Source: an uncultured Pelagibacteraceae bacterium (lineage in GTDB: Bacteria > Pseudomonadota > Alphaproteobacteria > Pelagibacterales > Pelagibacteraceae). Taken from it: a stretch of DNA of 64,000 nucleotides. Positions within the stretch are counted from its first letter, which is position 1; every line of letters starts with the position of its first letter. Location: the NCBI GenBank assembly GCA_902635515.1, contig CACPOD010000002.1:62001-126000 (forward strand), read 5' to 3'. Shown piece after piece: positions 1 through 64,000 of this stretch. The position numbers and the translations under genes are program-made. The notes under the pieces were generated by a model. It was not told the origin of the DNA. It was given only the letters and a program-made list of their open reading frames with translations, and made no database searches.

Positions 1-947
1 AAAGAATTGTTTTTGCAGATGGTGAAGATGAAAATACTTTAAAAGCTGCAATTGCATTTAAAAATTCAAAATTAGGTATTCCAATTTTAGTTGGGAAAGA
101 AAGTAAAATTAAAGAACAGATTAAAAATATTGGTTATAGTGAAAATTTTGATATTGAAATTGTTAATTCAAAAGATGAGGAAAAAAGAAAAAGATACGTT
201 AAACATTTATTTGAAAAATTACAAAGAGAGCAAGGATTATTAGAACGAGATTGTGACAGAATGATCAGAAATGATAGAGTTGTTTGGGCTACTAGTATGG
301 TTGCCTGTGGCGATGCTGATGGTGCTGTAACAGGTAATACAAGACGATTTGGTGCTTCATTTGAAAAAATTAAGCAAGTTGTTGATGTAAGAAGAGGTGA
401 AATTATGTTTGGATTAAACATGATCGTTCATAAAGGAAGAACTATTTTTGTTGGTGATACAAGTGTCCATGAATATCCAACTTCTGAACAAATGGCTGAA
501 ATTGCTATATCAACAGCTAGAGTAGTAAGACTTTTTGGATTTGATCCTAAAGTTGCTTTTGTATCCCACTCTACATTTGGACAACCACTTACTAGTAGAA
601 CAAAACATATTCGAAACGCTGTTGAGATATTAAAAGAAAAAAAAGTAGACTTTGAATTTGATGGAGATATGCAGCCTGATGTTGCTCTTAATCCAGAATA
701 TGAAGAGCTTTATCCTTTTGCAAAGATAGTTGGTAAAGCAAATATTTTAATAATGCCTGGACAGCATAGCGCAGCAATTTCATATAAACTGATGAAAACA
801 ATTGGAGACACAAAAGTTATTGGACCATTATTAATTGGACTTGGGCTTCCGATAGAAATTGCACCCTTAAGGTCATCAACTTCTGAGATACTTAACCTAG
901 CGTCAATTGCTGCTTATTCTTCTCAAGTGATTGATTACAAAAAATAA
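1..947 (+). CDS. maeB: NADP-dependent malic enzyme, C-terminal phosphotransacetylase-like part (partial, 5' end outside window)
   Basis: The reading frame is open from base 3, well upstream of the first ATG in the ORF track, so the gene enters from the left and only its C-terminal part is present. The frame begins RIVFADGEDENTLKAA, the typical entry into the phosphotransacetylase-like domain fused to the malic enzyme in MaeB proteins. Further PTA-like stretches are VACGDADGAVTGNTRR and the C-terminal PLLIGLGLPIEIAPLRSS. Full MaeB proteins convert malate to pyruvate plus CO2; in the family the PTA-like part lacks transacetylase activity and is usually regulatory. A stand-alone phosphotransacetylase cannot be excluded because the N-terminus is missing. 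The gene ends directly against the convergent BON lipoprotein gene with no spacer. Confidence 0.85.
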   Translation, partial: RIVFADGEDENTLKAAIAFKNSKLGIPILVGKESKIKEQIKNIGYSENFDIEIVNSKDEEKRKRYVKHLFEKLQREQGLLERDCDRMIRNDRVVWATSMVACGDADGAVTGNTRRFGASFEKIKQVVDVRRGEIMFGLNMIVHKGRTIFVGDTSVHEYPTSEQMAEIAISTARVVRLFGFDPKVAFVSHSTFGQPLTSRTKHIRNAVEILKEKKVDFEFDGDMQPDVALNPEYEELYPFAKIVGKANILIMPGQHSAAISYKLMKTIGDTKVIGPLLIGLGLPIEIAPLRSSTSEILNLASIAAYSSQVIDYKK

Positions 948-1541
948 TTACTCTCTTTGAATTCTTAAGTCTTCGACAAGAATGATACTAGCAACCACAT
1001 CTTCGACATCAAGTATTTCTTTTGCTTCACTTATAACTAAATCTTTTTCTTCAGTAGTTAAAGCAATTCCATAAATATAAATTTTTTTCTTATAGGTATC
1101 TATTTGATAATTGGTTGCCTTGATATTTTTATTTACAATTAAAGCTGTTCTTAACTGAGAAGTAATAAGCAAATCTTTTGCAGATTGTTTAAAGTTAAAT
1201 TCTTCTTTAATTTTAATATCATTTCTAACTGATCTAGCACCTTTAGTTTCCCATGCTAATTTTGTAATCTTTAATTTCTCTTCTGGATTATCTACTTTTC
1301 CAGTAACAAAAATTCTACCATCAATTACTTTAGTTTTAACTGTTAAAAGATATTTTTTATCTTTTGATAAAATTTTTGCAGTTATGCTTTTTTCCATAAT
1401 TGAATCATCTATCTGAGTACCAACTGTTCTGGGATCTAAAGCAACTGAAACACCAGTTCCAAAAAGACCTTTAGAACTAACACCAGCACATCCTGTTAAG
1501 ACAAAACTAAGTAAGATAAAAATTAATAATTTATTTTTCAT
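948..1541 (-). CDS. BON-domain lipoprotein (DolP/YraP-like)
   Basis: This 197-residue protein starts with a lipoprotein signal peptide ending in the lipobox LTGC, so it should be lipid-anchored after export. Two BON-type repeats follow, roughly residues 50-115 and 120-190, with the usual pattern of a short helix and strands such as TVKTKVIDGRIFVTGKV and then ATNYQIDTYKKKIYIYGIA. BON proteins of this size bind phospholipid and help maintain the outer membrane; E. coli DolP (YraP) is the model. Its start overlaps the end of rsmI by 11 bp, and rsmI-BON-LppC-like matches the E. coli yraL-yraM-yraP neighbourhood, supporting a DolP-like role. Function is inferred from domain and synteny. Confidence 0.8.
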   Translation of the reverse strand: MKNKLLIFILLSFVLTGCAGVSSKGLFGTGVSVALDPRTVGTQIDDSIMEKSITAKILSKDKKYLLTVKTKVIDGRIFVTGKVDNPEEKLKITKLAWETKGARSVRNDIKIKEEFNFKQSAKDLLITSQLRTALIVNKNIKATNYQIDTYKKKIYIYGIALTTEEKDLVISEAKEILDVEDVVASIILVEDLRIQRE

Positions 1542-2394
1542 TTTTAAATTTTATACAATAATTATAAATTTCTTTTTTGGACACGTTGGTTCTTTGGCTC
1601 AAAATATCTGTAATTTCTTTAGTTGACAATTTATTAATCATTTTTTTTATTATATTCTTATCTGATTCAGTTAATTTTTCAGATATATTTTTATTTATTT
1701 TTTTTTCAGAAATAACAACTGTAAGTTCACCTTTTAGTTCTTTTTCAAATAATTCTAGTTCATCTATATTTTTTCTAATAAATTCTTCATAAATTTTTGA
1801 TATTTCTCTGCAAAAGACTATCTTTCTTCCAGTAAAATTCTTTTTTATTTCAGGTATGATTTTGTTAATTTTTTTAGGAGAAATAAAAAAAACTAAAGAA
1901 TTTTCAAAGTTTGAATATTTTTTTAATTCATTAGATAATTGCTGCTTTTTTTCTGGGAAAAAACCACAAAACAAAAATTTATCTGAAAATCCACTGATTG
2001 AAATAGCTGTAGCAACAGCAGAAGGTCCAGGAATTGGAAATATTCTTATCTGATTATTAATGCACTCATTAACTAAAATTGAACCAGGATCGGAAATACT
2101 GGGTGTGCCAGCATCTGATATCAAAGAAATTATTTTTCCAGATTTTAAATATTCAATAATTTTTGCAATATTTTTTTTCTCATTAAATTTATGATTTGAA
2201 ATTAATTTAGATTTTATTTGATATTTATCTAAAAGATTTTTCGAAACTCGTGTGTCTTCGCATAAAATATAATGAGATTGCTGCAAAACCTCAATTGCTC
2301 TTATGGTTATATCTTTTAGATTTCCTAAAGGAGTTGATACCAAATAAAGACCATTTTCATATTCTTTTAATTTAAATTGTGGTTTTATGATCAT
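1531..2394 (-). CDS. rsmI: 16S rRNA (cytidine-1402-2'-O)-methyltransferase RsmI
   Basis: This 287-residue protein has the tetrapyrrole-methylase fold of RsmI. The N-terminus GLYLVSTPLGNLKDITIRA and the SAM-site stretch ISDAGTPSISDPGS (about residues 93-106) are family signatures, and the length matches E. coli RsmI (286). It 2'-O-methylates C1402 in the decoding centre of 16S rRNA. A basic C-terminal region ends in a helical segment SKKEIYNYCIKFKNEK typical of the family. It is the upstream member of a two-gene leftward unit with the BON lipoprotein and is divergent from the LppC-like gene across 34 bp, so both promoters must lie there or inside the coding ends. Confidence 0.95.
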   Translation of the reverse strand: MIIKPQFKLKEYENGLYLVSTPLGNLKDITIRAIEVLQQSHYILCEDTRVSKNLLDKYQIKSKLISNHKFNEKKNIAKIIEYLKSGKIISLISDAGTPSISDPGSILVNECINNQIRIFPIPGPSAVATAISISGFSDKFLFCGFFPEKKQQLSNELKKYSNFENSLVFFISPKKINKIIPEIKKNFTGRKIVFCREISKIYEEFIRKNIDELELFEKELKGELTVVISEKKINKNISEKLTESDKNIIKKMINKLSTKEITDILSQRTNVSKKEIYNYCIKFKNEK

Positions 2395-2428
2395 AATTTA
2401 GCTTAAAAAATAATATACTAACATCAAA

Positions 2429-3583
2429 ATGATTAAATTAATTAAAATTATTTATTTTATTTATTTAAGTTTTCACTTTCTATTTTTTTCAGCCGTAAAT
2501 GCTCAAGAAAAAATCAAAATAGGATTGTTAGTGCCTATGACTGGAAAAAATAAAGAAATAGGAGAGTCAATCATTAAGGCAGTTGGATTAGCTGTCAAAG
2601 ATATTGATAATAATTTAATAGAAATCTATCCAAAAGATACATCAAGTAAAGCTAACCAAACTTTAAAATCTGCGTTTGAATTAAGTGAGATGGGTATAAA
2701 AATTGTTATTGGCCCAGTGTTCTATGAAAGTTTAACTTATTTAGATGAGATGAAAGAAATGACGTTTTTATCTTTAACTAATAAAACTCTAGATCTTCCA
2801 AAAAATGTTATATCTGCAGGAATTAATTCTACATCACAATTTAATACAATAAAAAAATTTTTAGAAACTAATCAAATACAAAGAACTATTTTTTTAACAC
2901 CAATCCAAGATTATGAATTTGAAGTTAAAAAAGGTATGAAAAATTCAAAAATTAAAATTTATAAAGATTATGAATATAATACAGAGCCTACTAAACTAAC
3001 AAAACAAATAGAAGAAATAACAAACTACAGAATAAGAAAGCAAAATTTGGAAGATGAAATAAAAAGGGTAAAAAATTCAAATGATCCAAATAAAGAAAAA
3101 AAAATAAAAAGACTAGAAAAAAGATACACATTAGGTGGTTTAAATTTTGATGCAGTTGTAATTGCAGATTTTGATGAAAGTCTTAAAAGTGTATCTACAT
3201 CACTTTTATACACCGATGTGCTTCCAAAAAATAAATATTTTATAACTTTAAATCAATGGTTTGATGAAAGTTTGTTAAACGAAATTGATATCCAGCCTTT
3301 ATATTATCCATCAATAAATAAAGAAAATTTTGATAGCTACAAAATAAAGTACTATAACGCATTTAACGAAGATCCTACCCATTTGTCTTTATTGAGTTAT
3401 GACCTTGTTGGCTTGGTTTATTATTTATCACTAAACTCAAATACAGAAAATTTAAATAAGATTTTTAAGAAAAAAAATTCATTCAAAGGAAAAATTGGAG
3501 TCTTTGATATTCAAAATAATAAAATAAATCATAGACTTAATTTTTATAAAATTGAAGATCAAAAACTTATAGAAATTTTCTAA
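2429..3583 (+). CDS. Penicillin-binding protein activator, LppC/LpoA-like periplasmic-binding-fold protein
   Basis: The 384-residue product begins with a hydrophobic signal peptide cleaved probably after SAVNA; there is no lipobox cysteine, unlike E. coli LpoA. The mature part starts KIKIGLLVPMTGKNKEIGES, the opening of the type-1 periplasmic-binding fold used by branched-chain amino-acid receptors and by LppC/LpoA. A charged insertion near residues 200-235 (RKQNLEDEIKRVKNSNDPNK) is predicted helical. Alphaproteobacterial genomes annotate this position, divergent from rsmI, as penicillin-binding protein activator. No transporter genes lie next to it, which argues against a simple amino-acid receptor. 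The 3' end overlaps convergent rdgB by 17 bp. Confidence 0.7.
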   Translation: MIKLIKIIYFIYLSFHFLFFSAVNAQEKIKIGLLVPMTGKNKEIGESIIKAVGLAVKDIDNNLIEIYPKDTSSKANQTLKSAFELSEMGIKIVIGPVFYESLTYLDEMKEMTFLSLTNKTLDLPKNVISAGINSTSQFNTIKKFLETNQIQRTIFLTPIQDYEFEVKKGMKNSKIKIYKDYEYNTEPTKLTKQIEEITNYRIRKQNLEDEIKRVKNSNDPNKEKKIKRLEKRYTLGGLNFDAVVIADFDESLKSVSTSLLYTDVLPKNKYFITLNQWFDESLLNEIDIQPLYYPSINKENFDSYKIKYYNAFNEDPTHLSLLSYDLVGLVYYLSLNSNTENLNKIFKKKNSFKGKIGVFDIQNNKINHRLNFYKIEDQKLIEIF

Positions 3584-4169
3584 TTTTTTTAAAGGCTTGA
3601 TATCTATGATCCATTTTATACTTTTGAGATGGCTTCATTTCTCCAAAAGTTTTTCTTTTTCTTAAAGGAATAAAAATTGGATCGTAGCCAAATCCATTTT
3701 TTCCTTTGGGTTTATCTGAGATATGACCCTCTACTTTTCCTAAAACACAAGCAATTTTTTTATTTAGAAGAGAAATAGAAAGCGCACAAATAAATCTTGC
3801 TTTAATTTTTTTATTTTTCCAATTTTTATCCTTTTTATTTAGCTCTCTATAAACTTTTTTTATAGCTTTATTAAAATCTCCATGCCTTCCACCCCACCTT
3901 GCAGAATAAATGCCGGGATTTTTGTCTAAAAAATCAATCTCTAAACCCGAGTCATCAGCCAAGCACATCAACCCTGTTTTTTTTGAAAAATATTTAGATT
4001 TGATTAATGAATTTTCTTTAAATGTTTTTCCATTTTCAACTGGACTCTTCAGATTAAATTCGGATGTAGAATGAATTTTAATGTTTTTTGGCAACAAACT
4101 CTTGATTTCACGTAATTTACCCTTGTTATTGGTACCAATGAGTAATTTATCAATTTTTTGTTTAGACAT
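3567..4169 (-). CDS. rdgB: Non-canonical purine NTP pyrophosphatase (RdgB/HAM1 family)
   Basis: A 200-residue Ham1-type protein. It shows the N-terminal LLIGTNNKGKLREIKSLL substrate-binding segment, the metal-binding ADDSGLEID, and the late signature GFGYDPIF, in the right order and at family length. The enzyme hydrolyses dITP, ITP and XTP to monophosphates and keeps deaminated purines out of DNA and RNA. It is divergent from grpE with 36 bp between start codons; that short space also carries an RpoH-like promoter pointing at grpE. In many alphaproteobacteria rdgB lies near hrcA-grpE, so the position is conserved, but no hrcA is present here. Confidence 0.95.
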   Translation of the reverse strand: MSKQKIDKLLIGTNNKGKLREIKSLLPKNIKIHSTSEFNLKSPVENGKTFKENSLIKSKYFSKKTGLMCLADDSGLEIDFLDKNPGIYSARWGGRHGDFNKAIKKVYRELNKKDKNWKNKKIKARFICALSISLLNKKIACVLGKVEGHISDKPKGKNGFGYDPIFIPLRKRKTFGEMKPSQKYKMDHRYQAFKKIRKFL

Positions 4170-4198
4170 CTAGAAATTATCAAAATCCTTACCATATA
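4170..4198 (+). promoter_or_regulatory. Candidate RpoH (sigma-32) promoter of grpE
   Basis: CTAGAA at 4170-4175, a 14-bp spacer and TACCATATA at 4190-4198 resemble the heat-shock consensus CTTGAA-N13/14-CCCCATNTA. The grpE ATG begins 8 bases after the -10 element, so a start site at the usual distance would lie at or next to the start codon. The match to the -35 box is imperfect (CTAG for CTTG); support comes from the same spacing in front of dnaK and hslV. Confidence 0.45.
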
Positions 4199-4205
4199 AG
4201 AGGCT

Positions 4206-4859
4206 ATGGAAAAAGAGGAAAACCAAAATAACACTTCTACAGATCAAAAACAGGACACTGTAAACGAAACTGAAAAACCTGATGAAAATTTAGTCGAAGA
4301 AAATAAACAAGAAACAGACCAAGAACCTAAAGAGGAAATTAAAGAACCAACTCCTGAAGAAAAAATTGCTGAACTTGAAGATAAAATGGCAAGAACTTTA
4401 GCTGAAATGGAAAATCAAAGAAGAAGATTTGAAAAAGAAAAAGAGGATGCTTTTGAATATGGTGGTTATAGTTTTGCTAAAGAAGCATTAAATTTGATTG
4501 ATAACTTGGATCGGTCAAAACATGTTCTTGAAAGCGACGACAAGTTAAAAGAAACTGAAGCATTAAAGAAGACATTAGAACATTTAGACATTATTAAAAA
4601 AGATCTAATCTCAATATTCGAAAAGAATAACATTAAACCAATTGATAGCCTTAACAAAAAACTAGATCCAAACTTTCATCAAGCAATGATGGAAATAGAA
4701 GACGACACTAAAGAACCAGGAACAATAATTCAGGAAATTCAAAAAGGCTTTACTATAAAAGACAGATTACTTAGACCCTCACTAGTTGGGGTGTCAAAAA
4801 AAGTTACAGTAAAAGAGGAAAAAACTGAAGAAAATAAAGAAAATTTGAAAAATAAATAA
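4206..4859 (+). CDS. grpE: Nucleotide exchange factor GrpE
   Basis: A 217-residue protein with the GrpE layout: a very acidic, disordered N-terminus (about residues 1-50), a long coiled coil (AELEDKMARTLAEMENQRRR) and a C-terminal beta domain with the signature GFTIKDRLLRPSLVGVSK. GrpE exchanges ADP for ATP on DnaK and acts as thermosensor. It heads grpE-dnaK-dnaJ, the complete DnaK chaperone set. The chosen ATG has AAGAGG only two bases upstream, too close for a normal Shine-Dalgarno, and the heat-shock-like promoter ends 7 bases before it, so the message may be leaderless. The next ATG (about residue 60) would remove part of the coiled coil. Confidence 0.97.
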   Translation: MEKEENQNNTSTDQKQDTVNETEKPDENLVEENKQETDQEPKEEIKEPTPEEKIAELEDKMARTLAEMENQRRRFEKEKEDAFEYGGYSFAKEALNLIDNLDRSKHVLESDDKLKETEALKKTLEHLDIIKKDLISIFEKNNIKPIDSLNKKLDPNFHQAMMEIEDDTKEPGTIIQEIQKGFTIKDRLLRPSLVGVSKKVTVKEEKTEENKENLKNK

Positions 4860-4871
4860 TTATGAAATCAA

Positions 4872-4900
4872 CTTGTAGTTTCACATTTAAACCCTATATG
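4872..4900 (+). promoter_or_regulatory. RpoH (sigma-32) promoter of dnaK
   Basis: CTTGTA at 4872-4877, a 14-bp spacer and CCCTATATG at 4892-4900 fit the heat-shock consensus well, including the alphaproteobacterial form CTTG-N17-CCTATNTG. A start site about 7 bases downstream leaves a leader of roughly 16 nt containing GAAAGAGAG, a weak ribosome-binding site. This gives dnaK its own promoter besides any read-through from grpE. Confidence 0.7.
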
Positions 4901-4922
4901 ACGAAAGAGAGACATTAATATT

Positions 4923-6851
4923 ATGAGCAAAATTATTGGAATAGACTTAGGAACAACAAATTCATGTGTTGCCATTATGGAAGGAACACAAGCTAAGGTT
5001 TTAGAAAATGCTGAAGGAGCAAGAACTACTCCATCTGTAGTAGCATTTACAGATGAAAACGAAAAATTAATTGGACAACCAGCAAAGAGACAAGCTGTTA
5101 CAAATCCAGAAAATACTATCTTCGCTGTTAAAAGATTAATTGGAAGAAATTTTGATGATCCAACTGTCAAAAAAGATGTTGAAGCTGCTCCTTTTAAAAT
5201 AGTGAATTCTGAAAAAGGTGATGCTTGGATAGAAGCTAAAGGTGAAAAATATTCACCATCTCAAATTTCAGCATTCATTTTACAAAAAATGAAAGAAACA
5301 GCAGAAAAATATTTAGGTCAAGCTGTAACAAAGGCTGTGATTACAGTGCCCGCATACTTTAACGATGCTCAAAGACAAGCAACAAAAGATGCAGGAAAAA
5401 TTGCTGGATTAGAAGTTTTAAGAATTATCAATGAACCAACTGCTGCATCATTAGCTTATGGTCTAGATAAAAAACAAAATAAAAAAATTGCTGTATATGA
5501 CTTAGGTGGAGGAACATTTGATGTTTCTATCTTAGAATTAGGTGATGGTGTATTTGAGGTTAAATCAACAAACGGTGATACTTTTTTAGGTGGTGAGGAT
5601 TTTGACAATGCTGTTGTCGATTACTTGATTTCTGAATTTAAAAAAGATAATGGAATTGATCTAAAATCAGACAAACTTGCTTTACAAAGATTAAAAGAAG
5701 CTGCTGAAAAAGCAAAAATAGAATTATCATCTGCAGAACAAACAGATATAAACTTACCTTTTATTACAGCAGATAAAACAGGTCCAAAACATATTAATTT
5801 AAAAATGACTAGAGCAAAACTTGAAGCTTTAGTTGAGGATTTAATTGCTAGAACGATGCCTCCATGCAAAACAGCTCTAAAAGATGCTGGAATAACTGCT
5901 AGTGAAATTGATGAAGTGGTTATGGTTGGTGGTATGACTAGAATGCCAAAAGTAATTGAAGAAGTAAAAAACTTTTTTGGAAAAGACGCTAACAAAAGTG
6001 TAAACCCGGATGAAGTAGTTGCAATGGGTGCTGCTATTCAGGCAGGTGTTTTACAAGGTGATGTTAAAGATGTACTTCTATTAGATGTAACTCCATTATC
6101 ACTTGGTATCGAAACACTTGGAGGAGTTTCTACAAAACTGATTGATAAAAACACAACAATACCAACTAAAAAAAGTCAAGTTTTCTCAACTGCTGAGGAT
6201 AATCAGCCAGCTGTATCTATTAGAGTTCTACAAGGTGAAAGAGAAATGGCTGCCGACAATAAAGCTTTAGGAAATTTTGAATTAGTGGGTATTGCACCAG
6301 CACCAAGAGGTGTGCCTCAAATTGAAGTTACATTTGATATTGATGCTAATGGTATAGTAAATGTTTCTGCAAAAGATAAAGGAACAGGTAAAGAACAAAA
6401 AATTCAAATCCAAGCTTCTGGTGGACTAAGCGATGAAGAGATTGAAAAAATGGTTAAAGATGCTGAAGCTAATAAAGAAGCTGATAAAAAGAAAAGAGAG
6501 TCGGTTGATGTTAGAAACCAAGCAGATACTCTAATTCACTCTACTGAAAAGAATTTAAAAGAGCATGGATCAAAAATTTCTGATGCAGAGAAAAAAGCAA
6601 TTGAAGATGCATCATCTGCATTAAAAGAGGCATTAAAAGGTGAAGATATCGAAGATATTAAGAAAAAAACTGAAGCTTTAGTCCAAGCTTCAATGAAACT
6701 TGGAGAAGCAATCTACAAATCACAACAAAGTTCAAAACCTGATTCTGGAAAAGATGATGATGGTGGAAATGATGCGGGTAAAAAAGACGAAAATGTTGTT
6801 GATGCTGATTTCGAAGAAGTAAAAGACGAGAATAAAGAAAAAAGCGCTTAA
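4923..6851 (+). CDS. dnaK: Molecular chaperone DnaK (Hsp70)
   Basis: A 642-residue Hsp70 of normal bacterial length. The ATPase domain opens with [14 protein letters not shown] and contains the phosphate-binding [16 protein letters not shown]; the substrate-binding domain (about residue 385 on) is followed by the helical lid and an acidic disordered tail [14 protein letters not shown]. The enzyme binds exposed hydrophobic peptides under control of DnaJ and GrpE, whose genes flank it. It sits 63 bp after grpE with its own heat-shock-like promoter in that gap. Codons are relatively enriched for preferred forms compared with neighbours, fitting high expression. Confidence 0.99.
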
Positions 6852-6880
6852 ACTGACATTTAATTGTCTGGGGTAATTTG

Positions 6881-8008
6881 ATGGCTAAAAGAGACTATTA
6901 CGATGTCCTAGGCGTTAATAAAAGCGCAAGCCCTGAAGAATTAAAATCCGCATACAGAAAATTAGCTGTTAAATATCATCCTGATAAGAATCCTGGGGAC
7001 TCAAAAGCAGAAGAAAAATTTAAAGAAGCTAGTGAGGCTTACGGGATACTTTCAGACAAAGAGAAGAAACAAAACTACGATAACTTTGGTCATGCAGCTT
7101 TCGAAAACGGTGGTGGCAGACCAGGTGGTGGTTTTGGTGGTTTCAGTGGAGCGGATTTCTCAGATATTTTTGAGGATTTCTTTGGTGATTTTGGAGGAGG
7201 TGGAAGATCAAGAAGTAGAAAATCTAATAATAGAGGTTCTGACTTGAGGTATGATTTATCAATTTCTCTTGAAGAAGCTTATAGTGGAAAAAAGCAAGAC
7301 ATTAAATTTTCAACATCAGAACAGTGTGGCACTTGCAAAGGTAATGGATCTAAGCCTGGTTATTCTCCTGACAGATGCTCATATTGTGGTGGGAATGGTA
7401 GAATAAGATCCAATCAAGGATTCTTTACTGTACAACAAACTTGTCCCCAATGTAATGGAAATGGTGAGGAGATTACTAATCCCTGCAATGATTGTAATGG
7501 ACAAGGAAAAAAACAAGCTGCCAAAAGAATATCTGTAACAATTCCAAAAGGTGTTGATGACGGAACTAGAATCAGACTCGCGGGCAAAGGTGAGGCAGGA
7601 ACTAGGGGTGGAGCAACAGGTGATCTTTATTTGTTTATTAATGTTAACTCTCACAACTTATTTAAGAGATCGGACGAAAATTTATTTTTTGAATTTCCTC
7701 TTTCTTTTGCAGACGCTGCTTTGGGTACAACTATTGAAATACCTACAATTGATGGAGGAAAAGCAAAAATAAAGATTCCTGATGGTACTCAAAATGGAAA
7801 ACAATTCAGATTAAAAGGTAAAGGAATGCCATTCATGAGAAGAGGTGATTTTGGTGATTTATATGTTCAAGTTAAAACAGAGGTACCTGTATATTTAAAT
7901 AAAAAACAAAAAGAATTATTAGAGCAATTTAGAGAAATTGAAAACGATAAGTCAAATCCGAGTATTAAAAAATTTTTTCAAAAAGCAAAAGATTTCTGGA
8001 AAAACTAA
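6881..8008 (+). CDS. dnaJ: Chaperone protein DnaJ (Hsp40)
   Basis: Full DnaJ of 375 residues: a J domain (residues 1-70) with the HPDKNP loop that stimulates DnaK, a Gly/Phe-rich linker (about 75-115, [20 protein letters not shown]), four CxxCxGxG zinc repeats ([32 protein letters not shown]) and the C-terminal peptide-binding domains. The ORF track starts one codon earlier at TTG 6878; I chose ATG 6881 because family members begin [12 protein letters not shown]. It follows dnaK after 29 bp and most likely shares its transcript. Confidence 0.98.
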
Positions 8009-8044
8009 AAGACTAATCTTCTAAAAAAGGTTAATATTAGCTGA

Positions 8045-8821
8045 ATGAAAAAAATTAATTTAGCTATTTCTGGTTGCATGGGTAGGATGGGTCAGCAATT
8101 AATTAAGTCTTCAAAGAAAAATAAAAAATTTAAACTAGTCACACTTACAGAAAATAGATTGGTGAATAAAAAATTTAATGGAATTAAACCTGAGTTAAAT
8201 TCTAATAAAGCCTTTAAAAAAACTGATGTAATTATTGATTTCACGGTTCCAAATTGTACGCTTGAAATACTCAAAATAGCGTCAAGACTAAGAAAAAAAG
8301 TAGTAATCGGTACTACGGGATTTACTAGGAACCAAGAAAATCAAATTAAAAAATATTCAAAAAAGATACCTATTTTAAAAGCTGGGAACATGAGCTTAGG
8401 TGTAAATTTATTGATGTATTTGACTGAAATTGCATCAAAATCATTGAATGATGAATACTTAAGTAAGATATTTGAGGTACATCACAAACATAAAAAAGAT
8501 TACCCATCTGGTACTGCGTTAATGCTAGGTAAAGGAATCGCTGATGGAAAAAATAAAAATTTATATAATTTAATTGGTAAAAAATTCTTAAATAAAAAAT
8601 CTTTTCCTTATGGGAAAAAAATTAATTTTAACTCAATTAGAAAAGGTGAAATTATCGGCGAACATGAAGTGAAATTCTCTAGTGGAAAAGAAATAATTAC
8701 ATTAAACCACGAGGCTTTTGATAGAGCACTGTACTCAGATGGAGCTTTGACTGCTTCTAAATGGTTAATGAAAAAAAAACCAGGATTATATTCTATGAGA
8801 GATTTGCTTAACTTTTCATAA
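8045..8821 (+). CDS. dapB: 4-hydroxy-tetrahydrodipicolinate reductase
   Basis: A 258-residue DapB. The N-terminal nucleotide-binding segment reads NLAISGCMGRMGQQLI (GxxGxMG motif), and the catalytic signature EVHHKHKKDYPSGTALMLG carries the conserved His-His and Lys residues. The enzyme makes tetrahydrodipicolinate for lysine and meso-diaminopimelate, needed for peptidoglycan. It is followed by nth with a one-base TAATG overlap, so the two are translationally coupled, then adenosine kinase; dnaJ-dapB-nth is a common alphaproteobacterial order. Confidence 0.97.
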   Translation: MKKINLAISGCMGRMGQQLIKSSKKNKKFKLVTLTENRLVNKKFNGIKPELNSNKAFKKTDVIIDFTVPNCTLEILKIASRLRKKVVIGTTGFTRNQENQIKKYSKKIPILKAGNMSLGVNLLMYLTEIASKSLNDEYLSKIFEVHHKHKKDYPSGTALMLGKGIADGKNKNLYNLIGKKFLNKKSFPYGKKINFNSIRKGEIIGEHEVKFSSGKEIITLNHEAFDRALYSDGALTASKWLMKKKPGLYSMRDLLNFS

Positions 8822-9474
8822 TGAATGAAAAACAAAAAGCAAAAATTATAATTAAAACTCTAAATAAGATTTATCCTAAAGCTCCTGTTCCTTTAAAAAG
8901 TAAAAACACTTTCACACTATTAATTTCTGTACTGCTTTCTGCACAATGCACTGATGTAAACGTTAATAATGTAACAAAAGATATATATCCAAAATACTAC
9001 AAACCAGAACACTTTGTAAAATTAGGAAGAAAAAAAATTGAGAGATTAATTAAAAAAATAGGTATTTTTAGAATTAAAGCTAAAAGTATTTATTTAATGT
9101 CTAAACAAGTGTTAGAAAAACACAAAGGTAAAGTGCCTAAAACTTTTGAAGAACTCGAAAAACTACCTGGAGTGGGACATAAGACAGCAAGCGTAGTAAT
9201 GTCCCAAGGTTTTGGATATCCAGCTTTTGCTGTTGATACTCATATTCATAGACTTGCTCAACGATGGGGATTAACAAATGGGAAAAATGTAATTCAAACT
9301 GAAAAAGATTTAAAAAGAATATTTCCTAAAAAAACATGGTCTAAACTGCATTTACAAATAATTTTTTATGGCAGAGAATATTGTAAAGCAAGAGATTGTT
9401 ATGGTTTAAGTTGTAAAATATGTACTACTTGCTACCCAAATAGAAAAAAACCTGTTATTACCAAAAAAGCTTAA
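8821..9474 (+). CDS. nth: Endonuclease III (DNA glycosylase/AP lyase)
   Basis: A 217-residue Nth with the helix-hairpin-helix LEKLPGVGHKTASVV carrying the catalytic Lys, and the catalytic Asp in AFAVDTHIHRLAQRWGL. It excises oxidised pyrimidines and nicks abasic sites. The C-terminal cysteine region is CKARDCYGLSCKICTTC: five cysteines at relative positions 1, 6, 11, 14 and 17, not the canonical C-x6-C-x2-C-x5-C of the [4Fe-4S] cluster in E. coli Nth. The cluster may still form with altered spacing. The start overlaps dapB by one base. Confidence 0.95.
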   Translation: MNEKQKAKIIIKTLNKIYPKAPVPLKSKNTFTLLISVLLSAQCTDVNVNNVTKDIYPKYYKPEHFVKLGRKKIERLIKKIGIFRIKAKSIYLMSKQVLEKHKGKVPKTFEELEKLPGVGHKTASVVMSQGFGYPAFAVDTHIHRLAQRWGLTNGKNVIQTEKDLKRIFPKKTWSKLHLQIIFYGREYCKARDCYGLSCKICTTCYPNRKKPVITKKA

Positions 9475-9475
9475 T

Positions 9476-10405
9476 ATGAAAATTTTAGGAATAGGAAATG
9501 CAATTGTTGACGTTATTTGCAAAGTTGAAGATAATTTTATTGCCCAAAATAATCTTACAAAGAGTACGATGAAATTATTTTTTAATGAAAATGAATTCAA
9601 AAATTTATTAATAAATCTTAAAATTGAAAAAACTGTTTCTGGGGGCTCTGTAGCAAACTCTATAGTCGGATTATCTCAACTTGGTAATAAAGTTGGCTTT
9701 ATAGGCAAAATATCTGATGATGAATTTGGCATTAACTATGAAGAAGGATTAAGAAAAGAAAATGTAGAATATTTTTATTCTAAAAAGAAAGAAGAATTGC
9801 CAACTGGAACATGTTTAATATTAGTAACTCCAGACTCAGAAAGGACTATGTGTACTTTCTTAGGGACAGCAGGAAAAATTAATGAAGACGATGTAAGTTC
9901 TGATGCAATTCAAAAAAGTGAAATAATATTTTTGGAAGGTTACTTGTGGGATGAAGGAGAACCTAAGAAAGCGTTCGATAAAGCTATTAATAATGCAAAC
10001 AAAGTTGCTATGTCGCTCTCCGATCTATTTTGTGTAGATAGACACAAACCTAATTTTTTAAACTTAGTTAGAAATAAACTAGACATAACTTTTGCTAACG
10101 AACAAGAAATTACTTCATTAATTGAAGCAAAAAATTTCGATGAAGTCATAAATTTTTCTAAACAACTCAATAAATTGGTGGTTATAACTAGAGGGGAAAA
10201 AGGTGCGATTGCAATTAATGGTGATGAAGTTGTTGAAAACGATATTCAAAAAAATCTGAAAATTGTCGACCTGACAGGTGCAGGTGATCTCTTTGCTGCT
10301 GGATTTTTACACGGCTTCATTAACAAATTGCCTACAAAGGAATGCCTAGATAAAGGTACTGAAATGTCATCTAGAGTAATACAACAAATTGGAGCAAGAC
10401 TTTAA
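9476..10405 (+). CDS. Adenosine kinase-like PfkB-family carbohydrate kinase
   Basis: A 309-residue ribokinase-type (PfkB) kinase. It opens KILGIGNAIVDVICKVED, has the first signature region SGGSVANSIVGLSQLGNKVGFIG, and near the C-terminus the second signature VDLTGAGDLFAAGFLHGF with the catalytic Asp and anion hole GAGD. Alphaproteobacterial proteins with this form are annotated as adenosine kinase, salvaging adenosine to AMP; substrate is inferred, and another nucleoside or sugar is possible. It starts one base after the nth stop, so it is in the dapB-nth unit. It ends 2 bp from the convergent arfA-like gene. Confidence 0.85.
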   Translation: MKILGIGNAIVDVICKVEDNFIAQNNLTKSTMKLFFNENEFKNLLINLKIEKTVSGGSVANSIVGLSQLGNKVGFIGKISDDEFGINYEEGLRKENVEYFYSKKKEELPTGTCLILVTPDSERTMCTFLGTAGKINEDDVSSDAIQKSEIIFLEGYLWDEGEPKKAFDKAINNANKVAMSLSDLFCVDRHKPNFLNLVRNKLDITFANEQEITSLIEAKNFDEVINFSKQLNKLVVITRGEKGAIAINGDEVVENDIQKNLKIVDLTGAGDLFAAGFLHGFINKLPTKECLDKGTEMSSRVIQQIGARL

Positions 10406-10407
10406 AA

Positions 10408-10527
10408 TTAACTTTTCTTTCTTTTGAAACTTCCCTTGCCTTTTTTTGGTTTTACTATTTTTGATTTATACTTTTTAGTAAATAAATCTTTAGCCATCGG
10501 ATTTTTTTTATTTAATTTGATAACCAT
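10408..10527 (-). CDS. arfA: ArfA-like alternative ribosome-rescue factor (39 aa, below ORF-track limit)
   Basis: This short leftward ORF is absent from the ORF track. It encodes 39 residues, including NPMAKDLFTKKYKSKIVKP followed by KKGKGSFKRKKS. This matches the core of ArfA, where DPLFRQRV-x-KNKKGKGSYMRK is typical, and the short alphaproteobacterial ArfA forms that keep only this core. ArfA binds ribosomes stalled at mRNA ends and recruits release factor 2 as a backup to tmRNA. An internal ATG at codon 11 is an alternative start. The gene start lies inside the last 20 bp of the response-regulator gene in another frame, suggesting translational coupling. The family call rests on eye alignment of a short basic peptide. 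Confidence 0.6.
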   Translation of the reverse strand: MVIKLNKKNPMAKDLFTKKYKSKIVKPKKGKGSFKRKKS

Positions 10528-11071
10528 TTTTTTTACTAATTATAAATTCATTATCATTAAACATATTTAAAATTTTTTTTCTTAACCTATAAATATGTGT
10601 TTCAACAGTATGAGTTTCCATATCAGATTGATAACTCCAAACTTTTTCTTGCAATTCATTAATACTTACAGGTTTATTTGATTTAGATAGGTAAGTGATT
10701 GTATTGATTTCCTTTTCAGTCAACTTAAGTTTTTTATTATTTATTAACATTTCTCTAGAATTTAAATTTATAATATAATTATTTACTTTTACTTCAGACT
10801 GGCTGCTAAATTGTATTTTTAAAAATTCTATGTTTATCTTTTCAACTAATTTAAAAATATTTATTGGTACTTTATCTAAAACAAGTTGATTGCTAATATT
10901 TAAATTTTTTTTATTAGATATAACTAAATAATTATTATAATTGCTTACTTGTTCGTTTAAAGAATTTTCACTATCCACAAAAATAATATTAAAATTAAGA
11001 TCTAATCCAATTTCTTCTAGAATGTGATATAATGAGGTGAACTTATATATTATTAAATTTTGAATACTCAC
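10508..11071 (-). CDS. Winged-helix (OmpR/PhoB-type) regulator with a degenerate receiver domain
   Basis: A 187-residue protein. The C-terminal half (about residue 95 on) is a clear OmpR/PhoB winged helix: INLNSREMLINNKKLKLTEKEINTITYL then THTVETHIYRLRKKI, the recognition-helix region, and IISKKNGYQIK, the wing. The N-terminal half is as long as a shortened receiver but I cannot place the acidic pocket, the phospho-accepting Asp or the switch Lys, so phosphorylation control is unlikely. The start codon is GTG. It is divergent from the L,D-transpeptidase with an 11-bp gap, so it may regulate that gene, and overlaps arfA by 20 bp downstream. No histidine kinase lies in the window. Confidence 0.8.
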   Translation of the reverse strand: MSIQNLIIYKFTSLYHILEEIGLDLNFNIIFVDSENSLNEQVSNYNNYLVISNKKNLNISNQLVLDKVPINIFKLVEKINIEFLKIQFSSQSEVKVNNYIINLNSREMLINNKKLKLTEKEINTITYLSKSNKPVSINELQEKVWSYQSDMETHTVETHIYRLRKKILNMFNDNEFIISKKNGYQIK

Positions 11072-11082
11072 AAAAATAGATT

Positions 11083-11577
11083 ATGACAATTTTTGTTAAA
11101 AATAAACATACACTTCATATAGATGAATTTAAATTTAGGTGTTGTATAGGAAAAAATGGGTCAACTAACAATAAAATAGAGGGAGATAAAAAAACACCAA
11201 AAGGAATATTTGAAATCGAAAGACTTTATTTTAGGGACGATCGTATAAAAAAACCATCAACATTACTAAAATGTATTAAGATAAAAAAAAATATGGGATG
11301 GTGTAATGACGAACGTTTTCCGAAAAAATATAATAAACTTATTAAAATAGAAAAAAATGTCAGACATGAAAAACTAAAAAGAAAAGATTATAAATATGAC
11401 TTGTTTATTCCAGTTAAATATAATTTCAAAAAACCAATAACAGGTTTGGGTAGTTGTATCTTCATTCACTTGACAAAAAATTATAAACCAACAGCTGGTT
11501 GCATTACCTTAAAGAAAAAAGATTTTTTAATAATGCTTAAATTAATTAACAGAAATTCAAAAATAAAAATTAATTAA
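11083..11577 (+). CDS. L,D-transpeptidase (YkuD domain) family protein
   Basis: A 164-residue YkuD-fold protein. The catalytic region reads GSCIFIHLTKNYKPTAGCITL: a histidine and then AGC in place of the usual HGT...SHGCIR, keeping the nucleophilic Cys. Upstream, KKTPKGIFEIERLYFR matches the family's DGKTPEGxF motif. These enzymes form 3-3 cross-links in peptidoglycan or attach lipoproteins to it. There is no signal peptide or transmembrane start, unlike most exported Ldt enzymes, so export or location is unclear; related short alphaproteobacterial forms also lack one. Its end overlaps yggS by 4 bp. Confidence 0.8.
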   Translation: MTIFVKNKHTLHIDEFKFRCCIGKNGSTNNKIEGDKKTPKGIFEIERLYFRDDRIKKPSTLLKCIKIKKNMGWCNDERFPKKYNKLIKIEKNVRHEKLKRKDYKYDLFIPVKYNFKKPITGLGSCIFIHLTKNYKPTAGCITLKKKDFLIMLKLINRNSKIKIN

Positions 11578-12233
11578 GATCGTTGACCAAATATGCTAGA
11601 TCCAATCCTGACATAAGTCGATAAATATTTAACAGCAATGAGAAAATCAGAGGACATACCCATACTCAATTCAGTAAATCCTAATCTTTCATTTAATTTT
11701 TTCATTTCCTCAAAATATCCTTTTGGATCAATATCCAGCGGAGGAATACACATCAAACCAATCACCTCCAAACCAATATCTTTGCAGTACAAAACCATTT
11801 GATTTAATTCATTTTTATTTATGCCTGACTTTTGATTTTCATCACCAATATTTACTTGTAAAAAGATCTTAATTTTTTTATTTAATTTACTTTGCTCATC
11901 CATAATTTTTTTTGCAAGTTTTTTGCTATCTACAGAGTGTATATAATCAAACAATTTGACTGCAAATTTAACTTTATTGGTTTGTAATTTTCCAATCATG
12001 TGTAATTGAATTTTAGAATTAGTCTTTTTGATTTCTGTCCATTTTTCTACTGCCTCCTGAACTTTATTTTCTCCGTAATGAATATGACCATGCTCAATGA
12101 GTGGTAAAATTTTATCAATTTTAAAAGTTTTAGAAACTGCTATCACTTTTGGATAATGACTTAAATTTGTTTTATTTAAATGAAGTTTGATATTGTTTTC
12201 AATATCTAATAAATTTTTAACAACATTATGCAT
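11574..12233 (-). CDS. yggS: YggS/PROSC-family pyridoxal-phosphate homeostasis protein
   Basis: The protein shows the alanine-racemase-like barrel of YggS: VIAVSKTF with the PLP lysine, HYGENKVQEA, LHMIGKLQTNKVK, and the C-terminal SMGMSSDFLIAVK...STYVRIGSSIFG. YggS binds PLP and balances vitamin B6 and amino/keto-acid pools. The ORF track starts at 12305 (243 aa), but family members begin shortly before IENNIK; I take ATG at 12233, giving 219 residues. This start shares the palindrome ATGCAT with the start of the divergent thiE-like gene, so both genes start back to back. Confidence 0.92.
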   Translation of the reverse strand: MHNVVKNLLDIENNIKLHLNKTNLSHYPKVIAVSKTFKIDKILPLIEHGHIHYGENKVQEAVEKWTEIKKTNSKIQLHMIGKLQTNKVKFAVKLFDYIHSVDSKKLAKKIMDEQSKLNKKIKIFLQVNIGDENQKSGINKNELNQMVLYCKDIGLEVIGLMCIPPLDIDPKGYFEEMKKLNERLGFTELSMGMSSDFLIAVKYLSTYVRIGSSIFGQRS

Positions 12234-12758
12234 ATAAATAATTATAGAAAATATTACTTTATTAACAAATTTGAAACAAATAATATTGATAGATTGGATA
12301 ACCAATCTATAGTTATTTATAGAAATTATAATCCTAACATTCCTGATATTGAATTAATTTTAAAAATAAAAAAGTATTGTAAAAAAAAGAGAATTAAATT
12401 TCTGCTGGCAAACAATATTAAACTTGCGATTAAACTTGACTTGGATGGCGCTTACATCCCTTCTTTTGATAAATCAATGTTACACTTAGCTTTTTCCTTA
12501 AAAACAAAATTTAATATAGTTGGATCTGCCCATAATATTAAAGAAATAAGAACTAAAGAAATTCAAAATGTTGATAAAATTTTTATATCATCTCTATTTA
12601 AAAAAAATAAAAACTATCTTGGCATTAATAAATTTAAGCTAATTTCTGATTATACCAAAAAAAGTGTTGTTGTTCTTGGTGGCGTATCAAAAAATAATTT
12701 AAAAAAACTGAAGCTTATAAATGTCTTTGAGTTTGCTGGAATTTCTTATTTTGAATAA
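12228..12758 (+). CDS. Thiamine-phosphate synthase (ThiE/TenI)-like protein
   Basis: A 176-residue protein with weak but recognisable ThiE/TenI barrel features: KFLLANNIKLAIKLDLDGAYIP (the usual LINDxxxLAxxxxADGVHLG), NIVGSAHNIKEI (the usual IIGxSxH), and VVVLGGVSKNNLKKL near the end. Real ThiE joins HMP-PP and thiazole phosphate to make thiamine phosphate. Several substrate residues look diverged, and the protein is shorter than standard ThiE (about 210), so it may be a TenI-like or other derivative; SAR11 is known to depend on exogenous thiamine precursors. Its ATG lies in the ATGCAT shared with yggS. A strong hairpin terminator follows directly. Confidence 0.65.
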   Translation: MHINNYRKYYFINKFETNNIDRLDNQSIVIYRNYNPNIPDIELILKIKKYCKKKRIKFLLANNIKLAIKLDLDGAYIPSFDKSMLHLAFSLKTKFNIVGSAHNIKEIRTKEIQNVDKIFISSLFKKNKNYLGINKFKLISDYTKKSVVVLGGVSKNNLKKLKLINVFEFAGISYFE

Positions 12759-12790
12759 AAAAAAGGCCCCATAAAGGGGCCCTTTTTTAA
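12759..12790. terminator. Bidirectional intrinsic terminator between the thiE-like gene and porin
   Basis: A GC-rich hairpin GGCCCC-ataaa-GGGGCC lies at 12765-12781, preceded by a run of A and followed by TTTTTT. Because it is flanked by A on one side and T on the other, it can stop transcription from both convergent genes. Such a strong hairpin is conspicuous in this AT-rich DNA and fits the need to isolate the highly expressed porin transcript. Confidence 0.9.
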
Positions 12791-12809
12791 TATTTAAATT
12801 CTAATTAAA

Positions 12810-13784
12810 TTAGAATGCAAATGATACAGCGATTTCAAAAGAATCTTCGTCGTTAGACGCAGTTGTTCTAATGTTATCTGTACTGTTGAATGCAGCCTTA
12901 ATTGAAGTTCCACCCATTGTGTATGAAGCAGAAAAACCAGAAGACTCTTGCGCATTCGCATTAGTTCCTTGTTCGTACTCATGTTGACCATAAGAAACTG
13001 AGAAATCATCGCTTACAGCGTATGATACTGCCCATGAATCACTTTCATCACTTGCAGCAGCTGTAGGACCATCAATTTCTGAACTTTGGTAACCAACTGT
13101 GAATGAACCATATGCATAAGTTGCGTACATTGTAGAATGATCTAAACCTAATGTAGTTGCACTCTTGTCGTACTCACCAGTTGCGAATCCGATTGTTAAA
13201 CCTTCAACCGCTTCTGGAGATATTTTAATACCCATATCTGCGTACGAGCTAATTCTACCTGCAGTAGTTCCTGTATCAGCAGAAATGTAAGCAACACTAA
13301 ATTGTGCTCCACCTACTGAAGGAGAGTCATATCTCCATGTATTATTAGCTGTTTGACCAGCAATAACTAAGTTACCAGCACCTGTAGCAGCGTCTGATTT
13401 ATTTTTAGTTACAGCAAAAACTTCCTCGTAAGCTGTTGGCATCATGTCATCCCAACCACTCATTACTGTATCACCACCGTGACCAGAGAAAGTTATTGTA
13501 CCCATTTCTTCTGAAGCGATTGAAATGCTTCTGTTATCAAAAGATGAACTAGCATTTGCACCACCATCTAACTCAAGAGATGTAGTAACAGTTAAACCAC
13601 CATCAGTTTCACCAGAATATTTTGCAGTGATACTGTCGGCCATACCGTAACCCATTTTGTCGCTGTCAAAGTTCTTCGTAAAAGTTACAGAAGCACCACC
13701 ACTTAGTGAAACTTCAGCTGAAGCTGACATAGCAACTAGAGAACCAGCAAGAGCTGATAATCCAATTTTCTTATATTTGTTCAT
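12810..13784 (-). CDS. Outer-membrane porin
   Basis: A 324-residue outer-membrane protein. It has a signal peptide MNKYKKIGLSALAGSLVAMSASA, then EVSLSGGASVTFTKNF, alternating beta-strand patterns throughout (for example STMYATYAYGSFTVGYQSSE), and ends in a phenylalanine within EIAVSFAF, the usual insertion signal of a beta barrel. It resembles Rhodobacter-type general porins, giving passive entry of small solutes. Start choice is supported by a textbook TAAGGAG seven bases upstream. Codons are richer in C and G than in neighbours, fitting very high expression. A 12-bp stem-loop lies in its leader and a strong terminator follows it. Confidence 0.9.
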   Translation of the reverse strand: MNKYKKIGLSALAGSLVAMSASAEVSLSGGASVTFTKNFDSDKMGYGMADSITAKYSGETDGGLTVTTSLELDGGANASSSFDNRSISIASEEMGTITFSGHGGDTVMSGWDDMMPTAYEEVFAVTKNKSDAATGAGNLVIAGQTANNTWRYDSPSVGGAQFSVAYISADTGTTAGRISSYADMGIKISPEAVEGLTIGFATGEYDKSATTLGLDHSTMYATYAYGSFTVGYQSSEIDGPTAAASDESDSWAVSYAVSDDFSVSYGQHEYEQGTNANAQESSGFSASYTMGGTSIKAAFNSTDNIRTTASNDEDSFEIAVSFAF

Positions 13785-13800
13785 ATTAAACTCCTTAATT

Positions 13801-13840
13801 AATGTTAATTATTAATAATAAACGCAATATAATTAACATT
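13801..13840 (-). promoter_or_regulatory. Perfect 12-bp inverted repeat in the porin mRNA leader
   Basis: AATGTTAATTAT at 13801-13812 is perfectly inverted as ATAATTAACATT at 13829-13840, with a 16-nt loop. In porin mRNA orientation the stem ends just before AATTAAGGAG, the ribosome-binding site. A 5' hairpin in this position can stabilise a porin message, as known for ompA, or affect translation. Promoter boxes for the porin could not be placed with confidence upstream of it. Confidence 0.6.
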
Positions 13841-13893
13841 TTTTATCATCTAGAATGTTTCAAAATATCATTTTAGATATTTTTTTATAAAAG

Positions 13894-13911
13894 TGTTGTA
13901 TTTTTACAACA
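13894..13911. repeat. Inverted repeat in the porin/DUF3576 intergenic region
   Basis: TGTTGTA-tttt-TACAACA, with perfect 7-bp arms, lies mid-way in the 208-bp space between the divergent porin and DUF3576 genes. It may be an operator for either gene or a chance hairpin in AT-rich DNA. The rest of this intergenic region holds only A/T runs and the porin leader. Confidence 0.4.
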
Positions 13912-13992
13912 TAAATATCATTGAAAATTGGGCTTTTTTTAATACTTTTTTAAATATATACAATAAACGTTTTTTTAAGCTAAGTTTCATTT

Positions 13993-14535
13993 ATGAATTC
14001 AAAATTACTAAAAATTTTAGGAATTATAATATTAATTTTTACATTAAATTCTTGCAAAGGTGGTGATGCTAGAAAAAATCCACCTCAACCAGAATTAAGA
14101 GTTAAGAAAAATTTAGAAGAAGGTAAAGGTTTTAGATTAAATGATGCTTTTAATAAAACTTTAAAGGGTGGTGGAGGAACTTTTGATTTTGCTAGTTCAA
14201 ATGAACTGTGGAGAGCTTCATTAGATACAATTGATTTTATGCCTCTATTGTCTGCTAACTACAGTGGAGGAATAATTATAACTGACTGGTACTCAGAAAA
14301 TCAAAATGAAGCTATAAAAATAACAGTTAGATTTTTAAGTAATGAAGTAAGATCTGATGCTTTAGATATAAAAGTTTTTTTCAAAAAATGTGCTGATATA
14401 GTTAACTGTAAGGTAACTGAGAGTGAAGGAAATTTAGGTAAAGAATTAAAAAGAGAAATTTTAAAAAAAGCTGTAATCTATAAAAAACAAAGCCAAGATA
14501 AAAACTTTAAACCTTATTCAAATGATCTAGACTAG
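13993..14535 (+). CDS. DUF3576 family lipoprotein
   Basis: A 180-residue protein with a signal peptide and a lipobox-like FTLNSC, so probably an outer-membrane or periplasmic lipoprotein. The central conserved block [16 protein letters not shown]...[12 protein letters not shown] is the hallmark of DUF3576, a family found mainly in alphaproteobacteria and usually encoded directly before leuS, as here. Its function is not known. With the next genes leuS, lptE-like and holA it forms a rightward cluster; the closeness to an LptE-like lipoprotein suggests an envelope role, but that is inference. Confidence 0.85.
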
Positions 14536-14554
14536 TGAATTAGCAGGTAAATTT

Positions 14555-17089
14555 GTGGATAGATATAATTTTAGATCTATAGAGGAAAAATGGCAAAAAT
14601 ATTGGCTAGATAATAATGTTTTTAAAACATCTATAGATAAATCTAAAAAAAAATTTTACTGCTTAGAGATGTTTCCATACCCATCGGGAAAAATTCATAT
14701 GGGTCATGTAAGAAACTATACAATTGGTGATGTGCTAGCTAGGTACAAAGGACTCCAGGGTTATAATGTGCTTCATCCGATGGGATGGGACTCTTTTGGG
14801 ATGCCTGCAGAAAATGCTGCGAAACAAAATAATTTAGATCCTAAAGTTTGGACGGAGAAAAATATTGAGAGTATGAAATCTCAATTAAAAAAATTGGGGC
14901 TTTCAATCGATTGGGATAGAGAAATTTCAACATGTTCTGAAGATTATTATAAACATCAGCAAAATTTTTTTTTAGAATTATATGAAAAAAAATTAGTCTA
15001 TAGAAAAGAAAATTACGTGAATTGGGATCCAGTTGATGAAACAGTTTTGGCAAATGAACAAGTAATTGATGGTAGGGGATGGAGATCTGGCGCAATTGTT
15101 CAAAGAAAAAAATTAAACCAATGGTTTTTTAATATATCTAAATTTTCTCAAGATTTACTAGATGAACTTGAAAATTTAGAAAATTGGCCAAATAAAGTTA
15201 AAACTATGCAAAAAAATTGGATAGGGAGATCTTTTGGCTGTGAAATAAATTTTGATGTAGAGGGTGATATTCCAATTAAAAATATTAAATGTTTTACTAC
15301 TCGTCCTGATACTCTTTTTGGTTTTTCATTTTTAGCTTTATCAGTAGATCATGAAATTTCAAATTTCTACAAAGATGATAAAGATTTTCTAAAGTTTAAA
15401 GATGATTGCTCAAAAACAGGAACTACGGAAGAAGCAATTGCGGTTGCTGAAAAAATTGGATTTAAAACAAATCTAGTAGCAATTAATCCTTTAAATACAA
15501 AAGAAAAAGTACCTGTGTATTTTGCGAATTTTGTATTGATGGACTATGGTTTTGGAGCAGTATTTGGCTGTCCCGCACATGATCAAAGAGATTTTGATTT
15601 TGCAAAAAAATATGATCTTAAAATTAAAACAGTTGTAAAACCAGATGATGAAGATGAAACTTTTCAAGTTTCAAACGAAGCCTACACAGGTCCTGGTGTT
15701 TTAATCAATTCTGATTTTTTAAATGGTCTTCAAACTCCTGAAAAGGCTGTAATTGAAACTATAAAAATAATTGAAAATAAAAATTTGGGAAAAAAGCAAA
15801 TTAATTATAGACTTAAAGATTGGGGTGTATCTAGACAGAGATATTGGGGATGTCCAATACCAATAGCATATGATGAAAATAATAATCCTCATCCAATACC
15901 AAAATCAATGTTACCAGTAAAACTTCCTCAAAATATAAACTTAAATACCAAAGGAAATCCACTAGACAAACAGGAAGAATGGAAAAATATAATTATTGAT
16001 GGAAAAAAAATGATTAGAGAAACAGATACACTTGATACTTTTGTATGCTCTTCTTGGTATTATTTAAGATTTTGTTCACCTAATAATCAAAATTATGGCT
16101 TCAATAAAGAAGAAATAGACTACTGGATGCCAGTCGACCAATATATTGGTGGAATTGAGCACGCAATATTACATTTACTTTACTCAAGATTTTTTATGAG
16201 AGCACTTTCATATGAAAATAAAAATATAAATATAACAGAACCTTTTGATGGACTTTTCACGCAAGGGATGGTTTGTCACGAAACATATAAAGATCCAGAT
16301 AATAATTGGGTATCACCAGATGAAATAGAAACCATTAATGGTAAAAAGTATCTCAAAAAAGATACATCAAAACTAATTACTGTTGGATCTTCAGAATCAA
16401 TGTCGAAGTCAAAGAAAAATACTATTGATCCTGAGGACATTATTCTAAACTACGGTGCTGATGCTGCTAGGTTATTTATTCTATCTGACAGCCCTCCAGA
16501 AAAAGATGTTCAATGGTCTGAGGAAGGAATTGTGTCATCATATAAATTTATACAAAAATTATGGAGTCTAAATTCAAAAATTTTAGATGAAATTAAAAAA
16601 AACCATGATGATGACGCTGACCAAGAAATTGAAAAATATACAAATAAATTTTTAAAAAAAGTTACAGAAAATTTAGAAAGTTTTAGTTATAATAAAATTA
16701 TCGCAAACTTATACGAAGTATATTCTTTTTTGAATAAGCAAATTAATTCAAAATACAAAAAAACTACTTTAATAAATAATTATAAAAAAATTTTAATATC
16801 AATGATGCCTGTAATTCCTCATTTATCTAGCGAATGTTTGAATTTAATAAATATCAAAGATATAAACTGGCCAAAGTATGATAACAATCTTATAAGGGAG
16901 CAGATAGCTAACATAGTGGTTCAAATAAATGGAAAAAAAAGAGGTTTATTAAAAACTGAAATAGATATCTCAGAAAACGATTTACTTAATATTATTAATA
17001 ATGATGAAAAAATTTCAAAATATGTAGATGGCAAAGAAATTAAAAAGAAAATTTATATAAAAAACAAATTAATTAATATAATTTTATAA
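14555..17089 (+). CDS. leuS: Leucyl-tRNA synthetase
   Basis: An 844-residue class-I synthetase of normal bacterial LeuS length. The HIGH-type motif is in [18 protein letters not shown] (about residue 50), the CP1 editing domain spans roughly 220-410 with the threonine-rich [14 protein letters not shown], the LeuS signature [10 protein letters not shown] follows, and the KMSKS motif reads [13 protein letters not shown]. It charges tRNA-Leu and removes mischarged products. The start is GTG at 14555 with AGGTAA upstream, 19 bp after the DUF3576 stop. The order DUF3576-leuS-lptE-holA is conserved in alphaproteobacteria. Confidence 0.99.
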
Positions 17090-17092
17090 AAA

Positions 17093-17545
17093 ATGAAAAA
17101 AATTTCTCTTTTTATACTAATACTTTTTATATCTCATTGTGGTTATACACCTATTTATAATATTGATAATAAAACAAAAATTAAAATAAATATTTTAAGC
17201 ACTGAAGGTGATAAAAAAATAAATAATCTTTTAGTTTCTGATATCAAAAAAATATCTAGAAATGACTTTGAGAAAGAATTTGATGTTAAAATTAATACTA
17301 GTTTTATCAAATTAATCATAGCAAAAGATACCAAAGGTGTAGCATCAGACTATCAGTTAAAAGTAATTTCAACATTTGAAATAATAAAAAATAATAAAAA
17401 TGAAATTATTTCATTTCAAGAACAAATAAATATTAAAAATAACACTAATTTATTTGAACAAAAAAAATATGAAAATTCTATTAAGATTACTTTTGCAAAA
17501 TCTATAGTAGATAAATTATTAGAAAAATTAACAATTAGTGAATGA
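17093..17545 (+). CDS. lptE: LPS-assembly lipoprotein LptE-like protein
   Basis: A 150-residue protein with a hydrophobic signal ending FISHCGYTPIYN; CGYTPIY is the typical mature start of alphaproteobacterial LptE-like lipoproteins. The residue before the cysteine is His, which is unusual for a lipobox (normally Gly, Ala or Ser). LptE plugs the LptD barrel for lipopolysaccharide insertion into the outer membrane. The body is diverged and the call leans on position: leuS and holA flank LptE in most proteobacteria. It starts 3 bp after leuS and overlaps holA by 4 bp (ATGA). Confidence 0.7.
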   Translation: MKKISLFILILFISHCGYTPIYNIDNKTKIKINILSTEGDKKINNLLVSDIKKISRNDFEKEFDVKINTSFIKLIIAKDTKGVASDYQLKVISTFEIIKNNKNEIISFQEQINIKNNTNLFEQKKYENSIKITFAKSIVDKLLEKLTISE

Positions 17546-18546
17546 TACTTAAATCATTTCAATTAAAAAATATTAATATAGATAAAAATAAACTTATTCT
17601 TTTTTATGGTGTAAATGAAGGTTTAAAGAAAGAAGAAATTTCAAAATTAACAATTAAAGAGAAAAAAGAAAACATCAGTAGATATGAAGAAAAAGAGTTA
17701 ATCGAAAATAGTGAAAATTTTTTAGATAGCATTTTTTCTAAATCTCTGTTTGAAGATAAAAAAATAATAATAATAAACCAAGCAAGCGACAAAGTACTTA
17801 ATTTAATTAATGCAATAATTGAAAAAGATATTTCAGATATTTCAATAATATTAAATGCTAATAGCTTAGAAAAAAAATCTAAATTAAGAACTTTTTTTGA
17901 AAAAAATAAAGAAACTATATGTACTGCATTTTATGCCGATACAACTTCATCACTTTTGATTTATGCTCAAAATTTTTTATTAAAAATTAATATAAAACTT
18001 TCGCAAGAAAATCTTAATTTGATAGTAAATAAATGTAATGGAGACAGAGGTATCTTAAAAAATGAACTAGAAAAAATAAGATCGTACGTTCTTGGAGGTA
18101 AAAATATAACACATGAAAAAATAATTAAACTTATAAATTTAATTGAAGATTATAGTGTTGCTGAACTAGTAGATAATTGTCTAGCAAAAAATGTAAAAAA
18201 AACATTAACAATTTTAAACGAAAATAATTTCTCAAAAGAAGACAGTATAGTCATTGTAAAAACTTTTTTATTTAAATTAAAGAAACTCTTAAAATTAGTC
18301 AAAGAATATAGTTTAAACAAAAATATTTCTGAAACGATACAAAACGCAAAACCACCAATTTTTTGGAAAGATAAGGAGATAATCCGACAACAAATTGTTC
18401 AGTGGAATCCAAAAAAATTAAATGAAGCAATTATTGATTTAGTAGAATTAGAGCTTCAAATTAAGAAAAACTACGAGAATGCAATATTCACAACATCAAA
18501 CTTTATAATTAGTTGTTCAAAATCTAAAACTAATAATTCTTTTTAA
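17542..18546 (+). CDS. holA: DNA polymerase III delta subunit
   Basis: A 334-residue HolA-type clamp-loader subunit. It begins LILFYGVNEGLKKEEISKL, the usual delta opening with an empty nucleotide pocket, followed by LFEDKKIIIINQASDKVL and the mid signature KCNGDRGILKNELEKIRSYV. Delta opens the beta sliding clamp in the gamma complex. Position after lptE is conserved, and the ATGA overlap indicates coupled translation. The last 17 bp overlap the end of convergent parB. Confidence 0.9.
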   Translation: MILKSFQLKNINIDKNKLILFYGVNEGLKKEEISKLTIKEKKENISRYEEKELIENSENFLDSIFSKSLFEDKKIIIINQASDKVLNLINAIIEKDISDISIILNANSLEKKSKLRTFFEKNKETICTAFYADTTSSLLIYAQNFLLKINIKLSQENLNLIVNKCNGDRGILKNELEKIRSYVLGGKNITHEKIIKLINLIEDYSVAELVDNCLAKNVKKTLTILNENNFSKEDSIVIVKTFLFKLKKLLKLVKEYSLNKNISETIQNAKPPIFWKDKEIIRQQIVQWNPKKLNEAIIDLVELELQIKKNYENAIFTTSNFIISCSKSKTNNSF

Positions 18547-19372
18547 TTATTTCAATTATCTTATTTAATTGATTTAAATCTTTATACTCAAAAGAGATTC
18601 TACCTTTATTTCTTTTATTATTTTGTATATCAACGTTTAAACCTATTTTGTTTGAAATTGATAGTTCAAGAGCAGTGATATTTGAATCTTTGGAGATTCG
18701 AGATTTTTGTTTTTTATTTTTAAAAATTTTGACAAAATTTTCTGCTTGCCTAACAGAAAGTTTCTTTTCAATAATTTTTGATGCTACAAAACTTGCGTTC
18801 TCAAGACCTACTAAAACTTTTGCATGACCTGCCGTTAATTTTTGAGTTTCAATTAATTTGATTACTTCATCAGGCAAAGTAAGAAGTCGCAAAGAATTGG
18901 TTATATGACTCCTGCTCTTTCCAATAAACTTTGACACTTTTTCTTGATCATAAGAAAATTCATCTATTAATCTTTTATATCCTTGTGCTTCTTCAAGTGG
19001 ATTTAAGTCATGTCTTTGAACATTTTCTACAATAGCAAATTCTAAAGATTTTAAATCATCTGCTTCAGTTATGACAATAGGCACGTTATGAAGACCAGCT
19101 CTTTGTGCTGCAAGCCATCTTCTCTCACCAGCAATTATTTCAAACTTTGATCTATCATCGTTTGAGTTTCTAACGATTATAGGCTGTATCATTCCTCTTT
19201 CTTTGATTGAGTTCGTTAGATCTTCTAAACTAGCTTCATCAAATATTTTTCTTGGTTGATACTTGTTTGGGATCAGATCACTAATTGAAGCTTGATTTTT
19301 TTGAGGTTCAATTTTTGTCTCACCAATCAAGGATGAAAGTCCTCTTCCTAATCCTTTTTTAATTTTGTCCAT
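18530..19372 (-). CDS. parB: Chromosome-partitioning protein ParB
   Basis: A 280-residue ParB. The N-terminal GLGRGLSSLIGE is the ParA-interacting motif, ISDLIPNKYQPRKIF and EIIAGERRWLAAQRAG with FAIVENVQRHDLNPLEEA form the CTPase fold, and KFIGKSRSHITNSLRLLTLP is the helix-turn-helix that binds parS. A C-terminal dimerisation segment follows. ParB loads at parS and spreads to organise the origin region. A perfect parS lies about 1.4 kb upstream inside rsmG. Its start overlaps the parA stop by one base. Confidence 0.98.
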   Translation of the reverse strand: MDKIKKGLGRGLSSLIGETKIEPQKNQASISDLIPNKYQPRKIFDEASLEDLTNSIKERGMIQPIIVRNSNDDRSKFEIIAGERRWLAAQRAGLHNVPIVITEADDLKSLEFAIVENVQRHDLNPLEEAQGYKRLIDEFSYDQEKVSKFIGKSRSHITNSLRLLTLPDEVIKLIETQKLTAGHAKVLVGLENASFVASKIIEKKLSVRQAENFVKIFKNKKQKSRISKDSNITALELSISNKIGLNVDIQNNKRNKGRISFEYKDLNQLNKIIEIIKKNY

Positions 19373-20166
19373 TAAGCAGCACTACCAATTGTTGATTCTT
19401 GATTTAAAAATTCATCTGTGAAGTTAAAGTAAGATTTACTGCCAGGACATGCCTTGTCATAGATCAATACTGGGATACCATGTGAGGGTGCTTCTGATAG
19501 TCTGACATTCCTTGGTATGACAGTTGAGTAAACTTTTTCACTAAAATAATCTCTAGCTTCTTTCTCAACTTGTGATGAAAGCTTATTTCTTTTGTCATAC
19601 ATAGTTAAAAGTATACCCCTGATTTTCAAATCAGGATTTAAACTTACTTTTATCCTTTCGATTGTTTTCATTAACTGCGTTAAACCCTCTAAAGCAAAAA
19701 ATTCAGTCTGAAGTGGTACCAATAGAGAGTTTGAACTTACAAGTGCCATTACTGTCAATAAGCTTAATGAAGGTGGGCAATCGATCAAGACATAATCATA
19801 CAGCCTTCTAGAATCGTTTAAATATGGGGTTAATTTAGTCTTTAGTATAAATGCCCTATTACTGTCATCAGCCGTCTCTACCTCTAAACCCGATAAATCT
19901 ACATTAGATGTGATAATATCTAAATTTTCAAACTGTGTTTTTTTAATAACCTCACTAATTTCTCTAGTTCCATTCAAAACTCCATAAATTGTATCACTTG
20001 AGTTATCCATATTAGATAATCCTAGACCTGTAGTAGCGTTGCCTTGTGGATCAAGGTCAATTACTAAAATTTTTTTATCTATTTGAGATAAACCTGCTGC
20101 AAGATTTATCACCGTAGTAGTTTTTCCAACCCCACCCTTTTGATTTATTACTGAAATAATTTGCAT
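19372..20166 (-). CDS. parA: Chromosome-partitioning ATPase ParA (Soj)
   Basis: A 264-residue ParA/Soj. The deviant Walker A motif NQKGGVGKTTTVINLAAGL is at the very N-terminus without an added DNA-binding domain, typical of chromosomal ParA. Walker A' is in VLIDLDPQGNATTGLG and Walker B in YVLIDCPPSLSLLT. It forms ATP-dependent gradients on the nucleoid that move ParB-parS complexes. It sits between rsmG and parB with no spacer to rsmG, in the order mnmG-rsmG-parA-parB shared across many bacteria. Confidence 0.99.
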   Translation of the reverse strand: MQIISVINQKGGVGKTTTVINLAAGLSQIDKKILVIDLDPQGNATTGLGLSNMDNSSDTIYGVLNGTREISEVIKKTQFENLDIITSNVDLSGLEVETADDSNRAFILKTKLTPYLNDSRRLYDYVLIDCPPSLSLLTVMALVSSNSLLVPLQTEFFALEGLTQLMKTIERIKVSLNPDLKIRGILLTMYDKRNKLSSQVEKEARDYFSEKVYSTVIPRNVRLSEAPSHGIPVLIYDKACPGSKSYFNFTDEFLNQESTIGSAA

Positions 20167-20811
20167 TTAATTTTTTTTTTTAATTTTTTTAATATTTATC
20201 AAAAATGAGTCTTCACTTGTTAAACTTTTCTTTTCTATATACTCCAGCTCCCAATTTTTTTTAGAATTTTCAAAAATTTTTTTTCCATTCTTCCCCATAA
20301 AAAAAATTAAATTTTTATATTTTGAAAAATTTTCATATACTAATTCTAAAACCACTGGCATTGGTTTAAATGCTCTGGACATTATCGTTCCTGTTTCTAA
20401 ATTTTTTATTTCAAAAATATTTTTTTGAAAAACCTTTGTGTTTAAATTTAATTTTTTTGAAACTTCCTTTAAAAAATGGCTTTTATGATAACTTTTTTCA
20501 TAAAGGTGAACATTCATATTATTTTTCATATTTTTTAATATAATTGCCATGATTATCCCTGGCATACCCCCTCCTGAGCCTATATCTGTGGTTGTATTAC
20601 TATTTAAATCAACAAAATCAATAATTTGTGCAGAATCTACAATATGACGGTCAATTATAGCCTTTTTTGATGCTGTATTTTGGCTAATTATGTTAATTTT
20701 TTTATTTTTTTCAAGAATCATGGATATATAGTTTTCAAAATCCAAAAATGTTTCACGTGAAACATTTAAGTGATTGATTCTAGAATAAGAATTTAAAATT
20801 TCCTGATCCAT
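20167..20811 (-). CDS. rsmG: 16S rRNA (guanine-527-N7)-methyltransferase RsmG (GidB)
   Basis: A 214-residue RsmG with the SAM-binding motif TTDIGSGGGMPGIIMAI, the preceding DRHIVDSAQIID and the later SRAFKPMPVVLEL. It methylates G527 of 16S rRNA; loss gives low-level streptomycin resistance in other bacteria. The N-terminal NVSRETFLDF is encoded by DNA that includes a perfect parS, a dual use known in alphaproteobacterial gidB genes. Its start overlaps the mnmG stop by one base and its stop abuts the parA start. Confidence 0.97.
   Translation of the reverse strand: MDQEILNSYSRINHLNVSRETFLDFENYISMILEKNKKINIISQNTASKKAIIDRHIVDSAQIIDFVDLNSNTTTDIGSGGGMPGIIMAIILKNMKNNMNVHLYEKSYHKSHFLKEVSKKLNLNTKVFQKNIFEIKNLETGTIMSRAFKPMPVVLELVYENFSKYKNLIFFMGKNGKKIFENSKKNWELEYIEKKSLTSEDSFLINIKKIKKKN
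20749..20764. promoter_or_regulatory. parS centromere site
   Basis: TGTTTCACGTGAAACA is a perfect 16-bp palindrome identical to the bacterial parS consensus. It lies in the rsmG coding sequence, where it encodes part of NVSRET, next to parA-parB and about 9 kb from the proposed origin. I saw no second copy in the window. Confidence 0.95.
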
Positions 20812-22682
20812 TAAGCTATATGCTTAATAGACTTTCTTTTGACATGTGACAACAAAATATATACTGCTGCAGGAGTTATTCCGTCAATCCTTAGAGCTTG
20901 CCCCATCGTTTTAGGCTTTATTTCTTTAAATTTCGCTTTTACCTCATTAGATAAACCTGATAGCCCGTCATAATTGATTTTATCTGGAATAATTAGGTTT
21001 TCATCCCTCTTAAATGCTAAAATGTCAGCTTTTTGCTTCTTTAAATACCCCCTATAATGAGCATTTATTTCTACTTGTTCGTCAATTTCTATACTAAAAA
21101 AAGGGATGTCAGACCATATTTCCCTAATTTTACTCATATTAACCCCTTTTTGAGTTAAAACTTCGCTAGATGATCTCAATATTCCATCTTTTGCAATTTT
21201 TATTCCGAATTTTTCTGCTCTAGATGGTGATATTTTAGATTCATTCATTTTTAGGCTTATTTGTCTAATTTGTTCAAATTTACTCAGATATACATCTTTT
21301 CTCTCATCACCTATTAAACCAATATCAATTCCCTTTGCAGTTAATCTTTGATCAGCATTATCAGATCTCAAACTTAATCGATATTCTGCTCTTGATGTAA
21401 ACATTCGATATGGCTCAGCTACTCCTTTTGTAACCAAATCATCTATCATTACTCCAATGTAGGCATCAGATCTATCAAGTATGAATGGTTCCAATTTTTT
21501 AACAGACAAGGCAGCATTTATTCCTGCTATAAGGCCTTGTGCAGCAGCTTCCTCATATCCTGTTGTACCGTTAATTTGGCCAGCAAGATAAAGATTGCTT
21601 ATCTTCTTGGTTTCAAGGGTTAAGAATAGTTCTCGTGGATCTATGTAATCATATTCTATTGCATATCCTGGTCTTAATATAGTAACATTTTCTAAACCAT
21701 TGATATTATTACATATTTCTATTTGAACATCAGCTGGGAGTGATGTGGAGATACCATTTGGATAAATTGTGTAATCATTTAGACCTTCTGGTTCTAAAAA
21801 TATCTGGTGACGAACTTTATCTGCAAATTTAACTATCTTATCTTCTATAGATGGACAATATCGTGGTCCCACTCCTTTTATACTACCAGAATACATCGCA
21901 CTCTTTGATAAATTCTTTTCTATAATTTTATGAACCTTCTCATTTGTGTATGTCATTCGGCAGGACACTTGTTTGTTCAAATTTTTTTTTGTTAAGAATG
22001 AAAAAAAATAAGGATTGTCATCTGCAAATTGTTCCTCTAAATTTTCAAAATTAATTGTTCTTGCATCTAGTCTAGGTGGAGTTCCAGTTTTTAATCTTCC
22101 AATTTTAAAATCATATTTTGCTAATTGTTCACTTAAACCTGTAGAAGGTTTTTCATCGTATCTTCCAGCAGGTGTTCTTTCATCACCTATATGTATCAAA
22201 CCATTTAAAAAAGTGCCTGTTGTTAGTATTATCTTGTTAGATAGAACTTTCTTACCTTCTTTAGTTTCAAATCCACTTATTGAATTTTTATTAAAAATAA
22301 ACTTTATTACAGGATCAGAAAAAACGCTTAAATTACAATAGTTTAACAGTTTTTCTTGCATATATTTACGATAAAGTGATCTGTCTGATTGGGTTCTTGG
22401 TCCTCTGACTGCAGGTCCTCTACTTCTATTTAATAATCTAAATTGTATACCTGATTTGTCTGCTACATCACCCATAACACCATCAAGGGCATCTATTTCT
22501 CTAACCAAATGACCTTTACCCAAGCCTCCTATTGCCGGGTTACAAGACATCTCACCGATAGTTTCTATTTTATGAGTAAATAGGGCAGTGTTCACTCCAA
22601 GACGAGCAGAAGCTGCAGCAGCTTCACATCCAGCATGACCTCCTCCAATTACAACAACATCAAATGAAAAATCATTTTTCAT
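20811..22682 (-). CDS. mnmG: tRNA uridine-34 5-carboxymethylaminomethyl modification enzyme MnmG (GidA)
   Basis: A 623-residue MnmG. It opens with the FAD dinucleotide motif [21 protein letters not shown] and has the signatures [21 protein letters not shown] and [10 protein letters not shown], then [19 protein letters not shown]. With MnmE it installs the cmnm5 group at wobble uridine 34 of several tRNAs, so mnmG and the upstream mnmE form a functional pair here, separated by 117 bp. The C-terminal helical domain ([14 protein letters not shown] and on) binds MnmE and tRNA. Length is normal. Confidence 0.99.
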
Positions 22683-22799
22683 ATTTCAAATCTATATGTG
22701 ATTATATAATTTACAAGATAGGCTTAATTTTTTGTAAATAAGCCACATTTATCAACGTTTTTAGATAAAAAAATGCAAAAAAACCAGCAAAATTAAGTA

Positions 22800-24131
22800 T
22801 TATTTACCGATGCAAAAATCGTTGAAAATACTACCTAATATCTCCTCTACATCAACTTTTCCAACAATCATGCCTAAATGTCTAGTAGCTAATCTTAAAT
22901 CTTCTGCAGCTTTGTCAAAATCTTCGATTTCTTTTTTTTGATTAAAGTTATTTAGATGATCCAAACACTGCTGCAAATGTTGCCTGTGTCTCTCTCTTGT
23001 AATTAAAATATCATCACTTGTAAGAAATTTATTTTTTAAATTATTTTTTATTTTTAATATTAATTCTTCAATGTTTTTATTTTCTTTAATGGAAATTAAA
23101 ACATGATTTGTTTTTTTAATTTCTGGATCAATATCTTTTTTTAAAAGATCAGATTTATTTATAACTAAAATTGCATTCTCATTTAATAAACCCTTCAAAA
23201 CATCAGTAAAATCAAGGCTTTTTGCATCAACCACAACAAGCTTTAAATCTGCTTCTTCAGCTCTATTTAGAGATAATTTAATTCCTTTTTTTTCTATCTC
23301 ATCTTGAGAATTTCTTATTCCGGCTGTGTCAGAGATTATAACTGGATAACCGTCTACATTTAAATGGGTTTCAATCACGTCTCTAGTTGTACCTGCATGT
23401 TCAGAAACGATTGCGACATCACGATTAGATAAGTGATTCATCAAGCTAGATTTGCCAGCATTAGTTGGTCCCAAAATTGCAATTTTAAAACCTTCTCTAA
23501 TTCTTTCTCCAACTTTTTGATCATTTAATATTTTTTTAATTTTTTTTATTACTTCATCTGAACTATTTCTCATTTCTTCTAAAATATTATTTGGCAAATC
23601 TTCATCAGGAAAATCAATTTTAGCTTCTATATGGGATAAAATTTTTAAAAGTTTTTCTCTTAGAAAATTAAATTGATCAGATGATTTTCCATTCATAATT
23701 TTTATAGCTTGTTGTCTTTGAATTTCAGTTTCTGAAGAAATTAAATCAGCAATACTTTCGGCTTCAAGTAAATTTATCTTTCCATTTTGAAATGCTAGTT
23801 TTGTAAATTCTCCTGGATCTGCCAATCTACAATTTTCTATCTCGGAAAGAGAGGAGTGGAGAGCATCTACGACAGCTTTACTACCATGAACTTGAATTTC
23901 AGCCATATCTTCGCCTGTGTAGCTCTCAGGGCCAGGAAACCAAAGGATTAGCCCCTCATCAATCAGCTCAGAAGTATTGATTTTATTGATTTTTCGAAGA
24001 GTTGCTACTCTAGGTTTGGGAATTTCTTTTCCTGTTAAAAGCTTGATTGCTTTAGATGTTTCATCCCCAGAAATTCTAATAACAGCAACACCTGAAATTC
24101 CAGGTCCACTTGAAAGAGCATAAATAGTCAT
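22800..24131 (-). CDS. mnmE: tRNA modification GTPase MnmE (TrmE)
   Basis: A 443-residue MnmE. The N-terminal folate-binding domain starts TIYALSSGPGISGVAVIRISG; the G domain sits inside the helical domain with P-loop GPTNAGKSSLMNHL, switch regions around AGTTRDVIE and DTAGIR, and NKSD for guanine; the protein ends FCIGK, the invariant C-terminal CIGK catalytic motif. It partners MnmG in U34 modification. All key residues are intact. It follows a glycosyltransferase gene on the same strand after 58 bp that hold no recognisable signal. Confidence 0.99.
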   Translation of the reverse strand: MTIYALSSGPGISGVAVIRISGDETSKAIKLLTGKEIPKPRVATLRKINKINTSELIDEGLILWFPGPESYTGEDMAEIQVHGSKAVVDALHSSLSEIENCRLADPGEFTKLAFQNGKINLLEAESIADLISSETEIQRQQAIKIMNGKSSDQFNFLREKLLKILSHIEAKIDFPDEDLPNNILEEMRNSSDEVIKKIKKILNDQKVGERIREGFKIAILGPTNAGKSSLMNHLSNRDVAIVSEHAGTTRDVIETHLNVDGYPVIISDTAGIRNSQDEIEKKGIKLSLNRAEEADLKLVVVDAKSLDFTDVLKGLLNENAILVINKSDLLKKDIDPEIKKTNHVLISIKENKNIEELILKIKNNLKNKFLTSDDILITRERHRQHLQQCLDHLNNFNQKKEIEDFDKAAEDLRLATRHLGMIVGKVDVEEILGSIFNDFCIGK

Positions 24132-24189
24132 AAAAAATAATATGATCTTATATTAAAAAATAATCAATCTATTAATCTTTAATGTGGGT

Positions 24190-25866
24190 TTATTTATTAT
24201 AAATAGCTTCTAAAGAGCCTAGAAATTCCTTTGAAAATTTTTTTGCATCAAATAAAGGTGATTTAAGCAAATTATTAAAAACAATATTTCTTGTATTAAC
24301 AAGTTTTTCCTTATCTAAGTATTCTTTAGCTTTTGAAATATAGTCATTTTCATCATCTGCTATCATAGACATCAAGTTGAGGTTTTTATTTATTGACTCT
24401 CCGCATCTTGAATTAAAGTTATAACCCTTCATTGTCAAAACCGGAACGCCCATCCATAAAGCTTCGAATGAAGTTGTGACACCATTATAAGGAAAAGTAT
24501 CTAAACAAATATCAATTGAGTTATATAGATTTAAATGTTCTTTAAATGGTTTTGATTCACTAAAGATAATAGAATCTAAAACACCATATTTTTTAAACTG
24601 ATTTTTAATATTTGTTGTTTGCAAAGGTATTGAAGATTTTAAAATTAATTTTGAGTTTTTTATTGATTTAAGTATTTCCGACCAAACTCTAACAACATTG
24701 TTATTTATTTTAGCAAAATTATTAAATGAACCAAAAGTCAAATAATTGTTCTTAATAAGAGGTGGAACTTGTTTAACTCTTTCTATCTCAAGTCCCGAAT
24801 GAGTATTCCATATTCCAGATAAATATATAATTTTTTCTGAATATAAATTCATTTCATCATCCATAATTAGGTTTTTATCAGCAAATATATAATCCATTTG
24901 ATCAACGCCAGTGGTATTGCAATAACCAAGCCAAGTTACCTGTATTGGAGCTATACGATTTTTAAACAATACCAATCTATTAGAAGAAGACACTCCCATT
25001 AAATCTACAATGATGTCGTAATTATTTTGCCTGATTTTATTTATTGAATCAATATCATTTAGATCTTTTATGCTAATACTGCCATCACATAATGATTTAA
25101 ATTCTTTGGATGTATAATCATCTTCTTCAGAATTTAAAATCAATGAAATTTCAAATTTATTTTTATCATAATTTAACAAAACTGTTTTTAAGAAATAAGT
25201 TATAGAATGAAAATTTTTAATATCAGAAGAAAGGAAGGCTAATTTTATTTTTTTATTTTTTTTCGTATTTAAAGGAATGAGACTTTCTTTTGAGTATACT
25301 GGCAAATTAGAATTTAAAATTTTACCAAATGTAAAAAAATCTTTTTGCTTCCATGTTTCAATAAAGCAGTTTCTATAAATGTAAGACGATAATACTTTAG
25401 AACTAAGACATTTATTATCTATTAATTTTTTCAAATAAAATAATATTTTCTCTAAATTATTTTGCCTCTTATAAATTCTAACTATTGCTAATATTAATTT
25501 TTCATTAAAACCAAAATATTTATCAGCATCATAAAAATATAATATTGCTTCATCAATAAGAACTGAAATTTGATCTTCCTTTACAATATCAATTTTTTCA
25601 TCAAAAATTTCTGCACTTGAATTAATAAAATTAATTAGCGCTTCAAGACTGCTTTTTGAGGTCTTTTCTTTTAAATAGGCCTCTTTAAAATTAAAATTGG
25701 CTGATATTAAATCATTCGCATCTCTTCTTAATAATTTGCATGCTCCAAGAAGATTGAGTAAACCTGATGACCTTTGCTTTTCATCTAAACTTTCAATTTC
25801 TGTAATAATTTCGGAATACTTTTTTTCTAAATATAGTTTTTGAAATTTAATATTTTTTTCACTCAT
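24190..25866 (-). CDS. SPINDLY/OGT-type (GT41-like) glycosyltransferase
   Basis: A 558-residue protein. The C-terminal 360 residues carry the O-GlcNAc-transferase-like catalytic blocks: KIKLAFLSSDIKNFHSITYF, APIQVTWLGYCNTTGVDQMDY, LTFGSFNNFAKINNNVVRVW, and TFPYNGVTTSFEALWMGVPVLT near the sugar-nucleotide site. The N-terminal 190 residues are helical and may be degenerate TPR repeats, though I cannot count clear ones. Bacterial relatives glycosylate proteins or surface structures; acceptor and sugar are unknown. It is an outsider between the otherwise universal mnmE and rho genes, so it may be an insertion in the ancestral order. Confidence 0.8.
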   Translation of the reverse strand: MSEKNIKFQKLYLEKKYSEIITEIESLDEKQRSSGLLNLLGACKLLRRDANDLISANFNFKEAYLKEKTSKSSLEALINFINSSAEIFDEKIDIVKEDQISVLIDEAILYFYDADKYFGFNEKLILAIVRIYKRQNNLEKILFYLKKLIDNKCLSSKVLSSYIYRNCFIETWKQKDFFTFGKILNSNLPVYSKESLIPLNTKKNKKIKLAFLSSDIKNFHSITYFLKTVLLNYDKNKFEISLILNSEEDDYTSKEFKSLCDGSISIKDLNDIDSINKIRQNNYDIIVDLMGVSSSNRLVLFKNRIAPIQVTWLGYCNTTGVDQMDYIFADKNLIMDDEMNLYSEKIIYLSGIWNTHSGLEIERVKQVPPLIKNNYLTFGSFNNFAKINNNVVRVWSEILKSIKNSKLILKSSIPLQTTNIKNQFKKYGVLDSIIFSESKPFKEHLNLYNSIDICLDTFPYNGVTTSFEALWMGVPVLTMKGYNFNSRCGESINKNLNLMSMIADDENDYISKAKEYLDKEKLVNTRNIVFNNLLKSPLFDAKKFSKEFLGSLEAIYNK

Positions 25867-25884
25867 TTAAAAATGAAAAAGATA

Positions 25885-27153
25885 CTATGCGGGTTTATTC
25901 ATGGAATTGAAAAATTCTGCGTTATTTTTGGTATCTTTTAATTTTGAGTTTATAAATTCTATAGCGTCCATGGTTCCCATAGGGGCTATAATTCTTCTGA
26001 GAACATTCATTTTTTGTAAATCATTTTTATCAAATAGTAATTCTTCTCTTCTTGTTCCTGATTTTGTTATATCAATAGCTGGATATATTCTTTTATCTGC
26101 AATTTTTCTGTCTAATATTGTTTCGCTGTTACCTGTTCCTTTAAATTCTTCAAAAATTACTTCATCCATTCTGCTTCCCGTATCAATTAAAGCAGTAGAA
26201 ATAATTGTCAGTGAACCTCCTTCTTCAATATTTCTTGCGGCACCAAAAAACCTTTTGGGTCTTTGAAGTGCATTCGCATCAACACCTCCTGTTAAAACTT
26301 TACCAGAACTTGGTATAACTGCATTATATGCTCTTCCTAATCTTGTTATGGAATCTAGTAATATAATAACATCTTTTTTATGTTCGGTTAATCTTTTAGC
26401 TTTTTCAATAACCATTTCAGCCACTGCTACATGCCTTTGAGCTGGTTCATCAAAAGTAGAGCTTATTACCTCACCTTTTACAGTTCTTTGCATGTCTGTT
26501 ACTTCTTCTGGACGTTCATCTATCAGCAGTACCATAAGGTAACATTCTGGATAATTTTTAGCTATTGAGTTTGCTATGCTTTGTAAAATCATTGTCTTTC
26601 CAGCTTTGGGCGGGGAAATAATTATTGATCTTTGTCCTTTACCGATTGGACTAACTAGATCAATAAGTCTCGGAGTTAAATCTTGTTTTTTTTGAACTTT
26701 TGTAGTTTCAACTTCCATGACCAATTGTTTGTCTGGATAAAGTGGTGTTAAGTTATCAAAAGCAATTTTGTGCCTAGCTTTTTCAGGTTCTTCAAAGTTT
26801 ATCTTGCTCACCTGCAATAACGCAAAATATCTTTCACCTTCTTTAGGTGCTCTTACTGGTCCCTCGACCGTATCACCGGTTCTCAGTCCGAATTTTCTTA
26901 TCTGGCTTGGACTAACATATATGTCATCTGGTCCAGGGAGATAATTGGATTCCATTGCTCTAAGAAACCCAAATCCGTCTTGCAACAATTGCAAAACACC
27001 TACTCCTGTGATTTCCTCTTTTTCAGCAACTTTTTTAAGAATTGCAAAAAGTATTTCTTGTTTTCTTAACGTGCTAGCATTTTCAATACCAAGCTCTTCT
27101 GCCTGTGTAATAAGCTGTTCAGATGATTTTAGTTTTAATTCCTGTATATTCAT
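25885..27153 (-). CDS. rho: Transcription termination factor Rho
   Basis: A 422-residue Rho of standard length. The N-terminal domain [22 protein letters not shown] leads into the RNA-binding cold-shock-like fold ([32 protein letters not shown]). The ATPase core has Walker [14 protein letters not shown], Walker [16 protein letters not shown] and the Q/R loops. It ends RNA synthesis on untranslated message, which should matter here because many convergent genes overlap and few hairpin terminators exist. A 16-bp palindrome lies just upstream of its start. Confidence 0.99.
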
Positions 27154-27164
27154 GATTAATTTTT

Positions 27165-27180
27165 TGATAAGGACTTATCA
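27165..27180. promoter_or_regulatory. Palindrome upstream of rho
   Basis: TGATAAG-GA-CTTATCA, two perfect 7-bp arms two bases apart, lies 11 bp before the rho start codon. Its tight geometry looks more like an operator for a dimeric DNA-binding protein than an RNA hairpin. No regulator can be named. Confidence 0.4.
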
Positions 27181-27219
27181 GATAGACTTAATATATATAC
27201 TACCGTTATTATTTCAACC

Positions 27220-27654
27220 CTAGATTGGCTTAAAAATAGCTAAGAATATAACGATTATTAAGATAACTGTCGGTATTTCATTAATAATTCTAAAGAATTT
27301 TGCCGATCTTGTGTTTGTAGAATTTTTTAAAGTAATTAGACATTTACCTAAATAGTCATTGTATGCAGATAACAATATCACCAAGACAATCTTTATTTGA
27401 AACCATAATTGAGAAAAAATCTCTATTCCATTAAGATAAATTAATACCAATCCTAAAATCCATGTTAAAATCATTGCAGGTCGCATAATGTAAAAAAACA
27501 ATCTTTTTTCCATCACCTCAAATATATCTGTTGCTTCTTTTTTTTCTTTATTTTCAACATGGTAAACAAAGATCCTAGGAAGATATAAAAGACCAGCCAT
27601 CCAAGAAACAACCGCTATTAGATGTAAGGATTTAAATAATAAATACAAATTCAT
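27220..27654 (-). CDS. hemJ: HemJ-type protoporphyrinogen IX oxidase (CopD/UPF0093 family)
   Basis: A 144-residue protein with four predicted membrane segments. The first, YLLFKSLHLIAVVSWMAGLLYLPRIFVYH, contains the conserved His and the WMAGLLYLPRIFVYH signature of HemJ; later LKNSTNTRSAKFFRIINEIPTVILIIVI matches the family's NE-P motif. HemJ oxidises protoporphyrinogen IX to protoporphyrin IX in the inner membrane, the step before ferrochelatase. It lies 3 bp after hemH in hemE-hemH-hemJ, three of the last steps of haem synthesis in one unit. Confidence 0.92.
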   Translation of the reverse strand: MNLYLLFKSLHLIAVVSWMAGLLYLPRIFVYHVENKEKKEATDIFEVMEKRLFFYIMRPAMILTWILGLVLIYLNGIEIFSQLWFQIKIVLVILLSAYNDYLGKCLITLKNSTNTRSAKFFRIINEIPTVILIIVIFLAIFKPI

Positions 27655-27657
27655 ATG

Positions 27658-28653
27658 TCAGATATTTCTTTCAATTAAGGAAGTTAGTAAATTGATATGA
27701 TCATTGTTATCATTTAAGCAAGGAACCATATCAAAATTTTTTCCTCCTGAATTTAAAAAACTTTCTTTAGCTTGAATTTGTATTTCCTCCAAAGTCTCTA
27801 CGCAATCAGATGCAAAACCTGGACAGATTGTAAGAACATTTTTTACACCCTCTTTAGGCAGACTTTCCAGAGTTTTGTCAGTATATGGCTGAAGCCACTC
27901 TTGCGGACCAAATCTTGACTGAAATGTGGTTTTTATTTTAATTGAACTAAATTTTTCTGAGATAAGTCTTGTCGTTTTATGACAATAACAATGATATGGA
28001 TCACCTTTATCAAAATATTTTTTTGGTATCCCGTGATAAGAAGCTACGATGAGATCTGGTTTCCAACTAATTTCACTTATTTTTTTATTAATCGAATTAA
28101 CAAGCGCATCAATGTAAAGTACATCAGATTCGTAATGAGAAATTATTTTTAAGGAAGGTTGCCACCTCATTTTCATCAAAGTTCTGTATACCTCATCACA
28201 AACTGTTGCTGTTGTAGCTGCTGCGTATTGCGGGTAAAGTGGAAGTATCACTAGATTTTCACAACCCATTTTGTGCAACTTATGAATCTTGCTCTTAATA
28301 CTAGGATTCCCATACCTCATGGCAAAATCTATAAAAACATTTTTATTTGATAGTAAATTGGAAATTTTTTCACTTTGCTTTTTCGTATAATAAAGAAGTG
28401 GAGAAATATTTTCATCTTTCATCCAAATTTCTTTATAAGCTTTTGCAGTTTTAGAAGGTCTAAAATTTAAGATAAACAGATTTAAAATAATTTGCCAAAC
28501 TAAGGGATTTACCTCGATAACTCTTCTGTCAGAAAGAAACTCTTTTAAATATTTTCTTATATCAAACCAACTAGTAGAATCAGGTGTACCAAGATTGATT
28601 ATGAGCACACCTGTATTGCCATATTTTATAGGTGGGTGATTTTTTTCAATCAT
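27658..28653 (-). CDS. hemH: Ferrochelatase
   Basis: A 331-residue HemH. It begins KYGNTGVLIINLGTPDSTSWFDIRKYLKEFLSDRRV, has PLYPQYAAATTAT, the catalytic His region LIVASYHGIPKKYFDKGDPY and the C-terminal FASDCVETLEEI with the conserved Glu residues. It inserts Fe(II) into protoporphyrin IX at the membrane. The YHCYCHKT segment provides extra cysteines but I cannot tell whether they bind a cluster. It overlaps the hemE stop by 4 bp, so translation is coupled. Confidence 0.98.
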   Translation of the reverse strand: MIEKNHPPIKYGNTGVLIINLGTPDSTSWFDIRKYLKEFLSDRRVIEVNPLVWQIILNLFILNFRPSKTAKAYKEIWMKDENISPLLYYTKKQSEKISNLLSNKNVFIDFAMRYGNPSIKSKIHKLHKMGCENLVILPLYPQYAAATTATVCDEVYRTLMKMRWQPSLKIISHYESDVLYIDALVNSINKKISEISWKPDLIVASYHGIPKKYFDKGDPYHCYCHKTTRLISEKFSSIKIKTTFQSRFGPQEWLQPYTDKTLESLPKEGVKNVLTICPGFASDCVETLEEIQIQAKESFLNSGGKNFDMVPCLNDNNDHINLLTSLIERNI

Positions 28654-29654
28654 TTAAAATCTTTTACAATTTTAATTAGGTTTTTAACCATTTCTGGATT
28701 TGTTTCGGGAAGAATACCATGACCAAGATTAAATATATATGGATGATCTCGAAAAATTTCCAAATATTTAGAAGCTTCTTGTTTTAACGTTTCATTATCA
28801 GTTAACAAAATTTTTGGATCTAAACCACCTTGTATAGGTATATTTATATCTCTTAGTATCTTTTTGGGATCAATATTATAGTCGATACTAATAGCATCAG
28901 GTTTAACAATATCACAAAATTCTTTATAATTTTTTATTTCCCTTGGAAAACATATCACTGGCACATTTAAAGATTTTACATAATTTACTAAATTTAAAGT
29001 TGGAGTATAAACATAATTAGGTAACTCTTTTTCTTCTAATAACCCTGCCCAACTATCAAATATTTGGATTATATTTGCACCATTATCTATTTGATTTTTA
29101 ATATGAATTTTTAAAAATTTTTCAATAATTAATAGAACTCTATTTATTAAAAAATCGTCATTAAAAAAATTTTCTTTTAATTTTTTTTTAGGCGATTGTT
29201 GATTAATTATATAAACTAATAATGTCCATGGTGCACCAACAAAGCCTATAGTGTTTTTGTTATTTAGAATAGGGTCTGTACTTACCTTTTTTATTGCTTT
29301 GTATACACGGTGTATTTTTTCTACAAAATCAATTTCATCAATCTTAGTAATGTCGTTTAAATTTAATACTCCTAATTTTGGTCCAAAGTTTTTTTCAAAT
29401 TCTACTCTTTGACCCAAACCATATGGAAGCATTAAGATATCTGAAAATATTATTGCAGCATCTAGATCAAATCTTTTTAATGGTTGTAGAGTTATTTCTG
29501 AAGATAAATCATCATTTAAACACAAATTAATAAAGTTAGGGTTTTCTTTTCTTATTTCTCTAAATTCTGGTAAATATCTGCCAGCCTGTCTCATAATCCA
29601 TATAGGGTTAAACGAAGTGTCTTTATTAATTATTACTTTGTTCAAAGGTTTCAT
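28650..29654 (-). CDS. hemE: Uroporphyrinogen decarboxylase
   Basis: A 334-residue HemE. The N-terminal active-site motif PIWIMRQAGRYLPEFREIR and the later SDILMLPYGLGQRVEF, GFVGAPWTLLVYII and QIFDSWAGLL are all present, and the C-terminus has FNLGHGILPETNPEMV. It converts uroporphyrinogen III to coproporphyrinogen III. It is the first gene leftward of the proposed replication origin, the same position hemE holds at the origins of Caulobacter and Rickettsia. Confidence 0.99.
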   Translation of the reverse strand: MKPLNKVIINKDTSFNPIWIMRQAGRYLPEFREIRKENPNFINLCLNDDLSSEITLQPLKRFDLDAAIIFSDILMLPYGLGQRVEFEKNFGPKLGVLNLNDITKIDEIDFVEKIHRVYKAIKKVSTDPILNNKNTIGFVGAPWTLLVYIINQQSPKKKLKENFFNDDFLINRVLLIIEKFLKIHIKNQIDNGANIIQIFDSWAGLLEEKELPNYVYTPTLNLVNYVKSLNVPVICFPREIKNYKEFCDIVKPDAISIDYNIDPKKILRDINIPIQGGLDPKILLTDNETLKQEASKYLEIFRDHPYIFNLGHGILPETNPEMVKNLIKIVKDFK

Positions 29655-29920
29655 AAATAAGTATTATTAATTATTGTAGTTGTAATATATCTTGTTAATA
29701 AAGGTGATTAATTTTTATAAACATTATATTCACAATTTACCAACATGTTATTTGAATAAAATTGTTTAAAATGAAGCTTTTTTGCCATATTAATTTTTGT
29801 GGATTGTTTTACCCTATTTATTATTAATGTTAATAAATAACAGTTTTTACAAGGTTTATTTAAAAAAATTAAAATTGTGTAATTTAATTAAAATATTACA
29901 AATTTATTAACAATTTATTC
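29655..29920. other. oriC: Probable chromosomal replication origin (oriC) between hemE and ppsR
   Basis: This 266-bp gap is the longest in the window and is extremely A/T-rich. Genes run away from it on both sides for more than 3 kb (leftward for 11 kb), as expected at an origin. The flanks hemE and the RP001/DUF299 gene are those of the known Caulobacter and predicted Rickettsia origins. It holds the 9-mer TGTTAATAA at 29693-29701 and 29828-29836 and inverted at 29904-29912, plus TGTGGATTG at 29798-29806; each differs by two bases from the DnaA box TGTGGATAA. No open frame or RNA gene is seen. DnaA binding is inferred. Confidence 0.75.
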
Positions 29921-30748
29921 ATGAGTAATACATATCAAATATATTTAATTTCAGACTCAACGGGTGAGACCTTAGATAGAATATTTTTAGCTCTGAAGGC
30001 TCAATTTTTAAATATAGAATATAAGGTTCATTCTTACTCTTTTACAAGGACAGAAAATCAAATTTTAAAAATTCTAGAGGACGCAAAAAAAAATGAAAAT
30101 TCAATAATCTTATACACAATTGTGGATAACAACTTAGCCAAATACCTTGCGAATGCGAGCGATAATAAAAATATTCCATGTTTTGGCGTTTTAGGAAATT
30201 TAATTCTAAATTTTTCAAAAATATTAAATCAAAAAGCAACACATGAACCAAGCGGTCAACATATATTAAACGAAGAGTACTATGATAGAATTGAAGCAAT
30301 TCAATTTACAATGAATCATGATGATGGAAATTTAATAAACGAAGTAAATAAATCTGATATTATTCTTGTAGGCGTGAGTAGAACGAGTAAAACACCAACA
30401 TCTATTTACTTAGCCAACAAAGGATTTAAAACGTCAAATATTCCATTAGTAAATGAAAATTCTTTGCCAGACTCCCTTAAAAAAAACCCACAGATGACAT
30501 GTGTTGTAGGATTAAGTACAGAGCCCGAAAGATTAGCTGATTTAAGAAAAAATAGAATGAATTCTTTAAAAGAAACAGAAAATATTGAATATACAGATTT
30601 AGAAAATATTAAAAAAGAAGTCTTAGAGGCAAAAAAAACATTTCAAAAATATAAATGGCCCCTCATAGACGTAACAAGAAAGTCAGTCGAAGAAACAGCG
30701 GCTTCTATAATTAAAATTCACGAAATATATTTAAACAATGTTAAATAA
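29921..30748 (+). CDS. ppsR: PEP synthase / PPDK regulatory kinase-pyrophosphorylase (DUF299, RP001 family)
   Basis: A 275-residue DUF299 protein: it opens QIYLISDSTGETLDRI, and the P-loop-like signature ILVGVSRTSKTPTSIYLANKG is at about residues 147-167, with MTCVVGLSTEPERLADLR downstream. Members phosphorylate and dephosphorylate a threonine of PEP synthase or pyruvate phosphate dikinase using ADP and pyrophosphate; which target applies here is not visible. It is the first rightward gene from the proposed origin, and maf overlaps its end by 11 bp. Confidence 0.92.
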   Translation: MSNTYQIYLISDSTGETLDRIFLALKAQFLNIEYKVHSYSFTRTENQILKILEDAKKNENSIILYTIVDNNLAKYLANASDNKNIPCFGVLGNLILNFSKILNQKATHEPSGQHILNEEYYDRIEAIQFTMNHDDGNLINEVNKSDIILVGVSRTSKTPTSIYLANKGFKTSNIPLVNENSLPDSLKKNPQMTCVVGLSTEPERLADLRKNRMNSLKETENIEYTDLENIKKEVLEAKKTFQKYKWPLIDVTRKSVEETAASIIKIHEIYLNNVK

Positions 30749-31322
30749 AATTATTCTTGCCTCACAAAGCAAGGTTAGAAAAGAAATTTTAGATAAAAAT
30801 AATATCGAAAGTGATGTTGTGCCATCAAATGTGGATGAGGATATAGTGAAAGAAAGTTTAATTAAAGAAAAAGCGACACCAGAAATCATCTCAAAAAATT
30901 TAGCAGAGTTAAAAGCAAACAAGGTCAGTATGAAAAAAACTGATGAAATTGTTTTAGGTGCAGACAGTGTGATAGACTTGAACGGTGAATTAATATCAAA
31001 GCCAGAAACTAGAGAAGAAGCGATGAAAATATTAAAGAAACTCAATGGTAAATCACATTTTTTGATTAGTTCTGTCTGTGTATCAAAAAATGGATCAATG
31101 ATTTGGAATTATACTGATAAGGCCACATTAATCATGAAAGATTTTTCTGATGATCAATTAAAAAGTTATTTATCTAAAATACCCGATGAAACTCTTTATG
31201 CTTATAATGTTTATCAAATAGAAGGAGAGGGAAGAAGCTTGTTTGCAAGTATAGAGGGAGATGAGGATACAATTATGGGGTTACCTGTAAAAAAAATTAA
31301 GGAATACATAAGTTCATTGTAA
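30738..31322 (+). CDS. maf: Maf-like nucleotide pyrophosphatase
   Basis: A 194-residue Maf protein. The N-terminal IILASQSKVRKEILDKNNI, the catalytic VLGADSVIDLNGELISKPETREEA and the C-terminal YQIEGEGRSLFASIEGDEDTIMGLP are characteristic. Family members hydrolyse dTTP, UTP or modified nucleotides; the version near the origin in alphaproteobacteria is annotated as septum-formation protein or nucleoside triphosphate pyrophosphatase. It overlaps ppsR by 11 bp and aroE by 1 bp. Confidence 0.93.
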   Translation: MLNKIILASQSKVRKEILDKNNIESDVVPSNVDEDIVKESLIKEKATPEIISKNLAELKANKVSMKKTDEIVLGADSVIDLNGELISKPETREEAMKILKKLNGKSHFLISSVCVSKNGSMIWNYTDKATLIMKDFSDDQLKSYLSKIPDETLYAYNVYQIEGEGRSLFASIEGDEDTIMGLPVKKIKEYISSL

Positions 31323-32116
31323 TGAAAAAATATTTTGTAATTGGCAATCCCATTGATCATTCTTTATCACCCAAACTTCATAACTATTGGCTTAAAGAAA
31401 ACAATATTGATGCTATTTATGATAAAAAAAAAATTGATGAGAAAGATTTACTAAATACAATTTTAGAGGTCAAAGAAAAAAAAACAGAAGGTATCAACGT
31501 TACCGTCCCATTTAAAAAATCAGTAATTCCTTATTTAGACAAATTAAGCCAGGAGGCAGAACAAACTCAATCAGTAAATACAATTACTTTTGATAATGGC
31601 GATCTAGTTGGACATAATACGGATATTAGTGGTTTTGATACTGCGATTAAAAAGTTAAATTTTAAAATGAAGGGTAAGAAAGTTTTAATTTTGGGGGCTG
31701 GTGGTGTAGTTCCCTCAATAATTTTTGCCTTAAAAAATATGGGTGTTCAAGAGATTATAATTAGCAACAGAACTAGAGAGAAGGCAGAAAATTTGAAAGA
31801 TTTATTTGATAACCTAAAAATTATAGAATGGGGGAATTTGACAGATTTTCATATGGTAATAAATGCAACAAGTCTTGGTTTAAATAATGAGAGAATAAAT
31901 TTAGATTTTTCAAGTTTAGGACACGATAAATTATTTTATGATGTAATTTATAATCCACAAGAAACTAGTTTTTTGAAGATGGGAAAACGATTAGGACACA
32001 AGACAGAGAATGGAAAAACTATGTTTGTGTATCAGGCGTTAGAGGCATTTAAATTATGGCACAATATAGAACCAAAAGTTAATGCAGACACATTTAAGCT
32101 TTTAGATAATGATTAG
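31322..32116 (+). CDS. aroE: Shikimate dehydrogenase
   Basis: A 264-residue AroE. The shikimate-binding N-terminus is FVIGNPIDHSLSPKLHNYWL, the catalytic Lys is in INVTVPFKKSVIPYLD, the NADP motif is VLILGAGGVVPSIIFAL and the adenosine phosphate site SNRTREKA. It reduces 3-dehydroshikimate in aromatic amino-acid synthesis. It overlaps maf by one base and coaE by 8 bp inside the tight ppsR-maf-aroE-coaE-dnaQ unit. Confidence 0.97.
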   Translation: MKKYFVIGNPIDHSLSPKLHNYWLKENNIDAIYDKKKIDEKDLLNTILEVKEKKTEGINVTVPFKKSVIPYLDKLSQEAEQTQSVNTITFDNGDLVGHNTDISGFDTAIKKLNFKMKGKKVLILGAGGVVPSIIFALKNMGVQEIIISNRTREKAENLKDLFDNLKIIEWGNLTDFHMVINATSLGLNNERINLDFSSLGHDKLFYDVIYNPQETSFLKMGKRLGHKTENGKTMFVYQALEAFKLWHNIEPKVNADTFKLLDND

Positions 32117-32678
32117 AATTGGAATTTTAGGAGGTATAGGTTCAGGAAAAAGCTATGTCGCTAAAAACTTTGGATATCCAGTGTTTAATGCGGATTACGA
32201 AGTCTCAAAACTTTATAAAAAAGATAAAAAAATTTTTATTAAATTAAATAAAATATTACCAAAATATATTCATTCATTTCCAATAAATAAAAACGAAATC
32301 ACTAACGCTATTTTAAGTAATAAAAACAATTTAAAAAAAATAGTTACAATTGTTCACAAAGAAATTAGAAAAAAAATGAAACTATTTTTAAATAAAAATA
32401 GAAATAGAAAAGCTATTGTACTTGATATTCCTTTATTGTTAGAAAATAAACTATATCGCAAAAATGATTTACTAATTTTTATAGAATCAAGAAAAAAAGA
32501 TATTGAAAAAAAATTAAAGAAAAGACCTGGCTATAACAGAAAATTAATCAATAAATTTAAAAAATTACAATTTTCAGCTCAATATAAAAAAAAAAGATCA
32601 CATTTCATAATAAAAAACAATTTTACAAAAAAATCGATTAATATAGCTATAAAAAATATTTTAAATAAAATTTTATAG
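32109..32678 (+). CDS. coaE: Dephospho-CoA kinase
   Basis: A 189-residue P-loop kinase. It begins IRIGILGGIGSGKSYVAKNFGYPVFNADYEVSKLY with the Walker A motif GGIGSGKS and the conserved Asp, followed by VLDIPLLLENKLYRKND. The C-terminal half is strongly Lys-rich and diverged, as often in very AT-rich genomes. It performs the last step of coenzyme A synthesis. Its place between aroE and dnaQ is the conserved alphaproteobacterial order. Confidence 0.95.
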   Translation: MIRIGILGGIGSGKSYVAKNFGYPVFNADYEVSKLYKKDKKIFIKLNKILPKYIHSFPINKNEITNAILSNKNNLKKIVTIVHKEIRKKMKLFLNKNRNRKAIVLDIPLLLENKLYRKNDLLIFIESRKKDIEKKLKKRPGYNRKLINKFKKLQFSAQYKKKRSHFIIKNNFTKKSINIAIKNILNKIL

Positions 32679-33341
32679 ATGAAAGAAATAGTTTTAGATA
32701 CAGAAACTACAGGCATCTCAGTTAAAGAAGGACACAGAATTGTTGAAATAGGATGTATTGAATTGGATAACCTGATACCAACAAAAAATAAATTTCATTG
32801 CTATTTAAATCCTGAAAGAAAAGTTTCCGAAAAAGCTTTTGAGGTTCATGGTTATTCTGATGAATTTTTATCAAAACATAAAAAATTTAAAGAAATTCAA
32901 GAGGATTTTTTAAATTTTATTGAAAATAAAAGATTAATTATACACAACGCAGAATTCGACATTTCACATTTAAACAACGAATTAATGATTAATGGAAAAG
33001 ATAAAATTAAAAATGAAATAATTGATACTTTAAATATAGCAAGAGATAAATATCCAGGGTCTCCAGTTAGTTTGGATGCACTTTGTAAGAGGTATAGAAT
33101 TGATAATTCAAGAAGAAAACATCATACAGCCCTAATTGACTGCGATCTCCTAGCAAAAGTCTATATTAATTTAATTGATCAAAAAGAACCAACATTCATT
33201 TTTAAAAATGAAGATACAGCTAGAACTAAAAATATATTTTCAAAAGAAAATTATTTTAAAAAAATTATATTACCTTCAGAGAATGAAATTAAAAATCATA
33301 GAGATTATTTAGCAAAGAATTTGAAAAAAAATTTTTTTTAA
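32679..33341 (+). CDS. dnaQ: DNA polymerase III epsilon subunit (3'-5' proofreading exonuclease)
   Basis: A 220-residue DnaQ. The exonuclease motifs are intact: Exo I VLDTETTGISV, Exo II IIHNAEFDISHLN and Exo III HHTALIDCDLLAKVY, the DEDDh type with catalytic His. A C-terminal tail of about 50 residues should bind the polymerase subunit. Its presence close to the origin along with holA places two replisome genes in the origin region. It starts directly after the coaE stop; its end overlaps secB by 4 bp. Confidence 0.96.
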   Translation: MKEIVLDTETTGISVKEGHRIVEIGCIELDNLIPTKNKFHCYLNPERKVSEKAFEVHGYSDEFLSKHKKFKEIQEDFLNFIENKRLIIHNAEFDISHLNNELMINGKDKIKNEIIDTLNIARDKYPGSPVSLDALCKRYRIDNSRRKHHTALIDCDLLAKVYINLIDQKEPTFIFKNEDTARTKNIFSKENYFKKIILPSENEIKNHRDYLAKNLKKNFF

Positions 33342-33766
33342 TTTTGCTTTTTATTATATAAGTCTTCAAAATTTACTTTTTTCTCAAATTGTACTTGTGT
33401 GAAACCAGAGTTATGTAATAGACTTAAAAAAGATTTCTCTAAAAATGGATAAATTTCATTTTGTACATCGCAAAGTATAATTTTTTCTAATTCTTTTTTA
33501 TCTATGACTTTTTCATCTATTTTCACTATTGTTACATTTGTCATTTCAAAATAGGATTTTTTTTTATTTTCTTTACTATCTCTAAATTTAAAAATTGTAT
33601 CGATTTCAACATGTTTGTTTTTCAGAGCCTTTGAAGTTATGTCAATTACTAGTTGATAATTTGATATTTGATTTTTTACAAAAAAATAGGTCTCTACATT
33701 TGCAGTTTCGCTTGAAACATCTCTTAAAAACTGCGTAACAATTTTATAGTTTTTTGTCATTTTCAT
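33338..33766 (-). CDS. secB: Protein-export chaperone SecB
   Basis: A 142-residue SecB-like protein. The features are an early hydrophobic patch ITQFLRDVSSETANVETYFF (family: YIKDLSFENP), a beta-rich middle VIDITSKALKNKHVEIDTIF, and ILCDVQNEIYPFLEKSFLSLLHNSGF matching the usual LLFPxxRxxIxxxxxxGGFPPLxL region, here diverged. SecB keeps preproteins unfolded for SecA. The call is strengthened by position: dnaQ, secB, fxsA and tim44 adjoin in many alphaproteobacteria. It overlaps fxsA by 23 bp. Confidence 0.88.
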   Translation of the reverse strand: MKMTKNYKIVTQFLRDVSSETANVETYFFVKNQISNYQLVIDITSKALKNKHVEIDTIFKFRDSKENKKKSYFEMTNVTIVKIDEKVIDKKELEKIILCDVQNEIYPFLEKSFLSLLHNSGFTQVQFEKKVNFEDLYNKKQN

Positions 33767-34172
33767 CCTCTATATCCTCAAACTCACCATCTATAAAATT
33801 GTTTTTTGGTTTAACAATTTTGTTGTCAAACTTTTTAGAAATTTTTTTAAATAAAAATTTTCTAGTTATTGGGAAAATTAACAAAAATCCCATGAGATCT
33901 GTTAAAAATCCTGGAATGATTAGTAACAAAGCAGCAAAAGCAATCCCTGCCCCAGATAAAATCTCATAGCCCATAGGCTCACCTTTGCTTAATTGGATAA
34001 AACCTGATTTAAGTGTTTTAAGTCCTTCATATTTTGCGTAATAAACACCAATTATAGCAGTTGAGAAGATCAATAATATAGTAGTAAAAGCACCAATCTT
34101 CGAACCAATACTAATAAAAAGATAAATCTCAATTATAGTTAAGCCAATTATGTATATTAATATTGTGCCCAT
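33744..34172 (-). CDS. fxsA: FxsA family membrane protein
   Basis: A 142-residue protein with two to three membrane helices. The family features are EIYLFISIGSKIGAFTTILLIFSTAIIGVYYAKYEG and AALLLIIPGFLTDLMGFLLIFP, the latter the invariant PGFxTDxxGxLLLxP motif. E. coli FxsA relieves T7 exclusion when overproduced, but the cellular job is unknown. Its C-terminus is charged and cytoplasmic. It is read leftward with secB and divergent from the Tim44-like gene. Confidence 0.92.
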   Translation of the reverse strand: MGTILIYIIGLTIIEIYLFISIGSKIGAFTTILLIFSTAIIGVYYAKYEGLKTLKSGFIQLSKGEPMGYEILSGAGIAFAALLLIIPGFLTDLMGFLLIFPITRKFLFKKISKKFDNKIVKPKNNFIDGEFEDIEDENDKKL

Positions 34173-34230
34173 TTGTCTTTAATCTAAATTGCCAGTTGAA
34201 ATTAATCAACATAGTAATTACTATCAGGTA

Positions 34231-34827
34231 ATGAATTATAGTTTCGAATACATTGATATCATTTTGCTTGCAATGATAGCTGGTTTTATTTTTCTAAGGT
34301 TAAGAGGAATATTAGGTAAAAGAACAGGATTTGAGGGAAAAGCACCTCCACAATTCCAAGAAGTGTTAAACAAAGTTAAAACTAATAAAAAGAGAGAAAC
34401 AAAAGAGAATTTTGATGAAAATGCTCAAAATGAATTTTTAAAAGGAGCAAAAATTGCTTACGAAACTATAATCACAGATTTTAGTGATAATGATAATAAA
34501 ATTACGAAGAGCAGAACTCTTCTTAATAATCAAATATTTGAACAGTTTAATAAGGCTTTGAAAGAGAGAATTAAAAGAGGTCATGAAGCTGAAATTACTT
34601 TTATCGGGGTAAATTCTGCAAAAATAAAAGAACATAAAAAAATTGGGAACGTACTTAATGTTACAGTAGATTTTATAGCTGAAGTAATTACGTGTATTAG
34701 AGATAATGAGAAAAAAATTGTTTCTGGAGATCCTGAAAAAATTAAAAAAATTTATGATACTTGGGTATTTTCAAGAGACACAACATCCGTAAATCCTAAC
34801 TGGCAGCTAGTAAATATTTTAACTTAA
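34231..34827 (+). CDS. Tim44/TimA-domain protein
   Basis: The protein has an N-terminal membrane anchor IDIILLAMIAGFIFLRLRGILG followed by GKRTGFEGKAPP, typical of alphaproteobacterial Tim44-like proteins, then the Tim44 domain with LKGAKIAYETIITDFSDND and VTVDFIAEVITCIRDNEKK...DTWVFSRD...NPNWQLV. It is a relative of mitochondrial Tim44; in bacteria it is thought to act at the inner membrane, but its role is not settled. I choose ATG 34231 (198 aa) with CAGGTA upstream over the track's TTG at 34189, which would add 14 polar residues before the anchor. Confidence 0.9.
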   Translation: MNYSFEYIDIILLAMIAGFIFLRLRGILGKRTGFEGKAPPQFQEVLNKVKTNKKRETKENFDENAQNEFLKGAKIAYETIITDFSDNDNKITKSRTLLNNQIFEQFNKALKERIKRGHEAEITFIGVNSAKIKEHKKIGNVLNVTVDFIAEVITCIRDNEKKIVSGDPEKIKKIYDTWVFSRDTTSVNPNWQLVNILT

Positions 34828-35241
34828 TTGAACAATCAAATATCAGATAAAGATAAAAAAGATTGGCAAAATTTTTTATCTAAAAAGGAAAAGTTACCAG
34901 ATAAAGATAATTCTCACTTTAAAGATAAAGTTATCAAAACATCAGAAATTGATTTGCATGGATTTACTTTAGATGAAGCAAACAAAATAGTAGAGAGATT
35001 TATTAACAAAAGTTATGATGAAGGAATAAGTAAAATTAGAATAGTAACTGGAAAAGGTCTTCACTCGGATAATGAAAAAAATCCATATATTTCAAAAGAT
35101 TTGAGTATATTAAAACATTCAGTTCCAGAATATATCAAAAAAAATAATGAGTTAATGAAATTGATAATTGAATTTAAAGAAGCATCAAGTCATGATGGAG
35201 GAGAGGGCGCTTTCTATATACATTTGAAAAAAAATAAATGA
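34828..35241 (+). CDS. Smr/MutS2-type domain protein
   Basis: A 137-residue protein with an Smr domain: the IDLHGFTLDEANKIVERFI motif (LDxHG), IRIVTGKGLHSDNEKNP (TGxG) and the C-terminal EFKEASSHDGGEGAFYIHLKK. Stand-alone Smr proteins are nucleases; recent work on SmrA/SmrB implicates relatives in RNA cleavage at stalled ribosomes. The start codon is TTG directly after the tim44 stop. In other alphaproteobacteria mltA often lies between tim44 and smr; it is missing here. The end overlaps the first sulfotransferase by 4 bp. Confidence 0.9.
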   Translation: MNNQISDKDKKDWQNFLSKKEKLPDKDNSHFKDKVIKTSEIDLHGFTLDEANKIVERFINKSYDEGISKIRIVTGKGLHSDNEKNPYISKDLSILKHSVPEYIKKNNELMKLIIEFKEASSHDGGEGAFYIHLKKNK

Positions 35242-36077
35242 TTGTCTGGTTAGCTTCATATCCCAAAAGTGGTAATACACTTTTACGTTCAATTCTATCT
35301 TCTTATTTTTTTTCTAATGACGGAAAGTTTAATTTTGAAAATTTATATCAAATTACTCAATTTCCACTTTTAGAGCATTTTACTTCAATTGATGTGGACC
35401 TTAATGAGGATAAAGCAATTTTTAAAAATTCTATTAATGCTCAAAACTTTATCAATAATAAAAAAGGAAAAGTAAAATTCTTTAAAACTCACAGCTCCTT
35501 TTCTAAAATCGATGGTTATAATTTTACAGATTTGCAAAACACTCTTGGAGTAATTTACATTGTACGTGATCCAAGAAATATAGTTAATTCATTAGCTCAT
35601 CACTATAATTTCAGCTTAGACGAAGCAACTAACACAATGATTGATAAAAAAAAGTTTATGTCAAGAACAGATAAAAATGCTGAGGTCTTTGCAGGATCCT
35701 GGAACTTTAATTACAATTCATGGAAAAATTTAGAGCGAAATAAAAAATATTTTTTAATTAAATATGAAGATTTAATAAAAAATAAAAAATCAATAATTTT
35801 AAAGGTTTTTAAATTTTTAAATTCTTTAGGGATGAAATTGGATATTGATATGATTAAATTAAATAAAGTGATTAAAACAACTGAGTTTGAAAAAATGAAA
35901 GCTAAGGAGCAAAAAGAAACATTTACCGAAGCAATGATTGATGAAAAAACAGGTAAAAGAAAAATTTTTTTTAATCTTGGTCCTAAAAATGATTGGAGAA
36001 CAAATTTAGATAAAAAAAATAAAGAAAAAATTGAAAAGGCTTTTTCTAAAGAAATGGAAGAGCTTGGGTATCTATAA
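35238..36077 (+). CDS. Sulfotransferase-domain protein (first of tandem pair)
   Basis: A 279-residue sulfotransferase-fold protein. The PAPS phosphosulfate loop is WLASYPKSGNTLLRSIL at the N-terminus, the 3'-phosphate site is IYIVRDPRNIVNSLAHHY, and the C-terminal FNLGPKNDWRTNLD resembles the GxxGDWK motif. It should move sulfate from PAPS to an unknown acceptor. It starts within the smr stop (ATGA overlap). The next gene is a close paralogue with the same ends, so the pair arose by tandem duplication. Acceptor may be a surface lipid or sugar. Confidence 0.85.
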   Translation: MIVWLASYPKSGNTLLRSILSSYFFSNDGKFNFENLYQITQFPLLEHFTSIDVDLNEDKAIFKNSINAQNFINNKKGKVKFFKTHSSFSKIDGYNFTDLQNTLGVIYIVRDPRNIVNSLAHHYNFSLDEATNTMIDKKKFMSRTDKNAEVFAGSWNFNYNSWKNLERNKKYFLIKYEDLIKNKKSIILKVFKFLNSLGMKLDIDMIKLNKVIKTTEFEKMKAKEQKETFTEAMIDEKTGKRKIFFNLGPKNDWRTNLDKKNKEKIEKAFSKEMEELGYL

Positions 36078-36138
36078 ATTTTTATTTGAATAAAATAATT
36101 ACCTAGATTATTTAAATTACAATGGTCTATATAATAAA

Positions 36139-36981
36139 ATGATTATTTGGTTAGCATCTTATCCAAAGAGCGGGAATACTTTTTTGCGCTCAATTTTAGG
36201 TACTTATTTTTTTAGTAAGGATGGAAATTTTAACTTTGATCAAGTTTATAAAATAGCTCAATTTCCGTCTTTGTTTCATTTTAATCAGATGAATATAGAT
36301 ATTAATAACATCGAACAAACTATGGGTAGTTATATAAAGGTTCAAAGTAATTTAAATTTAAAAAATAAATCAAAAAAATTTTTTAAGACCCATAGTGCTT
36401 TTTTTGATAACCAAAGTAATAATTCAATTTTTAGCAATTTAGAAAACTCATTATGTGCAATTTATATTGTAAGAGATCCAAGAAATGTTGTTACATCATA
36501 TGCTCATCATTATTCCATAACAGTTGATGAGGCATTTAATCAAATTTCAGATAAAGAATTATTTTTAAAAAAGACCAACCTTCATCCTGATGTGTTTATT
36601 TCATCTTGGAGTTTAAATTATCTATCTTGGAAAAAAGCAAATATTCCTCTTTTATTAATTAAGTATGAGGATTTAATTAAAAATACCAAAGAAAAACTAA
36701 TTGAAGTTTTTAATTTTTTCCAGACACTTGGAATGAGTAAGAGTTTATATGATGAAAAAAAATTAGATAACGTTATAAAATCAACTCAGTTTAAAAACAT
36801 GCAAAAGCTTGAAAAAGAAATTGGTTTTGATGAGTCTGTAATGGATAAAAAAACAAATAAAAAAATACCTTTTTTTAATCTTGGACCGTCAAATGATTGG
36901 AGAAATAAACTAGATCCTAATTTAGCGAATAAAATAGAAAAAGCTTTTTCTAAAGAAATGGAAGAGTTAGGATATTTATAA
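36139..36981 (+). CDS. Sulfotransferase-domain protein (second of tandem pair)
   Basis: A 280-residue paralogue of the previous gene. It shares WLASYPKSGNTFLRSIL, IYIVRDPRNVVTSYAHHY, FNLGPSNDWRNKLD and an identical terminal AFSKEMEELGYL. By eye about half of positions match, with most change in the middle, where acceptor specificity usually lies. A 61-bp gap separates the two and has TATAAT just before the ATG but no convincing -35 box. It converges on hslU with a 6-bp gap and no hairpin. Confidence 0.85.
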   Translation: MIIWLASYPKSGNTFLRSILGTYFFSKDGNFNFDQVYKIAQFPSLFHFNQMNIDINNIEQTMGSYIKVQSNLNLKNKSKKFFKTHSAFFDNQSNNSIFSNLENSLCAIYIVRDPRNVVTSYAHHYSITVDEAFNQISDKELFLKKTNLHPDVFISSWSLNYLSWKKANIPLLLIKYEDLIKNTKEKLIEVFNFFQTLGMSKSLYDEKKLDNVIKSTQFKNMQKLEKEIGFDESVMDKKTNKKIPFFNLGPSNDWRNKLDPNLANKIEKAFSKEMEELGYL

Positions 36982-36987
36982 AAAGTA

Positions 36988-38361
36988 TTAAAGAATAAAT
37001 TTAGAAAGATCAGTATCTTTGATGAGAGAATCTAAATTTTTATCAATGTAAGCTTTATCAATTATTATTTTTTCCCCAGATCTATCAGTAGCTGTAAAAC
37101 TAATTTCATCTAATATTTTTTCGATTATCGTGTGCAATCTTCTAGCACCAATATTTTCAACAGTGGTGTTAACTTCTGAAGCAATATTTGCAATTGCATC
37201 TATTCCTTCATCAGAAAACTCAAGGTCAACATTTTCTGTTTTTAACAAAGCAACATATTGTTTAATTAAACTAAAATCAGGTTCCCTTAAAATTCTCTTG
37301 AAATCATCACTTGTTAATGCTTCTAGTTCAACCCTTATAGGCAATCTTCCTTGCAACTCAGGAAGTAAATCAGATGGTTTTGCTAATTGAAATGCACCTG
37401 AGGCTATAAACAAAATATGATCTGTTTTAATTGGGCCGTGTTTTGTATTAACTGTTGTTCCCTCTATCAAAGGTAATAAATCTCTTTGAACTCCTTCTCT
37501 TGATACATCACCTCCAACTCTATCTGTTCTAGCTGATATCTTATCAATTTCATCTAAGAACACTATTCCATTGTTTTCGGTAGAAAGTTTCGCTGCTTTA
37601 ACAATTTTATCTTGTTCAATTAATTTATCTGATTCATCATTTATCAAAATTTCATGGGACTCTTTCACGGACATTTTTTTCTTTTTTTCTTTGTTCCCCA
37701 TAGATTTACCGATCATTTCACCAATATTGATCATTCCTACATTTGCACCTGGCATTCCTGGAATTTCAAAAGAGGCTCCACCTGAACCAGTATCACTTAC
37801 TGCTATTTCAATTTCATTATCATCTAGATCACCATTTCTTAATCTTTTTCTAAAACTTTCTCTTGTTGCTAAACTTGCTTTTTTTCCAACTAAAGCATCT
37901 AACACTTTTTCTTCTGCAGCTTTTTGAGCCTGAGCAAAAACTTCTTTTCTTTTTTTTACCTTTTCCATTGAGATTGCAATCTCAATCAAATCTCTAACGA
38001 TTTGCTCCACGTCTCTTCCCACATAACCAACTTCTGTAAACCTTGTAGCTTCTACTTTTACGAATGGAGCCTCTGCTAATTTTGATAATCTCCTTGAAAT
38101 TTCTGTTTTACCAACTCCTGTTGGCCCAATCATTAAAATATTTTTTGGCAAAACTTCATTTTTCATTTCACCCTTAAGAGCTTGTCTTCTCCATCTATTT
38201 CTTAATGCAACAGCAACAGCTCTTTTGGCTTTATTTTGACCTACAACAAATCTATCTAATTCTGAAACTATTTCTCTTGGAGATAGTGAACTTACCAAAG
38301 AACTCTCCTCTTTTTGACTTTTATCCTTTGGATGTAGTTGTGTTACGTTTGATTTATCCAT
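36988..38361 (-). CDS. hslU: ATP-dependent protease ATPase subunit HslU
   Basis: A 457-residue HslU. It contains [33 protein letters not shown], Walker [18 protein letters not shown], the pore loop [16 protein letters not shown], the I domain (about 125-240), Walker [11 protein letters not shown] and the sensor [16 protein letters not shown]; it ends with the hydrophobic tail DLSKFIL that docks into HslV. It unfolds substrates for HslV. The start codon abuts the hslV stop, and the pair is probably read from the heat-shock-like promoter upstream of hslV. Confidence 0.99.
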
Positions 38362-38877
38362 TTAAATTTTTTCAATTTTAACATTATCATTTGTAAAAAC
38401 ACAGATGTCAGCCGCAACTTTAATTGCTTTTTTTGCCACTTCTTCAGCTGACATGCCGCCTTCCATTAAAACTTTTCCTGCAGCAAGAGCGTAATTTCCA
38501 CCCGAACCTATTCCAATTACATCTCCTTCAGGCTCTAGGACGTCACCAGTTCCAGAAATTATATAGCTATTGTTTTTATCTCCAACAGCCATAAGGGCCT
38601 CTAATCTTCTTAAATATTTATCTGTTCTCCAATCTTTTGCTAGCTCAACAGCGGCTCTTGATAAGTTGCCTGCATGTTTTTCTAATTTTCCCTCTAATCT
38701 TTCAAATAGAGTTAATGCATCTGCAGTTGATCCTGCAAATCCTGCTACCACATCTCTTTTTTCAATTTTTCTAACTTTTGAAGCAGTGCTTTTAACAACT
38801 GTATTTCCCATACTTACTTGTCCATCACCAGCAACGACTACTTCATTGTTTTTTCTAACTAGTACAATTGTTGTCAT
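38362..38877 (-). CDS. hslV: ATP-dependent protease proteolytic subunit HslV
   Basis: A 171-residue HslV, a proteasome-type threonine protease. After removal of the initiator Met the N-terminal is [29 protein letters not shown], with Thr1 as nucleophile and the conserved Lys/Asp region; [15 protein letters not shown] is the conserved Na-binding area. No pro-peptide is present, as usual. There is no Shine-Dalgarno before the ATG, and the RpoH-like -10 box ends 6 bases upstream, so the message may be leaderless. Confidence 0.98.
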
Positions 38878-38883
38878 ACTTGA

Positions 38884-38912
38884 TAAATGGTAACTATTTT
38901 TAATACTTCAAG
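38884..38912 (-). promoter_or_regulatory. Candidate RpoH (sigma-32) promoter of hslVU
   Basis: On the minus strand CTTGAA (38912-38907), a 14-bp spacer and TACCATTTA (38892-38884) match the heat-shock consensus CTTGAA-N13/14-CCCCATNTA at all six -35 positions and seven of nine -10 positions. The hslV ATG starts 7 bases after the -10 box, where transcription would begin. Confidence 0.6.
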
Positions 38913-38926
38913 TGTGTAGACTGATA

Positions 38927-38955
38927 TTGATATAGTGGGATTATGTATGTATACC
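38927..38955 (+). promoter_or_regulatory. Candidate housekeeping promoter of the hisB operon
   Basis: TTGATA (38927-38932), a 17-bp spacer and TATACC (38950-38955) form a plausible sigma-70 promoter in the 89-bp space between divergent hslV and hisB. The ATG of hisB is 12 bases after the -10 box, so the leader would be only about 5 nt. The composition makes chance matches common. Confidence 0.35.
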
Positions 38956-38966
38956 ATTAAAAATAT

Positions 38967-39557
38967 ATGGCTAGAAAAGGAAAAGTATCTCGAAAAACAA
39001 AAGAAACTAGCATCAATGTTGAAGTAAATATTGATGGCAAGGGTAAGTACCAAATTGACACTGGCATAGGTTTTCTAGATCACATGCTTGAACAATTATC
39101 AAAGCATTCTTTAATTGATTTAAAAGTTAGAGCAAAGGGGGATACTCATATTGATCTTCATCACACAACAGAGGACACTGGTATCGCTATAGGTGAGGCT
39201 TTAAAAAAAGCTGCAAAAAAATTTGTAGGAATAAAAAGATATGCGCACACAGTTATTCCAATGGATGAAACATTAACTAGAGTTGCAATAGATGTTTCAA
39301 ACAGACCTTATTTAATTTGGAAAGTAAAATTAAAAGTTGAGAAACTTGGTGAGATGGACACAGAATTATTTAAAGAATGGTTCCAAGCATTTTCTCAATC
39401 AGCTGGCATCACAATGCATGTTGAAAATATTTATGGTGATAATAGTCACCATATAATCGAGTCTTGTTATAAAGCATTGGCAAGATCATTAAGAGCTGCA
39501 CTAGAGATGGATCCAAGAAATAAAAAGAGCATTCCATCTACTAAAGGTTCATTATAA
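38967..39557 (+). CDS. hisB: Imidazoleglycerol-phosphate dehydratase (monofunctional)
   Basis: A 196-residue HisB without the phosphatase domain of the enterobacterial form. Signatures are [20 protein letters not shown], the metal-binding [17 protein letters not shown] and [19 protein letters not shown]. It catalyses step seven of histidine synthesis. It opens a compact operon hisB-hisH-hisA-hisF-hisE; hisG, hisD, hisC and hisI are not in this window and must be elsewhere. Confidence 0.98.
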
Positions 39558-39561
39558 GTTA

Positions 39562-40188
39562 ATGAACGTCACAATAGTTGATTATAATTCGGGCAATATA
39601 AGCTCGGTGATAAACTCATTTAAGGAAGTTGCTAAAGAGAAAGTAAATGTCGAAGTAACTTCAGATTTAAATAAAATTAAATCCTCAGATAAAGTTGTTT
39701 TACCAGGGCAGGGTTCGTTTAAAAGTTGTGTTGATGCATTAAACAATATTAATGGTTTAGTCGATATATTACATGAATTCGCAGTTAATAATAAAAAACC
39801 GCTGCTTGGAATTTGTGTTGGATTACAGATGTTCGCAGATATTGGTTATGAAGAGACAGAAACCAGAGGTCTTGGTTGGATATCAGGTAAAGTATCAAAA
39901 ATAGATAACCAAAACGGAAAATTTAAACTTCCACATATTGGTTGGAATGAAATTAATATAACGAAAGACAGTAAAATTTTTAAAGATATTGAAAATAAAT
40001 CCCATATGTATTTTGTGCACAGTTATGAATTTGTTCCAAAAGATAAAAGCGTTATATCAGCAACAACAGATTATTCTTCAAATATTGTTTGTTCTGTTGA
40101 AAAGGAAAATATTTTTGGAACCCAATTTCACCCGGAGAAGAGTGATAAAATTGGACTAAAAATAATTAACAATTTTATAAGTTTATAA
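39562..40188 (+). CDS. hisH: Imidazole glycerol phosphate synthase, glutaminase subunit
   Basis: A 208-residue class-I glutaminase. The nucleophile Cys is in LLGICVGLQMFADIG and the His-Glu pair in FGTQFHPEKSDK; the N-terminus TIVDYNSGNISSVINSF and the oxyanion strand PGQGSF are typical of HisH. It supplies ammonia from glutamine to HisF, encoded two genes downstream. It is 4 bp after hisB and directly abuts hisA. Confidence 0.97.
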   Translation: MNVTIVDYNSGNISSVINSFKEVAKEKVNVEVTSDLNKIKSSDKVVLPGQGSFKSCVDALNNINGLVDILHEFAVNNKKPLLGICVGLQMFADIGYEETETRGLGWISGKVSKIDNQNGKFKLPHIGWNEINITKDSKIFKDIENKSHMYFVHSYEFVPKDKSVISATTDYSSNIVCSVEKENIFGTQFHPEKSDKIGLKIINNFISL

Positions 40189-40914
40189 ATGAAAATATTT
40201 CCTGCTATAGACATTAAAGATAAAAGGTGTGTGAGGTTAGTTAAAGGAGATTTTGATAACAAAACTGAATACCAAATGTCCCCAGTTGAACAAGCGGGTA
40301 AATACAAGGATCATGGATTTCAAAACTTACATATAGTTGATCTAGATGGAGCTTTAACTGGAGAAACAGTTAATTTAGATATTATTCAAGAAATAGTAAA
40401 AAAATTTGACCTTAAAATCGAAATTGGTGGAGGTATCAGAAATTTTGAAAGTATTCAGAAATATACTGATGCCGGTGTTGAAAAAGTTATTTTAGGAAGT
40501 GCAGCTATAAAAGATAAAAATTTTCTAAAAGAGGCTTGTGAAAAATTTCCAAATAAAATTGCTTTGGGACTAGATGCTAAAGATGGTTATTTATCGGTTT
40601 CAGGTTGGAAGGAAAATTCTAATCAATTAACTTTAGATTACTTAAAAGAAGTAAATGATTATGGTGCAAGTAGATTGATTTATACCGATATAAATAGAGA
40701 CGGGATGAAGCAAAGTCCTAATTTTGAAGAGACGGCAAAGATTGCTAGTAAATCCAATTGTCCAGTAATTATATCGGGTGGAGTTTCATCAATAGATGAT
40801 ATTAAAAAAGCTAAGGATTTAAATAATAGTAACATCGAGGGTATCATAGTTGGAAAAGCTATCTATGATGGCGATATTAAATTAGACGAATTAGTGAAAC
40901 AATTAGATGCTTAA
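40189..40914 (+). CDS. hisA: ProFAR isomerase HisA
   Basis: A 241-residue beta/alpha barrel. It begins [20 protein letters not shown] with the catalytic Asp, and the second half has [15 protein letters not shown] with the other catalytic Asp and [14 protein letters not shown] for phosphate binding. This Amadori isomerase makes the substrate for HisF-HisH. It overlaps hisF by 8 bp. HisA and HisF are ancient paralogues, distinguishable here by AIDIKDKR against CLDVKNGR. Confidence 0.98.
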
Positions 40915-41662
40915 AAATAGAATTATACCATGTTTAGACGTTAAAAATGGAAGAGTTGTAAAAGGAATTAACTTTGTTGATTTGCAGGATGCAGGGGATC
41001 CCGTCGAGCAAGCTAAAATTTATTCAGACGGTGGAGCGGATGAAATTTGTTTTTTAGATATTACAGCTTCAAATGAAAATAGAGATACTATTTACGATGT
41101 AGTAGAGAAAACCTCAAAGAAATGCTTTGTTCCACTTACAGTCGGAGGCGGTGTTAGAAGTGTTGAGGATATTAATAAACTACTGAACTGTGGTGCAGAT
41201 AAAGTATCAATCAATACTGCTGCAGTTCAAAATCCAGAAATAGTAGTAGAAAGTTCTAAAAAATTTGGGTCTCAATGCATTGTAGTAGCGATAGATGCTA
41301 AAAAAAATGGAGATAAATGGGAAATATTTACTCATGGTGGAAGAAACAATACTGGAATTGATGCTATAGAATTTGCAAAAAAAATGGAAGATAGTGGAGC
41401 AGGCGAGCTTCTAGTTACTTCTATGGATCGGGATGGTACCCAAGTTGGTTATGATTTAGAGCTTATGTCTAAGATATCTTCTATGGTAAATATTCCAGTT
41501 ATTGCCTCAGGCGGAGTAGGAAATCTAGATCATTTAGTAGATGGAATCAAATTAGGAAATGCAAGCGCAGTTTTAGCAGCATCAATATTTCACTATGGCA
41601 AACATTCTGTAAAAGAAGCTAAGGAATATTTGGATTCAAAAGGAATTCCTGTTAGAATTTAA
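40907..41662 (+). CDS. hisF: Imidazole glycerol phosphate synthase, cyclase subunit
   Basis: A 251-residue barrel. It begins [19 protein letters not shown] with catalytic Asp, carries [28 protein letters not shown] and [16 protein letters not shown] with the second Asp, and ends with [15 protein letters not shown] for phosphate. With HisH it makes imidazole glycerol phosphate and AICAR; the latter feeds purine synthesis through PurH, also encoded in this window. Confidence 0.98.
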
Positions 41663-41663
41663 T

Positions 41664-41936
41664 ATGCTTAACACATTAGAAAACTTAATTAAACTTGCAC
41701 GAGAGAGAAAATCTTCCCCAGTTGAAGGTTCGTATACTAATAAGTTGCTTACAGATAAATCATTAAGTAAAGCAAAAGTTTTAGAAGAAGTTGATGAATT
41801 AATTGAAGCTGTAGAAAAAAATTCTAATAAAATTCATGAAGCTGCAGATGTATTTTACCATTTGCTAATGTATTTAGAGGCTAATGATGTAAAAATTGAA
41901 GAAGTAATGTCAGAGCTAGAAAAAAGAAAAAAATGA
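41664..41936 (+). CDS. hisE: Phosphoribosyl-ATP pyrophosphatase
   Basis: A 90-residue all-helical MazG-fold protein, the separate HisE form not fused to HisI. The metal site is KVLEEVDELIEAVE followed by HEAADVFYHLLMYLEAN (the ExxE...ExxD pattern), and YTNKLLTDK matches the family's SYTAKLL. It removes pyrophosphate from phosphoribosyl-ATP, step two of histidine synthesis. It starts one base after hisF and overlaps the HIT gene by 4 bp. Confidence 0.95.
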   Translation: MLNTLENLIKLARERKSSPVEGSYTNKLLTDKSLSKAKVLEEVDELIEAVEKNSNKIHEAADVFYHLLMYLEANDVKIEEVMSELEKRKK

Positions 41937-42298
41937 TTTACGACGATAATAACATTTTTGCAAAAATTTTACGTGGAGAGATCCCTTGTAATAAAATTTA
42001 TGAGGACGATTTTGTTTTGTCATTTCATGACATTAATCCTCAAAAAAAAATTCACGCTTTAGTTATTCCCAAAGGGAAATATATTGACTTAGACGATTTT
42101 AGTCTTAATGCCTCTCCAGAAGAGATGGTTGGATTATTACAAGGAATTAATATAGTTGCTAAAAAGCTTGGTATATCAACAGAAGTAGGTAAGGGTTATA
42201 GAGCCTTAGCTAACATTAGTGATCATGGAGGGCAAGAAGTGCCCCATTTACACTTTCATCTGTTTGGAGGTGAACGAGTAGGAAAAATGGTTGAGTGA
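41933..42298 (+). CDS. HIT family hydrolase (HinT-like)
   Basis: A 121-residue histidine-triad protein. It begins NNIFAKILRGEIPCNKIYEDDFVLSFHDINP and ends with the HIT motif EVPHLHFHLFGG. HinT enzymes cleave adenosine phosphoramidates and aminoacyl-adenylates. In alphaproteobacteria this gene commonly follows hisE, as here. Its stop overlaps the GTG start of the next gene (GTGA), so the two are coupled. Confidence 0.93.
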   Translation: MIYDDNNIFAKILRGEIPCNKIYEDDFVLSFHDINPQKKIHALVIPKGKYIDLDDFSLNASPEEMVGLLQGINIVAKKLGISTEVGKGYRALANISDHGGQEVPHLHFHLFGGERVGKMVE

Positions 42299-42798
42299 GC
42301 GAGGAAGTTAAAAGAAATTACCTAGAAATAAATTCACTTCAAGATCTTAAAGAAGGAAATAAGCCCTCAGAAGATTATTCTTTAAGTTTAATTGATCCAA
42401 TTAATTTTCAGTTAAATAAATTTTTATATAAAACTATTGGTAAAAAACACAAATGGGTAGATAGACTTACTTGGTCAGAAGAAAAATGGATAAATTATGC
42501 TTCTTCCAAAAATGTTAATTCATATGTTTTAAAACATAAGGATGATTTAGTAGGATTTTTTGAATTAATTTTTCATCCAGAAAATAATGAAACAGAAATT
42601 GCATATTTTGGAATTTTAGAAGAATATCAAAATAAAAAATTAGGATCCTTTTTATTATCAGAAGCCATCAAAAAATCCTTTATAAACGAAACCAAACGAG
42701 TTTGGGTGCATACTTGTTCTTTAGATCATAAAAATGCTTTAAACAATTATATTTCAAGAGGTATGAAAATATTTAAAACTGAAATATTAAATGTTTAA
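42295..42798 (+). CDS. GNAT family N-acetyltransferase
   Basis: A 167-residue protein with a GNAT core: TEIAYFGILEEYQNKKLGSFLLSEAIK corresponds to the acetyl-CoA loop (normally Q/RxxGxG/A, here QNKKLG), followed by VWVHTCSLDHKNALNNYISRGMKIF, the usual C-terminal strand and helix. The substrate is unknown. The start is GTG inside the HIT gene stop. The last 4 bp overlap the convergent lolA-like gene. Confidence 0.85.
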   Translation: MSEEVKRNYLEINSLQDLKEGNKPSEDYSLSLIDPINFQLNKFLYKTIGKKHKWVDRLTWSEEKWINYASSKNVNSYVLKHKDDLVGFFELIFHPENNETEIAYFGILEEYQNKKLGSFLLSEAIKKSFINETKRVWVHTCSLDHKNALNNYISRGMKIFKTEILNV

Positions 42799-43343
42799 TT
42801 TTGAGCAGGTATATTAAACAAGTTTTTTGACAGCACCCTGTTTTTTCTAATAGATGAAAGGAAGGTAATATTAAAATTTTGATACATGTCTGTGTTTTGC
42901 CAACCAATCAAATCATAAGTTTGTTTGTCAAAAAATATATTTATCTCGTTATTATTTTCTAAAATTGTAAAATTAATTAGATTATTATCGATTGTTCTTT
43001 CTTTTAAAGATTTAATTTTCTTGATTAGGATATTTTTATCTAAAATAAGGTTCAAGGGGGTTTTTTCTAAAGGATATCGATAATAGCTCGAAATAGTTTT
43101 AATAACTAAAGATTTTCCATTTGAAACTAAAATTTTATTGTTACTTCTTGCATATTCACAAAATATTTTTCTTGGATACTCTATCGTGCAATTACCATTC
43201 TCTATTTTGCCATTAACATTTTGTTCAAATTTAAAATCTAAATTTTTAGTATTTTTAAGATTTTGAATAATTTTTTTTTTAACATCAGCATTTGAATTAA
43301 ATGTTAAAAAAAAGAAAATTATTACTAAGAAATACCTTAACAT
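42795..43343 (-). CDS. lolA: Outer-membrane lipoprotein carrier LolA-like protein
   Basis: A 182-residue periplasmic protein with a signal peptide cleaved after about FNSNA. The beta-strand pattern of LolA follows: NLDFKFEQNVNGKIENGNCTIEYPRKIFCEY, NKILVSNGKSLVIKTIS and the later DLIGWQNTDMYQNFNITFLS. LolA ferries lipoproteins from the LolCDE complex to the outer membrane. Sequence is diverged, but the position directly after ftsK is the conserved one. Its start overlaps the ftsK stop by one base. Confidence 0.85.
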   Translation of the reverse strand: MLRYFLVIIFFFLTFNSNADVKKKIIQNLKNTKNLDFKFEQNVNGKIENGNCTIEYPRKIFCEYARSNNKILVSNGKSLVIKTISSYYRYPLEKTPLNLILDKNILIKKIKSLKERTIDNNLINFTILENNNEINIFFDKQTYDLIGWQNTDMYQNFNITFLSSIRKNRVLSKNLFNIPAQN

Positions 43344-45424
43344 CAGAGAACGTCTCTTTTACCAACATGATTAGCTTTACTTACAATTCCATCAGTCTCC
43401 ATCATATCAATAATTCTTGCAGCTCTGTTGTAACCAATTTGGAGTTTCCTTTGTAAAAAAGAAGTGGAAGCTTTTCCCTCTGATCTTATAATTTCCAAAG
43501 CTTGTTGATAGAGCTCGTCTTTATCACCTAGATTTTGTTTATCACCCATCTCCTTTTCATCTGCAAAATTTAAAATTTCATCAACATAATCAGGTTCAGC
43601 CTGTGATCTTAAAAAATTGTTTATTTGTTCAATTTCACTATCTGATACGAAAGGAGCATGAATTCTTACTATACGATTAGCAGAAGACATATATAGCATA
43701 TCTCCTTTTCCTAGTAACTGTTCTGCTCCCTGTTCACCTAAAATTGTTCTACTATCTATTTTTGAAGTAACTTGAAATGATATCCTTGTTGGAAAATTTG
43801 CTTTAATTGTTCCAGTAATTACATCAACACTAGGTCTTTGAGTAGCCATAATGATGTGAATCCCTGCTGCTCTTGCCATTTGTGATAATTTTTGAATATA
43901 GTTCTCAATTTCTTTACCTGCTACCAACATTAAATCCGACATTTCGTCAACAACAACAACTATATAGGGCATCGGAAGTTTGTGTTTTGTGTTATAGCTA
44001 TCTATGTTTCTGACTCCTTCTTTAGTCATAAGTCTATATCTGCTCTCCATTTCCTTAACCACCCAACCAAGAACAGACGCAGCTTTTTTAGCTTCTGTAA
44101 TTACAGGACACAATAAATGTGGAATTCCTTCATATGTTGAAAGTTCAAGCATTTTTGGATCTATTAAAATAAATTTACATTTTTCAGGTGTATGTCGATA
44201 AAGAAGAGACAAAATAATAGTATTGATACAGACGGATTTCCCTGACCCTGTTGTACCTGCGATAAGCAGATGGGGCATTGATGATAAGTCTCCGACTATA
44301 GGTTTACCTGAAATACTTTTTCCTAATGCGATTGGTAATTTTATGTCTCTTTTTTTGAAATCAGGGTTGTTTAAAATTTCACTTAAAAAAACATTTTCTC
44401 TAACATTGTTTGGCAGTTCAATACCAACAGTATTACTTCCTGGTATTGTTGCTATTCTTGCAGATTCTGAACTGGTATTTCTTGCAATGTCATCAGATAA
44501 ATTAATTATCTTTGAAACCTTAACACCAGCTGCTGGTTCAAATTCATTTAAGGTTACTACAGGTCCATGGCTTACTTTCTTGATATTTCCATTAACACCA
44601 AAATCTAAGAGAATTTTTTCTAAAAATTCAGGATCTTGTGTTTCATTTTTTTCAAGATTTTCTCTTTCTTTTTTAGAAGGTGTTTTTAATAAATCTAAGT
44701 CTGGTAATTTAAATTTTGTTGTATTTTTACTTTTACTCTCAGCCTTTATGAAAGGTAAATCCTCTTGAATAAGATTTTTTATTTCTTCTTGAGGAATATA
44801 TTCCTCAATTATTTCACTTTTATCTGTATAATTTTTTTCATTTTTTTTTCTAAATATAAAAGTATTTTTTATTATCTGATAAAATTTTAATGGATGAAAG
44901 TTTATACTTATTAGAAATAAAGTGAGATTAACAACAATCAATAAATAATAAAAAAAAACTTCATTAATTAAAATTAATGCATTAAAAAAAGTTTGATCTA
45001 GATAGGCACCTATAAAACCACCGTTACCATTTACATGGAGGGTGAAACTTGTAGAATAAAAATGCGAAAAAAATAAACTTCCAAATAATGAATAAATTAT
45101 TGTAAAAAAAATATTTTCAATTAATAAAAAAAATTCCTTGGTTCTAAATATATTTATTCCAGTAATAATTAGCGTAATAGAAAACATATAAGAAATTAAT
45201 CCTATAGATTGGAAAAATAAATCTGAGATAAAGCTACCCTGAAAACCTAAAATATTTTTAATTTGTGTATTATCTGGAAAAATAAAATTAGGATCATTAG
45301 GCGAGTAACTCAATAAGGATAATAATAGCAATATACCTGAAGCAAAAATACTCACACCAAAGATCTCGGCAAGTCTTTTTAAGGTAAAATTAATAAACAA
45401 ATTAGCTGTTTTTTTAATATTCAT
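43343..45424 (-). CDS. ftsK: DNA translocase FtsK
   Basis: A 693-residue FtsK. Four membrane helices fill about residues 20-175, followed by a short low-complexity linker (175-250), much shorter than in E. coli. The motor has Walker A LIAGTTGSGKSVCINTI and Walker B IVVVVDEMSDLML; the C-terminal winged-helix gamma domain (RKLQIGYNRAARIIDMMETDGIV) should read KOPS. It pumps DNA toward dif at the division septum and activates XerCD. A divergent UbiH-like gene starts 62 bp upstream. Confidence 0.98.
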   Translation of the reverse strand: MNIKKTANLFINFTLKRLAEIFGVSIFASGILLLLSLLSYSPNDPNFIFPDNTQIKNILGFQGSFISDLFFQSIGLISYMFSITLIITGINIFRTKEFFLLIENIFFTIIYSLFGSLFFSHFYSTSFTLHVNGNGGFIGAYLDQTFFNALILINEVFFYYLLIVVNLTLFLISINFHPLKFYQIIKNTFIFRKKNEKNYTDKSEIIEEYIPQEEIKNLIQEDLPFIKAESKSKNTTKFKLPDLDLLKTPSKKERENLEKNETQDPEFLEKILLDFGVNGNIKKVSHGPVVTLNEFEPAAGVKVSKIINLSDDIARNTSSESARIATIPGSNTVGIELPNNVRENVFLSEILNNPDFKKRDIKLPIALGKSISGKPIVGDLSSMPHLLIAGTTGSGKSVCINTIILSLLYRHTPEKCKFILIDPKMLELSTYEGIPHLLCPVITEAKKAASVLGWVVKEMESRYRLMTKEGVRNIDSYNTKHKLPMPYIVVVVDEMSDLMLVAGKEIENYIQKLSQMARAAGIHIIMATQRPSVDVITGTIKANFPTRISFQVTSKIDSRTILGEQGAEQLLGKGDMLYMSSANRIVRIHAPFVSDSEIEQINNFLRSQAEPDYVDEILNFADEKEMGDKQNLGDKDELYQQALEIIRSEGKASTSFLQRKLQIGYNRAARIIDMMETDGIVSKANHVGKRDVL

Positions 45425-45486
45425 ATTTATGAATCAATTTTATCACTTTGTATCATCTAATTTTTGTTGTTAAAATTAAAAATAGT

Positions 45487-46563
45487 ATGAAAGTGTGTAT
45501 TTTAGGATCAGGTTTATCTGCTTTAACTTTAGCAAAAGCATTAGTTAATCAAAATATTTACGTCGAAATGTTTGAAAAAAAAAAAACAAACAATACTAGT
45601 TTATCCAGGACTTTGGGAATTTCTAAAAGTAACATTGAGTTTTTTAAAAATCATATAGTGGATATAAATAATATTGTTTGGAAAATTAAAAAAATAGAAG
45701 TTTTTTCAGATAATCTTAAAGATGAGAAATTACTTAATTTTGAAGATAAAAATTATGAAATTTTTTCTGTTGTTAAAAATGTGAATCTTGCTCAAATTTT
45801 AGAAAAAAATTTATATAAAAATAAATACTTTACTAAAATCAACTCAGTAAAGAAAATTAATTTTATTAAAAAATATAATTTAGTGATAAATACCGATCAT
45901 CATAATCAAATAGTGACTAAATATTTTAGTAAAAAATTAGTTAAAAAATATAATAGTTTTGCTTACACCACAATAATTGAGCATGTTAAATGTAAAAATG
46001 ATGTAGCGACTCAAATTTTTACAAAAAATGGCCCAATAGCTTTTTTGCCTATTTCAAATAAAGAGACATCCATTGTTTATTCTTTTAATAATTTAGATTA
46101 TCAAAAAGATAAAACCATAAAAAATCTAATCATGCATTACAATAAAAGATATAAAATCAATAAAATAAATAAAATTCATTTTTTTGAACTAATTTCACTT
46201 GATCTAAGATCATACCATGAGGGTAAAATTTTAGCTTTTGGAGATTTATTGCATAGGATCCACCCTTTGGCTGGTCAGGGTTTTAATATGACAGTAAGAG
46301 ATATTGAAATTTTATTATCAATAATCAAAGAAAAACAAAATCTAGGCTTACCAATAGATAGCTCAGTAAATTCTGAGTTTCAAAAAAAATCAAAACATAA
46401 AAACTTTATCTTTTCAAATGGAATTGATTTAATTCACCAATTTTTTAATATAGAAAGACAATTCAAAAATAATTTTATTAGTAAATCTGTTCAATTTTTG
46501 GGCAACAATTCATCAGTAAATAAAATATTTACAAAAATAGCTGATAAAGGTTTATTATTTTAA
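45487..46563 (+). CDS. UbiH/Coq6-like FAD-dependent monooxygenase (diverged)
   Basis: The protein opens with the FAD motif VCILGSGLSALTLAKAL and has near the C-terminus AFGDLLHRIHPLAGQGFNMTVRD, the UbiH-family signature GDAAHxxHPxAGQGxNxGxxD. The middle DG motif (usually GADGxxSxVR) is replaced by NTDHHNQIV, so NAD(P)H or FAD handling may differ. At 358 residues it is shorter than typical UbiH (about 400). A role in ubiquinone ring hydroxylation is inferred. I take ATG 45487 over the track start 45448 because the FAD motif normally begins at residue 3-5. Confidence 0.8.
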   Translation: MKVCILGSGLSALTLAKALVNQNIYVEMFEKKKTNNTSLSRTLGISKSNIEFFKNHIVDINNIVWKIKKIEVFSDNLKDEKLLNFEDKNYEIFSVVKNVNLAQILEKNLYKNKYFTKINSVKKINFIKKYNLVINTDHHNQIVTKYFSKKLVKKYNSFAYTTIIEHVKCKNDVATQIFTKNGPIAFLPISNKETSIVYSFNNLDYQKDKTIKNLIMHYNKRYKINKINKIHFFELISLDLRSYHEGKILAFGDLLHRIHPLAGQGFNMTVRDIEILLSIIKEKQNLGLPIDSSVNSEFQKKSKHKNFIFSNGIDLIHQFFNIERQFKNNFISKSVQFLGNNSSVNKIFTKIADKGLLF

Positions 46564-46582
46564 TAAAAAAATTATTAACAAT

Positions 46583-47143
46583 ATGAAATTAAATTTAGGA
46601 TCAGGGTCTAAAATATTAGATGGATATACAAACGTTGATAAATATGATTATTATAAACCAGACATAGTACATGATTTAGAAAATTTTCCGTATCCTTTTG
46701 AAGATAATTCTATAGACGAAATTCTGTTGTCTCATGTATTAGAACATATAGGTCAGTCTCCAGACATTTTTTTAGAAATTATTAAAGAGTTTTATAGAAT
46801 TTGTAAAAATAATTCTTTAATAAAAATAATTGTACCTCATCCTAGACATGATGAATTTATTGCAGACCCAACTCACGTAAGACCAATTACGATTTTGGGA
46901 CTACAGCTGTTCGATAAAGATTTAAATTTAGAATGGGAAAAACAAAATGGTGCTAATACTCCTTTAGCTTTAATAAATAATGTAAATTTTAAAGTTAAAA
47001 ATGTAAAATATAATCTTGATCCAAATTATGTTCAAAAGTTCAAAAATAACAAAATAGAAAAAACTCAAGTTGATAAAGATGTTAAAGAATTAAACAATGT
47101 CGTCAAAGAAATAGTTATAGATTGGCAGGTTATTAAAGGTTAA
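46583..47143 (+). CDS. SAM-dependent methyltransferase domain protein
   Basis: A 186-residue class-I methyltransferase-like protein. It begins KLNLGSGSKILDGYTNVDKYDY, containing the SAM loop GSGS, then DIVHDLENFPYPFEDNSIDEILLSHVLEHIG with the motif-IV type SHVLEHI. Proteins starting this way are often found in surface polysaccharide clusters, but here the neighbours are a ubiquinone-type enzyme and a Lon-domain protein, so the substrate is open. It starts 19 bp after the UbiH-like gene and converges on the Lon-domain gene. Confidence 0.8.
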   Translation: MKLNLGSGSKILDGYTNVDKYDYYKPDIVHDLENFPYPFEDNSIDEILLSHVLEHIGQSPDIFLEIIKEFYRICKNNSLIKIIVPHPRHDEFIADPTHVRPITILGLQLFDKDLNLEWEKQNGANTPLALINNVNFKVKNVKYNLDPNYVQKFKNNKIEKTQVDKDVKELNNVVKEIVIDWQVIKG

Positions 47144-47147
47144 AAAT

Positions 47148-47792
47148 CTATTGAATTGTACTATTATTAAATACATCGTGTGTATAGGTACTTAAAATTT
47201 CCGCTATTTTATTTTTTCTTATATTTAAATTTTCTGCCTCAAGTAAAACCTGTTTTTCTTCTAAAGAAAATGGAGATGCCATGGCAAGTGCGTTAATTGT
47301 TTCATCGAGACTCTGCTTCTCTAGTGCCTTCCAATTAATTATAAAACCTTTTTTTTCAAATAATGATTTTAGGTCTTTAAAAATTAATTCAAGATCTGAA
47401 AATTTTAAGTTCTCTTTATTTTCATTCAAATCTTGAGAAAAATCTTTAAAATCTATTTCTAAAATTCTATATTTATTTTGGGTAATTATTTCTTTGACGG
47501 TTTTAAATCTTATTAAACCTTTTAGCTCAATTAGAAACCTACCATCTTCTGTTTCCCTAAAACTTGTGATCTTACCAAGGCAACCAACGTCATGCAGTTC
47601 TGGTACATTTTCCCTATTTAAGGAACTTTTAGGTTGGATCATACCAATCATTTTATTCGATTTCATACTATCGTTTATCATATCTATATAACGTGGTTCG
47701 AATATATTTAATGGCACAGTAGTGTTTGGAAATATTATAAAATTACTTAGAGGAAACACCGGGATTTCATTTGGAAGATCATCTTTTTTCAT
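47148..47792 (-). CDS. Lon N-terminal (substrate-binding/PUA-like) domain protein
   Basis: A 214-residue protein equal to the N-terminal domain of Lon without ATPase or protease parts. It begins EIPVFPLSNFIIFPNTTVPLNIFEPRYIDMINDSM, then IGMIQPKSS, and GCLGKITSFRETEDGRFLIELKGLIRFKTVKEI, all family signatures. Such stand-alone proteins are widespread in proteobacteria and their role is not defined. It is divergent from tRNA-Gly across 137 bp; no clear promoter could be fixed there. Confidence 0.92.
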   Translation of the reverse strand: MKKDDLPNEIPVFPLSNFIIFPNTTVPLNIFEPRYIDMINDSMKSNKMIGMIQPKSSLNRENVPELHDVGCLGKITSFRETEDGRFLIELKGLIRFKTVKEIITQNKYRILEIDFKDFSQDLNENKENLKFSDLELIFKDLKSLFEKKGFIINWKALEKQSLDETINALAMASPFSLEEKQVLLEAENLNIRKNKIAEILSTYTHDVFNNSTIQ

Positions 47793-47929
47793 AATTTAAA
47801 TTATATCACATATAATTTTTTAATAATGTTGAACTTTGTCACAAACCTAAAAAAATAAATTTATTTTTTAATTATTTTGTCTCTTGCTTAATATTAAAAA
47901 AGGCACTAGTTTTAATACTTATAGAACAA

Positions 47930-48004
47930 GCGGGCATAGCTCAGTGGTAGAGCGTCTCGTTGCCAACGAGAAGGTCGAGGGTTCGACCCCCTTTGCCCGC
48001 TCCA
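47930..48004 (+). tRNA. tRNA-Gly (anticodon GCC)
   Basis: A complete cloverleaf is visible: acceptor GCGGGCA pairs TGCCCGC, D-arm AGCTCAGTGGTAGAGC, anticodon stem TCTCG/CGAGA with loop TTGCCAA giving anticodon GCC, variable loop AAGGT, T-arm CGAGG-GTTCGAC-CCCCT region, discriminator T and an encoded CCA at 48002-48004. It reads GGC and GGU glycine codons. The pterin dehydratase gene starts 12 bp after the CCA and may be co-transcribed. Confidence 0.98.
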
Positions 48005-48016
48005 ATAAAAAAAAAT

Positions 48017-48361
48017 ATGAGTGATCTAGCAAATAAAAAGTGTGTTCCTTGTGAAGGAAATATTCCTCCATTTAATGTGGAGGAGATACATAAATATCTT
48101 AAAAAAGTTGATGGCTGGGAAGTTTTAGAAGATAAAATTGACGGTTTTCATTTAATCAAGAATTTTAAATTTGATAACTTTTTAAAAAGTCAGGAATTTG
48201 TCAATAAAGTTGGACAAATAGCTGAAGCTGAAGGTCATCATCCTGATCTATGGTTTGGGTGGGGTTATGCGAGAATTAAAATATTTACGCATGCGATAAA
48301 GGGTCTAGCTGAGAGTGATTTTATTCTTGCTGCAAAAATAGATAAAATATCTAATGTCTGA
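48017..48361 (+). CDS. phhB: 4a-hydroxytetrahydrobiopterin dehydratase (pterin-4a-carbinolamine dehydratase)
   Basis: The protein has the PCD fold with NVEEIHKYLKKVDGWEVLEDKIDGFHLIKNFKF and the catalytic AEAEGHHPDLWFGWGYARIKIFTHAIKGL (the HHP...H pattern). It recycles pterin cofactor after aromatic hydroxylation; no phenylalanine hydroxylase lies nearby, so another pterin use is possible. The track start at 47960 is inside the tRNA and is wrong; ATG 48017 gives 114 residues. Two cysteines in the N-terminal CVPCEGN are unusual but seen in some bacterial forms. The end overlaps purH by 11 bp. Confidence 0.9.
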   Translation: MSDLANKKCVPCEGNIPPFNVEEIHKYLKKVDGWEVLEDKIDGFHLIKNFKFDNFLKSQEFVNKVGQIAEAEGHHPDLWFGWGYARIKIFTHAIKGLAESDFILAAKIDKISNV

Positions 48362-49889
48362 AGTGTCTTGTCTTTGAAAAAAGAAGCACGGTGTCAGTTT
48401 CATTTGCAAAATTAATTATTTCTTTATCTTTTATTGATCCAGAAGGTTGAATAACAGCTTTAACACCTGATTGGACTAATTTTTCGATACCATCTACAAA
48501 AGGAAAAAATGCGTCTGAGGCTGCCACTAAATTATCAGTCTGAAGATTAAATTTTTTCATTTTATTTATTGCTATTTGGCAACTATCTAGTCTACTTGGT
48601 TGACCAGAACCAATACCAACAGTAGCTTCATTAGATGCTAATACTATTGCATTCGATTTTACATATCTGCATATATTAAAAGCAAAAATAAGATCTTTAA
48701 GTTGTTCAGATGTTGGTTTTCGTTTTGATACAACTTTAAAATTTTTTTTTGCAAATATATTTAAGTCCTCTGATTGTATCATTATATTTTGATTAAATGA
48801 TACAAACCTAAAAAGTTCTTCTGATGTGTAATTTGTTCCATCAATCAATCTTAAGTTTTTTTTAGAATTTAATATTTTGATTGCATTGCTATCGAAACCA
48901 TTTGCAATTATTACCTCTAAAAATAACTTATTTAATTCAACTGCCAAATCATTCGTAATTTTAAAATTACAAGAAACTATTCCACCAAAAGCACTTACAG
49001 GGTCACATGAAAGAGCGGACTTGTAACTCTCTAAATGATCATTTTTAGCAGAGACTCCACATGGGTTTGCGTGTTTAACTATGACTGTTCCTTTTCCTTT
49101 TGGTAAAGATCTTGAAATAGTTAGAGCGCTAAATATGTCATTATAATTGTTATAACTAAGCTGTTTTCCATGAATTTGTTTTAAGTTCACATTTGAACTA
49201 CTGGAATAAATAGCGCTTAATTGGTGAGGATTTTCACCATATCTAAGTTGTGCAATTAGATTTCCATGAAAAATTTTTTTCTTAGGGAAAATAGTATTTG
49301 TTTTTTTGTTAAAATAGTTTGAAATCACAGAGTCATAATACGACGTCTCAGCAAACGCTATTCTTGATAGTTTTTCTCTAAAATTTAAAGAAGTAGATCC
49401 CTTGAATTTTTTTAGTTCTTGAATTAACTCCTCATACTGATCTGAAGAGGTTATTACAGCTACATCATTGTAGTTTTTTGCCGCCGATCTAACCATAGTA
49501 GGACCACCTACATCTATATTTTCAATAATTTTTTTATGATTATTTGTTTTTTTAAGAGTGTTTTCAAATGGATAAAAATTAACTATGACTAAATCAATAT
49601 TCTCAAAATTATTATCTTTAAGATCTTTTAAGTGAGATTTTTTTTCTCTTTTATTTAAAATCCCTGCATGGATTTTTGGATGAAGAGTTTTTACTCTGCC
49701 CTCCAAAATCTCAGGGGAATTAGTAAAGTCAGATACTTCTAAACAGTTAAATTTTAATCTTTTAATCTCTTTATAGGTACCACCTGAGCTAATTATTTTA
49801 ATTTTGTTCTTTTTTAAAATATTTAGCAATGGTTTTAAGTTATTTTTGTCAGATACAGAGATGAGTGCTGTTTTGATTTTTTTCTTCAT
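48351..49889 (-). CDS. purH: Bifunctional AICAR transformylase / IMP cyclohydrolase
   Basis: A 512-residue PurH. The N-terminal cyclohydrolase domain (about 1-200) has ALISVSDKNNLKPLL, IISSGGTYKEIK, EILEGRVKTLHPKIHAGIL and NIDVGGPTMVRSAAKNY; the transformylase domain has RYGENPHQLSAIY, VIVKHANPCGVS and SDAFFPFVDGIEKL, ending in KTRHFRH. It performs the last two steps of purine synthesis, and takes up AICAR released by HisF-HisH. The start overlaps the heparinase-like gene by one base. Confidence 0.98.
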   Translation of the reverse strand: MKKKIKTALISVSDKNNLKPLLNILKKNKIKIISSGGTYKEIKRLKFNCLEVSDFTNSPEILEGRVKTLHPKIHAGILNKREKKSHLKDLKDNNFENIDLVIVNFYPFENTLKKTNNHKKIIENIDVGGPTMVRSAAKNYNDVAVITSSDQYEELIQELKKFKGSTSLNFREKLSRIAFAETSYYDSVISNYFNKKTNTIFPKKKIFHGNLIAQLRYGENPHQLSAIYSSSSNVNLKQIHGKQLSYNNYNDIFSALTISRSLPKGKGTVIVKHANPCGVSAKNDHLESYKSALSCDPVSAFGGIVSCNFKITNDLAVELNKLFLEVIIANGFDSNAIKILNSKKNLRLIDGTNYTSEELFRFVSFNQNIMIQSEDLNIFAKKNFKVVSKRKPTSEQLKDLIFAFNICRYVKSNAIVLASNEATVGIGSGQPSRLDSCQIAINKMKKFNLQTDNLVAASDAFFPFVDGIEKLVQSGVKAVIQPSGSIKDKEIINFANETDTVLLFSKTRHFRH

Positions 49890-51514
49890 TATATTTTATG
49901 TATCTCCCACTTTATTATCTGTTCTTTTTCATGATTCATACCAGAGATAAAAAAATTTTGGTTTTCTTTATATGAATTTTTATTACCGAAATATAAACCA
50001 TTATCAATATTAATATCAAAGTTATCACAACTAAATTTCCAACCTTCCTCATCTAATTGAATTAGTATTGATTTGTTATCTTGTGTTTTCATTACTTTTG
50101 AGTTTGGATTAAGATGAAATCTAATATCAAATTTAATTTCTTTACTTGGATTTTTTCTAAATAACTTATCATAGCCAATAAATTTCATTTGTTCTGGGAA
50201 GAATTCAATTTCTCTCTCATAAATGGCTCCAAATTTATCTAAATATCCATCATGTGAACCTGATATTTTCCAATAATTATTTTCAAAAACTACATTTTTT
50301 TTTGATACTTTCAGTCCTTTATCAACAATAAAATTTTTTTGATGCTTAATAAAATTACACGAGGAATAATCCTCAATGCTTAAAGCACAATGTAAGGCTG
50401 TGCTTCTTGATAATTTATTAAATTTATTATTTTTATCTGAATAGTAACCAGCATTAGAAATTAATTTTTTATCATTAGAAAATATTTCAAATGATAAAGC
50501 TCCTGCCTGATAGTCGTTAGAAAATATTTTGCTAGGGCTAGATCCAATATCAGCAGCAAGAATTATTTTTTTATTTTTAAGTATTGCATAACCTCCTAGT
50601 TCATTAATTTGATTTTTAAAAGTGTAACCAAATCTTTTCAAGTATTGATCAAATTCGTAATTATCAGAAGAATAGTTACCATTAAAAAAAATATCTTGTT
50701 TAAAATTTTGCCAAATAAAAGCGTAACTTGAGCCTAAATAGTAGATAGTTTCATCAATATATTCAGGGATCAAACTCTGAGATTCTTTAAACCACTCTCT
50801 AATTATTATAAAATATTTTAAATAAAATATTAATTGTCTGATATTTCTTGATTTTGTAAAACCCTTATTATCGATTGAGAATTTAATTATATTTTTTAAT
50901 AAATTTAATCCGTAAGTAAGATATTGTCTTTCATTCTTATAAGCTAAGCCAGTCAAAATTATTGCAGCACACCCAATCATCTTATTTTCTACTTCTTTTG
51001 GATTTTTTATTTCATTTAATAAATGATTAGTTTGCTTCTGTATCATGTGATCAAAAGTAGTTCTGTATTCTTGATCACTATCTTCATAGGTAAGTTGATG
51101 ATTTGATAACCATGAAATAATTCTTTTTGCAGTTAAATCAAATTCCCAACTTCCTTTTTGATATCTAGTGTTATTTGAAATCCAATTTTTTATAACTGTT
51201 TGTGTACCTTTTTTGGAGGATTTTAAATCTAAACTGAAAAACCAAAAAAAATTATTTAATTTTTCATAATCTTTAGGACTTAATTTGTTTTGCCAAATTG
51301 ACTCGATAGTAAAATCTTCAATTTTATATTTTTTATTTTGGTGTTTAATTATAGATGAGAGTAAATAAGGACTAGGTTTGTATTCAAAACTATTTTCAAA
51401 AGTTTTTGATATTTTTCTTTCGTAAAAATTTGAATTTTGATAAATTGATTTAAAACTTTCTTTTATATTAAAATAAAATTGACCTAGAATGCCTAAGGAA
51501 TTTTTAATAATCAT
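49889..51514 (-). CDS. Heparinase II/III-like protein
   Basis: A 541-residue protein. The N-terminal two thirds are helical (ISWLSNHQLTYEDSDQEYRTTF), as in the alpha/alpha toroid of uronate lyases, and the C-terminal part has the heparinase II/III beta-sandwich signatures LGGYAILKNKKIILAADIGSSPS and AGALSFEIF with STALHCALSIEDYSS. Members of this alphaproteobacterial group lie directly upstream of purH; no signal peptide is seen, unlike exported polysaccharide lyases, so a true lyase function is doubtful. The function is unknown. Confidence 0.8.
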   Translation of the reverse strand: MIIKNSLGILGQFYFNIKESFKSIYQNSNFYERKISKTFENSFEYKPSPYLLSSIIKHQNKKYKIEDFTIESIWQNKLSPKDYEKLNNFFWFFSLDLKSSKKGTQTVIKNWISNNTRYQKGSWEFDLTAKRIISWLSNHQLTYEDSDQEYRTTFDHMIQKQTNHLLNEIKNPKEVENKMIGCAAIILTGLAYKNERQYLTYGLNLLKNIIKFSIDNKGFTKSRNIRQLIFYLKYFIIIREWFKESQSLIPEYIDETIYYLGSSYAFIWQNFKQDIFFNGNYSSDNYEFDQYLKRFGYTFKNQINELGGYAILKNKKIILAADIGSSPSKIFSNDYQAGALSFEIFSNDKKLISNAGYYSDKNNKFNKLSRSTALHCALSIEDYSSCNFIKHQKNFIVDKGLKVSKKNVVFENNYWKISGSHDGYLDKFGAIYEREIEFFPEQMKFIGYDKLFRKNPSKEIKFDIRFHLNPNSKVMKTQDNKSILIQLDEEGWKFSCDNFDINIDNGLYFGNKNSYKENQNFFISGMNHEKEQIIKWEIHKI

Positions 51515-51518
51515 TAAC

Positions 51519-52178
51519 TTATTTTAATTTTAATAAATTAATATTTTTCTTTATATCTCCATCATTACTTTTGAATACTGTAGTACCAGAAACAAGTATA
51601 TTGGCACCGGCATCAATTGCACTTTTGCAATTATCAAAATTGATTCCACCATCAATTTCTATGTCAAAAGCCATCTTTTTTTGTTCTTTTATTTTTTTTA
51701 GTTCTTTAATTTTACCTAAAACTTCTGGCATAAATTTTTGACCTCCAAATCCAGGATTAACACTCATAATTAAAACTAAATCAATTTGATCTAATAGATC
51801 TAATATTAAATCAATTTTAGATTCAGGATTAAGTGAAACTCCAACTTTCTTATTTTTTTCTTTTATCTTTTTGATTGAATTTTTTAAATTATCAGTAGCT
51901 TCGGGATGGATAGTAATTATATCTGCTCCCGCATCAGCGTAAGCATCTATGTATTTATGCACTGGTGATATCATCAAATGAACATCAAATTTTAATGAAC
52001 AATGTTTTCGAAGAGCTTTAATTACAGGTGGACCTATTGTTAAATTAGGAACAAAATGACCATCCATCACATCCACATGAATCATATCAGCCCCACCATC
52101 TTCGAGTCTTTTAATTTCTGAACCTAATTGACTAAAGTCAGCTGATAAAATTGATGGTGAAATTTGTATATTTTTCAT
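51519..52178 (-). CDS. rpe: Ribulose-phosphate 3-epimerase
   Basis: A 219-residue barrel enzyme. It has ISPSILSADFSQLGSEIKRLE, the metal-site HVDVMDGHFVPNLTIGPPVI, FDVHLMI, the phosphate-binding LVLIMSVNPGFGGQKFMP and DIEIDGGINFDN with the catalytic Asp. It interconverts ribulose 5-phosphate and xylulose 5-phosphate in the pentose phosphate pathway. It lies 4 bp before the heparinase-like gene and 34 bp after the small membrane protein, all leftward. Confidence 0.98.
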   Translation of the reverse strand: MKNIQISPSILSADFSQLGSEIKRLEDGGADMIHVDVMDGHFVPNLTIGPPVIKALRKHCSLKFDVHLMISPVHKYIDAYADAGADIITIHPEATDNLKNSIKKIKEKNKKVGVSLNPESKIDLILDLLDQIDLVLIMSVNPGFGGQKFMPEVLGKIKELKKIKEQKKMAFDIEIDGGINFDNCKSAIDAGANILVSGTTVFKSNDGDIKKNINLLKLK

Positions 52179-52212
52179 TGATTACTAGATTAACTAGTAT
52201 CAATTTTAAAAA

Positions 52213-52563
52213 TTAAAATGAATTAAAAAATTGGTAAATTTGTCTAGAAATTTCACTCTCCAAAGGAAATGACAACATTCCCATCACCGAATAGCCTAAG
52301 ATCCAAGGCATTAGATAAAATCTGATCATGTAGAAGAACCAAGCAACATATAAAGGAACTAATGGCCCAATGATAAATGAGGGCGTTATTGGTTTAAATA
52401 ATTTTATTAGAGGATTGGTGTATTTCACAAATACTCTCATGAAAAAGAATTGCGAGTCTTCTCTTTGAAAAATATTCATCGCTACTCTTCCAATAAGAGT
52501 CCACATGATGATCCCAAGCAAATAATCAATAAAATATATTAAAGGATGAAAATTTGCTGACAT
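52213..52563 (-). CDS. Small membrane protein, possibly YggT-like
   Basis: A 116-residue hydrophobic protein with about three membrane segments: YFIDYLLGIIMWTLIGRVAM, IGPLVPLYVAWFFYMIRFYLM and ILGYSVMGMLSFP. The stretch VKYTNPLIKLFKPITPSF resembles the TDPxLxPxRRxxP region of YggT proteins, which also come as repeats of two helices; the likeness is weak. A definite YggT is encoded at 61.8 kb. It follows the symporter genes but is separated from them by a terminator hairpin. Function unknown. Confidence 0.55.
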   Translation of the reverse strand: MSANFHPLIYFIDYLLGIIMWTLIGRVAMNIFQREDSQFFFMRVFVKYTNPLIKLFKPITPSFIIGPLVPLYVAWFFYMIRFYLMPWILGYSVMGMLSFPLESEISRQIYQFFNSF

Positions 52564-52594
52564 TTAAAATTTATATTGGAAAATGTATTGAAAT

Positions 52595-52625
52595 AAAAGG
52601 GGCGAAATTAATCGCCCCTTTAAAA
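52595..52625 (-). terminator. Intrinsic terminator of the symporter operon
   Basis: AAAGGGGCG (52596-52604) and CGCCCCTTT (52613-52621) form a perfect 9-bp stem with an 8-nt loop. On the minus strand it is followed by TTTTATTT, as needed for termination after the symporter gene whose stop lies about 10 bp upstream. It is one of only two clear hairpin terminators in the window. Confidence 0.88.
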
Positions 52626-52631
52626 GATTAT

Positions 52632-54443
52632 TTAGTGTGATTTACCAAGAATTGATTTACCACTTGGTACACGAACATCATCAACCATTTTTTGAGTAGC
52701 TTTATCTGGTTCTGTAGTCATTAAACTAACTACTACCATTAAAACTAAACTAACAGCTGATCCGAAGATACCAAATGTTAACTGAGTAATTCCTAGGAAT
52801 CCGCTTCCACCAGTTCGTACCCAAACTAAGTACCATGCACCGGCGATTAGACCTCCTAGCATACCAGCAATCGCACCTTGTCTATTAGCTCTCTTCCACC
52901 ATACACCAAGTACAAGTGGGAAGAACAATCCAGACATCGCAAAATCAAAAGCCCAGATGACTGAACCTAAGATTCCTTGAATCTCCATTGCCGCAATAGT
53001 TGCTCCAGCAAAACCAATTATTACAAGTAATACCCTTGCAACAAGTAGTCGTTTTGCAGTTTCCGCTTTTGGATCAATGATCTTATAGTAAACATCATGT
53101 GATATAGCGTTTGCAATCGCTAGAATCAAACCATCGGCAGTAGACATGGCAGCTGCCATACCTCCTGCAGCAACTAGACCTGAAATTACGTAAGGTAATC
53201 CAGCTATCTCTGGTGTTGCTAACACAACGGCTTTACCACCCATGAAGAACTCATTTAATTCTAGAGTTCCATTTCCGTTAAAGTCGCTGATAAACATTAG
53301 GTTTGCTTGGTTCCAGTTTTGGTACCAATCTATCGCTTCCACTTCTGCAAATGTCTTACCGATAATACCAGTTGGTAAATTCGGGTCGATCAATGATAAC
53401 TTAGATAATGTAGCTAACATTGGAGCAGAAGAATAAAGTAGGAAGATAAAGAATAATGACCAACCTACTGATTTTCTAGCTGCTTTTACACTTGGAGTAG
53501 TAAAGTATCTCATCATCACGTGCGGTAATGAAGCTGTTCCCATCATCATCGCTAATGCTAATGAAATAAACGCCCAAGGTGTAGCGTTAACTGCAGAGTG
53601 AGCTTTAGTTATTCCTGCTAAGCCTTTAGGTACTGTTTTTAGATCAGCAGCTGCGTTTTTAACAAAACCAAACTGTTGTTCTAATTCACCAATTCTAGCT
53701 ACCTCGTCAGCTAACATAAAGTGAGGGAAGAAACCTGCACCCATTTTGTTACTGATCCAGAATACTGGAAGTAGGTATGCTATAATTAGTACGATATATT
53801 GTGCAACCTGTGTCCAAGTTACCCCTCTCATACCACCTAACATTGAACATAATAAAATACTTATTAGTCCAACATAAACTGCGTATTGGAATGGGATATC
53901 TAGTGCAACAGATGCAATAGTACCTGTAGCGTTAATTTGTGCAGTCACATAAGTAAATGAAGCAACAGTTAAAACGACCACTGCGCTAAATCTTGCTAAA
54001 TTACCACCGTATCTCGTACCTATAAAATCTGGAACTGTATAACAGCCAAATTTTCTTAAGTATGGTGCTAATAAAGATGCAACAAGCACGTATCCACCAG
54101 TCCAACCAACAAGTAGAGCCATATAACCGTAACCTTTAAAGTAAATACCACCTGCCATAGCAACGAATGATGCACCAGACATCCAGTCTGCTGCAGTCGC
54201 CATTCCGTTGAAGACTGTTGGTACTTGCCTTCCAGCTACATAATATGCATCTGCTTGGGCTGTTCTTGATAGATAACCGATTAATGCATAGATGAATACA
54301 GTAAATGCAACGAAAGCGATACCTATCGTTTTAGCTGTCATACCCATCTGTTCAGCAATTGCCATAATGATTATGAAACCTACAAATCCTCCTGTATAGA
54401 TTCCGTAAATCTTAGGCAAATTATCTATGAAATTACCTTTCAT
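52632..54443 (-). CDS. Sodium:solute symporter large subunit, acetate-permease (ActP/VC_2705) type
   Basis: A 603-residue SSS transporter with about 13-14 helices. Typical stretches are QADAYYVAGRQVPTVFNGMATAADWMSGASF, FIGTRYGGNLARFSAVVVL, and GGMAAAMSTADGLILAIANAISHD, the conserved family core. A soluble insertion near residues 245-290 (RIGELEQQFGFVKNAAADLK) is characteristic of the VC_2705 subgroup. It follows the DUF4212 small subunit with a one-base overlap and lies near acs, so acetate or another short organic acid is the likely Na-driven substrate. Codons are C/G-enriched, suggesting strong expression. Confidence 0.9.
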   Translation of the reverse strand: MKGNFIDNLPKIYGIYTGGFVGFIIIMAIAEQMGMTAKTIGIAFVAFTVFIYALIGYLSRTAQADAYYVAGRQVPTVFNGMATAADWMSGASFVAMAGGIYFKGYGYMALLVGWTGGYVLVASLLAPYLRKFGCYTVPDFIGTRYGGNLARFSAVVVLTVASFTYVTAQINATGTIASVALDIPFQYAVYVGLISILLCSMLGGMRGVTWTQVAQYIVLIIAYLLPVFWISNKMGAGFFPHFMLADEVARIGELEQQFGFVKNAAADLKTVPKGLAGITKAHSAVNATPWAFISLALAMMMGTASLPHVMMRYFTTPSVKAARKSVGWSLFFIFLLYSSAPMLATLSKLSLIDPNLPTGIIGKTFAEVEAIDWYQNWNQANLMFISDFNGNGTLELNEFFMGGKAVVLATPEIAGLPYVISGLVAAGGMAAAMSTADGLILAIANAISHDVYYKIIDPKAETAKRLLVARVLLVIIGFAGATIAAMEIQGILGSVIWAFDFAMSGLFFPLVLGVWWKRANRQGAIAGMLGGLIAGAWYLVWVRTGGSGFLGITQLTFGIFGSAVSLVLMVVVSLMTTEPDKATQKMVDDVRVPSGKSILGKSH

Positions 54444-54703
54444 TATTCGTCCTCTCTTTCGCTAAAGCCGAACTCTTCATCGATTTTTTCTTGTCTATTC
54501 GCAAACCAGAAAATTAGGATTACAAATGCACCAAGAGATCCCTGACATGTAAACCAGTATGTCCACGGATAACCGAAAGGTCCTGTGACCTCGTTCATTT
54601 CAGCTCCAAAGAGAAAGATGCCAATTGAGAAAACAAACCAGATTGCCAGTGTTATAAATAACAATCCCCTGGTTTTTTCCCAGTGTTTTTGTTGATTTGA
54701 CAT
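54443..54703 (-). CDS. DUF4212 symporter small subunit
   Basis: An 86-residue protein with two membrane helices: LLFITLAIWFVFSIGIFLFGAEM and WTYWFTCQGSLGAFVILIFWFANRQEK, ending in a charged EEFGFSEREDE. FGYPWTYWFTCQGS is the family hallmark. These proteins always accompany the VC_2705-type symporter and are thought to be its small subunit. It overlaps the large subunit by one base. A good AGAGAGG lies before the ATG, and a leader of about 100 nt follows from the intergenic space. Confidence 0.9.
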   Translation of the reverse strand: MSNQQKHWEKTRGLLFITLAIWFVFSIGIFLFGAEMNEVTGPFGYPWTYWFTCQGSLGAFVILIFWFANRQEKIDEEFGFSEREDE

Positions 54704-54838
54704 TTATACCTCTCTATTTAGTTATAACTGGTTGAAACCATAACCATTATGAAGGTTTTGAAAAGACCTAAAATTCACCATATAAGGTACTTATTTACTT
54801 GCTTTTTTAAGATATAATTGGCGCACTTACAAATTAAC
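54704..54838. promoter_or_regulatory. Divergent promoter region between the symporter operon and a conserved gene
   Basis: This 135-bp gap must promote transcription both ways. TATAAT at 54813-54818 is a plausible -10 box for the rightward gene, without a clear -35. A short inverted repeat TGGTT-N8-AACCA lies near 54731 and could be an operator for the leftward symporter genes. Both are weak. Confidence 0.35.
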
Positions 54839-55462
54839 ATGGGAAAATACAAATTAACTTGGAGAGACATAAAACTTGAAGATTTCAAAACATATTTATT
54901 CGCCATGTTTAAGGCGTTTATTCCCAAAAAAAAAATAAAAACTTTGGATGAGTTAGAGCAGTTTATTCAAACAAAATCTGCCTGGGCTACTCAGGTTACT
55001 TTATATAATTATCTTAAAACTAGAATGGGAACAAGATACGTTCTTCATTTTGACAATGATGAATTTATGTCATCAGTAAATCTTGCTAAATGGAACATTT
55101 ATTCAGTTGCATTACAAGATTTAACTTTTTTTACTTTTTCATATTTAAAAGTTAATTTTAATTATCAGGATATTGATAAAGCAAACGAAATTTTCAATAA
55201 AATTTTAGATGACGAAATTTCTAATAAGATGCCGTTAAATATTATTGATGAAGCTAGGAAAAGTTTTGATGAACGATTAGAGAAAATAAATTGGGATGTT
55301 TATTATCAAGACTTACCTTTTAATCCTAGTGCTCTTTCTTTATATAAGTGGGCTCCAATTGCAGACGAATTAAAAACTTTAGATCGTAAGATTGTTTTAA
55401 ATTCAATGATTTTAAAGTGGGATGTTGTTAAACAAGAGTTTAAAGATTTAATTCAGTTTTAA
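54839..55462 (+). CDS. Conserved alphaproteobacterial protein of unknown function
   Basis: A 207-residue soluble protein without signal peptide. Conserved-looking blocks are [48 protein letters not shown] and [25 protein letters not shown] recognise this as a type of hypothetical protein kept in many alphaproteobacteria but no function is known to me. The track start at TTG 54818 adds seven residues; ATG 54839 fits better. It lies between the symporter and acs genes but on the other strand, and its end overlaps acs by 4 bp. Confidence 0.75.
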
Positions 55463-57555
55463 ATATTTTTTCTATTATCTACTAAACTATCAACAACACT
55501 TGGGTCAGCTAGAGTTGTGGTATCACCTAATTGACCATGTTCATTTGCTGCAATTTTTCTTAAAATTCTTCTCATTATTTTTCCTGATCTTGTTTTAGGA
55601 AGACCTGGAGTAAAATGAATTAGATCTGGAGTTGCCAAAGGTCCGATTTGTTTTCTAACCCAAAGTTTTAGATCCCTTTCAAGCTCGCCTGTTTCGTTTT
55701 CTCCTGCATTTAATGTTACATAACAATATAAACCATTACCTTTAATATCGTGAGGGTAACCAACTACAGCAGCTTCAGCTACTTTTGGATGAGCAACAAA
55801 TGCACTTTCAATTTCAGCGGTTCCTAGGTTGTGCCCTGAAACAATAATTACATCATCTACTCGACCAGTGATCCAGTAATAACCATCTTTATCTCTTCTA
55901 CATCCGTCACCAGTGAAATATTTTCCGTTGAATTGAGAAAAATATGTATCGATAAATCTTTGATGATCTCCATATACCGTTCTCATTTGTCCAGGCCACG
56001 ATTGAGCTATACAAAGTCTTCCCTCACCAGCTCCTTTAATTTCTTTTCCATTTTTATCTACAAGCACTGGCTTAATTCCATAGAATGGTTTTGTTGCTGA
56101 TCCAGGTTTAAGAGGAATGGCACCTGTTTGAGGAGCGATCATTATACCCCCAGTTTCTGTCTGCCACCATGTATCTACAATTGGGCATTTAGAATTACCT
56201 ACAGTTTTATAATACCACATCCAAGCCTCTGGATTTATTGGTTCTCCCACCGTTCCTAAGAGTTTAAGTGATTTTCGAGATGTTTTCTTAACTGGTTTAT
56301 CTCCTTCACGCATCAAAGCTCTTATTGCAGTCGGAGCTGTATAGAATGTATTTACTTTATATTTATCAACTATTTGCCACCATCTAGAACTATCAGGATA
56401 ATTTGGAATTCCTTCAAACATGATAGTTGTAGCACCATTCGAAAGTGGTCCATAAATAATGTAACTATGTCCAGTTACCCAGCCAATATCAGCAGTACAC
56501 CAATAAATATCTTTTGGTTTGTAGTTGAAAATATATTGATGAGTCATTGATGCATAAACCATATAACCACCAGTAGTATGAAGAACTCCTTTAGGTTTCC
56601 CTGTTGAACCCGAAGTATATAAAATAAACAAAGGATCCTCCGCGTTCATTTCCTCAGGTTCACAATGATTAGGAACGTCTTTAATTAGATCATGATACCA
56701 AACATCTCTATCTTGATCCCAGTTGATATAATTACCTGTTCGTTTAACAACAATACATTTTTTAACATTTGGACAACTCATCAGAGCTTCATCAACTGTA
56801 TATTTCAGCGGTATAGTTTTTCCTCCTCGCACTCCTTCATCAGCTGTGATTATATATTCTGACTCGCAATCATTCACTCTTCCAGAGATAGATTCTGCTG
56901 AAAAACCTCCAAAAATAATCGAATGAACTGCACCAATTCTCACACAGGCCAGCATTAAAATTGCTAACTCTGGTATCATAGTTAAATAAATTGTTACACG
57001 GTCACCTTTTTTAATTCCTAATTTTTTTAAACCATTTGCTGCTTTAGAAACTTTTTGATGAAGTTGTTTATAAGAAATTTTTTGACTGTCTTTTGGATCA
57101 TCTCCCACCCAAATAATAGCAGTTTTATCTTTTTTATCCTTTAAATGTCTATCAATACAATTTGCTGAAGCATTTAAAGTGCCATCTTCAAACCATTTAA
57201 TTTTTACTTCTTTTGTACTGTATTTTACGTCTTTAATTTTTTTATATGGTTTTATCCAAGTAATTCTTTTTCCCTCTTTCCTCCAAAATTCGTCATTGCT
57301 TTTTATAGATTGAGAATATTTCTGTTGGTATTTACTTTTATTTGCTAAGCTACTTTTAACCCATTCTGGTTTTGTTTTAATAACAACTTCAGGAGGTGTA
57401 TTTCCGTTTTCTTTTTTTGCTTTAAATCTTTTTTTTGGTTTTTTAGAAGATTTTTTTCTAACTTTAGATCTTCTTTTCACCTTTTTTGAGGTTTTTTTTC
57501 TAACTTTAGACTTTTTTTTTCTTACCTTGCTTTTCTTCTTCTTTTTTTTTGGCAT
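55459..57555 (-). CDS. acs: Acetyl-CoA synthetase with a lysine/arginine-rich N-terminal extension
   Basis: The enzyme body (about residues 60-698) is a standard Acs: [52 protein letters not shown] and the catalytic, acetylatable Lys in [16 protein letters not shown]. It activates acetate to acetyl-CoA. The N-terminus is odd: about 48 residues nearly all Lys, Arg, Ser and Val with SKVRKK repeated three times, preceding [18 protein letters not shown]. No ATG, GTG or TTG start exists between the tail and the enzyme, so the tail must be translated. The total 698 exceeds the usual 650. The symporter pair nearby suggests supply of acetate. Confidence 0.95.
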
Positions 57556-57570
57556 AGGACAATTTTTTTT

Positions 57571-57984
57571 TTAAATTCTACTCATGTTATTTATAATTTT
57601 CCAGCTTTTATAATCAACAGGCATTACAGAAAGCCTACTTTGCTTTATCAGAGCTAAATGGCTTAAATCCTTATTTTTTTTAATATTTTCGAGAGTTATA
57701 GGCTTTGAAAATTTAGACTTAAATTGAACAGTAACGGCAACAAATCTCCCAGTTTTGTCTGTTTTATCTATATACGATTCTTTAATAACTTTTACTATTC
57801 CAACTATCTCTTTTCCTATGTTTGAATGATAAAAAAAACATAGATCTCCTTTACTCATACTTTTTAAATTTTTTGCAGCTTGATAATTTCTGACACCATC
57901 CCAAGGTGCACCTTTAATTCCAGCTTTTTTTTGTTGGTCAATTGACCAAACATCTGGTTCAGATTTCATCAACCAATATTTCAT
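57571..57984 (-). CDS. EVE domain protein
   Basis: A 137-residue protein that is all EVE domain (thymocyte-nuclear-protein-1 type): KYWLMKSEPDVWSIDQQKKAG, WDGVRNYQAAKNLKSMSKGDLCFFYHSN and GIVKVIKESYIDKTDKTGRFVAVTVQF are hallmarks. The EVE fold is PUA-like and binds modified bases in DNA or RNA. Its role in bacteria of this type is unknown. It sits between tsaD (one-base overlap) and acs, the common alphaproteobacterial place. Confidence 0.93.
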   Translation of the reverse strand: MKYWLMKSEPDVWSIDQQKKAGIKGAPWDGVRNYQAAKNLKSMSKGDLCFFYHSNIGKEIVGIVKVIKESYIDKTDKTGRFVAVTVQFKSKFSKPITLENIKKNKDLSHLALIKQSRLSVMPVDYKSWKIINNMSRI

Positions 57985-59057
57985 TATAATTGAACTCCAG
58001 CACCTTTTAGAAAAGCTGCATCTTCATCTAAAGGCCATCTAGGTTTTGCTGGATAATCTAAATCATCAAATTGATTTATTTTAAATTTTTCCAAACCTAC
58101 CATTGCAATCATTGCTGCATTATCTCCACAAAACTCTATAGGTGGAAAAATACTTTTATAATTATTTTCTTCACATAGATTAATTAACATAGACCTAATT
58201 TTTTTATTTGCTGCAACTCCACCAGCAACAACGAAAATTTTTTCATTTAATTCATTTATTTTTTCAAATTCAGTAAAAGCAATCTTTGTTTTTTTATATA
58301 AAATTTCCTCAATTGTTTTTTGAAAAGATGCTGCAAGATCATATTTATCTTGTTCTGATTTAATTGTTTTGCTTATCTTTAACACGGCAGTTTTTAGACC
58401 TGCAAAAGAAAGATTGCATCCTCCTTTGCTGAAAATTGGTTTTGGTAAATCATATTTTTCTGGATCACCTTTTTTAGCTAAAATTTCTATTTGAGGTCCT
58501 CCTGGAAATTCTATTCCTAAAAGCTTTGCCGTTTTGTCAAACGCCTCACCTAATGCATCATCAATAGTTGTTCCTAATCTTTTATATTTACCAAGGTTCT
58601 GAACACTTAAATATTGTGAGTGCCCACCTGAAATTAAAAGAAGTAAATATGGATAATTTAAATTTGTATTTAGTTTTGGACTTAAAGCATGTCCCTCTAA
58701 ATGATTAACAGCAATAAAAGGTTTATTCATTGCTGTTGCCAAAGCTTTACCAAAACTTAACCCAACTGATAAACAAACAATTAATCCAGGACCAGCGGTA
58801 GAAGCAACCGCATCTATTTCTTCAATTTTTCTTCCACTTTCATCAACAGCTTTTTTGACAATCCAATCAATTTTTTCAATGTGTGAACGTGCTGCTAGTT
58901 CAGGAACTACACCACCAAACTCCTTATGAACCTCCACTTGGCTAGAAACAATGTTGGATAAAACTACTGGGAATCCTCCTTCATTTTCAGTTATTAAAGA
59001 AGCTGCTGTTTCATCGCAACTAGACTCTATTCCAAGAATTAAGGGTTTTTTGCTCAT
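57984..59057 (-). CDS. tsaD: tRNA N6-adenosine threonylcarbamoyltransferase TsaD
   Basis: A 357-residue Kae1/TsaD ATPase-fold protein. It opens LILGIESSCDETAASLI, has the metal-binding AVNHLEGHALSP, LLLLISGGHSQYL, LGEAFDKTAKLLG and the late VVAGGVAANKKIRSML with FCGDNAAMIA. It transfers threonylcarbamoyl to A37 of ANN-decoding tRNAs. It is divergent from hemC across 53 bp, an arrangement shared with other alphaproteobacteria. Confidence 0.99.
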   Translation of the reverse strand: MSKKPLILGIESSCDETAASLITENEGGFPVVLSNIVSSQVEVHKEFGGVVPELAARSHIEKIDWIVKKAVDESGRKIEEIDAVASTAGPGLIVCLSVGLSFGKALATAMNKPFIAVNHLEGHALSPKLNTNLNYPYLLLLISGGHSQYLSVQNLGKYKRLGTTIDDALGEAFDKTAKLLGIEFPGGPQIEILAKKGDPEKYDLPKPIFSKGGCNLSFAGLKTAVLKISKTIKSEQDKYDLAASFQKTIEEILYKKTKIAFTEFEKINELNEKIFVVAGGVAANKKIRSMLINLCEENNYKSIFPPIEFCGDNAAMIAMVGLEKFKINQFDDLDYPAKPRWPLDEDAAFLKGAGVQL

Positions 59058-59110
59058 TCAAATAGTTTTTAATAATTGTACAATCTTTATACAAGTAAGA
59101 AATAATTTTT

Positions 59111-60028
59111 ATGAGAAAAAAAATAATAATTGGATCTAGGGGTAGCAAGCTTGCCTTACTTTATGCTCAACAAGCTAAAGATAAGATTATTGAAAAAACC
59201 GACCTTGGTAATGAAGATATTTTAATTAAATCAATCATAACTAAAGGTGACGAAGTGCAGGATATAAGATTATCTGAGCTTGGTGGAAAAGGTTTGTTTT
59301 CTAGTAATATTGAAAAAGAACTCCAGTTAAAAAATATTGATATTGCAGTCCATGCACTGAAAGATATGCCTGCTAATGAGACAGAAGGATTAACAACAGA
59401 CTCTTTCCTTGAAAGAAATGACCCTAGAGAGATTTTAATTACAAAGAATAAAAAAAAACTTAAAGACTTAGATCAAAAGTCAATTGTTGGTACCTCATCA
59501 TACAGAAGAGAATTTCAAATAAAAAAAATTAGAAAAGATTTGAACTGTAAACTAATTAGAGGAAATGTAGATACTAGAATTAGAAAATTGAATGAAGGGA
59601 TGTATGATGCAATTATTTTGTCTTACGCTGGTATCAAATTTTTAAAATTTGAAAATGAAATCTCAGAAATTTTTTCAGCTGAAGAAATAATTCCTAGTGC
59701 AGGACAAGGTGTAATTGCTCTTCAGTGCAGGCAGAATGATGATGAGACAATTTCTATTTTAAACAAAATTAATCATGAGGAAACACATAAAAGAGCTCAC
59801 CTTGAGAGAAATATTTTAAAAGTTTTAGATGGAGATTGTGAAACAGCAATTGGCGCTCATTCAGTGGTTGATGGAGACAAGATTATAGTGGAGGCTGAAC
59901 TTTTTTCTTTAGATGGCAAACAAAGGTTTTATGAAAAAAAAGTTGGTAATTTGAATGAGTTTAAAGAAATTGGTAAAGAAATTGGAATACTTTTAAAAAC
60001 AAAATCAAATAATTCATATAAAAGATAA
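59111..60028 (+). CDS. hemC: Porphobilinogen deaminase (hydroxymethylbilane synthase)
   Basis: A 305-residue HemC. It begins KIIIGSRGSKLALLYAQQ, contains DIAVHALKDMPANETEGL with the catalytic Asp, RREFQIKKIRKDLNCKLIRGNVDTR, and the dipyrromethane-bearing Cys in LDGDCETAIGAHS. It polymerises four porphobilinogens. Together with hemD 1 bp downstream it makes uroporphyrinogen III; hemE, hemH and hemJ for the later steps are 30 kb away. Confidence 0.98.
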   Translation: MRKKIIIGSRGSKLALLYAQQAKDKIIEKTDLGNEDILIKSIITKGDEVQDIRLSELGGKGLFSSNIEKELQLKNIDIAVHALKDMPANETEGLTTDSFLERNDPREILITKNKKKLKDLDQKSIVGTSSYRREFQIKKIRKDLNCKLIRGNVDTRIRKLNEGMYDAIILSYAGIKFLKFENEISEIFSAEEIIPSAGQGVIALQCRQNDDETISILNKINHEETHKRAHLERNILKVLDGDCETAIGAHSVVDGDKIIVEAELFSLDGKQRFYEKKVGNLNEFKEIGKEIGILLKTKSNNSYKR

Positions 60029-60029
60029 T

Positions 60030-60728
60030 ATGCATATTTTGTTAACTAGACCACTGGAAGATTGTTCTGAAATGATATTAAAATTTCAATCATTGGGACA
60101 TCGAGTTTCTCATCTTCCTTTAATAAGAATTGAAAAGGTTAATTATGAAGAAATTGACTTTTCTGAATATGGTGGAATTGTATTTACTAGTGCAAATGCA
60201 GTAAAATTTTTAAACACAGTAAAATTAGATAAAAATATTAAATGCTTTTGTGTTGGAAATGCTACAGAAAATAAAGCAAGAAGTATTGGTTTTCAAAATA
60301 CAATTTCGGCTGAAGGAAATGTTGCAAACTTAAAGGAGTTAATTATACAAAGTTATGAGTCCAAAAATAAAGAATTACTTTACATTAGTGGTGAAACAAT
60401 ATCGGTTGATTTAGATCATCAGTTATTAAGCGAAGGTTTTAAGGTAAAAAGAATTATTAATTACAGAGTAGATCATAATCAAAAATTTGATGAGAAATTT
60501 GTTAATGAATTAAAATTAAATATGCCTGATATGGTCTATGTTTACTCTCAAAATAGTGCGTCAAGTTTCTTAAATTTCATAAAGATTTACCAAACCGAAA
60601 ATTTATGGATGAATACAAATTTAATGTGTATTGGCGAAAAAACCTCGTCAATACTGAACGAAATCAAATGGAAAAAGATTTTTCTTTTTAACCCTGGAGA
60701 AGAAGAGTTTTTGTTATATAAAATTTAA
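60030..60728 (+). CDS. hemD: Uroporphyrinogen-III synthase
   Basis: A 232-residue HemD-like protein. Sequence in this family is very variable; visible features are ILLTRPLEDCSEMILKFQSLGH at the start, GIVFTSANAVKFL and CFCVGNATENKARSIGF in the first domain, and YVYSQNSASSFLNFI with CIGEKTSSIL in the second. It closes hydroxymethylbilane into the asymmetric ring. Position after hemC makes the call secure. Confidence 0.92.
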   Translation: MHILLTRPLEDCSEMILKFQSLGHRVSHLPLIRIEKVNYEEIDFSEYGGIVFTSANAVKFLNTVKLDKNIKCFCVGNATENKARSIGFQNTISAEGNVANLKELIIQSYESKNKELLYISGETISVDLDHQLLSEGFKVKRIINYRVDHNQKFDEKFVNELKLNMPDMVYVYSQNSASSFLNFIKIYQTENLWMNTNLMCIGEKTSSILNEIKWKKIFLFNPGEEEFLLYKI

Positions 60729-60730
60729 AA

Positions 60731-61816
60731 ATGGAATTAATTAATAATTTTTCGGAAATATTTTTATCAGTATGGAATAAAGGAATTCTTGGTGTTGATA
60801 TTTTTCAAATCTTAATTGGTATTGGAATATTTTTACTATTCTTAATTTTTAGAGGTCTAATAAGCAAATTAGTTATTAAAAAATTAGAAATTATCTCGAA
60901 AAGAACAACGAATAAATTAGATGATACTTTTGTTCAATCACTTGTAGGTCCAGCAAGATTTTTACCAATTGTATTAGGATTTTTTATTGCAAGCTACTAC
61001 ATGACTTTCTCACTAGAAGGAAGAGAAGTGGTAGATACAATTAATAGAACGTTGATCACTATTTTAATTTTTTGGGTGATTCACCAAATCATAGAACCAA
61101 TCTCTTACATACTTAGTGGTTTAGACAAATTGTTAACAAGAGAACTTATTGGCTGGATAATTAAATCATTAAAAATTTTAATTTTTATTTTAGGTTTAGC
61201 GGCAGTTTTAGAATTGTGGGGAATTAAAATAGGCCCAATCATTGCAGGTCTAGGATTGTTTGGTGTTGCTGTAGCATTAGGGGCACAAGATTTATTCAAA
61301 AACTTAATATCAGGAATTTTAGTTTTAGTTGAAAAGAGATTTAAAATTGGAGACTGGATAGCTGTCGAGGGTATTATTGAAGGTGTAGTAGAAAAGATTG
61401 GATTTAGATCAACAACAATTAGAAAGTTTGACAAATCTCTTGCTATTATTCCAAATTTTCAATTTGCCGAAAACGCAGTTGTAAATGTAAGTGAAACTTC
61501 AAATTGGTTAATCAGTTGGATTATTACACTTCAATACGACACTACGGTAGATCAGTTAAAAAAAATTAGAGATGAAATTGAAAGTCATATTAATTCAAGC
61601 GAAGATTATAATACCTCAATTGGTGTTGCGGTAAGAGTTGATAAATTTTCTGATAGTTCAATAGATATGTATGTAAGATGCTTTACAAAAACAGGAAGTT
61701 GGAATAATTGGCTTGATGTAAAAGAAAGATTAGCAATTGCGATAAAGGAAATTGTAGAAAAAAATGGTGCTTCATTTGCTTTCCCAAGTCAGTCGATTTA
61801 CGTCGAGAAAAAATGA
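60731..61816 (+). CDS. MscS-family mechanosensitive ion channel
   Basis: A 361-residue MscS-type channel. Hydrophobic segments occupy about 20-190, and the pore-lining TM3 is IIAGLGLFGVAVALGAQDLFKNLISGILVLVEKRFKIGDWI, the family signature. The cytoplasmic domain has VEKIGFRSTTIRKFDKSLAIIPNFQF. It should release solutes on hypo-osmotic shock. An extra N-terminal helix or two makes it longer than E. coli MscS (286). It overlaps yggT by 4 bp. Confidence 0.93.
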   Translation: MELINNFSEIFLSVWNKGILGVDIFQILIGIGIFLLFLIFRGLISKLVIKKLEIISKRTTNKLDDTFVQSLVGPARFLPIVLGFFIASYYMTFSLEGREVVDTINRTLITILIFWVIHQIIEPISYILSGLDKLLTRELIGWIIKSLKILIFILGLAAVLELWGIKIGPIIAGLGLFGVAVALGAQDLFKNLISGILVLVEKRFKIGDWIAVEGIIEGVVEKIGFRSTTIRKFDKSLAIIPNFQFAENAVVNVSETSNWLISWIITLQYDTTVDQLKKIRDEIESHINSSEDYNTSIGVAVRVDKFSDSSIDMYVRCFTKTGSWNNWLDVKERLAIAIKEIVEKNGASFAFPSQSIYVEKK

Positions 61817-62103
61817 TAGCTATTTTTTATTTAGTTTTACAAATTTTAAAATTGTACTCTTATGTTGTAATCGCCAATGTTATTGTAAGTTGGTTAATAG
61901 CTTTTAACGTTCTTAATACTCAAAATAGGTTTGTGTATGCAATTTTAGAGTTGAGCTACAAATTAACCGAGCCTTTTCTGAATAAAATTAGACGTTTTTT
62001 ACCAAATTTAGGTTCGCTAGATATTTCTCCAATCATTCTTCTTTTATTGATTTGGTTTATCGAAATGTGTATGAAGCTGTACATTGCACCAATGATTTTT
62101 TAA
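61813..62103 (+). CDS. YggT family membrane protein
   Basis: A 96-residue protein with two hydrophobic segments, YLVLQILKLYSYVVIANVIVSWLIAF and SPIILLLLIWFIEMCMKLYI. The region LTEPFLNKIRRFLPNLGSLDISPIILLLLIWF matches the YggT signature TEPxLxPxRRxxPxxGxxDxSPxxxxL. Function is poorly defined; relatives influence osmotic or potassium response and are linked to division genes. Overlap with the mscS gene suggests joint expression and a possible osmotic role. Confidence 0.93.
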   Translation: MIAIFYLVLQILKLYSYVVIANVIVSWLIAFNVLNTQNRFVYAILELSYKLTEPFLNKIRRFLPNLGSLDISPIILLLLIWFIEMCMKLYIAPMIF

Positions 62104-62112
62104 GAGAAAAAT

Positions 62113-62958
62113 ATGATTTTAATTGATGGAAAAAAAGCAGCGGCAGAATTAAGAGCAGAGTTAAAGGAAGAAGTTGCAGAGTTAAAATCAAAACACAATA
62201 AAGTACCAGGTTTAACAGTAATACTGATTGGTGATTTAACACCTAGTCAGATTTATGTAAGAAATAAAGAGAAGTCAGCAAATGAGGTGGGATTAAAATC
62301 TGAAGTTATTAAATATCCAGACTCAGTTGAAGAAAAAACTGTTTTAGAAAAAATACAAGAATTAAATAGTGATGAAACTGTTTCGGGAATTTTAGTTCAA
62401 CTTCCTTTACCTAAGCATATTGACAAGCAGAAGGTCATAGAAGCTATTGATCCCTCAAAAGACGTAGATGGATTTCATCCAATGAATGTAGGAAATCTTT
62501 CATCTGGTTATGAAAGTTCAATACCTTGTACTCCGCTTGGATGTTATTTGTTGATAAAAAAAATTGAACCTAATTTAAGTGGTAAAAAAGCTGTAGTTGT
62601 GGGTAGATCAAATTTAAATGGTAAACCAATGACACAACTTCTTTTGAAAGAAAATTGTACCGTAACTATAACACATTCAAAAACTAAAGATTTAAAAGCT
62701 GAATGTTTAGAGGCAGATATAATTGTTGCAGCTGTAGGTATACCCGAACTTGTTAGAGGAGATTGGGTTAAGAAAGATGCTATTGTTATTGATGTTGGTA
62801 TAAATAAAACTGATAACGGTATAGTTGGTGATGTTCATTTTGATGAAGTTTCAAAAAATGCAAAAGCACTTACACCAGTTCCAGGCGGTGTAGGTCCAAT
62901 GACCATTGCTTGTTTGCTTAAAAATACGATCGACTGTTTCAAAAGATCGCAAATTTAA
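62113..62958 (+). CDS. folD: Bifunctional methylenetetrahydrofolate dehydrogenase/cyclohydrolase
   Basis: A 281-residue FolD. Signatures are PSQIYVRNKEKSANEVG with the catalytic Lys, SGILVQLPLPKHIDKQKVIEAIDPSKDVDGFHP, the NADP site AVVVGRSNLNGKPMTQLLL, and TPVPGGVGPMTIACLL. It interconverts 5,10-methylene- and 10-formyl-THF, supplying one-carbon units used by PurH among others. It follows yggT by 9 bp. Confidence 0.99.
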   Translation: MILIDGKKAAAELRAELKEEVAELKSKHNKVPGLTVILIGDLTPSQIYVRNKEKSANEVGLKSEVIKYPDSVEEKTVLEKIQELNSDETVSGILVQLPLPKHIDKQKVIEAIDPSKDVDGFHPMNVGNLSSGYESSIPCTPLGCYLLIKKIEPNLSGKKAVVVGRSNLNGKPMTQLLLKENCTVTITHSKTKDLKAECLEADIIVAAVGIPELVRGDWVKKDAIVIDVGINKTDNGIVGDVHFDEVSKNAKALTPVPGGVGPMTIACLLKNTIDCFKRSQI

Positions 62959-62996
62959 TAATTAAACCATAAGCTGTAATCTGTTAATTTATTAGG

Positions 62997-63200
62997 ATGA
63001 AAAAACCTAAACGACCATACAGATTTGGTATAATTTTTTTGCTTCTTACAGTTCCACCTATTGGGGCAACACAATTAGGTTGGTATTTGCATGACAAGCA
63101 AACTGGTTTTGATTATGGTATGATTGTAGGTACTGTATCAGTAATATACGCTGCATATTTAATGTATGAAAAAAACTGGCGTGAAGAAGATGAAGATTAA
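62997..63200 (+). CDS. Small membrane protein of unknown function
   Basis: A 67-residue protein with a basic start KKPKRPYRFG, two hydrophobic stretches (IIFLLLTVPPIGATQLGWYL and MIVGTVSVIYAAYLMY) and an acidic end EEDED. I do not recognise a family. It follows folD by 38 bp and precedes the SHOCT protein by 3 bp on the same strand, so the two are probably a unit. Coding status is supported by a clean ATG, tight packing and hydrophobic pattern. Confidence 0.65.
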   Translation: MKKPKRPYRFGIIFLLLTVPPIGATQLGWYLHDKQTGFDYGMIVGTVSVIYAAYLMYEKNWREEDED

Positions 63201-63203
63201 ATT

Positions 63204-63479
63204 ATGGAAAAAATAATTTTTTTTGGATTGGTTATTCCTATTATGGCTTATGTTTTATATTTAGGTGGAATGGCAATTATGAATGGTTTTAAGTCTAAGG
63301 AAGCTAATAGAGCTGAGAAAGAGGAAGCTGAAAGTGAGGGTAGGGAGACAAGCGAAACTTCTGATGAACAAAGCAGCAATTTAAGTGATGAACTTACTAA
63401 ATTGAATGATCTAAAAGAAAAAGGAATTATTTCTCAAGAGGAATTTGAAAAGGCGAAAAATAAACTATTAAATAATTAA
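63204..63479 (+). CDS. SHOCT-domain membrane protein
   Basis: A 91-residue protein: an N-terminal membrane helix IFFGLVIPIMAYVLYLGGMAIM, a charged, acidic linker (about 28-60) and a C-terminal SHOCT domain LTKLNDLKEKGIISQEEFEKAKNKLL. SHOCT is a short oligomerisation module often found at the C-terminus of membrane or surface proteins. No specific function can be given. It lies 11 bp before the hydrolase gene. Confidence 0.85.
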   Translation: MEKIIFFGLVIPIMAYVLYLGGMAIMNGFKSKEANRAEKEEAESEGRETSETSDEQSSNLSDELTKLNDLKEKGIISQEEFEKAKNKLLNN

Positions 63480-63490
63480 ATAGTTTAATC

Positions 63491-64000
63491 ATGTTTAATG
63501 GTTTTAAAAAAAAATTTGTTAAAGTAAACCAGGGTAAAATATTTTGTCGATTTAAAGGTAACGGTCCCCCCTTATTATTACTTCATGGATATCCCCAAAC
63601 ACATGTGATGTGGCACAAGACTGCCCCTGAGCTTAGTAAATATTTTACTGTAATAGTTGCTGACCTTAGAGGATATGGAGATAGTTTAGTTTTACCTGGT
63701 GGTACTAATCATAAAAATTATTCTAAAAGAGAAATGGCTAAAGATATGGTTCAATTGATGAGTAAATTAAATTTTAAAAAATTTTTTGTTGCAGGACATG
63801 ATAGAGGCGGGAGAGTTGCACACAGAATGGCAAGAGATTATAGAAATAAAATTATGGCTTTAAGTGTATTAGATATTTGTCCAACTCTAGATATGTACGA
63901 GCATACAAATATGAAATTTGCAAAAGGATATTTTCATTGGTTTTATTTAATACAGCCCGCACCTTTACCAGAGAAAATGATAATGGCAGATCCTAAAAGA
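63491..64000 (+). CDS. Alpha/beta hydrolase, haloacetate dehalogenase-like (partial, cut by right edge)
   Basis: The first 170 codons of an alpha/beta hydrolase; the frame is still open at the window end and the ORF track omits it. It has LLLLHGYPQTHVMWHK (oxyanion region), VADLRGYGDS, the nucleophile elbow FVAGHDRGGRVAHRMA with Asp as nucleophile and two arginines at the carboxylate-binding positions of fluoroacetate dehalogenase, and FHWFYLIQPAPLPEKMI. This closely follows the haloacetate dehalogenase pattern. An epoxide hydrolase is the main alternative because it also uses Asp. The start ATG 63491 follows the SHOCT stop by 11 bp. Confidence 0.82.
   Translation, partial: MFNGFKKKFVKVNQGKIFCRFKGNGPPLLLLHGYPQTHVMWHKTAPELSKYFTVIVADLRGYGDSLVLPGGTNHKNYSKREMAKDMVQLMSKLNFKKFFVAGHDRGGRVAHRMARDYRNKIMALSVLDICPTLDMYEHTNMKFAKGYFHWFYLIQPAPLPEKMIMADPKR

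Follow-up and report, generated by a model that had tools for sequence, protein, structure and literature searches.

A probable A/T-shifted form of the alphaproteobacterial hemE/RP001 replication origin in a SAR11 genome

The 266-bp intergenic gap at 29655-29920 of the window (the whole 64,000-nucleotide stretch analyzed, from an uncultured Pelagibacteraceae bacterium) is, with near certainty, the chromosomal oriC of this SAR11 genome, and it is quite probable that the gap represents an A/T-shifted form of the alphaproteobacterial hemE/RP001 origin, with DnaA boxes that have been moved by mutational drift. The assembly around the window comprises 1.12 Mb in 34 contigs, and the genome is 83% complete. 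The first-pass annotation had proposed a probable oriC from gene order, transcription diverging from the gap and extreme A/T content, and all of these observations held up. Both flanking genes score above the cut-offs of their family models: hemE (uroporphyrinogen decarboxylase, 28650-29654, − strand; TIGR01464, 311.9 bits, cut-off 302.95) on the left and the RP001-type gene (PPDK/PEP-synthase regulator, PRK05339, 29921-30748, + strand; NF003742, 303.6 bits, cut-off 225) on the right, the two being transcribed divergently. The gap between them, which carries no strand assignment, has a G+C content of 16%, as compared with about 26% in the surrounding 2-kb windows. The nearest named matches of the RP001 protein are from Pelagibacteraceae (SAR11) single-cell genomes, with identity up to 99%. 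We identified 128 genomes of the family with an RP001 match (the window's own genome included) and took 90 loci from them; both genes flank the gap in 86 of the 90, and its length (always 255-297 bp) and composition (12-26% G+C) vary little. The remaining 4 loci belong to a single genus, and no hemE was found in the stretches extracted for them. An intergenic position between divergent hemE and COG1806/RP001 genes is also found at most loci across the class. The dnaA gene adjoins dnaN and lies ∼62 kb from the gap in the window's genome, and the other complete genomes compared show a similar distance of about 62-72 kb. The designation of the gap as a probable oriC is thus upheld by its conservation in length and composition across the family, by the densest cluster of the repeated 9-mer and by a switch in skew and gene orientation at this locus in a complete relative, G057.

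The 9-mer TGTTAATAA occurs in the gap at 29693 (+), 29828 (+) and 29904 (−), together with TGTGGATTG at 29798, all at the places first reported for them, but that count overlooked a fourth 9-mer, TTATAAACA at 29715-29723, which has all seven fixed bases. Over the whole genome there is no general enrichment, either of TGTTAATAA (58 copies versus 82 for the reversed control) or of exact TGTGGATAA (6 versus 9 for the control). The 9-mer is nonetheless far denser in the gap than in other intergenic regions: in a comparison set drawn from the window and from sampled parts of two relatives (246 intergenic stretches, 50.9 kb), first to third place fall to the three hemE/RP001 gaps, which contain 8 of the 12 copies of TGTTAATAA. 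Because these three orthologous gaps head the ranking, the concern raised in the first-pass annotation that the 9-mer might be equally dense in other intergenic regions is answered. Among the 86 family gaps, TTATTAACA (the same box as TGTTAATAA, read on the opposite strand) is the most over-represented of all 9-mers, with 113 copies versus 5.0 ± 1.8 in dinucleotide shuffles; these related genomes are non-independent samples, and in 50 non-redundant gaps it is still the top 9-mer (58 versus 2.9 expected). TTATCCACA has only 4 copies in the same 86 gaps. From these sequence comparisons we predict that TGTTAATAA is very likely a DnaA box. Inside the RP001 gene, the window also contains TTATACACA-AT-TGTGGATAA (30110-30129), two good DnaA boxes in inverted orientation that are not conserved in relatives; TTATACACA at 30110 and the perfect TGTGGATAA at 30121 were considered as strong boxes and rejected as coincidence, as they vary at synonymous sites in relatives.

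The boxes have a definite arrangement within the gap. Box 1 (TGTTAATAA, 29693-29701, + strand), proximal to the trio-like tract described below, is the gap's most conserved stretch among 80 near sequences. It reads TGTGAATAA in 78 of 79 near relatives, and the TGTTAATAA of the window is a private G-to-T change at this site, recent, or an assembly error. It is followed by a weak tandem box, box 1b (GGTGATTAA, 29703-29711, + strand), the probable counterpart of a CGGGGAT found class-wide. Next comes an array of boxes on the − strand, TTATAAACA-TT-ATATTCACA-AT-TTACCAACA as read on the + strand (29715-29745), consisting of box 2 (29715-29723, conserved at 0.981), box 2b (29726-29734) and box 2c (29737-29745), each of the latter two lying 11 bp past its predecessor. 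This register is enriched in the family, in which same-strand box-like 9-mers at 11-bp spacing number 71 pairs versus 5.0 in shuffled gaps (maximum 8), and those at 22-bp spacing number 27 versus 4.6. Farther to the right, a weak box that retains GG (TGTGGATTG, 29798-29806, + strand) is present in 69 of 80 near sequences and is unrecognizable as such outside the nearest clade. Box 4 (TGTTAATAA, 29828-29836, + strand) reads the same in 70 of the 80 near sequences, its place being taken by TGTGGATAA, TGTGAATAA or TGTTGATAA in loci L030, L021 and L013, and box 5 (TTATTAACA on the + strand, 29904-29912, − strand) is TGTTAATAA in 57 of 80. A TTATTCATG lies 11 bp beyond box 5 and overlaps into the RP001 start codon. 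Two further conserved blocks are present. The first surrounds TTTAAAATGAAGCTTTT in mid-gap (29763-29785; windows at 29763-29764 score 0.993 in near relatives) and recurs as AATTGAAGCTTATT in other relatives; DnaA boxes do not explain it. The second, (A)AACCCTTATTTTACA, lies just right of box 4 in part of the genus (L015-L018, L021, L030).

It had been suggested at the outset that either A/T drift had reshaped the boxes or the specificity of DnaA had changed. Of these two suggestions, the sequences favor drift as the better explanation, and a change in specificity is disfavored. When TTAT-NN-ACA is corrected for background, the forms with CC, CA, TC and TA are enriched 17-, 25-, 29- and 22-fold, respectively (the CC value being based on 4 sites), as compared with 0.8-fold for TT or AT. 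The similarity of the first four values suggests that DnaA accepts [CT][CA] and that A/T mutation bias sets which form is common. Domain IV of DnaA aligns gaplessly to that of E. coli (1j1v), and the base-contact residues of the 1j1v structure (R399, K415, P423, D433, H434 and T435) are the same in all 30 of the family members compared. Furthermore, the domain IV of both G057 and G031 is identical to that of the window's genome, and their box 1 reads TGTGAATAA and TGTGAATAT (L014, L018). Drift is preferred because the recognition residues are unchanged and because an identical domain IV occurs with either TGTGAATAA or TGTGAATAT at box 1. Since near relatives keep TGTGAATAA at box 1, drift appears to be restrained there. 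Under drift, A/T-ward mutation would have shifted the boxes inside a DnaA-accepted set, TTAT-[CT]-[CA]-ACA, and TGTTAATAA would be a variant of TGTGGATAA that DnaA tolerates, probably with lower affinity.

The alternative that survives best accepts the gap as oriC but holds that DnaA specificity has changed or relaxed in the family, making TTATTAACA the preferred high-affinity site. It would account for the dominance of TTATTAACA and the near absence of TTATCCACA, and for the finding that position 6 takes A as readily as C. The E. coli box consensus is stricter at position 6 than the SAR11 family boxes are, and two substitutions, D427R (29 of 30) and G431N (28 of 30), lie near the recognition helix. 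We nevertheless regard this explanation as quite unlikely, given the constancy of the six contact residues, the comparable enrichment of the CC, CA, TC and TA forms and the pairing of one domain IV with different forms of box 1. Position 6 may have become mildly relaxed, taking A in place of C, with the substitutions at 427 and 431 as candidates. A composite proposal, in which SAR11 DnaA is relaxed or shifted at box positions 5-6 (for instance by the substitutions at 427 and 431), the whole origin is run on TTATTAACA-type boxes and has hardly any consensus site, and the alphaproteobacteria have a 3'-GNT-5' trio with an unfixed middle base, is also unlikely in our estimation. The variants singled out for a comparison of DnaA affinity are TTATCCACA, TTATTCACA and TTATTAACA.

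The hemE side of the gap likely contains an unwinding module, predicted from period-3 T-A-N repeats, a 4-nt spacer and box 1. In the family profile (83 loci), five in-phase T-A-N triplets precede box 1, with T at 365 of 415 and A at 309 of 415 of the respective positions. In the window this DnaA-trio-like tract is degenerate (TTG TAG TTG TAA TAT, 29674-29688, + strand) and is separated from box 1 by the spacer ATCT (29689-29692, + strand), which in the family is 44% G+C (83 loci). Conservation of the tract in 80 near sequences is 0.978, versus 0.897 outside the elements. A profile of trio, spacer and box trained on other genera only has its top score at 29693 among 127,934 window positions, and the same profile places the element first of 798,680 positions in G057; scored alone, the trio tract ranks 14th in the window and is not outstanding. 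In the basal unwinding system (BUS), the DnaA-trios lie beyond a DnaA box and a spacer and read 3'-GAT-5' in the direction leading away from the box (PMC8287927). The SAR11 element resembles that of Bacillus subtilis and others in having a DnaA box, a short G/C-containing spacer, a period-3 tract (3'-NAT-5' away from the box) and a tandem box on the opposite side, but it differs in that the middle or first base of its triplets is often off the 3'-GAT-5' consensus. The BUS criteria call for a box that has ≤2 mismatches to TTATCCACA and lies no more than 16 bp from the trio tract, and for ≥3 consecutive 3'-NAN-5' triplets. Box 1, with its 4-nt spacer and with TTATTAACA at 2 mismatches to TTATCCACA, falls within the first of these limits; the window's tract has only two T-A-N triplets in a row, and because TTG breaks the run, it falls short of the strict rule of three. 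We propose that DnaA, which has an ordinary DNA-binding domain and is the product of a gene about 62 kb distant, would bind to box 1 together with the tandem box beside it, would occupy the weak boxes one helical turn apart, and would extend as a filament onto the T-A-N tract on the hemE side, where the duplex would open for helicase loading.

A counterpart of this trio-spacer-box element may exist across the class. In other alphaproteobacterial families, the hemE side carries a period-3 T-x-G tract, a spacer (e.g., TCCC, TGCC or GTCC), TGTGGATAA or TGTGAATAA, and then CGGGGAT. By an ad hoc score, the best element beats all ten shuffles in 26 of 37 class gaps on this strand; the corresponding count for the opposite strand is 9 of 37. 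We have only moderate confidence in the class-wide counterpart, because the tract reaches the top 2% of its own gap in 11 of 34 cases when anchored on boxes alone. The middle base of the T-x-G tract (L176-L215) is A, T or G, and not the fixed A of the published DnaA-trio rule. Deviant DnaA-trios without a central A have already been suspected in print (PMC8287927), and a class-wide counterpart would make them directly testable.

Skew and gene orientation were determined from sampled stretches of three complete relatives, and they agree with the locus in part. For G057 (20 sampled 20-kb stretches), the largest GC-skew difference was obtained with the origin at 910,000, where the leading-strand coding fraction also peaks at 69.5%; the locus lies at 910,500. 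The best point in G035 is 24 kb from the locus, within sampling resolution, but that in G031 is 214 kb away; the GC-skew check proposed in the first-pass annotation, as run on these samples, fits the locus in two of the genomes and is not decisive in the third. In G057, correcting third-position skew for gene strand leaves a weak signal whose maximum falls at 850-870 kb, closely followed by 880-900 kb, which suggests that the raw skew there partly reflects gene orientation. One might instead suppose that the gap is merely a bidirectional promoter, that its 9-mers are transcription-factor sites and that the origin lies elsewhere. Divergent genes do need both of their promoters here, and some of the conserved bases must serve transcription. 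This explanation is highly improbable, however, when set against the enrichment of the boxes over both shuffles and other intergenic regions, the order of trio, spacer and box (constant across genera and recognizable across the class), the switch at the locus in G057 and the flanking of the mapped Caulobacter origin by the same two genes (PMC1914354).

An A/T-shifted hemE/RP001 origin can be placed among known systems. The hemE and COG1806 genes border the origin mapped in Caulobacter and also the one predicted in Rickettsia (PMC1914354), and the Caulobacter origin has weak DnaA boxes tuned to low affinity (PMC4468827). The SAR11 gap thus resembles Caulobacter crescentus Cori and Rickettsia prowazekii oriC in its flanks, divergent order, A/T-richness, weak boxes and a dnaA located elsewhere (PMC1914354, PMC4468827), but it is shorter (266 bp), contains neither a CtrA nor an IHF consensus site in the window, and has boxes of the TTATTAACA type and not of the TGATCCACA or TTATCCACA types. 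The one-orientation 9-mers 2 bp apart, forming an 11-bp repeat, recall the low-affinity arrays of Escherichia coli oriC (tau2, I and C sites) (PMC6727663), although that origin also has high-affinity R boxes, whereas exact TTATCCACA is scarce in the SAR11 gaps. TTATTAACA itself has been proposed as a DnaA box in the A/T-rich genomes of Mycoplasma hominis, M. arthritidis and M. mobile (PMC2751442); there, in Mollicutes, one or two copies adjoin dnaA, in contrast to the position between hemE and RP001 seen here. The open papers searched contained no description of a SAR11 origin, which may well stand in published supplementary origin tables, and nothing specific on TGTTAATAA with DnaA or on the DnaA contact residues. 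SAR11 ranks among the most abundant groups of bacteria, and a base-level map of its origin would serve peak-to-trough estimates of growth and the design of a replicating SAR11 plasmid. It would also offer a clear case in which the boxes of an origin shift under mutation bias while the known contacts of the initiator stay fixed.

CtrA and IHF sites are present in the Caulobacter and Rickettsia origins and are not universal among hemE/RP001 origins. The possibility that the 9-mers with TTAA serve as CtrA sites (TTAA-N7-TTAA), like those of these two origins, had to be taken as a serious rival because the motif shares the 11-bp period, and it is twofold over-represented in family gaps (44 versus 22), but the idea is scarcely credible in that the motif is absent from the window gap, the control spacings N6 and N8 are likewise raised (37 and 36), 25 of the 44 family-gap matches are in-register DnaA-like boxes, and no Trans_reg_C protein of the window's genome scores above the CtrA model cut-off. 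The window gap also lacks the IHF consensus WATCAANNNNTTR, GANTC, GATC and the E. coli 13-mer. Among family gaps (L010-L097), GANTC is depleted (4 versus 14.3 expected) and the IHF-like consensus is mildly raised (19 versus 7.3). The lack of any CtrA match agrees with the report of Brilli et al. that Pelagibacter is without ctrA (PMC2877005). The Trans_reg_C proteins of the window's genome are PhoB, CreB-like and OmpR-like regulators and one winged-helix protein, and each of four genomes, including three near-complete relatives, has four such proteins. The winged-helix protein (about 190 aa; no receiver domain was clearly matched) is encoded at about 10508-10750 of the window (− strand), 19 kb from oriC, and in all 4 genomes checked (the window's own and relatives L132, L134 and L135) such a protein is encoded no farther than about 20 kb from oriC.
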